Positions 1-44,842 of a stretch of DNA of 44,842 nt are shown here, in pieces. How positions within the stretch are numbered: the first letter of the stretch is position 1; each line of letters begins with the position of its first letter. The translations under genes and the position numbers were made by a program. This stretch comes from a virus. Where the stretch lies: positions 1 through 44,842 of IMG/VR virus record IMGVR_UViG_3300009087_000004; one strand, 5' to 3'. A model generated the notes under the pieces. The model was not told the DNA's origin. It was given only the letters and a program-made list of their open reading frames with translations, and ran no database searches.

Positions 1-75
1 AAAAAAGCAGGGGATAGTGGCTACCGGGATAACCGGGGACAGCGATAGGCGCAGCACTCTTCCCCTATTCTGATT
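1..75. other. GC-rich structured segment at window start
   Basis: This segment is richer in G and C than the rest of the window. AGGGGA near position 10 can pair with TCCCCT near position 61, enclosing shorter self-complementary stretches (CCGG/CCGG and GCG/CGC). It lies upstream of the first small gene, so it could be a leader, a terminator of a gene left of the window, or part of a packaging or end site. I cannot choose between these. Confidence 0.3.
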
Positions 76-97
76 TATAAGACAAAAAGGGGGAATC

Positions 98-256
98 ATG
101 GACAAAGAAACAATAGAAGCATTATTGGAAGCAAAAAAAGCCATATTTAAGGCTGCGAATTTAATGTTTTTCTGCGATGATGAAGAAGTGAAAAAGCATG
201 GGAGGGAACTATGGGGAGCAGGCTTAGTGATTGACCAATGGCTAAGGAGCCAGTGA
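98..256 (+). CDS. Small hypothetical protein, 52 aa
   Basis: A 52-residue ORF opens with ATG three bases after a strong purine-rich ribosome site (GGGGGA) and ends in TGA. The protein is mostly helical in character, acidic and lysine-rich in its first half, with a short aromatic stretch around residues 23-25 and a tryptophan-containing C-terminus. I recognise no family. It lies just upstream of the promoter and structured RNA that precede the replication genes. The good ribosome site and clean codon use argue that it is real. Confidence 0.6.
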   Translation: MDKETIEALLEAKKAIFKAANLMFFCDDEEVKKHGRELWGAGLVIDQWLRSQ

Positions 257-265
257 AAATATAAC

Positions 266-294
266 TTGACATATTCTGCCAAAGATAGTATCAA
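266..294 (+). promoter_or_regulatory. Candidate sigma70-type promoter
   Basis: A perfect TTGACA (266-271) is followed after 17 bases by TATCAA (289-294), placing a start near 301. A second -10-like TATAAT lies at 332-337, directly before the structured RNA at 341, but without a good -35. Either could drive the leader RNA and the HNH/primase genes. Confidence 0.45.
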
Positions 295-340
295 TCTATT
301 ATGCTGATTAAACTGGAGAATCCCGCAAACCTATAATTTA

Positions 341-421
341 GCGCACCAGCAGCCCGATTAACCGTGAGGCATCGGAATCTCTCCTTCCAGTTGAGATCAG
401 CAGCCCTGGTGCGCCTTTTTT
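341..421 (+). ncRNA. Three-way-junction leader RNA ending in a terminator-like stem
   Basis: A perfect 9-bp outer stem (341-349 with 406-414) is followed by a run of T residues (416-422), the form of a Rho-independent terminator. The outer stem encloses two 5-bp hairpins: CCGAT/ATCGG at 354-358/371-375 and ATCTC/GAGAT at 377-381/393-397. The predicted fold is a three-way junction. The T run ends just before the GAGG ribosome site of the next gene, so it could act as an attenuator or riboswitch-like leader. If transcription starts at the TATAAT at 332, it could instead be an 80-nt small RNA. It has no TpsiC or anticodon signature of a tRNA. Confidence 0.55.
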
Positions 422-431
422 TGAGGTTGCC

Positions 432-824
432 ATGCCTGTATATTGTGCTACTTGCAATACAGAAGTTGAGGCAGAAATAATAGAAGCTGGTCCTAAATCT
501 CCCCATTATGCTAAAGAAATTTGCCCTATTTGTAAAAGACATTTTAGATGGATTCCAAAAACAGAAAATAAAAACAAGCGCAAACCGTCAAAGTTTACTC
601 CTGCGAATCTTTCTATTTTCTTTTGTGAATTATGCGGTCGTAATGGCAATGCCCTGGGAAATAAAGAAGTATTAGAAGTCCACCACAAAATCCCGATATG
701 TGATGGGGGCCTCGACGAAAAAGATAATATTTTAATTGTTTGTTCTGCTTGTCATAGAATGGTTCATTGGTTACGCACTTATGTAAACAACCACTTACAA
801 CAAGAGATTAATAATGCCAAATAA
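432..824 (+). CDS. HNH endonuclease-like protein with N-terminal zinc ribbon
   Basis: This 130-residue protein has two metal-binding modules. The N-terminal third carries CxxC pairs (YCATC near residue 4 and CPIC near residue 31) typical of a zinc ribbon. The C-terminal half is a compact HNH fold: CELC, then a VHHKIP motif, a central asparagine in the EKDNILIVC stretch, and a final CSACH with a downstream MVH. The family cleaves double-stranded DNA with a divalent metal. It lies directly downstream of the leader RNA, and its stop overlaps the start of the primase gene by 11 bases, so the two are probably translated together. It may serve replication or recombination rather than homing; the sequence does not decide this. 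Confidence 0.8.
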   Translation: MPVYCATCNTEVEAEIIEAGPKSPHYAKEICPICKRHFRWIPKTENKNKRKPSKFTPANLSIFFCELCGRNGNALGNKEVLEVHHKIPICDGGLDEKDNILIVCSACHRMVHWLRTYVNNHLQQEINNAK

Positions 825-3111
825 TACCATTTCAGGGTTTAAAGGTATTAATCCCAAGCCTGTTGCTACAATTACATGGCAAAAGGTGTTGGATCATATC
901 AGGTCAGACAAGTATAAAGCCTCAATAAATTCAGTCCGCAATATTATCTCAAAACATGGTGTAAAGTCAGAAGAATATAAAAAAGCAAAGTGCAATCTTC
1001 CTGGCATCACGTTTGGAGGTACATTCTCACACAGAGCAAATGCCAAAATTATCCAGCCCACCGGATTCATTATACCGGACATGGATAACATACCTCAACA
1101 AGTTAGAAATCTATTTAACTTATTAATCCAAGATACGAATATATGGTTTGTTTTTCGTTCTCCATCTAATGAGGGGCTTAAAGTTGGGGTCCGTGCAGAG
1201 AATATCTCGAATGACGAAGATCATAAACTGTTTTATACGGCAGTTGAAGAGTATTTCAAGGAACTTTACGGTATTGAGATAGACACAGCCTGCAAGGATA
1301 TATCACGCCTTACTTTCGTTTCGCATGATCCTGAACTATGGATCAACCCTCAGCCTCAGTTTTTTAATATCAAACAATGGACTGACATTATTCCAAGCCC
1401 ACCTGAACCTGTTTATTGCCCGATTAATGGCAATGGTGGAAAGGGCCAGGAAAAATATGCAAGGAAAGTTCTTGAATCCTGTTGCAGAAAATTACTGGAG
1501 TGTCCAAAAGGGAATAAGCACATAACCCGTCTCAAACAATCAAGATTGATTGGCGGTTATCTCCAGTGGTTGGACGAGGGGGAAGTTTTGTCTATGTTCG
1601 AACAAGCCATAATTGCAAGCGGAACTCCGAATATATCTCAGGCTATGAAGACAGTAAAGAACGGAATTGAGTATGGCAGGGTATTGCCTATTGAGTTAGA
1701 AGACCTTAACAGGTATGATGATGAACGTAAAATCAGCGTTTCAGGCGATATTTTAAATGACAGTAATGACATAGAACAAAAAAGAATGACAGTAATGACA
1801 GCACATGACAGGGACATGACAGTTGAAGACAAAAGAATGACAGTTGAGCCAAAAAGAATGACAGCAATGACAGTTGAAAAAACTGTGGGAAATCAAAATC
1901 TGGCTGACGACATTCACGCTTTCCTTAGAACCGCTAAGGGTTCATTCACTGTTGAAAGTCTTGACCGGGAATTAAATCTGACAACCCGGAGCCATCGTCA
2001 GCAACGCTCCTATATATTACTTAAGTATATTAATAATAAATATAAGAATAAGAATAATAATATTACTTTAAAGAAAGATCCTATTAAGAACAATGTTTAT
2101 CATATTATCCCAACTGAGGTTGACTGGATTGATTTATCCCTCCCAACTGAAGAAAGTTTCCCTATAAGACTGCCATTCGATCTTGATAAGAAAATCTCAA
2201 TCCCACCCAAATCAATCATCATTGTGGCAGGAACGACCAATAGTGCCAAAACTGCCATTATGCTAAATACACTGAGACTGAATATTAATTCCCAGTTTGA
2301 GAAACTGTTTCTCGTCTCGGAAGGTGCTGGTGAAATCAAGGGCAGAATAAAATCTTTTGGTGATCCGGTTGATTTCTGGAAAGACAATATCATGATTGCT
2401 TCACAGTCTGATAACTTTGATACTGTTATTGAGAATTACAATACTGACGGGCTGACTTGTATTGACTACCTCGAACCAACCGAGGGGCAATATTATATGC
2501 TTACGAGCCAGATAAGAGATATTTATGACTGCCTCAAGACTGGGGTTGCTATGATAGCTTTGCAGAAGAAATCAAACCAGACAATGGGACGTGGGGGCGA
2601 AGGTACGGCAGAGAAGGCCAGGCTCTATATGACTGTGGATTATCTCTGTGCGTGTCAAAGGGGCGTTGTGTGTGCGGTTGCACTGACGAAAGTAAAACAG
2701 TCTATTGACGAGACTATGCAGGGTAAGGAACTCCATTTCAGGCTTGAGCATGGCTCTAAGATTACTCCGCTTACTGACTGGATGTTTTCGAGCAGGGTAA
2801 ACAGGGATAAGTGTATCAGGGATTACGAAAATGATGATCTTGCCAAATCCTATAAAAAAGCTGAAGAGGATGATTTTATTTTCAGGGCCAAGAATGGTAA
2901 CGGTGCTTTCAGGAAAGTCAGGATAACCAGAAAACAGGCTGAGGAATGGGCAGAGAATATGCCTTACATTGATGTTTTTACCAGACTGGAACAAATAGCG
3001 GCTGATTCAATGCAGAGAGATTTCCTGCATGATAGATATATTTTTCAGATACCAGCTATTCTCAGCAAAGAAAACGAAACAGCATCTTGTGGCATGGGAG
3101 AATCAGGATGA
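814..3111 (+). CDS. Replication protein: PrimPol-like (VirE_N/BT4734-like) primase fused to a RecA-like ATPase
   Basis: The 765-residue protein has two recognisable halves. Residues about 60-185 resemble the VirE_N/BT4734-like domain, a branch of the archaeo-eukaryotic primase fold. It shows a DxD pair (D89, D91), an SPSNEGLKV stretch (116-124) and a DISRLTFVSHDP stretch (162-173). Residues about 455-650 form a RecA/DnaB-like ATPase with Walker A GTTNSAKT (473-480) and a Walker B-like TCIDYLEP near 547. The linker around residues 315-353 is repetitive (MTV units) because of DNA repeats described separately. It probably primes and unwinds phage DNA. The start overlaps the preceding HNH gene, and its TGA overlaps an ATG at 3108. 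The domain names are my pattern recognition. Confidence 0.75.
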   Translation: MPNNTISGFKGINPKPVATITWQKVLDHIRSDKYKASINSVRNIISKHGVKSEEYKKAKCNLPGITFGGTFSHRANAKIIQPTGFIIPDMDNIPQQVRNLFNLLIQDTNIWFVFRSPSNEGLKVGVRAENISNDEDHKLFYTAVEEYFKELYGIEIDTACKDISRLTFVSHDPELWINPQPQFFNIKQWTDIIPSPPEPVYCPINGNGGKGQEKYARKVLESCCRKLLECPKGNKHITRLKQSRLIGGYLQWLDEGEVLSMFEQAIIASGTPNISQAMKTVKNGIEYGRVLPIELEDLNRYDDERKISVSGDILNDSNDIEQKRMTVMTAHDRDMTVEDKRMTVEPKRMTAMTVEKTVGNQNLADDIHAFLRTAKGSFTVESLDRELNLTTRSHRQQRSYILLKYINNKYKNKNNNITLKKDPIKNNVYHIIPTEVDWIDLSLPTEESFPIRLPFDLDKKISIPPKSIIIVAGTTNSAKTAIMLNTLRLNINSQFEKLFLVSEGAGEIKGRIKSFGDPVDFWKDNIMIASQSDNFDTVIENYNTDGLTCIDYLEPTEGQYYMLTSQIRDIYDCLKTGVAMIALQKKSNQTMGRGGEGTAEKARLYMTVDYLCACQRGVVCAVALTKVKQSIDETMQGKELHFRLEHGSKITPLTDWMFSSRVNRDKCIRDYENDDLAKSYKKAEEDDFIFRAKNGNGAFRKVRITRKQAEEWAENMPYIDVFTRLEQIAADSMQRDFLHDRYIFQIPAILSKENETASCGMGESG
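1757..1872 (+). repeat. Iteron-like array of nine ATGACA repeats inside the primase gene
   Basis: ATGACA starts at 1757, 1766, 1786, 1795, 1805, 1816, 1837, 1858 and 1867. The spacings are 9, 20, 9, 10, 11, 21, 21 and 9 bases, close to one or two helical turns. Most copies extend to ATGACAGT or ATGACAGC. Three copies (1757, 1766, 1805) are in a different codon phase from the other six, so the repeat is kept at DNA level, not only as a peptide repeat. AT-rich sequence follows at 2020-2070. This matches what replication iterons look like. Confidence 0.55.
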
Positions 3112-3155
3112 GTATTAAACTTTACAAATTAGCAGTAAGGAGGTTTGGAGAATGA
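3108..3155 (+). pseudogene. 15-codon ORF, duplicated 5' end of the methyltransferase gene
   Basis: The ATG overlaps the primase stop (ATGA) and the TGA overlaps the next ATG (ATGA again). Its first six residues (MSIKLY) are the same as those after the methyltransferase TTG start at 3452. It also carries the AAGGAGG ribosome site of the following gene. It looks like the original methyltransferase start, cut off by insertion of the 3152-3376 gene. It may still be translated as a coupling peptide. Confidence 0.5.
3109..3125 (+). repeat. 17-nt direct repeat, left copy
   Basis: TGAGTATTAAACTTTAC here is identical to 3453-3469, 344 bases downstream. The pair flanks the 74-residue gene and marks the start of the methyltransferase. 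Confidence 0.8.
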
Positions 3156-3376
3156 AAAACAGTAAAGATGTTGAAACTGCCAGTGCCCCGGCGGTCGGGT
3201 GTGAAATGCCTTGTTATGTGGCTATACTTGACCATACCGATCAGGTTGGCTTTGACCAGTCATTTACATTTAGAGAGGCAAAACCTCTTACCGGGAGGGA
3301 AACGGTTAATGATCTTATGGTATGGGGAAAACAGTGGATGAAAAAACCCCAAATTATGGTTGTCCTTGCCACATGA
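3152..3376 (+). CDS. Hypothetical protein, 74 aa, probable inserted gene
   Basis: The ORF begins 7 bases after a strong AAGGAGG site and overlaps the preceding mini-ORF by four bases. The protein has two cysteines near residues 17 and 21, an acidic middle and a C-terminal WGKQWMKKP stretch. I recognise no family. It is bounded by the 17-nt direct repeats at 3109 and 3453, which suggests that it was inserted between the primase and the methyltransferase, or can be lost by recombination between the repeats. Confidence 0.5.
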   Translation: MKNSKDVETASAPAVGCEMPCYVAILDHTDQVGFDQSFTFREAKPLTGRETVNDLMVWGKQWMKKPQIMVVLAT

Positions 3377-3451
3377 CAAGTTTGTGGGTTGATTGGCTGT
3401 TACAGCGATATGAATACAAGAAAGCAAGGGAAAGGAAACTGGAGGCATAAG

Positions 3452-4936
3452 TTGAGTATTAAACTTTACCAAGGTGATGCACTTACAGTCCTAAAGACAT
3501 TAGCTGCTGGGAGTGTTCAGTGTTGTGTAACCAGCCCTCCGTATTGGGGGCTTAGGGATTATGGCATTGAAGGGCAGATTGGTCTTGAACCAACGCCTGA
3601 ATTATACGTTGAACATCTTGTTGAGATATTCAGAGAAGTAAAACGGGTATTGAAAAAAGATGGAACTTTTTGGCTTAATTTAGGGGATAGTTATGCAGGA
3701 AGCTGTAAGGGGGAAGGTGGAATTTATGAACTATCTAAGAAGCAGAACTCAAATCGTGGTTCTCATTATGGGAAAGATAATGGAATAATTCATAAATTTG
3801 ATAGTGGTCTTAAACCAAAAGACCTCGTAGGCATACCTTGGCGTGTAGCGTTAGCTTTGCAAGCGGACGGTTGGTGGTTACGGCAGGACATCATCTGGGC
3901 GAAAGGAAATCCTATGCCAGAATCAGTTTGTGACAGAAACACAAAATCACACGAATACATTTTTTTGTTGACAAAAAGCCCCCGATATTATTATGATAAT
4001 ATTGCAATTCAAGAAAGGGCTGGTGGCTGTAATGACAAAGAAATGCAATACCTGCAAGCTGATTTTACCGATAGAGAACTTTTACAAAAACAATCAGCAG
4101 AGGGACGGACTGTGTGGCCGGTGTGCCGACTGTACAAAAATAGCGAGAAAGAAATACGACCAGAAATACAACAAAACGGAAAAGGCAAAAGCGAACGCCA
4201 AGAGATATTATTATTCGGAGAAGGGGCAGAAAAAAAAGAAGGAATATCGGGAAAATTACGAACTGACCTTGGAACAAAAAGAGAAATATCGTCTGGCGAT
4301 GAGAAAACACGAGAAGGAAGAAAAATACAAGAATCGCCGGAAGAAATACGATTTATCAGAGAAAGGGAAAACAATGAAAGCGGGGCGGGATGCCCGTTAT
4401 TTTGTAACTCCGAAAGGCCGTATGGCGAAAAAACGCATAGAGAAGAAAAGGAAATTCTGTCTTGCCAGTACGCAATGCACATTAACCTTAGCGGAATGGG
4501 AGGACATCAAAAAGAAATACGGATACCTCTGTGCTTATTGCCACAAACCAAAGAAATTAGAAATGGATCATGTAATTCCGTTGACGAAAGGCGGACACCA
4601 TACCAAAGCGAATGTAGTTCCTTCCTGCCGAACCTGCAACGCCAAGAAAAACAATCGTCTTTTAGAAATCGCCGTAGTGTCTGGCACATAAATACTCGCG
4701 CTTTTAAATCCGCCCACTTTGCCACATTTCCTCCTGAGCTTCCAGAAATTTGTATCAAGGCAGGAAGTAGAAGGAATGATATCATTCTTGATCCCTTTTC
4801 AGGTGCAGGGACAACTGGACTTGTAGCAAACAGGCTGGGCCGTCAATATATTGGGATAGAATTGAACTCCGAATATATAGAGATGAGCAAAAAACGTATT
4901 TATGATGATGCGCCATTATTTTATCAGGAGGCATAA
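3452..4936 (+). CDS. DNA methyltransferase (N4/N6, beta class) with a roughly 215-residue insertion
   Basis: A TTG start is chosen because GGAGG lies 6 bases upstream and the protein then begins SIKLYQGDALTVL, typical of the family. Motif IV is TSPPYW (residues 27-32), and the SAM-binding motif I DPFSGAGTT starts at residue 447. This IV-before-I order defines the beta class. The SPPY form favours N4-cytosine but does not prove it. Relatives are about 280-300 residues; this one is 494. The excess lies between YYYDNIAIQE (ending near 4020) and RNRRSVW (from 4664), the target-recognition region. There a complete HNH gene occupies another frame while the methyltransferase frame stays open. The product may be an unusual long enzyme or an inactive one. 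It probably protects phage DNA from restriction. Confidence 0.8.
   Translation: MSIKLYQGDALTVLKTLAAGSVQCCVTSPPYWGLRDYGIEGQIGLEPTPELYVEHLVEIFREVKRVLKKDGTFWLNLGDSYAGSCKGEGGIYELSKKQNSNRGSHYGKDNGIIHKFDSGLKPKDLVGIPWRVALALQADGWWLRQDIIWAKGNPMPESVCDRNTKSHEYIFLLTKSPRYYYDNIAIQERAGGCNDKEMQYLQADFTDRELLQKQSAEGRTVWPVCRLYKNSEKEIRPEIQQNGKGKSERQEILLFGEGAEKKEGISGKLRTDLGTKREISSGDEKTREGRKIQESPEEIRFIRERENNESGAGCPLFCNSERPYGEKTHREEKEILSCQYAMHINLSGMGGHQKEIRIPLCLLPQTKEIRNGSCNSVDERRTPYQSECSSFLPNLQRQEKQSSFRNRRSVWHINTRAFKSAHFATFPPELPEICIKAGSRRNDIILDPFSGAGTTGLVANRLGRQYIGIELNSEYIEMSKKRIYDDAPLFYQEA
3453..3469 (+). repeat. 17-nt direct repeat, right copy
   Basis: This copy is identical to 3109-3125 and lies just after the first base of the methyltransferase TTG start. 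Confidence 0.8.
4032..4691 (+). CDS. HNH endonuclease nested out of frame in the methyltransferase gene
   Basis: This 219-residue protein is very lysine-rich. The N-terminus has CNTC near residue 4 and CGRCADC near residue 27, a zinc-binding pattern. The middle is a long basic helical stretch of KKYD/KKR repeats, likely DNA-binding. The C-terminus is a classical HNH nuclease: LCAYC, MDHVIPLTKGG, NVVPSCRTCNAKK. It lies entirely within the methyltransferase ORF in a different frame, and its last 9 codons overlap the conserved RRSVW region of the methyltransferase. The ATG at 4032 is preferred over an upstream ATG at 3993 because the zinc motif follows directly. The context suggests a homing endonuclease whose target is an uninterrupted methyltransferase gene. 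Confidence 0.8.
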   Translation: MTKKCNTCKLILPIENFYKNNQQRDGLCGRCADCTKIARKKYDQKYNKTEKAKANAKRYYYSEKGQKKKKEYRENYELTLEQKEKYRLAMRKHEKEEKYKNRRKKYDLSEKGKTMKAGRDARYFVTPKGRMAKKRIEKKRKFCLASTQCTLTLAEWEDIKKKYGYLCAYCHKPKKLEMDHVIPLTKGGHHTKANVVPSCRTCNAKKNNRLLEIAVVSGT

Positions 4937-5164
4937 ATGGACCTGGAACACATATCGACCATTTTATTAAGCACGTTAAAGTGCAAAGTCAATGGAGAGG
5001 AACAACACATGGATAAGACTGAATCAGGACTGAGCCAGCCGAAGATCGTAACCTGCAATATCTGCGGCAATGAATGGCCGTATTATGGTGCAGACGATAG
5101 CAAAATTAAGTGTCCTAAGTGTGGGAGTAACGAGAGTTTTAAAATAAAGGGAGGTAGTAATTAA
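4937..5164 (+). CDS. Small zinc-ribbon protein, 75 aa
   Basis: The start follows an AGGAGG site 5 bases upstream; a second possible ATG lies at 5009, also with a purine-rich site. The C-terminal half has CNIC and CPKC pairs about 22 residues apart, a rubredoxin-like zinc ribbon. The N-terminal 25 residues show no motif. The start lies immediately after the methyltransferase stop, and its own stop overlaps the next start (TAATG), so it belongs to the same operon. The function is unknown; small zinc ribbons in phages often bind nucleic acid or host proteins. Confidence 0.6.
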   Translation: MDLEHISTILLSTLKCKVNGEEQHMDKTESGLSQPKIVTCNICGNEWPYYGADDSKIKCPKCGSNESFKIKGGSN

Positions 5165-5505
5165 TGACACCAGGCCAGGCAATTCGCAAATTTTGTGTTG
5201 AGTGTGCAGGTTCAGGGCAGGACGTAAAGAACTGTACTGCCGATAAGCCCCTTATGGGTGGACAGGTAAAGTCTTGTCCTTTATGGCCCTACAGGATGAG
5301 GAAGGGACGTCCTTCAGTTAAGGCAATCCGCAAACACTGTATGCTTCTATGTGCCAACAATTCTTTTCAGTTCGTCCGGGAATGTGATAAGGAATCATGC
5401 CCTCTTCATCCTTTCCGAATGGGGACGAATCCGAACATATCGGAAGAGACAAGAAAAAGGAGAGCAGAGCAGGTGGAGAAAGTAGGTTTTAAATCTCAAA
5501 AATGA
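5164..5505 (+). CDS. Cysteine-rich phage protein with two tandem zinc-finger-like repeats
   Basis: The 113-residue protein contains an internal duplication. The first unit is AIRKFCVEC ... CPLWPYR and the second AIRKHCMLLC ... CPLHPFR. Each unit has four or more cysteines in C-x2/3-C ... C ... C-P-L spacing, suggesting one metal site per unit. Proteins with this CPLxPxR signature are common small phage and prophage proteins of unknown role. The start overlaps the previous stop by one base, so translation is coupled. A basic tail (RKRRAEQ) could contact nucleic acid. Confidence 0.65.
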   Translation: MTPGQAIRKFCVECAGSGQDVKNCTADKPLMGGQVKSCPLWPYRMRKGRPSVKAIRKHCMLLCANNSFQFVRECDKESCPLHPFRMGTNPNISEETRKRRAEQVEKVGFKSQK

Positions 5506-5605
5506 TAGGACTGTGCCGTGAAAACTTATCAGGATTTAATTCTAATACATGGGTGCGTATGTTGTGTCACGTTTGGGATAAGAACGCAAATTTAGGGGGT
5601 AATTC

Positions 5606-5848
5606 ATGAAGCGAATGATTGCTTGTAAAGAATGTTTAAAAATACCACTTCACCCTTTCCCTGGAGAAAGGGTTGTGCGAATAATGGGGATAGCCAAAAA
5701 ACCACTGTTATGTGATTTTTGTTATCCTTATAAAGAAATTAAAATTGGTGATATGTGTGTTGCCGAATCTATGGGGCGCGAAGGATGTGGAATCCCCTAT
5801 TATGAGTGGGAATCTGAATACATTGAGGTTATATCAAGAGAAACTTAG
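5606..5848 (+). CDS. Small cysteine-containing protein, 80 aa
   Basis: The ORF follows a GGGGGT-rich site and starts with a basic segment containing a CKEC pair near residue 7 and a CDFC pair near residue 36, so a zinc-bound fold is likely. The C-terminal 25 residues are acidic. I recognise no family. It is the last rightward gene before the convergent hairpins at 5861-5991. Confidence 0.5.
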   Translation: MKRMIACKECLKIPLHPFPGERVVRIMGIAKKPLLCDFCYPYKEIKIGDMCVAESMGREGCGIPYYEWESEYIEVISRET

Positions 5849-5860
5849 GGATAAAAAAGA

Positions 5861-5891
5861 AAGCCCCCCTGCTTTACAGCACGAGGGGCTT
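5861..5891 (-). terminator. Hairpin terminator between convergent operons
   Basis: AAGCCCC (5861-5867) pairs with GGGGCTT (5885-5891), and inside it TGCT pairs with AGCA. Read on the minus strand the stem is followed by TTTCTTTTTT, so it can end leftward transcription. It may also work, less well, for the rightward operon ending at 5848. Confidence 0.65.
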
Positions 5892-5919
5892 AAGGAGGAA
5901 AGGGAGAAGAAAGTAAATA

Positions 5920-5949
5920 TAGTCTATATACTATTTTCTTTCTTGTCAA
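5920..5949 (-). promoter_or_regulatory. Possible leftward promoter between the two hairpins
   Basis: The minus strand shows TTGACA (5949-5944) followed after 15 bases by TATAGA (or after 17 by TAGACT). Transcription from here would reach the terminator at 5891-5861 within about 60 bases, giving a very short RNA rather than an mRNA. Confidence 0.3.
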
Positions 5950-5961
5950 CTAAAATGAGAA

Positions 5962-5991
5962 ACCCCCTGCCTGTATCAGCAAGCAAGGGGT
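5962..5991. terminator. Second hairpin in the convergent region
   Basis: ACCCC (5962-5966) pairs with GGGGT (5987-5991), with an inner TGC/GCA pair. The layout resembles the hairpin at 5861-5891. The T content downstream is modest on both strands, so termination strength is uncertain. Confidence 0.4.
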
Positions 5992-6029
5992 CCAGAAAGG
6001 AAATTCCGTATGCTATGAATAAGATAATA

Positions 6030-6203
6030 TTAATTTTCTCCTTTGTCAACATTAATTATTTTTATCAGGCTTCCCATTACAATGCCCGCCCCTCCGGCCA
6101 TGAGTAGTCCAGAATGTGCGCTAAAGTCCTTACCCCAAAACAGGGCCAGCATCATAAAGAAAAAGCCTAATAAAATTCCACAGATACGAAATATAGTTAT
6201 CAT
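6030..6203 (-). CDS. Small two-helix membrane protein, 57 aa
   Basis: Reading leftward, an ATG at 6203 lies 1 base after the stop of the upstream gene, with GGAG 10 bases before it. The 57-residue product has two hydrophobic segments, about residues 4-23 (aromatic and leucine-rich) and 34-52 (glycine-rich), joined by a short polar loop, and ends with a short charged tail. This is the form of a small inner-membrane protein. A holin-like or superinfection-related role is possible but nothing shows it. It is the last gene of the leftward operon. Confidence 0.6.
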   Translation of the reverse strand: MITIFRICGILLGFFFMMLALFWGKDFSAHSGLLMAGGAGIVMGSLIKIINVDKGEN

Positions 6204-6204
6204 T

Positions 6205-6609
6205 TTACTTTAACTCCTTTCTTGCCTCTTCGGCAAGTTCGACGATGAGGCGACAAAAGAATTCAAGGTCATAGAATAGAGTCCTTTCTTTGTAGAAATA
6301 AGTTATTTGTCGCCATTGGCTATAGGGTGATTCTGGTACTTCGCAAAATATGTTTGTATGAATATTATAGTTTGTATCATAATAATATTGCCATTGTCTC
6401 TTCATTGGGCAAAAGTCGCAATTATTGGAAGCAAGACCGGTTATGGCAGCATTATATTCAATATTATATTCACAACAAGGACAAGAATATCTATAATCTT
6501 GCCAAGGACCGTCTATTTCTCTCTTATCTTTGGCGATGCCCTTTTCAGCATAATCAGCTATTTTTTCCCACAATTCGATTGTTTCTTTTAGTGCCTGGTC
6601 TTCTGTCAT
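6205..6609 (-). CDS. Hypothetical cysteine-containing protein, 134 aa
   Basis: The protein begins with an acidic helical segment, then a tyrosine-rich middle with a CPCCEYN motif near residue 44 and NCDFCP near residue 63. These four cysteines could hold a zinc ion. The C-terminal 40 residues are predicted helical and acidic. Its start overlaps the stop of the gene upstream (ATG and TAA share bases at 6606-6609), so it is translated in tandem. I recognise no family. Confidence 0.55.
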   Translation of the reverse strand: MTEDQALKETIELWEKIADYAEKGIAKDKREIDGPWQDYRYSCPCCEYNIEYNAAITGLASNNCDFCPMKRQWQYYYDTNYNIHTNIFCEVPESPYSQWRQITYFYKERTLFYDLEFFCRLIVELAEEARKELK

Positions 6610-6794
6610 TTTAATTCCTCCAAATACTCCATGATTGGGTCAACCTTCTTCTCCTGATTTTCTGGTTTAGGCTTATCCCTGTCTCTTGCTCTTTGAGCAC
6701 ATTCAAGGCAAGTGGTTTTGGGAATTGTTATGCCATTGCCAAATTGGTTAATTGGCTTGATTTCTCCGCAGACATCACAGGTACGAGTGTTCAT
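6606..6794 (-). CDS. Small zinc-finger protein, 62 aa
   Basis: The N-terminus carries CDVC near residue 6 and CLEC near residue 29, separated by about 23 residues, with an INQFGNG stretch between. This layout is seen in small phage proteins and in the zinc-binding heads of some HNH-type proteins. The C-terminal half is charged and lacks a nuclease motif. It overlaps its neighbours on both sides by four bases, so the three genes at 6205-7024 form a translationally coupled set. Confidence 0.55.
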   Translation of the reverse strand: MNTRTCDVCGEIKPINQFGNGITIPKTTCLECAQRARDRDKPKPENQEKKVDPIMEYLEELK

Positions 6795-7024
6795 ACTTCA
6801 TCCCCCCTATACTTGGCATACAAGGCCACTGACTTAGTGGGATTTTCAGGATCAAGGCCATAAAGGTCGGCTCTTAGTTCTCTTAATTCGAGATCAATCT
6901 CTTTCCAGCGTTCCCATTGCTCTTTGTCGCTGGGATATAATTGTTCATATTCCCAGTTCATAAATCGCAAGAGAGCTTCATAGTGTTCAAATTGTTCTTT
7001 GATATTATCGAGTTTAGTTTCCAT
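6791..7024 (-). CDS. Hypothetical acidic protein, 77 aa
   Basis: The start at 7024 (METKLDNIKEQ) is chosen because GGAGG lies 10 bases upstream; a longer reading to 7111 would overlap the HTH gene by about 80 bases. The protein is highly acidic and tryptophan/tyrosine-rich, with helical heptads through residues 1-55. The last 20 residues contain LDPENPTKSVALYAKYRG. I recognise no family. It lies directly downstream of the HTH regulator. Confidence 0.55.
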   Translation of the reverse strand: METKLDNIKEQFEHYEALLRFMNWEYEQLYPSDKEQWERWKEIDLELRELRADLYGLDPENPTKSVALYAKYRGDEV

Positions 7025-7029
7025 GTAAT

Positions 7030-7371
7030 TTATATCCTCCTGTTCGCATATCGCCTGATTTGGTCTATTTCCGGCAATATTTCTTCTGTGACATACTCTG
7101 GTCCTGCCCATGATACAAGGTCGTGGATATATGCTTGTATTTGGGCAGCAAGATAGGTATTCCCTTGCTGTTCAGTATAGGGTTTTTTGTATCGTCTTGC
7201 CCTCTCGCTCAGCAGGTCCAGTACATGGTCAGGGACTTTGAGACGGCCTGATCGGTATGCAAATATAGTTGATTCAGTAAGACCGGTCAACTTGGCAAGC
7301 TCTTTATTGCGTACCCTGGACCTTGATTGCAGGTTACGGAGTGATCTGGACCGGTCAATTTCTTTCAACAT
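7030..7371 (-). CDS. Helix-turn-helix DNA-binding protein, 113 aa
   Basis: Residues about 20-60 fit a Cro/CI-type helix-turn-helix: KELAKLTGLTESTIFAYRSG, with the turn at LTG and a recognition helix at STIFAYRSGRLKVP. The N-terminal 18 residues are basic. The C-terminal part (70-113) is helical and may dimerise. It is the only clear classical transcription regulator in the window, so it is the first candidate to bind the palindromes at 9984, 13606, 14021 and 25425. That link is inference. It has its own leader repeat and a strong GGAGGA site. Confidence 0.65.
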   Translation of the reverse strand: MLKEIDRSRSLRNLQSRSRVRNKELAKLTGLTESTIFAYRSGRLKVPDHVLDLLSERARRYKKPYTEQQGNTYLAAQIQAYIHDLVSWAGPEYVTEEILPEIDQIRRYANRRI

Positions 7372-7378
7372 AGTTTTC

Positions 7379-7421
7379 CTCCTACGAGCCTTTTAATGCC
7401 ATGCTCAGGGCGTTGGATTAG
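7379..7421 (-). repeat. Leader repeat family A, copy 1
   Basis: About 41 bases ahead of the HTH gene match 8221-8261 with three differences. The element covers the end of the upstream gene, a CGCCCTGAG core, and the GGAGG site. It lies in the only gap between these genes. Confidence 0.7.
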
Positions 7422-8213
7422 TTAGATTATGCCTTTCCACAATATGTCTGCTTTTGGGCCTCCGTGTAATCTCCATGTTTTGCCATCAAAGGAAGGGACC
7501 AATCCCTGTTTCCACAAGTCAACTGCTGGCTGGTAAGGGTATTCTCCTTTCTTGTGGTTGATATATTTCCACTTTTTTATGTTTGAGAACAGAGAGCCAG
7601 TATAAGCCCACACAGCATCCCTCACAAACACAGAATACCCTACAGAAGCTCTCACAACAGCATCCCTCGCAGAATTCCACACAGGATTCTCTACAGAATC
7701 CCTCACAAACACAGGATTCCACACAGAATCCATCACATATTCCCCCACAGAATCCCCTACTACAGAATCCATCACAGAATTCCCTACAGAATCCATCACA
7801 TATTCCCCCACAGAATCCCTTACCGCGACCCATTTTTTCAATAACTGAATGTGGGCGGTGTTTATCGTAGGTGGGGTTATTTTAAAGGGGTGAATCGGGT
7901 TAATAGCTTCTGAATATCGCCAACCAAAAAGATTATCAAGGTCAGTTATCTCTTCGATAACTTTTAGTGCCTGGTATCGAGTTTTATGGCTATCCCTGGC
8001 AATGGGCTGGATTCCCTTAACCCTAAAAGCAGCACAAGGAATCTTTGCCCCCACAAAGCAATCATTTGGATTTTTGCTTGCGTGGAGTCCTTTTCCACAT
8101 ACTTCAGGTGGGGGATCATAATCAGTTACACGGATTATTGATCCTATCGCCTCACGATAGTTTATGGTGCCAGAATAGAAGTCGAATCCGTCTGGTCTTG
8201 TTAGTTTGTACAT
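7422..8213 (-). CDS. Phage protein with a tetrapeptide (xSVx) repeat domain, 263 aa
   Basis: The N-terminal 110 residues contain MYKLTRPDGFDFYSG and a VCGKGLHAS stretch, seen in phage and bacterial proteins of unknown function (DUF7666-like, by memory). Residues about 130-210 are a low-complexity run of four-residue units such as DSVG, EYVM, NSVM and DSVW, broken by short insertions. The C-terminal 50 residues (KKWKYINHKKGEYPYQ and FDGKTWRLHGG) are compact. The repeat region could form a beta-solenoid, as pentapeptide repeats do, but that is inference. The DNA of the repeat (about 7590-7820) is a degenerate short tandem array likely to change by slippage. Confidence 0.6.
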   Translation of the reverse strand: MYKLTRPDGFDFYSGTINYREAIGSIIRVTDYDPPPEVCGKGLHASKNPNDCFVGAKIPCAAFRVKGIQPIARDSHKTRYQALKVIEEITDLDNLFGWRYSEAINPIHPFKITPPTINTAHIQLLKKWVAVRDSVGEYVMDSVGNSVMDSVVGDSVGEYVMDSVWNPVFVRDSVENPVWNSARDAVVRASVGYSVFVRDAVWAYTGSLFSNIKKWKYINHKKGEYPYQPAVDLWKQGLVPSFDGKTWRLHGGPKADILWKGII

Positions 8214-8218
8214 GGTTC

Positions 8219-8262
8219 ATCCTCCGAGCCTTTTATTGCCATACTCAGGGCGTTGGATTAGA
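8219..8262 (-). repeat. Leader repeat family A, copy 2
   Basis: This is the second copy of the leader at 7379-7421, 840 bases away. It includes the stop codon of the upstream gene (8258-8260) and the ribosome site of the repeat protein. Confidence 0.7.
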
Positions 8263-8491
8263 TTAACGGTTGTATGTCTTCCCGTAGATTCTTAAAATTG
8301 GTATTCTGCCAGTCCTTGTCCTGATCATGGTAAAACTGGACAAAGGCATCCAGAGCTTTCTGATAAGTCTGATAAATCTTATTTAAATCTTCTGGAATTG
8401 TGCCAACAAAAGAATATGTGCCTGCCGGATTGTGCAGGATATGAGTTCCGAAAGTTCCGAGCTTGAGTAATGGTTTTGGATTGTGAGCCAT
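8258..8491 (-). CDS. Hypothetical protein, 77 aa
   Basis: Starts at ATG 8491 with a GGAG site 9 bases upstream. The first 30 residues contain two glycine/threonine-rich strands (LGTFGTHILHNPAGTYSFVGTIP), and the remainder is an amphipathic helix rich in Q, D and K. The character is that of a small soluble protein. I recognise no family. A perfect 9-bp hairpin lies in its upstream gap. Confidence 0.55.
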   Translation of the reverse strand: MAHNPKPLLKLGTFGTHILHNPAGTYSFVGTIPEDLNKIYQTYQKALDAFVQFYHDQDKDWQNTNFKNLREDIQPLI

Positions 8492-8537
8492 TGTCTTTTT
8501 CTCCTTTTATTTTAGTGTGTATTGTCTATCTCCGTAC

Positions 8538-8562
8538 CAAAGCAGGCTCATGTCCTGCTTTG
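8538..8562 (-). promoter_or_regulatory. Perfect 9-bp hairpin between two leftward genes
   Basis: CAAAGCAGG (8538-8546) pairs perfectly with CCTGCTTTG (8554-8562) around a 7-base loop. It follows the stop at 8576 and precedes the gene starting at 8491. There is no strong T run on the minus strand, so an RNA-stability or processing element is as likely as a terminator. Confidence 0.5.
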
Positions 8563-8575
8563 AGACTGAGACAGA

Positions 8576-8821
8576 TTAAATATATCCAAGAGCAGATAGC
8601 CAGGATGGGAATCCATGCTCACAAGTTCCATCCGGTTCTACCCAGCAGCCGTCGATGGCCTCACATCCGCAATCATTAGACCATCTTTCCAGTGTGGACA
8701 TAGATGGTTTTTTTACCTTAACCGCATCGGGGATGCTTTGCAGGCATCTCTCTATAGTGATGCCTTCTTTCAACGTGATTACCCTGCCATGTTTCTGAGA
8801 ATACACTGTTATTTTAGCCAT
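8576..8821 (-). CDS. Hypothetical protein, 81 aa, cysteine-containing
   Basis: The N-terminus is a short beta-rich stretch (KITVYSQKHGRVITL) followed by KPSMSTLERWSNDCGCEAIDGCWVEPDG. Four cysteines fall within about 20 residues near the C-terminus, consistent with a small metal site. The C-terminal part (HGFPSWLSALGYI) resembles small conserved phage proteins that I cannot name. It is preceded by a family-B hairpin leader that fills the whole gap to the upstream gene. Confidence 0.6.
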   Translation of the reverse strand: MAKITVYSQKHGRVITLKEGITIERCLQSIPDAVKVKKPSMSTLERWSNDCGCEAIDGCWVEPDGTCEHGFPSWLSALGYI

Positions 8822-8851
8822 GATTTCCCCCTTGCCCCGGTTGCTCAGGGC
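8819..8851 (-). repeat. Leader repeat family B, copy 1 (hairpin)
   Basis: The hairpin (8851-8834, minus strand) has a 6-bp stem with one G-U pair and an A-GCAA-C loop. It touches the stop codon of the upstream gene and is followed at once by the ribosome site. Confidence 0.6.
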
Positions 8852-9097
8852 TTAATTTTCTTCAATATCTACGTCTGCTTCTGTTACTTCCTCTATGCCT
8901 TGAAGAACCTGAATTTCGTAGAGATATTCAGCAATGGCATCATCTTGAGATGCCGCCACAATTTTCGATTGATATCCGCTTCGGATACACCCGGAACGAT
9001 CTTTCAGGTTGAGGGTGTATTCTTTTCCTGGCATGTTTTCCTCATCAGCATTTTTATTGATCGAAAATAGCTCGTCTAAATAATTCTCTTTTTTCAT
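8852..9097 (-). CDS. Hypothetical acidic protein, 81 aa
   Basis: A strong GGAGGAG site precedes the ATG. The first 30 residues are charged, followed by a strand-rich segment (EYTLNLKDRSGCIRSGYQS) and an acidic helix with a final EVTEADVDIEEN tail. I recognise no family. The high acidity would suit a DNA-mimic or a protein inhibitor, but nothing specific supports this. It is second in the leftward operon and has a family-B leader with a GCAA loop. Confidence 0.55.
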   Translation of the reverse strand: MKKENYLDELFSINKNADEENMPGKEYTLNLKDRSGCIRSGYQSKIVAASQDDAIAEYLYEIQVLQGIEEVTEADVDIEEN

Positions 9098-9130
9098 GAT
9101 TCTCCTCCCTTGCCCTGATTGCTCAGGGCT
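9095..9130 (-). repeat. Leader repeat family B, copy 2 (GCAA hairpin)
   Basis: On the minus strand a perfect 7-bp stem, GCCCTGA/TCAGGGC, closes a GCAA tetraloop (9129-9112), with GGAGGAG three bases downstream and then the ATG. Confidence 0.75.
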
Positions 9131-9135
9131 TGTGA

Positions 9136-9423
9136 TTAAAATTCATCATCCCATGTTACCTTAATCATTCCAAAGCCTTGCCCAATTCCAAAGGCTTTAA
9201 TTGCAGTCTCAACATGCGATAATGTTGACCATGCTATTCTTTTAGATCCATTCTTGCATAGTGTTAATGTTGCAGAAATAATGCCAGTATCAACCATTTT
9301 ATTAGGCATATATCCATATTTTAGACCCGTAGTTTCTTTAATAACAAATAACATCCATTGCATTTGAGAGCCTGTTATAACTCCTGATACTTTTATATGT
9401 GGGTTTGGATGTATTCTATTCAT
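9136..9423 (-). CDS. Hypothetical protein, 95 aa, first gene of the leftward operon
   Basis: Starts at ATG 9423 behind a family-B leader. The protein is mixed alpha/beta: a first strand pair (HIKVSGVITGSQM), a hydrophobic helix (WMLFVIKETTG), and a C-terminal IKAFGIGQGFGMIKVTWDDEF. There are no catalytic or metal motifs that I recognise. As the gene nearest the strong leftward promoter, it should be the most highly transcribed of this block. Confidence 0.6.
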   Translation of the reverse strand: MNRIHPNPHIKVSGVITGSQMQWMLFVIKETTGLKYGYMPNKMVDTGIISATLTLCKNGSKRIAWSTLSHVETAIKAFGIGQGFGMIKVTWDDEF

Positions 9424-9456
9424 GATTCTCCTCCCTTGCCCTGATTTCTCAGGGCA
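9421..9456 (-). repeat. Leader repeat family B, copy 3 (GAAA hairpin)
   Basis: The same 7-bp stem as copy 2 closes a GAAA tetraloop (9455-9438). The only loop change relative to copy 2 (GCAA to GAAA) keeps the GNRA rule. The ribosome site is GGAGGAG. Confidence 0.75.
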
Positions 9457-9732
9457 GTTGATTAATTGTTAAAACCAGAGCTTATCTATTAAACTCTCGT
9501 GCTAATAATTAATCTTTCCAGTCTTTCAGCTCATCCCTTGTTTCCCCTGATATTCTTTGTCAGTCACAGAGGCGATTGCGTGATTGGTCCGGCCTTGCCC
9601 GGCTCATTGTGTTTTGTTAATTACCTTATACCAATATCTATTTACTTTGTCAACATTTATTTCAATATATTATCAAAATAATTTAAAAAAAGTTATAAGT
9701 GGTTGTAATGATATGGTATAAATCTTTAGATC
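9457..9732. other. Divergent intergenic region
   Basis: This region holds the leftward promoter (9625-9653) and the long 5' leader of the leftward operon (about 9618 down to 9424). The right part (9655-9735) is very AT-rich. I see no convincing gene. A short minus-strand reading frame from about 9605 is broken by an internal TGA. Confidence 0.5.
9625..9653 (-). promoter_or_regulatory. Strong leftward sigma70-type promoter
   Basis: On the minus strand TTGACA (9653-9648) is followed after exactly 17 bases by TATAAG (9630-9625). This is the best promoter for the leftward accessory operon. Transcription would start near 9618, leaving a leader of about 195 bases before the first gene. Confidence 0.75.
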
Positions 9733-9796
9733 AAAAAGTACTTGACATTTGGCTCTTGTGGTATAAACTTATGACTATACAAGGGGTTGTGGTATG
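9733..9796 (+). promoter_or_regulatory. Rightward promoter-leader element, copy 1
   Basis: AAAAAGTACTTGACA (9733-9747) is shared exactly with 13973-13987. TATAAA follows after 14 bases (9762-9767), shorter than usual. Downstream, TGACTATACAAG, five variable bases, then TTGTGGTATG are also shared with the second copy at 14031-14055. The element drives the small secreted protein and probably the terminase small subunit. Confidence 0.6.
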
Positions 9797-10009
9797 AATA
9801 AAATATTGATGATTGCAATAGTCCTGATAACAGGGATACCAAACGTTGGATACACTGCTAATGATAAGGGAATTAAAGCCTATATTGCAGACGTGGAAAC
9901 CAGACAAGTACAGTCAGACCAGACCAGGGCCTTAAAGGATATTGCACGGTCTCAAAGAGACCAGAATAATAGGGACAGACAGCGTCAATATTTTGACATA
10001 AGTGAATAA
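9794..10009 (+). CDS. Small exported protein, 71 aa
   Basis: The first 22 residues form a clean Sec signal peptide: a short basic start, a hydrophobic core (ILMIAIVLITGI) and a small-residue region ending near YTA. The mature part, about 49 residues, is a charged helix with repeated R-Q-x-D motifs, likely a coiled coil. The AAGGGG site precedes the ATG. It would be exported to the periplasm. It overlaps a GTCAA-N4-TTGAC palindrome at its 3' end. I recognise no family; a spanin-like or exclusion role is only speculation. Confidence 0.65.
   Translation: MNKILMIAIVLITGIPNVGYTANDKGIKAYIADVETRQVQSDQTRALKDIARSQRDQNNRDRQRQYFDISE
9984..9997. promoter_or_regulatory. Palindrome GTCAA-TATT-TTGAC, copy 1
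   Basis: Arms GTCAA and TTGAC surround TATT. The site lies about 70 bases before the terminase small-subunit start. It is the same as the copy at 13606 and related to those at 14021 and 25425. Confidence 0.55.
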
Positions 10010-10066
10010 TGTTAATGATGTCAATGAGATATATAATGTATTACATTGTCTTACTTGCAAATAAAA

Positions 10067-10480
10067 ATGAGCGATGAAAGAATAAATGTTTTGCATGAGA
10101 AAGATATTGCAAAAGCATTATTAGAAGCAAAAGGAAATTTTTCTTCAGTAGCAAAAGCACTCCAATGTAGTCGTCAAAATATCCAGTATCGTGTAAATCA
10201 ATCTGAATATCTGCAAGAAATAGTACAAGAAGCAAAAGAATCACGCATTGATGTAGCTGAGGATTCCCTGCATGAACTCGTCAAAGATAAGAACCTCGGC
10301 GCAGTCTGCTTCACCTTGAAATGCTTAGCTAAGGACCGGGGATACATCGAACAACCTGCCGAAAAGCCAGCTCAACTCAATCTCCAAGTTAACATCGAGC
10401 GATTAGGCGAAGCTTTACGCAATGAGATTGAGCATAGAGCGCACTCAATCCAGATGATCGAATCAGATCCCATAGATTAA
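10067..10480 (+). CDS. Terminase small-subunit-like protein
   Basis: The N-terminal 45 residues contain a helix-turn-helix (IAKALLEAKGNFSSVAKALQ then CSRQNIQYRVNQS), the form that recognises packaging sites in small terminases. A central helical segment with LHELVKDKNLGAVCFTLKCLAKDRGY is typical of TerS-like proteins, which form rings on DNA. The C-terminus is acidic. ATG 10067 is preferred; an in-frame TTG at 10046 would add seven residues. There is no strong ribosome site for either. The large subunit lies 3.7 kb away, unusually far. Confidence 0.65.
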   Translation: MSDERINVLHEKDIAKALLEAKGNFSSVAKALQCSRQNIQYRVNQSEYLQEIVQEAKESRIDVAEDSLHELVKDKNLGAVCFTLKCLAKDRGYIEQPAEKPAQLNLQVNIERLGEALRNEIEHRAHSIQMIESDPID

Positions 10481-10831
10481 CCTGCCTTCTCTCATCTCTA
10501 TATATAATAGATAAGACATACCCACTCATACCCACTTCTTAGTAACACGATACTACACATCCATTAGATTCTAGGCCATACCAGGTCTGTTATAATACCT
10601 TGGATTCCATAAGTGCCTGTTATGATTAGATGACCTGTGTCGTGTAAGTACCATTATGTCCGGTGTCTATTGTGTAAAGTAGGAGAAAAGAGGAGTAGAT
10701 TTTCAGAAAAGCATTCTTTTTTGCCCGTAGGGAAGGCCAGGGGTAGACCCGGAAAAGGTGGTCGGTTACGCTGGAAAATTGTTTTACTTACCCTTAAAAT
10801 GTTCTACCTGAAAAATGTTCTACAAAATATT
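10481..10831. other. Gene-poor region with short direct repeats
   Basis: No gene is supported on either strand. The region holds TATATAATAG near 10500, a tandem CATACCCACT pair at about 10519-10540, and two copies of AAAATGTTCTAC near 10797-10825. It separates the small-terminase gene from the antisense HNH gene. A packaging or regulatory role is possible but unproven. Confidence 0.4.
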
Positions 10832-11323
10832 TTACATTTTATTTCCTTCCCATATTGGAGTCACATCGAATCCTCTGTGGTATCTTATATGGTCTCCCTG
10901 GTTTTCGAATATTTTAAGGTTCCACAGTTCGTTGTTTTTATTATCACCGTCTTCGTGGTGTACTATGTGATGATCTTTCAGGTTGAAGTATTTAGACACT
11001 GTTTTTCTTGCTATTCTCATACCGTGTCTCCAGGGTTCGTAGTTTGATTTTCTTTTTTCGAGCCAGTTGTAGTAGCAGTCAACTGAGCAGAAGCAATGGA
11101 GTCTTTTTCTGACCTGACAGCGTGGTTTCTGGAAGGTAGTACCGCAGAAGTCACAGGTTACTTTTACACCGCCGTTTTTGGAGGTATTTATTCCGGCTTG
11201 TTTCAGTATTTGCCATATTCTCTGTCTGGTTACATTGTATTGTTTTGCTATCTGAGTCATTGGAGTAAATTCTCTGTAGGACTGAATAATGTGGTCTATG
11301 TCTGAGACTGTGCGTTGTGCCAT
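10832..11323 (-). CDS. HNH homing-type endonuclease with N-terminal HTH, 163 aa
   Basis: Residues about 8-45 form a helix-turn-helix (MTQIAKQYNVTRQRIWQILKQAG). Next comes a zinc-finger-like CDFC ... CSVDC segment (residues 58-81). The C-terminal 60 residues show the HNH_3 pattern HHIVHHEDGDNKNNELWNL ... HIRYH. This order of binding domain, zinc finger and nuclease is typical of free-standing phage homing endonucleases. It is antisense to its neighbours and has its own promoter, and it lies in the terminase gap, a usual site for such elements. Confidence 0.85.
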   Translation of the reverse strand: MAQRTVSDIDHIIQSYREFTPMTQIAKQYNVTRQRIWQILKQAGINTSKNGGVKVTCDFCGTTFQKPRCQVRKRLHCFCSVDCYYNWLEKRKSNYEPWRHGMRIARKTVSKYFNLKDHHIVHHEDGDNKNNELWNLKIFENQGDHIRYHRGFDVTPIWEGNKM

Positions 11324-11345
11324 AATTATTTTCTCCTTTCTTTAC

Positions 11346-11374
11346 ATAATAGACAAGTATAAACATTATGTCAA
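11346..11374 (-). promoter_or_regulatory. Promoter of the antisense HNH gene
   Basis: On the minus strand TTGACA (11374-11369), 17 bases, then TATTAT (11351-11346). A leader of about 16 bases carries AAAGGAG before the ATG at 11323. Confidence 0.75.
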
Positions 11375-11420
11375 GTATTTTTCTGTTTCTAAAATTTTGC
11401 AGAATTTTTTTCAGAGAGTA

Positions 11421-11450
11421 TTGACAAAGTAATTGATTTGGTAGTATATA
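11421..11450 (+). promoter_or_regulatory. Promoter of the second HNH-like gene, possibly leaderless
   Basis: TTGACA (11421-11426), 18 bases, then TATATA (11445-11450). The expected start of transcription, about seven bases on, is at or next to the ATG at 11457, and no ribosome site precedes that ATG. Confidence 0.6.
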
Positions 11451-11456
11451 TAGAGT

Positions 11457-11738
11457 ATGAAAAAATTATTAAGGAAGGACATGTTAGAATTTCTATCCAA
11501 CACTGAGCCTGGTAAGTGCTGGATGTGGAAAGGTGAAGTTGGTAAGGATGGCAGAGGGATCTTTGACTGCATCTATCCAGGAGGACATCAGAGATTTCCA
11601 GCTCAGAGATCGGCTATGATTGTGTTCGGTCCTGAACCGGTCTATAAACATGAAGATGTCATTGAGACATGTGGAAATAAATTATGTTGTAATCCCAGAC
11701 ACTTACGAAAGGTTAGAACATCTAAGTGCTTGATATAA
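11457..11738 (+). CDS. Small HNH-type protein, 93 aa
   Basis: The protein has the WxWKGEVGKDGRG opening and the C-terminal ETCGNKLCCNPRHL motif, which together mark small HNH nucleases of phages (the usual form is GCxNPxHL). An arginine-rich middle (RFPAQRSAMI) completes the fold. It is shorter than many relatives. It is divergent from the HNH gene at 10832-11323, and each has its own promoter, so the two lie side by side as independent mobile genes. No Shine-Dalgarno sequence is seen. Confidence 0.7.
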   Translation: MKKLLRKDMLEFLSNTEPGKCWMWKGEVGKDGRGIFDCIYPGGHQRFPAQRSAMIVFGPEPVYKHEDVIETCGNKLCCNPRHLRKVRTSKCLI

Positions 11739-11861
11739 TTATCAGATTTTGCTGAGAGTGAGTTTTTGACTTTTAAGAGGATACACATAAAAGTGGCGGA
11801 CGCCTTAACAGAGTTAAGTACCATGGAAATCTGAAACTGTCAAGAGAAAAGTGAAGATATT

Positions 11862-12176
11862 ATGAATTATTTTTCAGGTAGGGTAAAAGATAAAATGGTT
11901 AATTGTGGTATGGCAGTAAGGATTAGGGCATATTTTAACAAGCTAAGGCGGGTAGTCTGGCATTCTCGATGTTGGCAGAAAAAACTGTTGCTTTCTGCTG
12001 ATGGTATAATGCTCTACACCGTACGTGATCGTTATGGGGATGAGAAACAGGTTTATATCCCAAGCAGGGATGAGTGGGTTCCTATTAGTAAGGTAAAATT
12101 CTCTAACCTTGAATGTTTTGAAGACTATCACAGGGAAAAGTTTAATACTGCTGTTCCAAAGACGGGAGGGGTCTAA
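11862..12176 (+). CDS. Hypothetical basic protein, 104 aa
   Basis: The N-terminal 45 residues are rich in R and K with hydrophobic spacing (VRIRAYFNKLRRVVWHSRCWQ), and the C-terminal part is a compact alpha/beta segment with LYTVRDRYGDE and WVPISKVKFSNLE. I recognise no family. It overlaps the next gene by one base at the GGAGGGG junction. It opens the string of small coupled genes that ends at 13588. Confidence 0.5.
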   Translation: MNYFSGRVKDKMVNCGMAVRIRAYFNKLRRVVWHSRCWQKKLLLSADGIMLYTVRDRYGDEKQVYIPSRDEWVPISKVKFSNLECFEDYHREKFNTAVPKTGGV

Positions 12177-12183
12177 TGAGTAA
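12165..12183 (+). repeat. 19-nt gene-junction repeat, left copy
   Basis: GGAGGGGTCTAATGAGTAA holds the ribosome site and the start codon (12176) of the next gene. It recurs exactly at 12379-12397, 214 bases on. Confidence 0.8.
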
Positions 12184-12397
12184 GGACGAGTTTATAAAAC
12201 AATACTGTGAAAATTCTGGGGTAGAGTGGAATTGGTTGCAGCAATATCAGGTAGCTCTGCCCTGTATGTGTGGTAGTAGTAAATGTAAAGGATGGGCAAT
12301 GGTTCCGAATGATATCGATTCAATCAAAAAGCACATGGAACTTTATGCCCCTAAAGATAGTGTTAAAAAAGAAATTGAGGAGGGGTCTAATGAGTAA
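12176..12397 (+). CDS. Hypothetical protein, 73 aa
   Basis: The product begins MSKDEFIKQYCENSG, with aromatic residues in EWNWLQQYQ and a cysteine cluster CMCGSSKCKGW near residue 30 that could bind metal. The C-terminal half is an amphipathic acidic helix. The CGSxxCxGW motif is seen in small phage proteins whose job I do not know. The gene is bounded by the 19-nt repeats, so it may be a replaceable cassette. Confidence 0.55.
   Translation: MSKDEFIKQYCENSGVEWNWLQQYQVALPCMCGSSKCKGWAMVPNDIDSIKKHMELYAPKDSVKKEIEEGSNE
12379..12397 (+). repeat. 19-nt gene-junction repeat, right copy
   Basis: Identical to 12165-12183. It holds the stop of the upstream gene (12395-12397) and the start of the next (12390). 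Confidence 0.8.
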
Positions 12398-12602
12398 TTT
12401 ACTGTGTGTGGATTCTGGTAATATTGTTAATCATCACGTTGTTTTTATACATCCTGATGGCAGAGAAGCTATAATTGATTTTGGTAAGGATGGCAAAGTC
12501 TCTTACAGTGGGGAGCTTCCGGTTGACGAATCAGCAAAGTTATTCTTTGAGGCATTCGGTAATTTGATCGCTGGGATGTTAAGAGAAAAACATGAAGATT
12601 AA
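12390..12602 (+). CDS. Hypothetical protein, 70 aa
   Basis: ATG 12390 is chosen because GGAGGGG lies before it; a longer reading upstream would overlap the previous gene almost completely. The protein is mainly beta (HHVVFIHPDGREAIIDFGKDGK) with a C-terminal helix (AKLFFEAFGNLIAGMLREK). I recognise no family. It overlaps the upstream stop by eight bases and the downstream start by eleven. Confidence 0.5.
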   Translation: MSNLLCVDSGNIVNHHVVFIHPDGREAIIDFGKDGKVSYSGELPVDESAKLFFEAFGNLIAGMLREKHED

Positions 12603-12603
12603 A
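12589..12603 (+). repeat. 15-nt gene-junction repeat, left copy
   Basis: AACATGAAGATTAAA encodes the end of one gene (HED, stop) and, in another frame, the start of the next (MKIK). It recurs at 12935-12949. Confidence 0.75.
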
Positions 12604-12948
12604 GATTGGATAAAGCCACAAGAACAAATGTGCCAATTAGGAAGGCATTTATGGAGTGTCCCCAGGTTATTCGAGTTAGCAAGGGATTTGCCTGTTATGG
12701 ACATTCCTTTGGATCATCTTGATTTGTACTATGTTTATAAGGATGTAACTTTGCGTGATATGGTAATGCACATACAGGCTGTTAATTCCGCTGATTTAGA
12801 AAAGCCTATAATTCTTGATGAAGATGGTGAATTAATGGATGGTAGGCATAGACTGATAAAAGCAATACTGACAGGGGAAAAGACTATTAAGGCTGTACGA
12901 TTTGACGAGAATCCTCCACCATGTAGGGTACAAGAACATGAAGATTAA
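12592..12948 (+). CDS. ParB/Srx-like domain protein, 118 aa
   Basis: Residues about 35-110 fit a minimal ParB/sulfiredoxin-like fold: PVMDIPLDHLDL, then KPIILDEDGELMDGRHRLIKAI and a final strand. The DGRHR motif corresponds to the nucleotide-binding GxxR box of ParB N-terminal domains. No helix-turn-helix follows, so it is not a full partition protein; such small proteins in phages may act on nucleotides or DNA. It starts and ends within the duplicated 15-nt junction and is bounded by it on both sides. Confidence 0.6.
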   Translation: MKIKDWIKPQEQMCQLGRHLWSVPRLFELARDLPVMDIPLDHLDLYYVYKDVTLRDMVMHIQAVNSADLEKPIILDEDGELMDGRHRLIKAILTGEKTIKAVRFDENPPPCRVQEHED

Positions 12949-12949
12949 A
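12935..12949 (+). repeat. 15-nt gene-junction repeat, right copy
   Basis: Identical to 12589-12603, 346 bases upstream. It again serves as a stop for one gene and the start of the next in different frames. Confidence 0.75.
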
Positions 12950-13138
12950 TTCTATAAACAGAAGACTGCCAATAATTTCAAATGGACTACCCTGCCGGAT
13001 ATATATACTATCTATGAGCCGAAGGTAGGAGATAGACACCAGTTGTCCAAGCATGGCAAGCTGTGGGAGATCGTTAATGTAGTATGGTGCTTTGGAGAGG
13101 GGAACAAGTTCAGCCACTTCATGGCAGAGGTAGTATAA
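12938..13138 (+). CDS. Hypothetical protein, 66 aa
   Basis: ATG 12938 is chosen because it lies at the same place in the junction repeat as the start at 12592. The protein begins MKIKFYKQ and contains beta-rich stretches (YTIYEPKVGDRHQLSKHGKLWEIVNVVW). Its overall look is that of a small SH3- or KOW-like barrel, but I cannot assign a family. The stop overlaps the next ATG (TAATG). Confidence 0.5.
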   Translation: MKIKFYKQKTANNFKWTTLPDIYTIYEPKVGDRHQLSKHGKLWEIVNVVWCFGEGNKFSHFMAEVV

Positions 13139-13512
13139 TGGGATTTAGATCAACATTTATTACAGTGGATAGTTGCACAATATGGCCTGGATGGTTTAAG
13201 GAAAAATATAAAGAGTATGTTAATTTTCCTGTTTCTCGGTGTGGTTGCATATCGTCCGAAATAGAATGTAAAATGTATTATGGTATATTTAAAGATTTGC
13301 CCAAAGACATTCAAAAGGCAATAAATTGGGGTGAACGTGATCTTAATTTTGTTATTGTGTTCTTACATGAGTGCGGTGGCATAACAAGATGCCAGATTGA
13401 TAAAAATAATATTTATTACTCAGAACCTAATAGTTGGGTTCAGACAGAAGGAATAACACATTTGTATTGTTATGGATGTTCAGATATAGAAACAATTAAA
13501 GAAAATGACTAA
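13138..13512 (+). CDS. Hypothetical cysteine-containing protein, 124 aa
   Basis: The start at 13138 (MGFRSTFIT) overlaps the previous stop; a start at 13084 would run inside that gene. The protein has FITVDSCTIWPGWFKEKY near the N-terminus, a cysteine pair in RCGC, a central LNFVIVFLHECGG and a C-terminal HLYCYGCSD. Six or more cysteines suggest a metal site. I recognise no family. Confidence 0.5.
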   Translation: MGFRSTFITVDSCTIWPGWFKEKYKEYVNFPVSRCGCISSEIECKMYYGIFKDLPKDIQKAINWGERDLNFVIVFLHECGGITRCQIDKNNIYYSEPNSWVQTEGITHLYCYGCSDIETIKEND

Positions 13513-13588
13513 AAGAAAAGAAGATTGGTTCTTTAGGTGCTTAATATTAATAGTTGCCTGTTTATTATGGATAGTCTTAAATAGATAG
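13505..13588 (+). CDS. Single-span membrane peptide, 27 aa
   Basis: The ATG overlaps the previous stop (ATGACTAA), a coupled arrangement. The peptide has a short basic start (MTKRKED) and a single hydrophobic segment of about 17 residues (CLILIVACLLWIVL) before the TAG stop. It is long enough to span a membrane once. It is too short to assign but the pattern is unlike a random frame. Confidence 0.4.
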   Translation: MTKRKEDWFFRCLILIVACLLWIVLNR

Positions 13589-13605
13589 ACAGGGAAGGCG
13601 ATAGT

Positions 13606-13619
13606 GTCAATATTTTGAC
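13606..13619. promoter_or_regulatory. Palindrome GTCAA-TATT-TTGAC, copy 2
   Basis: Same as 9984-9997. It lies between a rightward gene end and the stop of a leftward gene (13621), where two units converge. Confidence 0.5.
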
Positions 13620-13620
13620 G

Positions 13621-13923
13621 CTATGCTTTCTTATCTGTCCATGCGTACCAGCCAAAGATAATCTGGTTATCTTTTGATTTGTCTTCCCAGAATTGAACAC
13701 CTAAAGGTTTTTCTCTCCTCAGTTTGTAGATAAGGTTCAGGCTGTCTAATGCCTGCTGCCGGGCAAGTTCTTGTAATTCAAGTACGGTATCATGGTATCC
13801 TATTACCGGCATATTGGCCGTAAATTCATACACGCAATCACCATACTTTGAATAGCCATTAAAGTCTTCAGGCGGCTGAGGGATAATGAGGTCTTTGAGG
13901 TCTTTTTCTGTTAGTTCTTCCAT
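13621..13923 (-). CDS. Hypothetical protein, 100 aa
   Basis: The start at 13923 is chosen because AAGGA lies just upstream; a longer reading to 14025 would cross the promoter region. The protein begins MEELTEKDLKDLIIPQPPEDFNG, then a central helix (DTVLELQELARQQALDSLNLIYKLRR), and a C-terminal aromatic strand (FGWYAWTDKK). I recognise no family. It is a lone leftward gene just before the large terminase, with its own AT-rich promoter. Confidence 0.55.
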   Translation of the reverse strand: MEELTEKDLKDLIIPQPPEDFNGYSKYGDCVYEFTANMPVIGYHDTVLELQELARQQALDSLNLIYKLRREKPLGVQFWEDKSKDNQIIFGWYAWTDKKA

Positions 13924-13939
13924 ATCCTTTATATTATAT

Positions 13940-13958
13940 TCAATAAATATTTTGTCAA
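13940..13958 (-). promoter_or_regulatory. Leftward promoter of the 100-residue gene
   Basis: TTGTCAAG at 13951-13958 reads CTTGACAA on the minus strand, and a TATAAT (or TATAAA) lies 14-19 bases downstream. It forms an inverted repeat with the CTTGACAA of the rightward promoter at 13981-13988, so the two promoters face apart. Confidence 0.55.
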
Positions 13959-13972
13959 GAAAAAATATTTTA

Positions 13973-14055
13973 AAAAAGTACTTGACAAGTATAGAAATTG
14001 TGTATATTAGAATATAGGGTGTCAAAATTTTGACTATACAAGATATTGTGGTATG
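13973..14055 (+). promoter_or_regulatory. Rightward promoter-leader element, copy 2
   Basis: AAAAAGTACTTGACA (13973-13987), 15 bases, then TATATT (14003-14008). Downstream lie the palindrome at 14021-14034 and TGACTATACAAG ... TTGTGGTATG, shared with 9770-9797. It probably drives the packaging and head genes. Confidence 0.65.
14021..14034. promoter_or_regulatory. Palindrome GTCAA-AATT-TTGAC, copy 3
   Basis: A perfect 14-bp palindrome, 13 bases after the -10 of the packaging promoter, which puts it over the expected transcription start. This is a classical operator position. Confidence 0.65.
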
Positions 14056-14081
14056 TTAAAGATACTTGGGAGAAATTCGTA

Positions 14082-14237
14082 GTGCCTGAACGTAAAAAGG
14101 GTGAACCTTTAAAAAAATACGTTAATCGGTGCGTTCCTGTCCGCAGAAAAGAACATCCTGGAGAATCAGCGGATAGATCGGTGGCAGCATGTTATGGAAT
14201 GGGCAAGACTAAAAAGAAAAAGAAAAAAAATAAATGA
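14082..14237 (+). CDS. Small basic protein upstream of TerL, 51 aa
   Basis: A GTG start at 14082 is chosen because GGGAGA lies 8 bases upstream; the product then begins PERKKGEPLKKY as in similar small phage proteins. A TTG at 14046 is the alternative. It contains NRCVPVRRKEHPGES, a conserved AACYGMG motif and a polylysine tail of ten residues. The lysine tail suggests DNA binding. The stop overlaps the TerL start (ATGA), so it is coupled to packaging. Confidence 0.55.
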   Translation: MPERKKGEPLKKYVNRCVPVRRKEHPGESADRSVAACYGMGKTKKKKKKNK

Positions 14238-16465
14238 AGAAGCCTATCAATCTTAAAGGCATTACCCCTGAAAGTATGTATATACGCTACAGGGAACCAC
14301 TGAAAGATTATTATAAGTTTGACTATAATCAAATGTGGAAAGAATGTTTTTTTGAGGCTGATTCGTTTGAAGCACAAATAGCCTGGCTCCGTGATATGTT
14401 TTGCAATGATTTATTTTTTATGCTGTATTACGGGCTGAAGCGTTCTGATGTTAACAGTTTTGATATGCCTTTTATTCTGCAAGCCTGTAGGATAATAGAA
14501 AATGGTCCTCCTACTGACACTGTAGATTTATGGGCCAGGGGACACTACAAACTTTTAAGTGATGATACGCCAATACTTACTTCTTGTGGGTGGTCTACTC
14601 ATGGAGAAATAAAACCGGGTGATTTTGTGTTTTCACCAAATGGGAATCCGGTGAAAGTCTTGGCTACTACACGGAAGCAATATGATCCAGAAATGTATGA
14701 TATTTCTTTTTCGGATCATAATGGAGAGCGTAGTTATAAAATATGTGCAGGCTCACAACATTTATGGGATGTAGAATTTTTTGATAGAAGAAGAATTACC
14801 AATACAGATAAAAGAATTGGTTGGACAAAAAAGACTTTATCAACTAAAGATTTAATTAATCGTACTATCGAACAGCAAGATAGCAAGAATCCAAGATGGT
14901 ATCGTGTTAAGAGAACGATGCCTCTACATTTTGAACATAAAAATCTTCCCATAGAACCATATACATATAGAAAAAATCCTAATGGGAGAAAAGGAAGTAA
15001 TTATGACTATTGGTATATTAAGGATATTGTTAGAACAAAAACTGTGCCGGGACAATGTATTCAAGTAGAAGGTGGCAAGTATCTCGCCGGAGAAAATTTA
15101 ATCCCAACTCATAATTCTTCCATCATTACACAGGCAAAATCACTCCAGGATATGTTTAAATATGATGATCTAAGCATAGGCATATTCTCTCATACCCGTC
15201 CTATAGCCAAAGGGTTTCTAATCCCGATCAAAACCGCTCTTGAAGATAACATTCTTCTTAAACTCGCTTTTTACGATAAACTTTGGGAAAATCCAAAAAA
15301 GGATGCAAAGGTCTGGTCCCTTGATGAAGGGCTTGAGCTTAAAAGAAAAAGTACAAGCAATACCAGAAGTTTTGAGGCTTGGGGATTAGTTGACGGTATG
15401 CCTATCAGCAAGCACTATAATATAAGGATATATGATGACGTTATTACCGACAAGACTGCCAACAACCCTGAAATGATTAAAAAGGCTGATGACGCCTTCA
15501 GGCTGTCGGACAACCTTGGTACTTTATCCGGTATAAACTGGCAGAGGATTATCGGCACTATTTACAACCATGGTGATTTTTACTGCACTGTCATAGATGA
15601 AGCAAAGAATGGTACATACGGGTGGAATTTAAGGAAATTTGTCTGGTATGAAGGTTATTATACCGAAGAAGACATCGCAAGGCTTGGTATTCCACAGGAA
15701 TATGTTGATATTTTTGGGTATAGAAAACCTCGTCTTTTAAGCTGGGAACAGGCACTTTCCAAGCGTAAGAAGCAGTTGAATTATATCTGGTCATGCCAGA
15801 TGGAGCTGTCCCCTACCACTGATGAGGCTTCAGAATTTAAACTGGAATGGCTGAAAAAATACCGCACCCTTCCAGATCCTCTTTCTCTTTATATCTTTGT
15901 TGATCCTGCCAATGAGAAGAAAAAGACAAGTGATTATACGGTTGTTGCTTTGGTCGGAATTGACCAGTTCGGCAACAGGTTTCTTGTTGATATAATCCGT
16001 GATCGGCTTGACCTTGGCGAAAGGTGGGGGGCTATAAAGAAAATGGTCATCAGTTATCCTAATGTCATGGGCGTATTTTATGAAAAGTACGGCAAAGATT
16101 CTGATATTTGGTATATGGAACAACGGCAGATGGAAGAGGGGAAATATTTTACCATAGATAAAATTGGAGGCGGTACTACAAAAGCTGACAGAATAAGGCG
16201 TTTTATTCCTATATGTCGTGAAGGTAAATTTTATCTTCCTGAAAAACCTATCGTCTATCATGGGCAAGATCTTGTAAGGATATTTATAGATGAAGAATAT
16301 ACAAAATTCCCTTTTTGCAGGCATGATGACATGCTGGATGCAATAAGCAGAATTGAAGACCCTGACGTAGCTTTATCAAAACCTATTCAGGAAAATTCTA
16401 TATATAAGGATGCTAATTTGCTTGAGGAATATTATGAGCAAATAAGTTGTGATGAGGCTATTTAA
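14234..16465 (+). CDS. Terminase large subunit, interrupted by an intein
   Basis: The full ORF encodes 743 residues; without the 188-residue intein the extein is 555, normal for a TerL. The N-terminal ATPase has a P-loop split by the intein: DLWARGHYK before and SSIITQAKS after, a TerL Walker A variant. A Walker B-like IRIYDDV lies near residue 400. The C-terminal nuclease shows YIFVDPA near residue 555 and RHDDMLDA near 700, acidic residues of the RNase H-like headful nuclease. TerL drives DNA into the procapsid through the portal. Because the intein splits the P-loop, the unspliced protein should not hydrolyse ATP. Confidence 0.9.
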   Translation: MKKPINLKGITPESMYIRYREPLKDYYKFDYNQMWKECFFEADSFEAQIAWLRDMFCNDLFFMLYYGLKRSDVNSFDMPFILQACRIIENGPPTDTVDLWARGHYKLLSDDTPILTSCGWSTHGEIKPGDFVFSPNGNPVKVLATTRKQYDPEMYDISFSDHNGERSYKICAGSQHLWDVEFFDRRRITNTDKRIGWTKKTLSTKDLINRTIEQQDSKNPRWYRVKRTMPLHFEHKNLPIEPYTYRKNPNGRKGSNYDYWYIKDIVRTKTVPGQCIQVEGGKYLAGENLIPTHNSSIITQAKSLQDMFKYDDLSIGIFSHTRPIAKGFLIPIKTALEDNILLKLAFYDKLWENPKKDAKVWSLDEGLELKRKSTSNTRSFEAWGLVDGMPISKHYNIRIYDDVITDKTANNPEMIKKADDAFRLSDNLGTLSGINWQRIIGTIYNHGDFYCTVIDEAKNGTYGWNLRKFVWYEGYYTEEDIARLGIPQEYVDIFGYRKPRLLSWEQALSKRKKQLNYIWSCQMELSPTTDEASEFKLEWLKKYRTLPDPLSLYIFVDPANEKKKTSDYTVVALVGIDQFGNRFLVDIIRDRLDLGERWGAIKKMVISYPNVMGVFYEKYGKDSDIWYMEQRQMEEGKYFTIDKIGGGTTKADRIRRFIPICREGKFYLPEKPIVYHGQDLVRIFIDEEYTKFPFCRHDDMLDAISRIEDPDVALSKPIQENSIYKDANLLEEYYEQISCDEAI
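14552..15115 (+). mobile_element. Class 3-like mini-intein inside TerL
   Basis: The intein spans TerL residues 107-294 (188 aa). Block A reads LLSDDTPIL, with Leu at position 1 in place of the usual Cys or Ser. The end is IPTHN followed by Ser, the normal C-terminal splice site. The three non-contiguous residues of class 3 inteins are present: Trp178 (block B:12, two after His176), Cys275 (block F:4, in GQCIQVEGG), and Thr292 (block G:5, just before His-Asn). No homing-endonuclease domain fits in this length. The insertion point is within the ATPase P-loop. Confidence 0.85.
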
Positions 16466-16518
16466 GGCAGTAACAGAATTTATGGGAACCCACAAAATTT
16501 TTAAAGGAGAATGTTATT

Positions 16519-18210
16519 ATGTCCACAACAATTAACGAGTATTTGAATAAGGTTAAAGAACCTGGAGCAAGAAAGGCGTTGCAGGACTTGTTTGAAAAGA
16601 CGCTTTATGCCGAAGATTGTACTCCAAAGGAATCAACTTACCGTGATGCCATGACTGATCATAGCATTACTACAGGTACTTACCAGAGTACGGCAGATGG
16701 TGGTGTTATCCTGAGTTCTACCAATACCTATAATGCCGCTTTTCTGGCTGACGATTCAGGTAGCAATATTGCTGACAGTGTAAGAAACCTTCTTGCCCGT
16801 ACCTTGTTAACCTATAACCAGAGCGGTGGTTCCATACGGTCAGTGATGGGGCAGTTGAAACTCCTGACCGGCATTAATGTGGCAACAGGCATTTATACTG
16901 CGGTGCAAGGCTATCTTGAAATGGCTGGTTCCCATTCATGCAGTTCCGGGGCAACCTTTTCGTGTTTTGACGCATCGGCAGAAATAACCGGTGTTCTTAC
17001 AGTTGCCAGTGGCGGTGAATTTTACGGTGTTCACATTGAGACGACCGGAGCCGGTACTATTACCAATAACGGAACGTGCGCAGCCATTGGTATTACTACA
17101 GCGAGCGGAGCGGCAGACTGGCCTGTAGGTCTTTATATATTAGGGCCGAGCGTGACTACGGCTATAAGCGTTGGTACGAAAGCTAATGCAGTTGGCAGTG
17201 GTGTTGTTATTCCCTCAACAGATGATTGGGGTGCTGTCAGGATTTTCACCGACGATAATGGTGCTAACATAGCAGATAGCGTCCGTGGTTTGCAAAGCAG
17301 AACACTTTTCACCATCTCTCAGTCTGCAGGGTCCATCAGGGCCGTGCAGGGACAGTTCAAAGTGCTCACCGGCGTCAACTTCGACACTGGAGTTTACACG
17401 CCTGTTCAGGGATACATTGAACTGGCAGGGACGAACACGGTGTCTTCTGCTGGTGTCCTGACCTGTTTCGATGCGTCTATTGAGATCGGAACGGCACTGA
17501 CGGCAACCGGGTACGTCGCCGGGTACAAGGCCGAACTGACCGGGGCAGGAACCTGTGCAGCAGGTCTTGACTGCGGTTTCTTAGTGACGAACGCCTCCGG
17601 GGCTGCGGCATGGACCTACGGAATGTATGTCGAGGCTTCGGCAGTTGATACAGGTTTGTACGTTGGAACTTGTACAACTGGTATTAACATTAACGGCACG
17701 ACAGTTACAGGGCTCAACATTACAAACGCTGTGCTCGGAGTAACGGATTCCCGCGCAATTAAAGTTTCTACTTCTACCGCCGCAGCTAACATGGCAGACG
17801 GTTACGGTGTTGTGGAAGTCGACTGTACGATGACTGGTACGGCTGGATCGAGCACTTTCCCGATGTCCGGTATATCGTCTTGGATTAACATCTCTTCGGG
17901 AGCTGTAATTGGAGCAGGAAAGACTGTTTCTGCGATGAACGTCGGCATCTACGAAGATGCAGGCGCTACTGTCACAAATGCCAAGTTGGTTTTCGGTATG
18001 AGAGCGCATAAACTTATCGGAGATACTGATTCGCTTAGTTTCCCGTTCTCGCTGAACACGAACAACACTGCTATTACGGCGGTGTTTGATGTTGGAACCG
18101 CAACTGACATGGGTCTTGCTTCTGGTGCTGCAAGTGCTGGAGGAGCAAAGATTCCTTTCCTTCGTGAAACTGATGGAACGATTTACTACATAAATGTTTA
18201 CACATCATAA
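16519..18210 (+). CDS. Probable virion surface protein with two repeated domains, 563 aa
   Basis: A GGAGA site precedes the ATG. After a helical N-terminus (residues 1-50), the protein contains two copies of a domain of roughly 165 residues. Copy one begins DDSGSNIADSVRNLLARTL, copy two DDNGANIADSVRGLQSRTL; both continue with QGY(L/I)E(M/L)AG. The remainder is rich in G, T, A and S, fitting beta-helical or Ig-like surface folds. It lies between TerL and portal, a place for head decoration or fibre proteins. The second half (about 17330-17640) uses many more C- and G-ending codons than the first, a sign of a separate origin. Confidence 0.5.
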   Translation: MSTTINEYLNKVKEPGARKALQDLFEKTLYAEDCTPKESTYRDAMTDHSITTGTYQSTADGGVILSSTNTYNAAFLADDSGSNIADSVRNLLARTLLTYNQSGGSIRSVMGQLKLLTGINVATGIYTAVQGYLEMAGSHSCSSGATFSCFDASAEITGVLTVASGGEFYGVHIETTGAGTITNNGTCAAIGITTASGAADWPVGLYILGPSVTTAISVGTKANAVGSGVVIPSTDDWGAVRIFTDDNGANIADSVRGLQSRTLFTISQSAGSIRAVQGQFKVLTGVNFDTGVYTPVQGYIELAGTNTVSSAGVLTCFDASIEIGTALTATGYVAGYKAELTGAGTCAAGLDCGFLVTNASGAAAWTYGMYVEASAVDTGLYVGTCTTGININGTTVTGLNITNAVLGVTDSRAIKVSTSTAAANMADGYGVVEVDCTMTGTAGSSTFPMSGISSWINISSGAVIGAGKTVSAMNVGIYEDAGATVTNAKLVFGMRAHKLIGDTDSLSFPFSLNTNNTAITAVFDVGTATDMGLASGAASAGGAKIPFLRETDGTIYYINVYTS

Positions 18211-18225
18211 TTGGAACATAACAAT

Positions 18226-18438
18226 ATGGAAATAGAATCTATACCTATAAAGGTAGCAGTTGCTACAGGTGATATACTGTATCATGGCGATGAAACGTGC
18301 TTATTAACCGCCGGACAGGAACTTGTTATACGTACAAAAAAGGATGGCTCTCCAACGAATTTGTTTAAAGAGAGCGTTCCTGAAAATAAAGTATGGTCAG
18401 CAAGAATACTGGTTGAAATTACTGAAACCAGTGCTTGA
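18226..18438 (+). CDS. Hypothetical protein, 70 aa
   Basis: ATG 18226 is chosen with GGAA 9 bases upstream; a TTG at 18211 is possible. The protein is a single small beta-rich domain (IPIKVAVATGDILYHGDETCLLTAGQELVI), similar in feel to capsid-fibre or head-stabilising domains. I recognise no family. It lies within the structural cassette. Confidence 0.5.
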   Translation: MEIESIPIKVAVATGDILYHGDETCLLTAGQELVIRTKKDGSPTNLFKESVPENKVWSARILVEITETSA

Positions 18439-18446
18439 TACCCTTT

Positions 18447-18518
18447 TGCGGGATAGAGACGCGTGCTCGAAAGGTCGGTTCCTGGCTGGCTTTCCCGCAT
18501 TAACAACCAGGTGACTAT
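18447..18518 (+). other. Intercistronic segment with pseudoknot potential
   Basis: TGCGGGA near 18448 can pair with TCCCGCA near 18493. CCTGG within that loop (about 18481) can pair with CCAGG beyond it (about 18506), which gives an H-type pseudoknot. GATAG and CTATC also match across it. It precedes the gene at 18536. Confidence 0.35.
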
Positions 18519-18535
18519 CGACAGGAGATGTCAAA

Positions 18536-18955
18536 ATGGAATTAATGAATGGTGAAGTTTTTGGTGCGGTAAACTCGTTAAACGATCTTTTTGAGAGAGA
18601 ATGGCCGGTTGATGTAAGTTTGAAACTTGCGCAACTTATTACCGATCTTAGTAAGCAGTATGAGACTATAGATAAAGTAAGGGTCGGTATCGTAAAGAAG
18701 TATGGAATGTATGACGGCGAAAGAAATGCTGACAACAAGGAAAAATTTGCACCTACCAAAACAGGTAACATAAGTATTAAGCCTGGGGATGAAAAATGGG
18801 ACTTGTATCAGGAAGATTTTGCGAAACTGATGATGCAAAAAACAGAGGTAGTATTCAGCGCAGTTACGATTCCTACAAAGATAGATGATAAGCCTATTAT
18901 GATTTCTCCAAAAACTTTGATTGCGCTTAATAAGTTTATTAAAGCCGAGGGATAA
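18536..18955 (+). CDS. Phage structural-region protein, 139 aa (DUF1617-like)
   Basis: The protein is helical in its first half (residues 1-60, with a leucine-rich run ending in LSKQYETIDKVR) and ends in an IP ... ISPKTLIALNKFI segment. The layout, helix then KYG, W-x-L-Y and a final IPxxID motif, resembles the DUF1617 family of small phage proteins by memory. A GGAG site precedes the ATG. The stop overlaps the portal start by one base. Confidence 0.5.
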   Translation: MELMNGEVFGAVNSLNDLFEREWPVDVSLKLAQLITDLSKQYETIDKVRVGIVKKYGMYDGERNADNKEKFAPTKTGNISIKPGDEKWDLYQEDFAKLMMQKTEVVFSAVTIPTKIDDKPIMISPKTLIALNKFIKAEG

Positions 18956-21081
18956 TGACTGGATCGAAGAAAAAATATCTTGATTATGAAGATATAGAAA
19001 AAAAGATTCTTCCTGAAATAGAGGCTGCCAAGGAATATGCTGATTTGCGGGTTGACAGGCGCAACAAGGCATGGGACAGATACCGTGGCAAGCCTCTTGG
19101 CAATGAAATAAAAGGACGGTCAAGGTTTGTTACCCGTGAGGTACTTGATACCGTTGAATGGATGATGCCTTATTTCATGCGGTCATTTGCTTCAGGTGAT
19201 CCAAAGATTGATTTGCGGATACAGGGACAGGAATCATGGGTGGGTAAAGGCTTATTGCAGGAGATGATAAAGCGTATTGATTCAAGTTCTCCTACTTTAT
19301 TTCTTTTGCTTTACACATGGATTAAAGACCTTCTTGTTTCTGATTCAAGTTTTATTAAATTGTCATGGGTAAAAGATTATGAAGATGTAGATGCTGAATT
19401 GCCTCCTGAGTTAAGCTCAGAAGAGATGCAGGTGCTTGAGGAAGATGAAAATTTTACCATTACGAGCCGTGGTACTCCTGTAAAGAAATTCAGTGATACG
19501 TCTGCTATGAGCATGGGTATGGGTAGCGGAGAGGGGGGCATGATGCCTCCTTCTCCTGTTGCCGGTGGTGTTCCTGTTTTTACAATGCCGGTTGAGCAGA
19601 CTTTTTATACCGGCGTAAAAGCAAAGATCAGAAAAAAAGTCAAGGATACCATATCTGCACAGAATACTCCTCACATGGAGTTTATCGCTCATTCAAATGC
19701 CAGTGATATTAATGATGAATATGGTAAAGGTCATAAAACTGAAGTAACGCTTGATTATCTAAAAAGAATAGATAGGGCTATGGGAGGAGATTATTTCCGT
19801 GATCTTGATGAACTTCATGTAGATATGTCTGGTATTGAAGCAGGAACTACAAGTTCAACCGGGGAAACAGACGAATATTTTAACGACGAACATGCCAAGG
19901 CTCTTTTGACCGGGGGTGGTTATTCAGGTACGGCACAAGATCCTAAAGGCAAGGTCGAATATATTGAATGGTACACAAGAGAAGATGTTGATGAAGACGG
20001 GTATCTTGAAGACATAGTTTGTTACCTCGCCAATAATAAGCTGATTCGTTGGGAAATAAATGAAGAGGGTATTATTCCTTTTGTTCACGGCAAACCGATT
20101 ATAGACCCGTTTAAGTTTTATGGTATTTCTTATGCAGACCTGATTATAGAAATTCAGAATTTAAAGACAATGATAATCAGGAGAATCCTCGATAACTTTG
20201 ATTTCCAGAACCTTGGCAGGTGGCTTGTTGATCCTCAGGCGTGTGTGGACAAAAGGGCATTGCTTGACAACAGACCAAATTCTATTGTTACAGGTAAGAT
20301 TGAAGGTGTGAAAAACCTGTTTAACGGAGCATTTAATCCGAACGCAGGTATATCGATTCTGGAATATGTTGACAAGATGAAGGAGAACCGTACGGGGGTT
20401 CATGGTCTTCAGCCTGATTTAAATTCCGGTACTGCTACTGAAATTCATCATCTTGAGACAACTACCATTCAGCGTCTTGAACTTATCGGACGTATTGTTG
20501 CCGAAGTAGGGCTGAAAGATTTTTATTATAAAGGAGCAAGATTATTCCAGATTTATCTTGAAGAACCTTTTACCATTAATGTAGATGGGGCTGTCAGAGA
20601 AATTACCCCGGATATGATTCAGGGCGATATTATAACTAATGTAAATATGGGCGTTGAGGCATCAGTGGGGCTTCAGGATTGTCAGAGAATACAAATTGCG
20701 CTTGGTGTTCTTGCCGGACTTAACCAGCAGTATCCAGGTCTTATGGGACCAGAGCAGATTCATCGTATTGCTGAAAAATTTGTATGGTCTTCAGGATTTA
20801 AACAAAGCAATGATTTCATTGTTTCCTTGGATGAATTTAAAGAAGCGACACAACAGGCTCAAGAAGCTCAGGCAAAAATGCAGGAACAGATGATGCAGAT
20901 GCAACAACAGCTTGAGCAGATGGATCTTATGATTAAAGGCAAAGAAGTTGAAGTAAAGGCTTCTAAAGCTGAAGCTGATAAAGAAATAAGAAGTGCTGGT
21001 GTAATACAGAAAGACAGGGCAAGTGAACGAGATTTTATTGCAAAACAATCTAAATTAGCAACAGAGAGAAATAAAATATAA
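18955..21081 (+). CDS. Portal protein
   Basis: The 708-residue protein has the expected portal layout: N-terminal YLDYEDIEKKILPEIEAA and GRSRFVTREVLDTVEWMMPYFMR, a large central domain, a long stem-type segment around NLKTMIIRRILDNFDFQN, and a glutamine/methionine-rich coiled coil near residues 635-680. The portal forms the ring at one capsid vertex through which TerL pumps DNA. Position between TerL and the scaffold/capsid genes supports this. There is no frame break. The family assignment is by motif and context. Confidence 0.85.
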   Translation: MTGSKKKYLDYEDIEKKILPEIEAAKEYADLRVDRRNKAWDRYRGKPLGNEIKGRSRFVTREVLDTVEWMMPYFMRSFASGDPKIDLRIQGQESWVGKGLLQEMIKRIDSSSPTLFLLLYTWIKDLLVSDSSFIKLSWVKDYEDVDAELPPELSSEEMQVLEEDENFTITSRGTPVKKFSDTSAMSMGMGSGEGGMMPPSPVAGGVPVFTMPVEQTFYTGVKAKIRKKVKDTISAQNTPHMEFIAHSNASDINDEYGKGHKTEVTLDYLKRIDRAMGGDYFRDLDELHVDMSGIEAGTTSSTGETDEYFNDEHAKALLTGGGYSGTAQDPKGKVEYIEWYTREDVDEDGYLEDIVCYLANNKLIRWEINEEGIIPFVHGKPIIDPFKFYGISYADLIIEIQNLKTMIIRRILDNFDFQNLGRWLVDPQACVDKRALLDNRPNSIVTGKIEGVKNLFNGAFNPNAGISILEYVDKMKENRTGVHGLQPDLNSGTATEIHHLETTTIQRLELIGRIVAEVGLKDFYYKGARLFQIYLEEPFTINVDGAVREITPDMIQGDIITNVNMGVEASVGLQDCQRIQIALGVLAGLNQQYPGLMGPEQIHRIAEKFVWSSGFKQSNDFIVSLDEFKEATQQAQEAQAKMQEQMMQMQQQLEQMDLMIKGKEVEVKASKAEADKEIRSAGVIQKDRASERDFIAKQSKLATERNKI

Positions 21082-21083
21082 TA

Positions 21084-21392
21084 ATGGAAATAAATGGATA
21101 TTGGCAAGAAAGCGAAGAAGAGATCAGGGTAAGGCAGTTCAAGTCGAGAGTTGCCAAAAAGATTCTGCTTGATCCTGATGTTATGCAGATTCTCGATGAA
21201 ATGAAACAGGATTGTCACACCGCTTTTTCCAGTATGACATACGGTGCTAAAATTGAGGAATATCAGGCAGTACATTTTTCTTTGATGGCTATAGACCAGT
21301 TTATAGCAAAACTTGAAGGATATGTTATTGCCAATGAAGTTGCAGAAAAGAACGAAGAAGTAGATAAGAAGATGGAAGGCGTACAGATATAA
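21084..21392 (+). CDS. Hypothetical small structural-region protein, 102 aa
   Basis: The start lies two bases after the portal stop. The protein is almost wholly helical and charged, with heptads through residues 10-95, and an acidic C-terminus. It could be a portal-associated or scaffold-assisting coiled coil. No family is recognised. Confidence 0.55.
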   Translation: MEINGYWQESEEEIRVRQFKSRVAKKILLDPDVMQILDEMKQDCHTAFSSMTYGAKIEEYQAVHFSLMAIDQFIAKLEGYVIANEVAEKNEEVDKKMEGVQI

Positions 21393-21393
21393 A

Positions 21394-21471
21394 ATGTCTT
21401 TTTATTATGGCGACATAGCCAATAACAAATATATAGCGACAATAGCTAAGAAGGAGGCGACAAATGCCTGA
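21394..21471 (+). CDS. Possible 25-residue leader peptide of the scaffold gene
   Basis: An ATG one base after the previous stop opens a 25-codon frame (MSFYYGDIANNKYIATIAKKE...) whose TGA overlaps the first codons of the scaffold gene. The AAGGAGG of the scaffold lies inside it. It may couple translation, or be chance. Confidence 0.3.
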   Translation: MSFYYGDIANNKYIATIAKKEATNA

Positions 21472-22345
21472 CGAAATCAAAACAGAAGATGAAAAACAAA
21501 AAGAGTGGAACGAAGTAGTTGTAGAGGGCGATGGTGATGTTGTTGAACCTGAAAAAAAACCGGAAGTAGAACCTCCCGGTGAACCAATAGAAGAAACACC
21601 ACCGACAAATGAATCTGCTGAACAACCTCCTCCTGCTGAACTTCCTCCTGCTGAACCTCAGTACAAGGAGATAGTTCATAATGGACAAGTACATCGGATC
21701 ACTGAAGAGAAGTATCTTGAACTGGCACAGAAAGGATTTGATTATGATTACAAAGTAGGGCCACATAGCCGTATTGCAAAGATTATAACTCAATATCCTG
21801 ATATTGCCGAATTAGTTGATAAACAAGTCAGAGCCAAACTTGAAGGCAGAGAAACAGTAGAAGAAAAAAAGAGTAATGATTTTGGTATTAAGCCTCTCAG
21901 TAATTATGAAACCGCTGATGACTGGCTTAAAGACAATATAGTTGAAGTAACGAAAATGATGCAGGCACAAGCTGCACCAAGACAGCAATCACAAAGGGAA
22001 GTTAATGAGCAGATTGTGACCATGTTAAAGATGCACGATCCTCAAGACTTTGCTGCTGTTTTCCCATTAATGAGAGCTGAAATACCTAATCTTACTATTT
22101 CTGAATACCAGAGAGTTGATTCTGATATAGGTGAATTACTCAAATTTTATGATGCAGTCAAGATGAGAGCAAAACAAAAGAGGCCAGCTAATGCACCAGT
22201 GCAACAACCTGTGAACAAGCCTCCATTCAGGGTTGCATCTGGCAAATTGCCTCCAGTAGATACAAAAAGTTCTGCTGATAAAATTTGGGATTTACCTAAT
22301 TCCAAGTTTAGCGAATTAATAAATAAGGCAAGAGGTTTTGCCTGA
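21464..22345 (+). CDS. Capsid scaffold-like protein, 293 aa
   Basis: The first 65 residues are extremely rich in E, P and D (EPEKKPEVEPPGEP, PPPAELPPAEP), as in many phage scaffolds. The middle is helical (ELVDKQVRAKLEGRET), and the C-terminal third is basic and ends in KIWDLPNSKFSELINKARG. Scaffold proteins guide capsid assembly and then leave the head. Location directly before the major capsid gene with a strong AAGGAGG site fits this role. Confidence 0.75.
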   Translation: MPDEIKTEDEKQKEWNEVVVEGDGDVVEPEKKPEVEPPGEPIEETPPTNESAEQPPPAELPPAEPQYKEIVHNGQVHRITEEKYLELAQKGFDYDYKVGPHSRIAKIITQYPDIAELVDKQVRAKLEGRETVEEKKSNDFGIKPLSNYETADDWLKDNIVEVTKMMQAQAAPRQQSQREVNEQIVTMLKMHDPQDFAAVFPLMRAEIPNLTISEYQRVDSDIGELLKFYDAVKMRAKQKRPANAPVQQPVNKPPFRVASGKLPPVDTKSSADKIWDLPNSKFSELINKARGFA

Positions 22346-22367
22346 TAAAAATAAGGAGATATAAACA

Positions 22368-23372
22368 ATGGCACTAATTACAGGAACAAGTCAAGTAGCT
22401 GTTGATATTCAAGGCTACTATGATCGTAATTTACTTGAGAGGGCTTTGCCTTCTTTGATACATGGAAGATATTGCCAGGTTCGTCCTCTGCCGTCGAATA
22501 GCGGTACTCGGATTAACTTCAGGCGATACAATTCACTTGCAGCTAATACCACAAAACTTAGTGAGGGCACAACTCCTACAGGGAAACAAGCTTCCACTAC
22601 TGATATTTATGCTACTGTCAGCCAGTATGGTGACTTTATCATATATACAGACTGGTTGTCTATGACTACATTGGATTCAACTTTGGTTGAGTTCAGCGCA
22701 GTCCTTGGTGAGCAAATGGGGCTTACTTCTGATACCCTTGATCGTGACGTGATGGTTACAGGAACCTCTGTAAGATATGCTAACGATGTAGCTGCAAGGA
22801 CAAGTATTGTAACTACAGTTTCAACTAATGATCTTAAATCCGCAATCAGGATGCTTGAGCTTGCCAATGCTTCAAAGATAAGTCAACGTATTGAGGCAGG
22901 GGCAAAAATAGGAACGGTGTCAGTGCCTAAAGCTTATCGTGCGATAACTCATACAAGCATGAGGCAGGATTATGAGGCTATGACAGGCTTTACCAAAGTT
23001 CAAGATTATGCGAGCCAGAAAAATGTTCCTGATGAAGAAATAGGAACCTATGGTAACGTAAGGATCGAAACTACAACCAATTCAAAGATATGGGAAGACG
23101 GTGGTGGTACGGCAGTAACTAATGGACTTGTATATACTACTGCCAATACAGCATGTGATGTATATACTACCCTTATCTTTGGGGAAAATGCCGTAGGTAC
23201 TACTCCTCTTCAGAAAGGTAATGTTAAAAACATCGTTAAGAAAGTTGGTAGTTCCGGTGTTGATGATGCTCTTGACCAGAGAGGCAGTTCAGGATGGAAG
23301 CTGGCTAAAGTTACCAAGATTTTGAATGATGATAATATAGTCAGAGTAGAGCATGGTTGCACTGACATATAA
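22368..23372 (+). CDS. Major capsid protein, N4-gp56 family
   Basis: The 334-residue protein matches the N4-gp56 type HK97-fold capsid family: a short N-terminal LLERALPSLIHGRYCQVRPLP, then GTRINFRRYNSLAANTTKLSEG, TPTGKQASTTDIYATVSQYGDFI, and DRDVMVTGTSVRYAN. These motifs are characteristic of the family. The C-terminal part forms the axial domain. It is the most abundant virion protein. There is a clean ribosome site and no frame break. The family name is from memory of the motifs. Confidence 0.9.
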   Translation: MALITGTSQVAVDIQGYYDRNLLERALPSLIHGRYCQVRPLPSNSGTRINFRRYNSLAANTTKLSEGTTPTGKQASTTDIYATVSQYGDFIIYTDWLSMTTLDSTLVEFSAVLGEQMGLTSDTLDRDVMVTGTSVRYANDVAARTSIVTTVSTNDLKSAIRMLELANASKISQRIEAGAKIGTVSVPKAYRAITHTSMRQDYEAMTGFTKVQDYASQKNVPDEEIGTYGNVRIETTTNSKIWEDGGGTAVTNGLVYTTANTACDVYTTLIFGENAVGTTPLQKGNVKNIVKKVGSSGVDDALDQRGSSGWKLAKVTKILNDDNIVRVEHGCTDI

Positions 23373-23398
23373 CAATAATGGTATAGGAGATTAAGAAT

Positions 23399-24073
23399 AT
23401 GGAAAATTATTTTTCTACTTATGCAATTTCAATGGATACCAACGATTTGTTTGTTCTTATCGGTTGGTGTCCTGAGAAAGTTCGCTTGACAACTGCTGAT
23501 GGTCAGCAAGTATTGTGGTATCGGCTGCTTGGCAATGACGCAAGTTTTGAGCGTGTTGCGGCTGGTGATATTACAGCCAGTACTGGCGCAGGTATTAAAC
23601 TTGTAAAGTTCACCGATACTGCGTTAAATACTTCTTCAGATCCTTCTACGGTTGATCCTGCCAATTATATTGACGCCAATGGTATTCAGATTACATCGGA
23701 CGTTGCTTTTCTGGCAAATGATGCAATCGTTTTTGTTGAAGCATGGAGAATGTGCAAGCCATTTCTAAGGGCTGTTCATGACGGGACTACAAGTTCAAAT
23801 ACTTATTTTGAAGATGCTTCCTTTGATTTCCATGAATTAGGTGTATGCGGAAATGGTAAATGGCTGATATATAATCAGACAAATGCCAACTATGCCTATA
23901 TCAAGGAAGTTACTAAACCATTAGGCAAGACCAAATATTGCAGGCTTTATACTGCTACTGATGCCGCCGGTACTGCTACAACTGCCGCTGATTTTGATAC
24001 AAGCGATGTATGTATCATTTTCCCTGTGGATGCGGCATGGTATCCATTGTCTGATGTAGGTCTTATGACTTAG
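23399..24073 (+). CDS. Hypothetical virion protein downstream of the capsid, 224 aa
   Basis: A 224-residue, mostly beta protein with IGWCPEKVRLTTADGQQVLWYRLLG near the N-terminus and a central WRMCKPFLRAVHDGTTSS. The position suggests a decoration or vertex protein, but no family is recognised. A terminator-like hairpin follows at 24091. Confidence 0.55.
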   Translation: MENYFSTYAISMDTNDLFVLIGWCPEKVRLTTADGQQVLWYRLLGNDASFERVAAGDITASTGAGIKLVKFTDTALNTSSDPSTVDPANYIDANGIQITSDVAFLANDAIVFVEAWRMCKPFLRAVHDGTTSSNTYFEDASFDFHELGVCGNGKWLIYNQTNANYAYIKEVTKPLGKTKYCRLYTATDAAGTATTAADFDTSDVCIIFPVDAAWYPLSDVGLMT

Positions 24074-24090
24074 TTGATTGAGTAATTATA

Positions 24091-24116
24091 AGGGGCAGGC
24101 AATAACGCTTGCCCCT
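24091..24116 (+). terminator. Terminator after the capsid cluster
   Basis: AGGGGCAGGC (24091-24100) pairs with GCTTGCCCCT (24107-24116) around a 6-base loop, a 10-bp stem with one G-U pair. A short T-rich stretch follows. It could lower expression of downstream genes relative to the capsid. Confidence 0.6.
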
Positions 24117-24166
24117 ATTCTTAAATAAATCATGTTAGCGACAAGGCTGACGACAAGGAGAAAAAA

Positions 24167-24691
24167 ATGAACGAGCAGGAAATAATAAAGAAAAGTAATG
24201 GTGAACCGTTTGGTAAAAAGGGACATGCTGAAAATGCTCTGCGTCTGAAAAAACTGACTGATTCTTATAAAATTGTAGAGTATGAAGGTGGTGGGTTTGT
24301 TTGTGTCCCAAAGACTTCTGAGGAAAAATTAGTAGCTAAATCAGCAAAACCAAAGACTAAAAGAGTAAGGATACATCGTGCTTCAGGTTCACCGGAAAAT
24401 AAAGATTTGCAAATTTCAATATGTGTTAATAATGCCAAAAACCGGAAAAAGTTTTTCCCTGGGGAAGAAGTTGAATTGACTCAATCTGAAATAAGTGTAC
24501 TGCGTGATTCTGTTGAAGAAAATGCTCTTTATATACCGCCAGATAGTGGTATTTATGCAGCAAGAGATCCTCTTGCGATAGCAAGAAATCAATATCCAGG
24601 TATGACTGCAAAATATGACCAGGTTACTGGACAAATAAAAATGATAAAACGCACACTAAACTATATTATAGAAGAAGTGGCGCAAGCGTAA
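24167..24691 (+). CDS. Hypothetical structural-region protein, 174 aa
   Basis: The N-terminal 60 residues are basic and charged, followed by a compact RVRIHRASG ... NKDLQISICVNNAKNRKKFFPGEEVELTQSEISVLRDS stretch, then helices. Similar blocks with PGExVxL appear in phage head-associated proteins, but I cannot name one. The ribosome site is AAGGAG. Confidence 0.5.
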   Translation: MNEQEIIKKSNGEPFGKKGHAENALRLKKLTDSYKIVEYEGGGFVCVPKTSEEKLVAKSAKPKTKRVRIHRASGSPENKDLQISICVNNAKNRKKFFPGEEVELTQSEISVLRDSVEENALYIPPDSGIYAARDPLAIARNQYPGMTAKYDQVTGQIKMIKRTLNYIIEEVAQA

Positions 24692-24717
24692 TATCATTAT
24701 GATTAAAAGGATATGGC

Positions 24718-25371
24718 ATGGGAAGCCTGAAAACTTGTATTGACAGGGCAAGAGTAAAGATCGGTGATACTAACAAAATATTGTTTGATAACGAAGACGA
24801 ACTTGTTGCCATTGTTAATGATATTCTCGAAGAGATTTATACTACTCTTGTAAACGTATCATCTAATCTCGTTTATGCCATAGGTACAGTAGCTACTGTA
24901 GCTAATACTTGCGAATATACACCCTCTTTTACTACAAAAGGGGGTTTTTTGCGTGATGGAAGCTGGGTAAGTGGGGAAGATACTTATCTTTCTCAAGTCA
25001 GCGAAATGGACAAAATTGATTGGGATTATACTACCAGCACTAATCAACCGGAAGCATTCTATGTAACAGAAGGTGGTGATATAGGTTATTTATGGGTTCC
25101 TGATGCTGCGTATACTATTTATCATACTTACTGGAAACCATATACAGCTATGGCTACTTTTGCCACTGATAATCTGCCCTGGGAAAATATCTGGAACTCA
25201 TATATTCAGAGAAGATTGATTGTTGAATTGCTTGAGGCAACAGAAAATGATGCAAGCAGGCAGTTGGCACTTGCTCAGTATGAATGGAGTAATGCCATGA
25301 ATCTTGTGTTTTCCCGTGGCATAAGGCAAGAAAAAGCTATTAGTGATATGTTTTTAATAGAAGGTATCTAA
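24718..25371 (+). CDS. Head-tail adaptor-like protein, 217 aa
   Basis: The protein opens with LKTCIDRARVKIGDTNKILFDNEDELVAIVNDILEEI, the helical start typical of phage adaptors that bind under the portal. The remaining residues are beta-rich with WIGY-type aromatics and end in IRQEKAISDMFLIEGI. It lies just before the nozzle gene and shares its stop/start junction (TAATG). This context fits a connector protein (tail tubular A-like). Confidence 0.65.
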   Translation: MGSLKTCIDRARVKIGDTNKILFDNEDELVAIVNDILEEIYTTLVNVSSNLVYAIGTVATVANTCEYTPSFTTKGGFLRDGSWVSGEDTYLSQVSEMDKIDWDYTTSTNQPEAFYVTEGGDIGYLWVPDAAYTIYHTYWKPYTAMATFATDNLPWENIWNSYIQRRLIVELLEATENDASRQLALAQYEWSNAMNLVFSRGIRQEKAISDMFLIEGI

Positions 25372-27374
25372 TGCCTCAATTATATTTATCAGGATTAAGA
25401 CCGTTTTCAAAGCGCAAGAGTACCGTCAAAATTTTGACATACCCGATGGGTTTGAATACTGTGTCCCCTGATTCTATGATTACTGCCAATGAATTTGTTA
25501 CTGGCCTCAACTTGAAACTGAATGATTTTGGTCAGCTTGTTACACGGCAGGGGCTTAAAAAATTATCAAGTGTGGCAATGGATGATGCTGCTTCCATTAA
25601 ACATATTGCAAGGATTCCGATAGGGGCTTCAACTTACACCTTTGTTGTAGACGAGAATTACAAGATTTACAAATATACCGGAGCAGAGGGTTCTATGAAT
25701 CCCGGTTCTGAACTGGCTACGCTTGAAGGTGATGCTACCATAGAGGCTTTCAATGGTTATGGGATTATACTTGATGGTGGCTATATCAAGAGAACTAACG
25801 GCACAACCGTAACACTTGCGTATGACGATGGCGAAGGTACAACAGGGTATAATTATACGAATCTTTGTGAAACTTGTAACACTACAACTTCATTATATTC
25901 AGGGGCCACTACAAGGGCTGGAGCCAAGTTTACTACTCAGGCATGGACAGCAGGATATACAATTCCTTTGACATATTTTGACGTATGGCTGTCAAAAGAG
26001 GGGACGCTTACAGGAACGGTCAGCGCAAAGCTGTATGATTCAACGGGTGCAACAGTTAGGGCCACAGCTACTACAACTTATAGTAATACAGACTTGACAT
26101 CCAATGCGATGAAAATGCGGTTTACCTTTGATGATGCCTACGGAATGTCACCTTCAACAGCATATATAGCTTCTATCGAATATAGTTCTGATGATTCAAG
26201 CAATTATGTAAAAGTTCACAGCAATACAGTAGCGGCTGGGGGGGACCATTATTATTACGATGGTTCGTGGCACGCTGCGGCTACGAAAGATACTGTTATC
26301 GGGATTAAACCCGGAAGACCACCCAAAGGTGCTTTCGGTGATGTAAAGAGTACAAGGCTTCATGTAGCCGGTGATCCTGATAACCCAGGCCGTGACTGGT
26401 TTTCTAATTTAAATACGGTGCTGGACTGGTCAACTACATGCGGTATTCTTTCAACCAATACAGGTTATGAAGAAGATGGTGCAGGATATGTTTCTTCAAT
26501 AGATGACAACGCTAATTCCTATCCAATAGGCGGGCAGATAGCCTTTATGGATGATCTTTATTTCTTTGGACAGGCACAGCAACCATTTCTTGCAAAATTA
26601 ACAGGGAAAACTCCAAATGAATTTACCATTTCACCACTGTATCAACAGATATATACAGATCATAAGACGTTAAAAGGTTTGCCAAATGATATATGGTTTA
26701 CATCAGGAAAATCAGTACACAATATGGCAGGGGTTCAAGATTATGGCGATATTAGGACTTTTTCTCCTGGTGATCCTATAAAAGACAAGGTAATAGATTA
26801 TTTTGATTCAGATGCTTTTGCAGGATATAATCCTGAAGACGGACAATATTTATTGCAACTTAGCGGATATGACAATATTCTTGTCTGCCATACTGCCAAC
26901 CCAATAATATCTCAGAACGGTACTAAACGGTATATCTGGACAGAGTATAAATTCAAAGATTTAACGCCTTCTGCTTTTGCTGAATTTGACGGATATTTTT
27001 ATGTTGGCTGTACAGATGGACATTTATACAGGCTTGATAGCACCATAGTTGAGGATAGCGGGACTTTGCCTGATGTTGAGTATCAGTCAGGGATTATAGA
27101 AATGCCATTTGGTTCAATAAATATAAAGCAGGAATTTTTGGGTATAATCAGTTCGGCATCTGCTACTGCAACCCTTTCTTTTTATAAAGATGGTTCTTCT
27201 ACTGCTTTTTGGGAACAATCTTTGAGCATAAGTGATATAGCTATTCAAGAAAGAATTAATTTTGCGTGTAAAGCATTGCAGATAAAAATAGATGATCTTG
27301 TTTATACTGCACAGGTATCAATACAGAATTTATTATTTACATCGACACCTATGAAATTCTTGTCAAGAATGTAA
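25371..27374 (+). CDS. Tail nozzle or stabilisation-like protein, 667 aa
   Basis: The N-terminus YPMGLNTVSPDSMITANEFVTGLNLKLNDFGQLVTRQGLKK is characteristic of podovirus nozzle or tail-stabilisation proteins. A large beta-rich body follows, with a threonine-rich carbohydrate-binding-like segment around residues 150-310 and a C-terminal barrel ending near LLFTSTPMKFLSRM. It would form the narrow end of the tail through which DNA leaves. A GTCAA-N4-TTGAC palindrome is found in its first 60 bases. Confidence 0.7.
   Translation: MPQLYLSGLRPFSKRKSTVKILTYPMGLNTVSPDSMITANEFVTGLNLKLNDFGQLVTRQGLKKLSSVAMDDAASIKHIARIPIGASTYTFVVDENYKIYKYTGAEGSMNPGSELATLEGDATIEAFNGYGIILDGGYIKRTNGTTVTLAYDDGEGTTGYNYTNLCETCNTTTSLYSGATTRAGAKFTTQAWTAGYTIPLTYFDVWLSKEGTLTGTVSAKLYDSTGATVRATATTTYSNTDLTSNAMKMRFTFDDAYGMSPSTAYIASIEYSSDDSSNYVKVHSNTVAAGGDHYYYDGSWHAAATKDTVIGIKPGRPPKGAFGDVKSTRLHVAGDPDNPGRDWFSNLNTVLDWSTTCGILSTNTGYEEDGAGYVSSIDDNANSYPIGGQIAFMDDLYFFGQAQQPFLAKLTGKTPNEFTISPLYQQIYTDHKTLKGLPNDIWFTSGKSVHNMAGVQDYGDIRTFSPGDPIKDKVIDYFDSDAFAGYNPEDGQYLLQLSGYDNILVCHTANPIISQNGTKRYIWTEYKFKDLTPSAFAEFDGYFYVGCTDGHLYRLDSTIVEDSGTLPDVEYQSGIIEMPFGSINIKQEFLGIISSASATATLSFYKDGSSTAFWEQSLSISDIAIQERINFACKALQIKIDDLVYTAQVSIQNLLFTSTPMKFLSRM
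25425..25438. promoter_or_regulatory. Palindrome GTCAA-AATT-TTGAC, copy 4
   Basis: Identical to the copy at 14021-14034. It is inside the 5' end of the nozzle gene, where it encodes VKILT. It may be an internal operator. Confidence 0.5.
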
Positions 27375-27427
27375 TGGCTTTTATACAAAAAACATATACA
27401 TTTTATACGCCAGCGGGTATTCCGTAA
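27374..27427 (+). pseudogene. 17-codon 5' fragment of the tail-fibre gene, cut by an in-frame TAA
   Basis: ATG at 27374 overlaps the nozzle stop. The 17 residues end FYTPAGIP, then TAA at 27425, then RNAKVSVYFNK in the same frame. The fragment is the expected start of the fibre, so a CAA-to-TAA (or other) change seems to have cut the gene. Confidence 0.65.
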
Positions 27428-27439
27428 AGAAATGCAAAG

Positions 27440-28597
27440 GTGTCGGTGTATTTCAATAAGACAAGTACTCCTGCAAGGGTTTTTGATGCCGGGTATAATT
27501 TAAAAGATACTGCTCCACAGCTTTACACTGATTCAACAGGTTATGTTCTGTTGTACTTTGATGACGATGATTTCCAGACTGGACAGACCTTTGATGTAGT
27601 AGCATCTCCAAATGTTCAATGTAATCCGACAGAAGATGAAGTTCGTCTTTTAAGTGTATCGCTTACTACAAACTGGTCTGAAATAGCTGATGATGATGGG
27701 ACTAAACCAGAGGACAATGCTGATGTAACAGGAGATCATAGCCAGGGTGTTTCGTGGTTAAATGAAGCAGTTGGATCGTCTTTACCCGTAGCTAACACCG
27801 ATGCCAAGTGTACGGACGCTAACGCTGACCAGACCTCAGCACATAGCCAAGGGGTATCGTGGCTCAACGAAGCAGTTGGATCGTCTTTACCTGTTGCCAA
27901 CACTGACGCTAAATGCACAGATGCCAATGCAGATCAAACCTCTGCACATAGTCAGGGGGTGTCATGGTTGAACGAGGCGGTAGGGTCTTCTCTTCCGGTT
28001 GCCAATACTGATGCAAAATGTACCGATGCCAATGCAGACCAGACAAGTGCTAATAGCCAAGGCGTATCATGGCTTGATGAGGCGGTGGGTTCGTCATTGC
28101 CGGTAGCCAATACAGATGCCAAATGCACAGATGCTAACGCGGATCAGACAAGTACACATACAGCAAACAATACAACTTATGTAAATGGTTCTGAAACACA
28201 ATCAGCGAATACTTTTTACGTTTATGGCGATATCCACATGAAAACAGAAGCGGATATTTTGTTTTATGATTCCGATAACACTTATTCTGGTGCTATATAT
28301 GCACTCGATAATGCTATATTAAGCGTATATGCAGTAGGCGAACTCAGATTAGGAGCAGGAAGCTATATAAGTATTAACAAAAGCATATATCCAACATCCA
28401 CCGGATCATATGATATAGGCAGTACGTCATATAGAATTAATAATTTTTATTGTCAGGGCATCAACTGCACCTATTTTACTTCGTCTGGTGATGTAAGAGG
28501 ATTAACCTTTTACAGTGATGGTACAGTTGGTTGTGATTTTAGCGGGGCAATAACTAATTTAACAGTAAAAAAAGGTATAGTTACAGCAGCATCTTAA
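27440..28597 (+). CDS. Tail fibre-like protein with four 35-residue repeats, 385 aa
   Basis: The annotated frame starts at GTG 27440, but the same frame is open back to an ATG at 27374 except for the TAA at 27425; no ribosome site precedes the GTG. The N-terminal 85 residues are a compact domain (VSVYFNKTSTPARVFDAGYN). Residues 100-239 hold four tandem 35-residue repeats starting SQGVSWLNEAVG. The C-terminal part ends GSYDIGSTSYRINNFYC and TVKKGIVT, which resembles the end of many tail fibres. It is probably a receptor-binding fibre. If the stop is real, product depends on reinitiation or read-through. Confidence 0.65.
   Translation: MSVYFNKTSTPARVFDAGYNLKDTAPQLYTDSTGYVLLYFDDDDFQTGQTFDVVASPNVQCNPTEDEVRLLSVSLTTNWSEIADDDGTKPEDNADVTGDHSQGVSWLNEAVGSSLPVANTDAKCTDANADQTSAHSQGVSWLNEAVGSSLPVANTDAKCTDANADQTSAHSQGVSWLNEAVGSSLPVANTDAKCTDANADQTSANSQGVSWLDEAVGSSLPVANTDAKCTDANADQTSTHTANNTTYVNGSETQSANTFYVYGDIHMKTEADILFYDSDNTYSGAIYALDNAILSVYAVGELRLGAGSYISINKSIYPTSTGSYDIGSTSYRINNFYCQGINCTYFTSSGDVRGLTFYSDGTVGCDFSGAITNLTVKKGIVTAAS
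27737..28156 (+). repeat. Four tandem 105-nt repeats with identical protein and diverged codons
   Basis: Copies begin at 27737, 27842, 27947 and 28052, each exactly 105 bases. Copies 1-3 encode the same 35 residues; copy 4 differs at three (first H to N, L-N to L-D, last A to T). Copies 1 and 2 differ in 21 of 35 codons and copies 1 and 3 in 27 of 35, nearly all at third positions. Confidence 0.9.
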
Positions 28598-28609
28598 TGA
28601 GGCATATAT

Positions 28610-28951
28610 ATGAAAACAGAAATTAAGCAAACGATACAGGTAGCAAGTGAAAAGATAGAGATACTGCGTTTTGCATTTGATGAAGAAGTAAAGAAAATGC
28701 AGGTTGATGCAATCAATAATAAATATAATTCTGTTGGTGAATTGATAAACAAAGAACCAATAAGATTGCTTTTCAGAGATAGGAAATACAAAAAAGCAAT
28801 GGACTTCTGCCTTAATAGCAATATGGCAGACAAGGTTCTCCAGATGTTGTTAAGAAAGCTGGAGATAGATCGCAAGCTTTCTGAAGGGTCTCTGTGTGAT
28901 CCATTACCTGAAGGTGTGCCACCATATCCTAATGAGGATGATAATGGTTAA
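28610..28951 (+). CDS. Hypothetical helical protein, 113 aa
   Basis: A helix-rich, charged protein with EKIEILRFAFDEEVKKMQVDAINN in the first third and a basic KLEIDRKL run before a proline-rich tail (GVPPYPNED). It lies directly after the fibre gene. No family is recognised. Its last eight bases overlap the next start (ATG at 28944). Confidence 0.5.
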   Translation: MKTEIKQTIQVASEKIEILRFAFDEEVKKMQVDAINNKYNSVGELINKEPIRLLFRDRKYKKAMDFCLNSNMADKVLQMLLRKLEIDRKLSEGSLCDPLPEGVPPYPNEDDNG

Positions 28952-29201
28952 CGATAAAGATTTGAGGCTTTTGGCACAAAAAAGACTTCGGACTTATTTA
29001 CAGAATTTTGATGCTGAAAACAGAGGCAATCGGTTGAGTAGAGAATTGATTGCAGGATTATATAATTTTTTAGAAGATTTAGTTGTAGGTGTTTGCCACG
29101 AAATAGAAAAAGGAGAAACAAATAATGAACATATTGAATCGGCACAGAATGAATCCTGCACAACAGATTTACTCAGTACCACCATTACCAACAGGAACTA
29201 A
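28944..29201 (+). CDS. Hypothetical protein, 85 aa
   Basis: ATG 28944 (MVNDKDLRLL) is chosen; an earlier reading from 28896 would lie inside the previous gene. The product is helical (LLAQKRLRTYLQNFDAENRGNRL, then LYNFLEDLVVGVCHE). Its last 77 bases overlap the next gene, an unusually long overlap. No family is recognised. Confidence 0.5.
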   Translation: MVNDKDLRLLAQKRLRTYLQNFDAENRGNRLSRELIAGLYNFLEDLVVGVCHEIEKGETNNEHIESAQNESCTTDLLSTTITNRN

Positions 29202-29682
29202 CAATCCTCATATTCCTGTTGATAAAGTTTACTCTGTTCCAAATTCAAGAACAGGAACTAATGTTGCTCCATCTGGTTCGGGGAATATATATACTGTACC
29301 GCCCCCCTCTGGTACTGAAACTGCTCCTTATGGGGGAACTGGAATGTTACAGAATATAATGTCTATGGGAACAGAATCACCAGAATGGCAACAGATAGCG
29401 CAAATGAATCCTGTAAATACCTATAATCCTGTTTCTAATAACAATGGAGTTTTTAATACCAATAGCATGGCCCAATTTGGTGGCAATAATGGGCTTACTC
29501 TTTCTGGCATACTTCAGCATATTATGTCTATGGGATCACCAGCAAATACAAATACTGCAAACCAAAGTGCTGGAGCGGTTATCCCGGAATGGTTACAAAT
29601 AGCACGAATGAATCCAGGCAAGGTATCTTCCCCAGGTGGAAGCAATAGTTCAACTTCATCTCAATATGGGATTAAATTTTAA
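29125..29682 (+). CDS. Proline- and asparagine-rich low-complexity virion protein, 185 aa
   Basis: A GGAGA site precedes the ATG, which lies within the previous gene in another frame. The protein is disordered in composition (P, G, N, T, S) with two related units: IMSMGTESPEWQQIAQMNP and IMSMGSPAN ... PEWLQIARMNP. An N-terminal YSVPxxxTGTN motif also repeats. Such proteins often form the flexible internal or tail parts of phage particles. No family is recognised. Confidence 0.5.
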   Translation: MNILNRHRMNPAQQIYSVPPLPTGTNNPHIPVDKVYSVPNSRTGTNVAPSGSGNIYTVPPPSGTETAPYGGTGMLQNIMSMGTESPEWQQIAQMNPVNTYNPVSNNNGVFNTNSMAQFGGNNGLTLSGILQHIMSMGSPANTNTANQSAGAVIPEWLQIARMNPGKVSSPGGSNSSTSSQYGIKF

Positions 29683-29700
29683 CATACAGGGCATAATATT

Positions 29701-31509
29701 ATGGCTATAAATTTACTTGATTTTTTAAAAAATCTGGCTGATCTTGGTGGGGCAACCACAACTGCGCCAAGCAATACCAGTTCACCACCTCCTGCAAATA
29801 CAAATTCTGGTGGGGTAAATTTATCTGGTGGTGGAACAGGTTATACACCTCCTTCGGCATCTTCTCCGATGTTGACCTTTTATTTTGGTTCACAGGGATC
29901 AAGCCAAGACCCTAATGCCAGGTGGAACGATGTTTATACTGTAGATAGCAATGGAAATCTTATCTATGGTAATACCAATCAAAAAGTTGGTTATTACAAT
30001 TTTAATACAGGTGAACTAACTAATTTGAACGGTCAATCGATGGGCCGGATAACTACAGATGCTAACGGCAGAGCTGTTTATACCACAGAAAAGGGTAATG
30101 TAATACCAGGATATACCAGTGCTGCATCTTCGTCGAGTTCTAATGTTGGCAGTTTTCCATTAACTCTTACTTTTGGTTCACAGGGGTCAAGTCAAGATCC
30201 TAATGCAAGATGGAGTGACGTTTATACTATTGATAACCAGGGAAACCTTGTTTATCAGGCAACAGGTCAGGTTGTAGGATACTATGATTTTAATACTGGT
30301 ACGTTGACTGGCTTGAATGGTCAGTCTATGGGAAGCATAAAAATAGGGCCGAATGGAGAAGTTGTTTATGTAACCGAGAAAGGCAATGTAATACCAGGCA
30401 GTTATAAGACAGGGGTCAGCAATCCTTCTTTGCTTGGAACGATTACATACGATGGTAAAACGTATCAGGTAGTTGATGATGGCTCAGGATACTATCAGAT
30501 GTATCTTGATGGTAGCCAAGTAGGGTATATTCAAGTTGGAGATGATGGGTTTTTAAATCTTTATAATCAGGATGGGGCAAAACTTCTTACAGTTAATCCT
30601 CAAGACGGTTCTATCTTTGATGCCATAACTGGTGCTCCATTAGCAGGTACAGCCACTTTTACTGATTCTTCGGGTGCTCCGGGGAATCCGTGGGCTTCTT
30701 TACAGCCTGAATACAGGGGGACTATAACCAAGACCAACCCTGATGGTTCTACTACAAATATGTATTTGACCACTGATGGAAGGGTTGTTGATGAAAATGG
30801 GAATACCTTATACAAATATAGTCAAACCGGCAATTATGAATTTGCTTTATTTGATCTTAGCGGAAACCAGGTAGGTACTTATAATACTCAGACGGGTGCG
30901 ATAAATTATACTGATGGTACGAGTGATGTTGGTGCATATACGCCTTCAGGAATTGAAGTTCCTCCCTATGGTGACACAACAGCTACTACAACTGGCAAGA
31001 CCAGTGAATTTTCTACCAGTAACGTAAATCAGGCAATGAAGTCAGGTATAGACTGGACCAGTCCGGTTGCTTCGGCATTATTGCCTTCTGTTACAGAAAC
31101 GGCATTAAATCTTCCTGGAATGGCTGAAACAGCCGGGACTCAAGCTCAAGAAAAATATGTAAATCTCATGAATCAGGCTATGGGGCCTCAAAACTTTCAG
31201 GGGTATTTAAACGCTTTAGGGGCAAGAGGTGTTTTGGATAGTTCCTTAACTCAAAGCACATTGGCGAATGCCGCTCAACAAACTGCTCAAGCCATAGGGA
31301 AACAGGCTTTTGATGCCTCTCTTGCCAATACGCAGGAATCAATGAAAGTTCCCGGATATTTAAGCACTATATTGTCTCAATTAGGCGGTACGGCAGGAAC
31401 AACTACGGGGACTACAACAGGGTCAAGCACTTCAACTACGGATGAAACTAAAGCAATACACGATCCTTATGCTCCGTGGAATACTTATGTAAATCTTATG
31501 AATATGTAA
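29701..31509 (+). CDS. Virion protein with two beta repeats and a helical C-terminus, 602 aa
   Basis: The N-terminal 50 residues are disordered. Then come two similar domains of about 85 residues: FGSQGSSQDPNARWNDVYT ... GYYNFNTGELT ... TEKGNVIPG, and FGSQGSSQDPNARWSDVYT ... GYYDFNTGTLT ... TEKGNVIPG. Further beta blocks with short DGxxYxY motifs follow. The C-terminal 150 residues are helical (YLNALGARGVLDSSLTQSTL), a motif found in phage ejection-type proteins. It is probably an internal virion or tail protein. Confidence 0.5.
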   Translation: MAINLLDFLKNLADLGGATTTAPSNTSSPPPANTNSGGVNLSGGGTGYTPPSASSPMLTFYFGSQGSSQDPNARWNDVYTVDSNGNLIYGNTNQKVGYYNFNTGELTNLNGQSMGRITTDANGRAVYTTEKGNVIPGYTSAASSSSSNVGSFPLTLTFGSQGSSQDPNARWSDVYTIDNQGNLVYQATGQVVGYYDFNTGTLTGLNGQSMGSIKIGPNGEVVYVTEKGNVIPGSYKTGVSNPSLLGTITYDGKTYQVVDDGSGYYQMYLDGSQVGYIQVGDDGFLNLYNQDGAKLLTVNPQDGSIFDAITGAPLAGTATFTDSSGAPGNPWASLQPEYRGTITKTNPDGSTTNMYLTTDGRVVDENGNTLYKYSQTGNYEFALFDLSGNQVGTYNTQTGAINYTDGTSDVGAYTPSGIEVPPYGDTTATTTGKTSEFSTSNVNQAMKSGIDWTSPVASALLPSVTETALNLPGMAETAGTQAQEKYVNLMNQAMGPQNFQGYLNALGARGVLDSSLTQSTLANAAQQTAQAIGKQAFDASLANTQESMKVPGYLSTILSQLGGTAGTTTGTTTGSSTSTTDETKAIHDPYAPWNTYVNLMNM

Positions 31510-31528
31510 TTAATGGCAGGAGAATACG

Positions 31529-32239
31529 ATGTCAAGTGCTTCGAGTACTGAAGTAAAAAAACCAGCAAGCTGGGAAGATTTTCCTGATTACCAAAATTTT
31601 TGGGAAGCATATCTTGATATATTCTGGGGTGCTGGTGGCAGTACGCCATATCATGAGATGCTTTTACAGGATGAAGAGTGGTTAAAAGAAGTTTATTTAC
31701 AAAACAACTCTAATCTTACGCAACTTGAGCAAAGTTATATTAACAGTGTTTCAGGTTCTACTGATGAATATTTAAGAGGTATGGATAAGCAGACTCTTAA
31801 AATAACTGCTCCGGGCGGTGGAGCAAGCACGAGTTTTGTTCCTTCTTCTGCACAAAGGTCACTTGATGCCAGACAAAAAGCTCAATTATTGGATTCTTAT
31901 GAAAAATATACGGCTGGGCAAAATCAGGCAGGCAGAATTAAAGAAATGGGAGAGAAATTTACTCCTAATGCCGCTAATATCAGCTTTATGGAAGCATTGC
32001 GTGGTGAGGGTGAAAAAGGACAGGCACTAAGAGCCGGTATGCCTATTACTACGAGTGAAGGTGATGTTGACATGGATACGAGCTTAACGCCTACTGATTA
32101 TGTAAATTTAGGAAGCGGAGTATTGAATTTTTTGGCGAAGAATCCTGATGTTACAAAAGATATAGGTGAAGGTATAAGTTCTGCCGGAAGTTCTCTTTAT
32201 GATGCTGGTTCTGATTTTTGGGACTGGCTATGGAGTTAA
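31529..32239 (+). CDS. Hypothetical internal virion protein, 236 aa
   Basis: Starts with a GGAG site. The N-terminal segment is aromatic-rich (WEDFPDYQNFWEAYLDIFWGAGG), followed by helical charged sequence and a glycine-serine-rich C-terminus ending FWDWLWS. The aromatic ends are typical of membrane-interacting ejection proteins, but no family is recognised. It lies in the block of ejection-type genes. Confidence 0.45.
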   Translation: MSSASSTEVKKPASWEDFPDYQNFWEAYLDIFWGAGGSTPYHEMLLQDEEWLKEVYLQNNSNLTQLEQSYINSVSGSTDEYLRGMDKQTLKITAPGGGASTSFVPSSAQRSLDARQKAQLLDSYEKYTAGQNQAGRIKEMGEKFTPNAANISFMEALRGEGEKGQALRAGMPITTSEGDVDMDTSLTPTDYVNLGSGVLNFLAKNPDVTKDIGEGISSAGSSLYDAGSDFWDWLWS

Positions 32240-32252
32240 ACAGGAGTAAATC

Positions 32253-33545
32253 ATGGGCGTTTTAGATGCGGCTATGCAAGCTGAAGCAATGGGCAGACAA
32301 GAAAGTGCTGGTCTTGTAGATGCTATAACAGGTGGCCTTGGCATGGTCACTGAAAATAGAAAAGCTGACAAGTTCAAACAGGCTGGCAAAAGATTATTTG
32401 AACTTGGTGGGCTTTCACAGGATAATCTCAGTCAGGTAATTACTGAGTATGATCTATCCCCTGAAGAGACTAAAGAATTTATTACTACATGGGGTGGTTT
32501 TTACGATACCATGAAGAAGATAAGGGGTGAATCAACTGCTTATTATGATGATAAAGGGAACAGGATTGATATAGGTGAAGGGGAACAGCCACCGCCTGGG
32601 CATAAAACTAAAGAAGGATGGGAAGTAAGTGACAAGAATAAGCCTAAAGATTATGGGTCTGAATTTGTTTACCAAGGCGATACAGTGGTATCCATATCCA
32701 AAGCCCCTGGGGCAGAATATTCTGGTGTAGAATTGCCAAGTACACGCAATAAAAGATTAGAAGCGGAACTAAGAAATAAAAATGGTTCAGGGAAAGGATT
32801 TGCGCCGGAACATATATTAATGAGAAATCTTAAAACAGGAGAACCAAAAGAAGTAAATGTAAGAAATAGTGAAGAATACCAAAAAGCATTAGACGAAGGG
32901 TTTGTTCCCATAGGACCGGAAGCAAAAGGGTATCTTGGAAAATCTGGTGAATTAGGAGCAGTATCAGAAAGTGATTTGATTAAAGGTTCAACAATGGCAA
33001 CGCAATCTATTTCTACTCTTAACACAATGAAAGATCTTTTAGATAGAGTAGAAACTGGTAAATTAGCTGATTGGAAAAAGACCGTACAGCAATATTCAGA
33101 ATATTTGGGATTACCTGGAGTTGATGTCCAAAATTTGAGTGCCGCAGAAGCCTTTAATGCTTTATCGAATCAACTTGCTCTTCAATCAAGAAATCAGGGT
33201 GAAGGAATGGTCTTGACTGGGCAAACTTCTGATAGAGATTTAACATTTTTAGAAAATATGAATCCGCAGCTTATTACAAGTAAAGGTGGTAATAAACTTC
33301 TTATAGATATAAGAACGAAATTACTGAAAAGACAAGTTAAAATAGCTACATTAGCAGAAGAATATAAAGCGAAGCATGGTGGTATATTTGATGCCGGAGG
33401 ATTTAATAAATATATTAGTGGAAAAATGTCTAATAGTTCTGTATTTGGTATTCCAGAAGAAGCAACTCCTACTGGACGTGATGATCCTGTAACTGGATTA
33501 CCAATTTATGAAATGAATGGGAAATTTTTTATACCTGAATTTTAG
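32253..33545 (+). CDS. Probable ejection-type virion protein, 430 aa
   Basis: The N-terminus has an alanine-rich helix and a SQVITEYDLSPEETKEFI segment. The C-terminal third has GEGMVLTGQTSDRDLTFLENMNPQLITSKGGNKLLIDIRTKLLKRQVKIATLAEEYKAKHGG, a motif that recurs in phage proteins next to lytic transglycosylases. Position directly before the transglycosylase gene supports a role in the ejection complex. The last 25 residues are a short beta tail. Confidence 0.55.
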   Translation: MGVLDAAMQAEAMGRQESAGLVDAITGGLGMVTENRKADKFKQAGKRLFELGGLSQDNLSQVITEYDLSPEETKEFITTWGGFYDTMKKIRGESTAYYDDKGNRIDIGEGEQPPPGHKTKEGWEVSDKNKPKDYGSEFVYQGDTVVSISKAPGAEYSGVELPSTRNKRLEAELRNKNGSGKGFAPEHILMRNLKTGEPKEVNVRNSEEYQKALDEGFVPIGPEAKGYLGKSGELGAVSESDLIKGSTMATQSISTLNTMKDLLDRVETGKLADWKKTVQQYSEYLGLPGVDVQNLSAAEAFNALSNQLALQSRNQGEGMVLTGQTSDRDLTFLENMNPQLITSKGGNKLLIDIRTKLLKRQVKIATLAEEYKAKHGGIFDAGGFNKYISGKMSNSSVFGIPEEATPTGRDDPVTGLPIYEMNGKFFIPEF

Positions 33546-33553
33546 GATATAAG

Positions 33554-36535
33554 ATGAGAGAAATTTCAGTAGAAAGATTTAATAGTGCGCTACAAAGTAG
33601 TAGTGAACAACAATCTGAATATGATGACATTATCAGGCAGGCATCTGAAACTTATGATGTTGATGCTGATTTAATTAAATCTATTATTAGCGTTGAGAGT
33701 TCTGGTGATAAAAACGCTGTATCTAAAAAGGGTGCTGGCGGCTTGATGCAAATTATGCCACAGACAGCCGAATCTATTGGCGTTGTTGACGTAAATGATC
33801 CTGAACAAAATATAATGGGTGGTACAAAGTATTATAAGCAAATGCTGGATAAATTTGGCGGTGATGAAGAGTTAGCTTTAGCCGCTTATAATGCTGGTCC
33901 TGATAATGTCACAAAATATAATGGTATTCCGCCTTTTGAAGAAACACAAAATTATGTAAGTAAAATAAAAGAGAAAAGAGAAAAAAATTCTACAGGTTCA
34001 TTAAAAGAAATTTCGCAGGAAAGAGCAAAAGGTTTAATTGTAACCGGCCAAGACGAAAAACTATCTGCACCCGCAGAATTGTATAAAAAAGCTCGTCCTT
34101 ATATTGAGGCTGGCGCAATAGGTTTATCCACAAGTCTTGGTGGATTAGGCGGGATGGCGTCACCTGTTCCTGGAGGAATGGCTATTGGTGGCGCATTGGG
34201 ATATGGTTTTGCCGAAGATTATATGGATTATCTTGATAAGAGTTTTGGGATAAAAGCAGGTGGCTCAATAACGGATGAGGCATGGGAAGCTATTTATAAT
34301 GTGGCAGAAGGGGCTGCTTTTGAATCTTTGGGACCGGTATTGGGGAAAGCATTAGGTGGGACCAAACAGGGATTAGCCAAGGCAGCAGAAAAAACAGGTG
34401 CATTTAAAGTGCTTAAACTTGTCAAGGAACTATTCCCTGCTTTAAGCGATAAAGGTCGTTTGTTAAAAGCTAAAGAAATATTGCAAAATTTGAGAAGAGA
34501 AACACCAGAAACTAAAAAAACAGCAGAAGAAACGGAAAAACTATTTAAAGAATCAGGAATAAAAGAACCACCTACTCATGCACAAAAAACAGGGAGCATA
34601 GAAGAAGCAGCCTTTGAACAAACAAAGGCATCACAAGAACCAGATATTATGGCTCAATTTAAAGCAAAAGATGCACGAATTTCTGAACAAGGAATTGAGA
34701 ACATAAAAAACCGCTTTCCAGAAGGTGGTACTGTAGATAGTGTTAAATCAGTTGTGGGGAAACAACAACAACAGCTAACAACAGAAGCAGAAAAGGCAAT
34801 TCAAGAACCTGAAAATAGGCTTGTGGGAATGAGAGCTGGGGCAAAAGAAAGAGAAGCCATAGGAGAGGATATTTATACCACTGTTAAAAAAGCCAAAGAG
34901 GGAGCAAAACTAATACATGAAGAAAAATATGCAAAAATACCAAACGAAATAGAAGTAAGCAACGCCCCTCTAAAAGATAACTTTGAAAAGACTGTTGTAA
35001 AAATAAAGGAAAGTGATACTCCAGATGCTTCAGTACCAACGGCTATTATAAGTAAAATCAGAAAAGCCTTAAAATCAGAAGAAACAGTAACTCCGACTGG
35101 AATATTAGATGCTTCTGGCAAGCCTATTATGAGTAAAGTTGAAGAAAAAACAACTGTTACTTTTGCAGAATTGCGAAAATGGCAAAAAGAAATAGGTAAG
35201 GACATAAGAGCAAATAATAGTGGTGCAAATCCAGATTTAACTAAAGTCCATTGGTTGCAAGAAATACGAAAAGGTGTGGATGATACTATAGATCAAATGG
35301 CTGGATTAGAGGGTAGCCAAGCTCAAATAGCCGCTGATTATAAAGAAGCTAAACAGGCTTTTATTAAGTATCACGACATATATCGGAAAGGGTCAATAAA
35401 TAAAATATTACAACCGGGGCAAGAAACAACAGGATTGAAAATTTTAAAATCGGACATGCCATATCAGTTTTTTAAACCTAAAAAAGCTGAATTAGCAAAT
35501 AGTTTAATTAATGCGGTTGGTAAAGATAATGCTAAAGAACTTATTAAACCGTATGCAGAAACATTATTTTTAACAAGTAGCACTAAAAACGGAGTATTAG
35601 ATCAAAAAGTTGCACAAAAATGGTTATCGGAACATAAAACAGTATTACAAAAATACGATTTATATAAACAATTTGAAGAAGTTGTTAAGTTAGGAAATTT
35701 ATCAGAACAAGCAGTATCAAGGTTGAAAAATTATCAAACTACTACTGTTTCTACTATTTTGCAAACAGATGCAAACAAATTAATGAAGAAATTGTTTTCT
35801 GGAAGGGGTAAGACTGAAAGTGAAAAAGCAGCCACAGAATTGTTGGATATTTATGGGATAAAGGATAACAATGTCGCTATAGCTGGAGTACAAAACAGTT
35901 TTAAAGATTTCTTGTTAAAGGAAATGGAAAACTCTGGTATTGACGTATTAAAAAATCCTATCAGGAGTATAGCGAAATCTAAAAAATTGCTTGATACATA
36001 TATGCCAGCAATGAAAGTGCTTTACAAAGATTCTCCAGAAAAAATTAAGGCATTTACTGATTATCATAAAATAATGGAAGTAATAGCACGAAACAAGAAT
36101 GTAACATATACTGGTGGTTCAACAACAGTGGAGAAAGCATTTGCCGGGAAAACTAAAGGAGCTAAAAAAGAAACTTGGTCAAAAATGATGGAAAGTGCCG
36201 CAACCCTTGTGGCGATTAGGCAAGGTTCTGGATGGATATGGAGTGCAACAAGGAATTTTATAAAAGCTGTTACGAGTGCTCCGTGGAAAATCTCAAAAGA
36301 AGAAATAGACCAAATTTTATCTGAAGCCTTATTAAATCCAGAAGCGGCAGAAGCTTTAATGCAAGTAACAAAAAATGTTTCAAAGGAAGGGATTGAGAGA
36401 CAACTCAAATATCATATAACGGCTGGGAAAACGATAGCAACAAAAGAAGCTATAGAAGAACTTAAAGGAAAAGAACTAAATTTAAAAGACATTGATTATA
36501 ATCTCGAAACAGATTCGGGGAAGAAAGCTAAATGA
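33554..36535 (+). CDS. Internal virion protein with lytic transglycosylase domain, 993 aa
   Basis: Residues 23-138 form an SLT domain: catalytic Glu48 in SVESSGD, GLMQIMPQT (63-71), AYNAGP (111-116) and NYVSKI (133-138). This enzyme class cleaves peptidoglycan and lets the phage open the cell wall during DNA entry. A glycine-rich hydrophobic stretch lies near residues 180-220 (GLSTSLGGLGGMASPVPGG), suited to membrane insertion. The remaining 750 residues are helical, lysine- and glutamate-rich. The start has only a weak ribosome site (AAGATG). Last bases overlap the next gene (ATGA). Confidence 0.8.
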   Translation: MREISVERFNSALQSSSEQQSEYDDIIRQASETYDVDADLIKSIISVESSGDKNAVSKKGAGGLMQIMPQTAESIGVVDVNDPEQNIMGGTKYYKQMLDKFGGDEELALAAYNAGPDNVTKYNGIPPFEETQNYVSKIKEKREKNSTGSLKEISQERAKGLIVTGQDEKLSAPAELYKKARPYIEAGAIGLSTSLGGLGGMASPVPGGMAIGGALGYGFAEDYMDYLDKSFGIKAGGSITDEAWEAIYNVAEGAAFESLGPVLGKALGGTKQGLAKAAEKTGAFKVLKLVKELFPALSDKGRLLKAKEILQNLRRETPETKKTAEETEKLFKESGIKEPPTHAQKTGSIEEAAFEQTKASQEPDIMAQFKAKDARISEQGIENIKNRFPEGGTVDSVKSVVGKQQQQLTTEAEKAIQEPENRLVGMRAGAKEREAIGEDIYTTVKKAKEGAKLIHEEKYAKIPNEIEVSNAPLKDNFEKTVVKIKESDTPDASVPTAIISKIRKALKSEETVTPTGILDASGKPIMSKVEEKTTVTFAELRKWQKEIGKDIRANNSGANPDLTKVHWLQEIRKGVDDTIDQMAGLEGSQAQIAADYKEAKQAFIKYHDIYRKGSINKILQPGQETTGLKILKSDMPYQFFKPKKAELANSLINAVGKDNAKELIKPYAETLFLTSSTKNGVLDQKVAQKWLSEHKTVLQKYDLYKQFEEVVKLGNLSEQAVSRLKNYQTTTVSTILQTDANKLMKKLFSGRGKTESEKAATELLDIYGIKDNNVAIAGVQNSFKDFLLKEMENSGIDVLKNPIRSIAKSKKLLDTYMPAMKVLYKDSPEKIKAFTDYHKIMEVIARNKNVTYTGGSTTVEKAFAGKTKGAKKETWSKMMESAATLVAIRQGSGWIWSATRNFIKAVTSAPWKISKEEIDQILSEALLNPEAAEALMQVTKNVSKEGIERQLKYHITAGKTIATKEAIEELKGKELNLKDIDYNLETDSGKKAK

Positions 36536-38208
36536 CAACCAGTAACTTTATATCCCCCACATTAGGTGGTGCTGGGGCGGCACTTGGCTTGTATGGTAGT
36601 GCTAAAAGCGGAGATCCTGAACAGATTGCCGGTAGCGCATATCAAGGTCTTGGTGCTTATACTGCGGCCAGTGAAGCATTAGCTCAAAGAGCTTTTCAGG
36701 AAGCACTTAAAAAAGCAACCGAAATGGGTCTTTCTGGTACTGCCGCTACCCAATATGCAAATCAGGCTGCTCAAGATGCTCAGTTGGCAGGATCAAGTTC
36801 AATAGGTAGCTGGTTGCCGTATATAGGTCTTGGTTTATCTGCCTATGATTTTCTTAAAGATCCTTCCCATGAAGGGGCTTGGAATGTTGCCAACTTTGCT
36901 GGAATGGCTTTTGCCGGGCCTATGGCCCCAATGTATGCAGCACTGGAAGCCTTAACCCTTGGTGTTCAATATTACAGTTCTCAAAAAAATAAGCATAAGA
37001 AACATTATATTTACTGGCATACACCTGTTTTAGACGTGGTTGGTCAGGATGATGAGGGGTGGGTATATCTTTATGACACAAATTCCAGCCTTACAGATGA
37101 AGGGGATAAGTTTGGAACTGATGAAGAGATTAACGCATTAAAATCAGGGCAACAAAGTGATTATAGTAGGTTAGAAGATGTTGATTCTGGTGAACGCTTG
37201 GCAGCTTATTATTCATCGTTTGGCCGAAATATTACCAGTAACCCGATGCAACAAGGCCGTCAAAATTTCATGCCAAAGGAAGAGTTTGATGAAGCCTTTG
37301 ATATAGAGAGGGGATTTCTTTTAAGATATAATCCTGCAACTAATAAATTGCAGAGGATAGAAGGAAGGATAAACAGCGAAGAAGATTTTGAGAAATATCT
37401 TTCATCTGGTGAATGGAAAGATGTTGATTTATCTCAAAACTGGAATGAAAGAACTGATGCTGACCCTGTTTTGTTTGATCCGTCTGCGCTTCAATCTGAA
37501 ATATTTAATAAAGTACTTATTCCTCAAGGTTATGTGGACAAACCAAGCGTTGAAAGTGGCTGGCAACCTGTAACTATAGGCGATAAAGAATATTTAATGA
37601 ATCAGGACGGCTACTTAGCTGATGCTGGTTCAGGATATTTGTTAGGAGCTGTTAATCCTGAAGATGGTCAGGTATTAGATTTTTATGGTACGAAGGGGAA
37701 AGACCGTATCCGTAAAGATGATAGAGGTAAGTTTTCCAAGGATTCGGAGATACAACAGGGCGGCCGTGCATACTTAGGATATATAGATAATTGGAATCAG
37801 GCAAAACAATTCTTATCAAACAGAAGCGATGACGTATCTTCTTTGTATGGAAATGGTGATGAGGGAGATGTTTCTGCCACGCCACAATCAATGGGGTTGC
37901 CGGGATTTACTAATCCATTTAATCCTAATCAGCAAACTATATCTGGCACTGAAGGACAGACAGAAACACCATCTTTGGGCGGACTTCCTGGATTTCAGCC
38001 AAAACCGGCAGAACAACCGCAGTCAACAGAAGGTGGGTTGCCAGGTTTTTTGCCTTCTACACAGCAACAGCCACAACAACAAAACGTACAACCGGATTTT
38101 AATAATCCGTTTAATAATGTTCAGAATAATATACCTTTTCCAAACCCACAAGGGTTGCCAACTTTTATAAGTTCATTCCCTAAAGATGGGCTTGCTGCTG
38201 GGATATAA
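36532..38208 (+). CDS. Internal virion protein with glycine-zipper N-terminus, 558 aa
   Basis: The first 150 residues are alanine- and glycine-rich (GGAGAALGLYGSAKSG, FAGMAFAGPMAPMYAALEAL), typical of ejection proteins that cross membranes. The middle is a compact beta/alpha domain. The C-terminal 110 residues are low-complexity with repeated GLPGF motifs (GLPGFTNPFNPN, GLPGFQPKP, GLPGFLPST). The start overlaps the transglycosylase stop, so the two are coupled. The family is not recognised; the role is inferred from context and composition. Confidence 0.5.
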   Translation: MTTSNFISPTLGGAGAALGLYGSAKSGDPEQIAGSAYQGLGAYTAASEALAQRAFQEALKKATEMGLSGTAATQYANQAAQDAQLAGSSSIGSWLPYIGLGLSAYDFLKDPSHEGAWNVANFAGMAFAGPMAPMYAALEALTLGVQYYSSQKNKHKKHYIYWHTPVLDVVGQDDEGWVYLYDTNSSLTDEGDKFGTDEEINALKSGQQSDYSRLEDVDSGERLAAYYSSFGRNITSNPMQQGRQNFMPKEEFDEAFDIERGFLLRYNPATNKLQRIEGRINSEEDFEKYLSSGEWKDVDLSQNWNERTDADPVLFDPSALQSEIFNKVLIPQGYVDKPSVESGWQPVTIGDKEYLMNQDGYLADAGSGYLLGAVNPEDGQVLDFYGTKGKDRIRKDDRGKFSKDSEIQQGGRAYLGYIDNWNQAKQFLSNRSDDVSSLYGNGDEGDVSATPQSMGLPGFTNPFNPNQQTISGTEGQTETPSLGGLPGFQPKPAEQPQSTEGGLPGFLPSTQQQPQQQNVQPDFNNPFNNVQNNIPFPNPQGLPTFISSFPKDGLAAGI

Positions 38209-38222
38209 AAAGGAGTTTAGTT

Positions 38223-38786
38223 ATGGCATTACCACCTTTCATACAACGAAAAATAACACAATTCCAGCCCGGTCTTTTATCTGGATTAGTGCAAGGAATG
38301 GGGGGAGGCAACCAAGGTATGCAATTAAATATGGCATCCTCTCCTAAATTACCAGCACAATCTACAGGGATAAACATTGCTCGGCCAACAGCTAACACCG
38401 GCATTAATACAAATATTTCTCCCGGTATGGCAAATAAATCTCCTCAAACCGGCATAGCTACATCTCCTCAAATGGGAATAAATTTTGGTAGTCAGACACC
38501 TGTTAATCAGTCTCCTCAAGCTGGTGTTACAATGCCTTCACAACAAGCCGGTGGAATAAACCTTAATCAACAACCCCAAACAGGTATTATAGCACCATCT
38601 TCACAAACAGGTATAAACCTTGGAAATGGCAAGGGTGGATTACTGGCTTCTTTACAGGGACAACCCTTACAGTCAACGCCTATTGGAAATACTGGTATAA
38701 ACATGAATACACAGAATACAAATAATAATGATATGTCCTCTTTTTTGAAAGTAATGACTATGCTGTTAGGGCAGAAAAATAAATAA
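38223..38786 (+). CDS. Low-complexity TGIN-repeat protein, 187 aa
   Basis: A GGAG site precedes the ATG. The sequence is a series of short units around TGIN/TGIA/AGVT separated by S/P/Q-rich linkers (about eight units between residues 40 and 170). Such imperfect oligopeptide repeats suit an extended fibrous or disordered linker. The C-terminal 15 residues are helical. No family is recognised. Confidence 0.5.
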   Translation: MALPPFIQRKITQFQPGLLSGLVQGMGGGNQGMQLNMASSPKLPAQSTGINIARPTANTGINTNISPGMANKSPQTGIATSPQMGINFGSQTPVNQSPQAGVTMPSQQAGGINLNQQPQTGIIAPSSQTGINLGNGKGGLLASLQGQPLQSTPIGNTGINMNTQNTNNNDMSSFLKVMTMLLGQKNK

Positions 38787-38798
38787 CAGGAGAATAAA

Positions 38799-39212
38799 AT
38801 GAAAATAAAAACTTTGTTCATTACCGTAATCCTTTTGTTTTTTGGATATGTTTATACATTTTCAGGTGACTTTTACCAGGGGATCAGTGGAACGGTAGAT
38901 TCAAATGGAACCTGGGTTGGTGGAAGCAATGAATTTAAGGCTGAAAAAGGTTCGCAAACCAACATATCCATAAATCCTGATACTTCTCCTGTAATGACTA
39001 TTACACTTCAAAGAAAACTTGAAGGCGATTCAGCATGGGGAGAACATGTTGTAGATGAATGGACTTTAACAGCAACTTCTCCTGATATGGAATATGTTGT
39101 TCCCAGCGGTGGTACTGAACCAGAAGATTGTTATTACAGAATTGGTTGTGATGTTTTAGCTGATTATACTTCCGGCAACTGTACTTGCAGACTTGGTGGA
39201 GGACGCAAATGA
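38799..39212 (+). CDS. Exported protein with signal peptide, 137 aa
   Basis: The first 20 residues are a Sec signal: MKIK then a hydrophobic core (LFITVILLFFGYVY), with likely cleavage before FSGDF or SGDF. The mature protein is a small beta sandwich-like domain with TVDSNGTWVGG and four cysteines in the last 30 residues that could form disulfides (CYYRIGCDV, CTCRLGG). Disulfides suit an oxidising compartment. It overlaps the next gene by four bases. Confidence 0.6.
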   Translation: MKIKTLFITVILLFFGYVYTFSGDFYQGISGTVDSNGTWVGGSNEFKAEKGSQTNISINPDTSPVMTITLQRKLEGDSAWGEHVVDEWTLTATSPDMEYVVPSGGTEPEDCYYRIGCDVLADYTSGNCTCRLGGGRK

Positions 39213-40540
39213 AGCGATTAACATTATTTATAATAGCTTTTATAATATTGTTGTATAGCCAAGCTTTTGCTGCTGGCAATATTATTGACCGAGGAGCTTC
39301 TTCTGCCGAGGTCACTGCACAGACAAGAGATGATGTTTGGCTTAGTCCTGCCAGTATTCCTTATATTATGGCTACTCCCGGCACTATCAGTGTATTTGAG
39401 CTTGACCATAATACTGAAACATTAAATGCTGCAAGGACTATCCTTGTTACAGATAAGCCTATACAGTACTTTGACTGCAATGGTACTGACAGGGACGTTA
39501 CTTTATCGGCTGAGGCATCGAGCACAGACATAGTATTTACCTTTGTCAATACGTCTGATGGTGCTGGTGAAGACTTGGTAATCAAGAATGATGGCGGTAC
39601 TACGATACAGACTATCGGTCCGATACAGGCTGGCAGTTACTCATGTAACGGTACAGACTGGAAAGCACTGGATAATGACGGTATTTACTATGATGGAGTA
39701 GATAAACTCATTGAAGCTGATGCGAGTCAACTTACTGTAGGTCGAGATACAGATGGCTATGTAAGTCTTTTTCTTGAAAGGCGGTATGCCGGCAAATATG
39801 ACTGGCTGTTAAAGGCTGGTAGTAGATTTGAAATCTATGGTGGAGATGGCAATGGTACACTCCCCACTGATTTAAGATTCCGCATAAACGACGATGGCTC
39901 AGTTGATATGTTCGCTGGCATGAACGTAACAGGCCCAATATTAGCATCGACCTACTTTAATGCAGTAGATGGGTATGTATTTGAGGATGGTCAGACAGGC
40001 GATACATGGTTCTGGATGGGTCAGACCAGCGACAATGATGCTGTAGATGATGACCTGTGGTACATGGGCAAGGGCAACTCAATAGGCACTGGCTCATTTA
40101 TGTCTATTGATGGGGATGGGAATTTAGACAGCAATGGGACAGCACAATTCCGGTTTGATACAGTGGAAAAGTCTGCTGATACTGTTGCCCTGACAGCTCT
40201 TGAATGTACTGATACCCTGATAACAAATAGGGGCTGGGATGGCGCAGATGACCAGACCTTTACTCTTCCTGATGCTGACACTTCTGTTGGCGAGGGCTTA
40301 AAGTGTAAGATACTTATTGTTGCAGCCTCAGCCTCTACCGCTGATTTTTACTTGGACACAGAGGGAACAACCACCAAAATATATTTAGATGGCACAGCTC
40401 TAACTAATGGTTTCCGAGTATGGATCGAGCAGCCACAGGTAGGTAATTCCCTTGTCTGCCATACTGCTACCCTTGATGGGACAACCTATGACTGGTTCTG
40501 TGACTCTTGTAATGGAATTGCAAAGAATAAGGGGAGCTAA
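39209..40540 (+). CDS. Fibre-like protein with signal peptide, 443 aa
   Basis: ATG 39209 is preferred over 39185 because it starts a clear signal peptide: MKR, hydrophobic LTLFIIAFIILLYS, then QAFA-AG. It overlaps the previous stop (ATGA). The body is beta-rich, with repeats of V-x-F/L-D and a pattern of short strands, plus a cysteine pair at the C-terminus. It resembles phage tail-fibre passengers, but the Sec signal is unusual for a virion fibre. Role is uncertain. Confidence 0.55.
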   Translation: MKRLTLFIIAFIILLYSQAFAAGNIIDRGASSAEVTAQTRDDVWLSPASIPYIMATPGTISVFELDHNTETLNAARTILVTDKPIQYFDCNGTDRDVTLSAEASSTDIVFTFVNTSDGAGEDLVIKNDGGTTIQTIGPIQAGSYSCNGTDWKALDNDGIYYDGVDKLIEADASQLTVGRDTDGYVSLFLERRYAGKYDWLLKAGSRFEIYGGDGNGTLPTDLRFRINDDGSVDMFAGMNVTGPILASTYFNAVDGYVFEDGQTGDTWFWMGQTSDNDAVDDDLWYMGKGNSIGTGSFMSIDGDGNLDSNGTAQFRFDTVEKSADTVALTALECTDTLITNRGWDGADDQTFTLPDADTSVGEGLKCKILIVAASASTADFYLDTEGTTTKIYLDGTALTNGFRVWIEQPQVGNSLVCHTATLDGTTYDWFCDSCNGIAKNKGS

Positions 40541-40543
40541 GGC

Positions 40544-41659
40544 ATGAAAAAGTTATTCTTTTTACTCCTGTCCCTTTGGCTGATCCCCTCCATTGCCCTG
40601 TCCATAGGCATATCCTACGAGGATGAGACAAGCTATTCTGATATGAGAGGCTCGTTCTATGACGGGCAAAGCTGGTGGTGCGGGCAGATATTGGGGGCTG
40701 AGCTTTTAAGTAACAGCGATTTTTCAGCATGGACAGGGGATAATCCTGATAGTTGGACTGTTAATGAAGAAGATGCAAATAACACTATTAGCGAACACGC
40801 TGATGGGGCAAGGTTGGTAAGTAATAATACAACCAATCTTAATATGGTGCAAATTAAAACTGTTACTGCACTAAGTTATTATCGAGTCCAGATAACAATT
40901 TCCAACTATGTTGAGGGAGAAGGGAAAATTGGTATTTACAATAATACGAGTCCGTCTTGGATTTCAACGTATGAGAATATGGGTTGGGTAGCGAATGGGA
41001 CTTACTCGTATTATTTCCAGGTTCCTTCAGGTTGTACCAGTGTAAGAATTTATATAGGCCGTGCCAGCGATATGTCCACCGATCTCGTCTATTCCCTTTG
41101 CTCCCTCAAACAAGTAACCTCCCCAAATACTCAGCCAGGAGTAGTCAGCAATGGCGACCTGATTGTATTGGACGACAGTGCAGGGAAATATGCCTATGGC
41201 TATGTCAAGTTAGGAGCGTATAATCAGTTAGTTTCTCCGCTATTCGGAGGCAGAGAAACAAGGTCCGCTCTTGCCAACAATATTACAGCGATTACTAAAG
41301 CTAATCCTGGTGTGGTGGCGTCTGTGGCTCATGGCTTACATATTGGTGAGCTTGTCTTTTTCAAGGGCCTCACTGAAATGATGGAGCTTAACAATACCTA
41401 TAAAACAGTTACAGCAGTAGGGGATGCAGATCATTTCAGCATAAATGATACCTCTGCTTATGGTGCAAATGAAACGACTGGCGGGGCTTGCGGATGGGAA
41501 ATAACAATACCTCCACCTGTTCTTGCCTCTCAAATATATAAGGAACGTGGTCTTGTGAACCAAGGATGGTTTAAGATAGACGCTGGGTTTAACTATAATG
41601 CAGATACGGCCTTTGATTTCGATATTTACCGCCACCCTGGCAGTAAGCAAAATTGGTAA
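40544..41659 (+). CDS. Carbohydrate-binding and FCCH-like fibre protein with signal peptide, 371 aa
   Basis: The first 20 residues are a Sec signal (MKK, LFFLLLSLWLIPSIALS). Then follows a jelly-roll-like domain (ELLSNSDFSAWTGDNPDSWTV ... YVEGEGKIGIYNN), the form of carbohydrate-binding modules. Residues about 245-310 contain ITKANPGVVASVAHGLHIGE, similar to FCCH-like domains found in tail fibres. A surface or receptor-binding function is likely. The signal peptide is not expected for a virion protein. Confidence 0.6.
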   Translation: MKKLFFLLLSLWLIPSIALSIGISYEDETSYSDMRGSFYDGQSWWCGQILGAELLSNSDFSAWTGDNPDSWTVNEEDANNTISEHADGARLVSNNTTNLNMVQIKTVTALSYYRVQITISNYVEGEGKIGIYNNTSPSWISTYENMGWVANGTYSYYFQVPSGCTSVRIYIGRASDMSTDLVYSLCSLKQVTSPNTQPGVVSNGDLIVLDDSAGKYAYGYVKLGAYNQLVSPLFGGRETRSALANNITAITKANPGVVASVAHGLHIGELVFFKGLTEMMELNNTYKTVTAVGDADHFSINDTSAYGANETTGGACGWEITIPPPVLASQIYKERGLVNQGWFKIDAGFNYNADTAFDFDIYRHPGSKQNW

Positions 41660-41669
41660 GGAGAAACAC

Positions 41670-42002
41670 ATGAATAAAGTATTTATGGCAATGATATTGG
41701 CTTTGGCAATGGCAGTTCCGGTAGGGGCGGCTGATGTAACTCTTTCCATAACAGTGCCAGATGCCTATGTAGCAAGATTACAGGCGGCAGTTAGTACGCT
41801 GAATTGCACGGTAGTTGATGAGAATGGAGTAATAACTCAGACGCTCGATCCCAAAGCCTGTCTGATACGCAAGATGAAGAACGAGCTTGCAGATTTTATA
41901 AACAAGTATGAAGTGAGCGTTGCCAAGCAGACGTTGGAAGCCGACTATAATGCGGCATATCAGGCATGGGTAGATAGTTATGTGCCTGTCCCGTTGCAGT
42001 AA
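41670..42002 (+). CDS. Exported protein, 110 aa
   Basis: ATG 41670 is chosen for the AAGGAG site and the signal peptide it begins: MNK, hydrophobic VFMAMILALAMAVPVGA, cut before ADVTLS. The mature part is about 90 residues, with a beta start and two long helices (RKMKNELADFINKYEVSVAKQTLEA). A cysteine pair is present (NCTVV ... ACLIRK). No family is recognised. Confidence 0.6.
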   Translation: MNKVFMAMILALAMAVPVGAADVTLSITVPDAYVARLQAAVSTLNCTVVDENGVITQTLDPKACLIRKMKNELADFINKYEVSVAKQTLEADYNAAYQAWVDSYVPVPLQ

Positions 42003-42010
42003 GTAAGTGA

Positions 42011-42499
42011 ATGTGGAATCCATTTAACTGGCATAGAAAGAAAGAACCTGTTGTAGTAGATACTTCGGTTGTGCTGCCTATAAACAAGGTGTTGGGCAAA
42101 CTTCTTGAAGCATGGCCCTGGCTGAATCCTGGCAGGTTATGGCAGGCTGATGCCAGTTACTTTATGCCAATAAGGAATGAACTTGAGTGGGTAGTTTTTA
42201 ACTCCAAGGTTATAAGGTATGAGTATGTCCCTGAAATAGAAGACTGTGATGACTTTGCCTTATTACTTCATGCTGATATAATAAGGCTTAGATATGACGA
42301 GTATAAAAAGGGGAAGATACCTGAAAATGAGAAACACCCTTGGGCCTTTGGAGAAATATGGTATCAAGATCCTGTTAGGGGGCCTCATGCCATTAATCTG
42401 TGTATAACAAGAGACGAAGGTGTTTTGCTCATAGAACCACAGGGGGGCAAGATCAGAAAGCCCCATAAAGATATGGTTATTAGTTTTATAAGGATGTAG
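42011..42499 (+). CDS. Papain-like cysteine-protease fold protein (MOA-related), 162 aa
   Basis: The triad-like residues are in EDCDDFAL (Cys near residue 78), GPHAINLC (His near 122) and LIEPQGG (Glu near 142). This C-H-E order and the surrounding motifs match proteins called lectin MOA-related or agglutinin C-terminal, a papain-like fold known from a fungal lectin. The first 40 residues include WNPFNWHRKKEP. It may cut protein or peptidoglycan peptides, perhaps in lysis. No signal peptide is seen. The ribosome site is weak. Confidence 0.65.
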   Translation: MWNPFNWHRKKEPVVVDTSVVLPINKVLGKLLEAWPWLNPGRLWQADASYFMPIRNELEWVVFNSKVIRYEYVPEIEDCDDFALLLHADIIRLRYDEYKKGKIPENEKHPWAFGEIWYQDPVRGPHAINLCITRDEGVLLIEPQGGKIRKPHKDMVISFIRM

Positions 42500-42512
42500 A
42501 TGGGTAACTCAG

Positions 42513-42540
42513 CCTTAACCAGACCCGGTAATGGTTAAGG
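42513..42540 (+). promoter_or_regulatory. Perfect 8-bp inverted repeat after the protease-like gene
   Basis: CCTTAACC (42513-42520) pairs with GGTTAAGG (42533-42540) around a 12-base loop. It lies directly before the terminator at 42549, so the two may act together. Confidence 0.5.
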
Positions 42541-42548
42541 GACCACAA

Positions 42549-42589
42549 GTGGGGGCAGGAACCCTCCTCCTACCTGCTCCCACGTTTTT
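42549..42589 (+). terminator. Rho-independent terminator
   Basis: GTGGGGGCAGG (42549-42559) pairs with CCTGCTCCCAC (42573-42583) as an 11-bp stem with one G-U pair, followed by TTTTT (42585-42589). This is the clearest terminator in the right half of the window. Confidence 0.8.
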
Positions 42590-42604
42590 AAAAGAGGTTA
42601 TATA

Positions 42605-42790
42605 ATGACTGTTTCGTATGATTCAGTAACATGGTATGAAGATGGATATGAAGATGAAAGTGGTGAAAAATACGAATGTTCTATAACCGCTGGAACATTA
42701 TCTATTGATTCTCCTATTGACTTAACATTGTCATTAGAATCACCACTTGATCTAACATTGTCATTAGAATCTCTTATTGAGGTAACATAG
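42605..42790 (+). CDS. Small acidic repeat protein, 61 aa
   Basis: The N-terminal 30 residues are aromatic and acidic (YDSVTWYEDGYEDESGE). The rest is a short tandem repeat of DLTLSLES units from duplicated DNA near 42720-42775. It follows the terminator and has an AGAGG site. No family is recognised; the repeat is a likely site of length change. Confidence 0.45.
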   Translation: MTVSYDSVTWYEDGYEDESGEKYECSITAGTLSIDSPIDLTLSLESPLDLTLSLESLIEVT

Positions 42791-42792
42791 TT

Positions 42793-43074
42793 ATGAGTAA
42801 ACATTATATAGGAGAAGTTGGCACAGTTATTACTGTAGAATGCACCGAGACAATTACAGGAGCCACTGATACTGTAATAGCAGTGTTAAAACCAGATGGT
42901 ACAACAGATGAATGGACTGCTTCTATATATGGAACTACACAGCTAAGGTGCGTAACTGTATCTACAGACTTTAGTGTTGCTGGAACATATTACGTTCAGG
43001 CATATATGACGCTTGGTTCATGGACAGGTTATGGGGATACAGACACTTTTGAAGTTTATTCTTTATATGGCTAA
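42793..43074 (+). CDS. Ig-like domain protein, 93 aa
   Basis: A compact all-beta domain: VGTVITVECTETITGATDTVIAVLKPDGTTDEWTAS ... GTYYVQAYMTLGSW. The strand pattern is like small phage Ig-like or baseplate-type domains. It is three bases after the preceding stop. The family is not confirmed. Confidence 0.5.
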   Translation: MSKHYIGEVGTVITVECTETITGATDTVIAVLKPDGTTDEWTASIYGTTQLRCVTVSTDFSVAGTYYVQAYMTLGSWTGYGDTDTFEVYSLYG

Positions 43075-43085
43075 AAGGTAAAACC

Positions 43086-44777
43086 ATGAAAAATTTGTTG
43101 TGTTTATTAGCAATAGGAATCTTGTTTATAAGCTGTACTGCTAAACCAGTAGTATATGAAATAGCTTCACCTCCAGCCGGATTCAGGATGCACGATAAAG
43201 ACCAGAAAACAACTCTTGTCGCTCTTGATTCTTTTCTTGTTGAAGATTCTGAAGACGATAATGACACCAAATATACGACTACTGCCAATATAAAAACCTA
43301 TATGGATACTTATTATCAGCCGTTAGAGGCCACTTTGACTGATATTGCAGACGGAACGATTGCTGAAAATCTTGTAAATACTGCTTATCCTTGGTCTGAT
43401 AATGAAACAGCAAATACTTTGACTGTAACTGCTCAATCTGGCTCGACATGGAACCTTGCAGATTCAATATCATTACTGTCAGTTTATTCAGGAACTACAT
43501 CATTAGAAGAATATGTAAGTGCCATCGATTCAGGTGCTTATATAATTGGTGTATATGATGAATTTGAGAACAGTACTAATCATAATATTCAGGCAGTACT
43601 AAATGATTTTGATACTGCTCTTGACGCAAGATGCCTTGAGTCAGTATTCGGTACAGCGATAGGTACAGGCTTATTGCTTGATACTGCTACATTAAAGGTA
43701 AGTGCTATTTTACAGAAATATCATGGGGTTGATCCTTCTACTGATGTATTAACAATGCTTGGGAGTGACAATTCCACTGTTATTTTAAGCAACATTGGTG
43801 CTGAACCAGCACTTACTGATGAGGACAGTCTTTATTCAACTCTTTCTGACGTCAGCCAATTTTACGAACCTGGTGATAATGTGACAACCGCTCATGGGAC
43901 AACGCTTCCAACAACTTGTAGCGTTGGGCAGACTTTTGCCAAAACAGATGAGGATACGGATGGTGCATTATGTACTTGCATGGCTGAAAATACTTGGAAG
44001 TGTCTTCCGAATGCACTATCGGGGGATAAAATAGAAGAAGATGACTCAAGTGTTGAAGTAGTGGATGACAATATCACAGAGCAAGTGGTTGTTACTGTAT
44101 CTGGCACACAAATAGGATTATTTGATGCGAATGGACTTGATATAACTGGGACTATAAATGCTGATGGCTATGAAATGTCTGCAAGCGCCGATCCAAGAAT
44201 ACGATTTTTAGACGCTAACTGTACCGGCACTGATAAGTTTATCGGCTCAATCGATTTCCAGTATGTTGATGGCGCTGACGGAGCGGAGAATGGTGATATT
44301 TATATCAGGAGTCAGGAAGGCGGGGCCAATACAACCCAAATCCAATATGACGAGTCTGACACATCATGGGAAATTCCTACAGGGAAAAATCTGGTTTTAG
44401 ATGGTGGATACGTTGTGGGGGCGGCAAGAATAGGCACTGAAATATCCGCTAACGCTACACTGGCAACATCTCAACAGCGAGCTATTGTCTATAAGGCCAG
44501 CGCAGCCTGTACTGTTACCTTGGATGCCGCTGCTGATGTAGGCTATGGGTACATAGTGGGATTCAAGGTTAAAGATGCTTCTGAAACTCTGATACTTAGA
44601 CCTGAAGGTGGAGAAATAGTAAATCTTCATGGCACGGCTCTTGCCGCAGGTACAGGGATTCAAAGCCCTGGCAATGCTGGTGATTTCATTTTCCTGATGG
44701 CGGTAACAGATGCAAGCGGTACTACTGACGGGTATGAGACATGGGGGTATGGAGAGGAGCCATGGACAAGTGAATAA
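43086..44777 (+). CDS. Fibre-like lipoprotein, 563 aa
   Basis: The N-terminus MKNLLCLLAIGILFISC fits a lipoprotein signal: hydrophobic core, then Ser-Cys at the cleavage point. The mature region starts with TAKPVVYEIASPP, then a fibre-like YQPLEATLTDIADGTI motif and a long beta-rich stretch with repeated short strands. Several DN and DG motifs are present. It would be attached to a membrane by lipid. It resembles a tail fibre but the lipid signal is not expected in a virion. Its last bases overlap the next start (GTG). Confidence 0.6.
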   Translation: MKNLLCLLAIGILFISCTAKPVVYEIASPPAGFRMHDKDQKTTLVALDSFLVEDSEDDNDTKYTTTANIKTYMDTYYQPLEATLTDIADGTIAENLVNTAYPWSDNETANTLTVTAQSGSTWNLADSISLLSVYSGTTSLEEYVSAIDSGAYIIGVYDEFENSTNHNIQAVLNDFDTALDARCLESVFGTAIGTGLLLDTATLKVSAILQKYHGVDPSTDVLTMLGSDNSTVILSNIGAEPALTDEDSLYSTLSDVSQFYEPGDNVTTAHGTTLPTTCSVGQTFAKTDEDTDGALCTCMAENTWKCLPNALSGDKIEEDDSSVEVVDDNITEQVVVTVSGTQIGLFDANGLDITGTINADGYEMSASADPRIRFLDANCTGTDKFIGSIDFQYVDGADGAENGDIYIRSQEGGANTTQIQYDESDTSWEIPTGKNLVLDGGYVVGAARIGTEISANATLATSQQRAIVYKASAACTVTLDAAADVGYGYIVGFKVKDASETLILRPEGGEIVNLHGTALAAGTGIQSPGNAGDFIFLMAVTDASGTTDGYETWGYGEEPWTSE

Positions 44778-44842
44778 ATATATTGTTCTACCAATCCTCT
44801 TAATGTGCCTCATTTGTGCCGGTTGGGTAGGCGGCGGTGGAT
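44770..44842 (+). CDS. Start of a further signal-peptide gene, runs off the window
   Basis: GTG at 44770 overlaps the previous stop. The 24 visible residues are a signal or membrane segment: MNKY, then hydrophobic IVLPILLMCLICAGW and glycines. The frame is open at the right edge. If the two window ends join, TAA follows at once, giving a 24-residue peptide. Confidence 0.5.
   Translation, partial: MNKYIVLPILLMCLICAGWVGGGG

Follow-up and report, generated by a model that had tools for sequence, protein, structure and literature searches.

An out-of-frame HNH endonuclease gene nested within a phage DNA methyltransferase gene, with codon-level evidence for selection on both reading frames

The closest described system is the ShiLan domain, reported in 2025 from methylases of mycobacteriophages. 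There, an HNH endonuclease is encoded out of frame within the methylase gene, the methylase frame is free of stop codons and no splicing signals are present (PMC11855218). Related cases are Pacc40 gp60 and Applejack gp54/gp55 (PMC12613952). A homing insertion of another type is mobE in nrdA of Aeromonas phage Aeh1, a split-gene arrangement in which the host function is kept (PMC2988022).

Here we analysed a window of 44,842 nucleotides, the whole stretch of viral DNA in IMG/VR record IMGVR_UViG_3300009087_000004. The ShiLan arrangement has several features in common with the window: a complete HNH gene is concealed in another frame of a phage DNA methylase gene, the methylase frame has no stop codon, neither an intron nor an intein was found, the methylase-frame loop is predicted to be disordered and the distribution is patchy. 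The arrangement is therefore already known in kind, and in this broad sense (HNH gene contained entirely within a methylase gene but in a different frame, without stops and without a detected intron or intein) the window is ShiLan-like. However, the hidden HNH of ShiLan lies at +2 (nucleotides 1725–2318 of the gp65 gene), whereas that of the window lies at +1. In tblastn, nested HNH queries gave no significant match to ShiLan gp65, and the gp65 methylase matches the methyltransferase (MTase) of the window over short stretches only. The HNH of the window further differs in having an ATG with a Shine-Dalgarno-like site and a measured codon selection. With its different HNH family, opposite relative frame and other MTase subfamily, the window thus works like a ShiLan element without being a member of the ShiLan domain proper. 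The HNH family and the variant are new here, as is the strong codon-level evidence for selection on both frames. Like nrdA of Aeh1, the window has an HNH gene in the gene of a conserved phage enzyme; the host gene of Aeh1 gives two polypeptides, whereas that of the window stays one ORF by dual coding (PMC2988022).

The methyltransferase gene and the nested HNH gene

The DNA methyltransferase gene (3452–4936, + strand) runs from a TTG start at 3452 to a stop codon at 4934–4936 and encodes 494 residues. A Shine-Dalgarno-like GGAGG is seen in the sequence 5' of the start (3441–3445, +). The Pfam scan gave PF01555 (E = 7.5e-53) over residues 22–481, with the halves of the domain flanking an extra segment. 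The catalytic motif TSPPYW (3530–3547, +) is intact on one side of the insert and the SAM binding motif DPFSGAGTT (4790–4816, +) on the other, where the original frame is resumed; the order SPPY then DPFxGxG places the protein among the N6_N4_Mtase enzymes. This order and the conserved core are common to the orphan methyltransferases of phages (PF01555, phrog_67), and empty-site relatives of this kind are roughly 50–68% identical to the MTase of the window. Unlike these, it contains ~215 extra residues which double as an HNH gene.

The extra MTase-frame segment (4020–4663, +) corresponds to the HNH coding sequence in the +1 frame. The spacing between the YYYD and RRSVW blocks is ~224 aa in the window versus ~13–57 aa in uninterrupted relatives, so that a long product is the simplest reading, as in the original prediction of an MTase with about 215 additional residues. 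The proposed comparison with uninterrupted relatives gave approximate insertion ends (those of the segment above) and not exact ones. A natural MTase domain was considered for the extra segment and rejected: in one relative (L267) this place holds a long natural segment that gives no meaningful HNH match in any frame. The MTase site therefore tolerates length, but the segment of the window is an HNH gene.

This HNH endonuclease gene (4032–4691, +) lies, as had been predicted, wholly inside the MTase gene in another frame, at an offset of +1. Its 660 nucleotides, from ATG at 4032 to TAA at 4689–4691, encode 219 residues. The protein matched PF01844 (E = 7.5e-12), phrog_1035 (‘endonuclease VII’) along almost its entire length and, in a PDB profile search, the HNH endonuclease 4h9d (E = 4.7e-17). 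This Gme HNH nicking endonuclease and the HNH domains of McrA and Cas9 proteins are the closest solved relatives. The N-terminal part (4044–4133, +) contains a CxxC...CxxC zinc finger with invariant C5, C8, C31 and C34, and in the catalytic domain (4530–4658, +) C167, C170, D179, H180, N194, C199, C202 and N203 are conserved; the metal/zinc-binding and catalytic residues of an HNH nuclease (PF01844) are thus present. The final HNH codons and the stop (4664–4691, +) are an out-of-frame reading of the conserved MTase stretch RNRRSVWHIN, which supplies the last ~eight codons plus the stop. The same zinc finger and HNH core occur in free-standing phage HNH proteins such as Lactococcus phi31 ORF4 and Streptomyces phage TunaTartare gp203 (annotated as HNH endonuclease or endonuclease VII), which are 28–35% identical to the HNH of the window. 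Their genes stand between other genes and have 12–36 stops in the frame that the window keeps open.

A Shine-Dalgarno-like GGTGG (4022–4026, +) precedes the HNH ATG by five bases, with an upstream duplex energy of −6.6, among the best 5% of sampled window sites. Judged by the sequences of relatives, 3452 and 4032 appear to be better starts than the nominal, longer ones of the ORF list (3389 for the MTase, 3993 for the HNH). AlphaFold2 models of the MTase, calculated with nine sequences, had pLDDT values of 85–97 over much of the core and ~30 at residues 218–402, so the MTase-frame reading of the insert is probably disordered. The HNH model had a pLDDT of 90.5, and its confidence dropped at the last codons.

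Codon usage in the shared segment

Across the 660 nucleotides of the HNH gene, the MTase frame contains no stop codon, as had been reported, versus 17 in the other forward frame. The original prediction had estimated the chance of such an open frame as roughly 4 in 100,000. That estimate assumed equal base use. None of 200,000 synonymous shuffles preserving both the protein and the codon set of the HNH was open, and the mean number of MTase-frame stops was 12.6. Given the HNH protein and the codon usage of its gene, which is itself already depleted, the exact probability of an open frame is 10^-6.8.

At the +1 offset, the sole route to an MTase-frame stop is a T in the third codon position before a codon starting with AA, AG or GA. 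Such a T was found in 0/86 cases versus 39/133 elsewhere in the HNH gene (p = 4.6e-10), or 39/132 when the HNH stop codon was left out (0/86, p = 4.5e-10). When only positions followed by a codon with an initial A or G were compared, T was present in none of the 86 positions before AA, AG or GA, versus 14/56 before AC, AT, GC, GG or GT (p = 7e-7). Since T is tolerated before the latter, the depletion does not reflect T|A or T|G being avoided in general. A comparable T depletion was found neither in eight large genes of the window nor in four free-standing HNH relatives. For selection keeping both readings open, which had been suspected from the open frame, codon usage gives support in the window and independent support in nine further loci with the same HNH family (see below).

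Conservation of the MTase-frame amino acids in the insert was considered and rejected for the window and its closest nested relative (L186): their likeness was not above the expectation from the HNH protein plus stop avoidance (z = 1.2). At such a distance, selection therefore looks like ‘stay open’ and not like ‘keep a folded domain’. MTase-frame residue conservation was higher in some pairs, for example L107/L192, which may reflect unsaturated synonymous sites.

In the available part of the ShiLan report, the open frame is not put to a statistical test (PMC11855218). For ShiLan gp65 we expect only 2.3 stops and obtain a probability of 0.015 for an open frame, so that its openness alone is weak evidence. 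To our knowledge, such an open frame has had no earlier codon-level test. What could be described as ‘no stop happens to occur’ becomes measured selection on both readings.

Related loci, insertion sites and distribution

A first scan of viral contigs with the HNH only found no nested relative. A DNA pattern that linked the end of the HNH to the restart of the MTase, and took no account of the frame between them, identified L102, whose HNH is 56% identical to that of the window, and L103. Profile scans of both viral contigs and genome contigs contributed L037/L231, L107 (on a contig binned as Nitrospiraceae), L189, L192/L193, L201/L202, L203 and L208. In all ten distinct loci including the window, which are phage or prophage, the HNH lies at +1 and the MTase frame has no stop, versus ~71 stops expected from synonymous shuffling. 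The stop-creating T, pooled over the ten loci, occurred in 0/626 cases versus 272/1401 elsewhere (p = 3e-48), and 84 free-standing HNH relatives were without such bias (1108/4649 versus 2634/10096). The published cases are from mycobacteriophages, whereas the set assembled here includes lower-GC loci, in which openness is decisive; for some GC-rich nested relatives only about three stops are expected.

The first listing of loci had partly been chosen by openness. A second listing took all HNH matches flanked by MTase pieces, with no filter for openness, and gave 11 distinct loci, of which 10 were open and one was split. In the split locus (L188, 48–2988), an HNH of the same clade divides the MTase into two ORFs and each junction is an ATGA overlap, which parallels mobE in nrdA of Aeh1 (PMC2988022). 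The MTase of L188 also carries an intein, recognised by eye, at the IIWHK / SNPMPESV site, an MTase site other than that of the window.

Four MTase positions are occupied by the HNH insertion, as assigned by eye: the YYYD/RRSVW loop in the window, L102 and L103, the MPESV/KSHEY loop in L107, L189, L192 and L201, the zinc-ribbon loop in L037 and L203, and a position just past the NYW block in L208. The insertions at the MPESV site share similar DNA (ATCGAGTTACAATCGAAGA-like, weakest in L189) ~25 bases before the HNH start. ATCGAGTTACAATCGAAGA-like DNA directly 5' of the HNH ATG is a candidate for part of the recognition site. In the MTase of L231, which is on the same contig as L037, the TSPP-Y catalytic motif contains an in-frame TAA together with ~nine additional bases (~1668–1790); this may reflect a pseudogene, an assembly error or recoding.

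The ten nested HNHs belong to one clade of 17 (support 90/95), in which they are grouped largely by insertion site with free-standing genes interspersed, so that several insertions or exits are needed. Insert-bearing MTases are scattered among empty ones, with nine changes, six of them forced by well-supported branches. The HNH of the window is sister to that of L186 (100/96), whereas its MTase groups with the empty-site L268/L003 and the MTase of L186 belongs to a supported group of otherwise empty MTases. This disagreement between the trees suggests that the HNH moves between MTases. As no inserted/empty pair more than 80% identical was found, we infer the exact insertion ends and also homing, the latter from the scattered presence and the conflict between HNH and MTase trees. 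Among named phages, all HNH matches were below 60% identity and none among the matches listed was taken as the same element; the window itself is absent from the named-phage collection searched.

Origin of the arrangement and its occurrence in other families

We consider it very likely that a mobile, probably homing HNH gene is expressed from an internal AUG within a dual-coded segment which is also an unspliced loop of the MTase. The HNH gene would have invaded a phage MTase gene at the variable target-recognition loop and would now share its DNA. In the MTase frame, ~215 stop-free and probably disordered residues would be placed between two intact lobes, and the long MTase would be made without splicing. 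Initiation at the internal AUG (4032), one base later, would give a complete zinc-finger HNH endonuclease from the same DNA, and purifying selection would purge synonymous changes that bring in a stop. During mixed infection, the HNH most likely cleaves or nicks MTase alleles that lack the insert, and it would spread by recombination. We infer that both proteins are expressed and that the long form has MTase activity.

Chance or composition as the source of the open frame has a practically negligible probability and was rejected by several nulls. The A-rich, T-poor HNH and the few stops expected in some GC-rich relatives do raise the odds of an open frame, but the exact probability with the gene's own codon usage, the T depletion in the window and in the pooled loci, and the lack of avoidance of the control dinucleotides all speak against it. 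Openness also bears on a very improbable alternative, an unrecognised self-splicing intron or translational bypass element that carries the HNH and restores a short MTase at the RNA or ribosome level. Phage group I introns commonly host HNH genes (PMC11855218, PMC2988022), and the insert is placed between conserved MTase blocks. Yet an intron needs no open MTase frame, whereas the 10 unsplit loci show strong selection for openness, and nearly the whole insert codes for the HNH, leaving little room for an intron core. Rfam gave no match in the window at the gathering score, apart from two sub-threshold matches to unrelated families, and no relevant match even at a relaxed threshold. With no intron core structure recognised by Rfam, a group I or II intron was rejected, in agreement with the original prediction. 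Known translational bypassing hops span tens of bases, which counts against the bypass reading. The Pfam family scan of the MTase protein detected no intein family, and the model has no confident fold in the insert.

A +1 ribosomal frameshift that yielded the HNH fused to the N-terminal lobe of the MTase would fit the +1 offset common to all ten loci and the scarcity of good ribosome-binding sites, as a strong Shine-Dalgarno sequence precedes the HNH in only 2/10 loci (the window and L198). However, a Met is found shortly before the first zinc-finger CxxC in 10/10 loci, and the closed HNH frame 6 nucleotides 5' of this Met in L189 and L208 leaves almost no room for a shift and favours internal initiation; the published ShiLan HNH, moreover, is in the other frame. 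We regard frameshifting as improbable. It is unlikely, too, that the MTase is no longer functional and that its frame is open only against polarity or non-stop problems, or as a recent, ready-open cassette. The lack of residue conservation beyond expectation between the window and L186 is consistent with a dead enzyme, as is the stop in the catalytic motif of one relative (L037/L231). On the other hand, both lobes of the window's MTase are conserved, including the catalytic and SAM motifs, the cores model confidently, and the frame is still open in HNHs which have diverged to 26–57% identity.

With the dual-coded, unspliced loop as the preferred reading, the arrangement is now found in a second HNH family, in the other relative frame and at four insertion positions, and the split gene of L188 represents an alternative outcome. 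The uniform +1 offset across four positions of one family indicates that the element may move as a ready-open cassette. Persistence of a homing gene without splicing becomes a directly testable question. Nucleases of this kind will escape gene finders that remove overlapping ORFs.

Scanning from the MTase side yielded 80 MTase loci. In two of these phage MTases (L281, 3471–3941; L344, ~2704–3165) a hidden HNH of an unrelated family (VHHxNGxxxDNRIENL) lies at +1, and the MTase frames contain no stops versus 7.2 and 4.9 expected. Two further unrelated HNHs (L104/L105) came from a GAC variant of the pattern for the HNH end and MTase restart. Besides introns and inteins, dual coding may be a third general means by which homing genes reside inside conserved coding sequence, a proposal for which we see the case as evenly balanced: at least two unrelated HNH families would have settled repeatedly in phage MTase loops, with all host-frame stops purged, the element being both an unspliced translated linker and a nuclease gene.

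Four loci (L297, L313, L328 and L337) have a second downstream ORF with the MTase C-terminal motif and represent tandem or split MTases. The window itself contains a second, ordinary HNH-type ORF (432–824, +) directly 5' of a primase/helicase-like gene.
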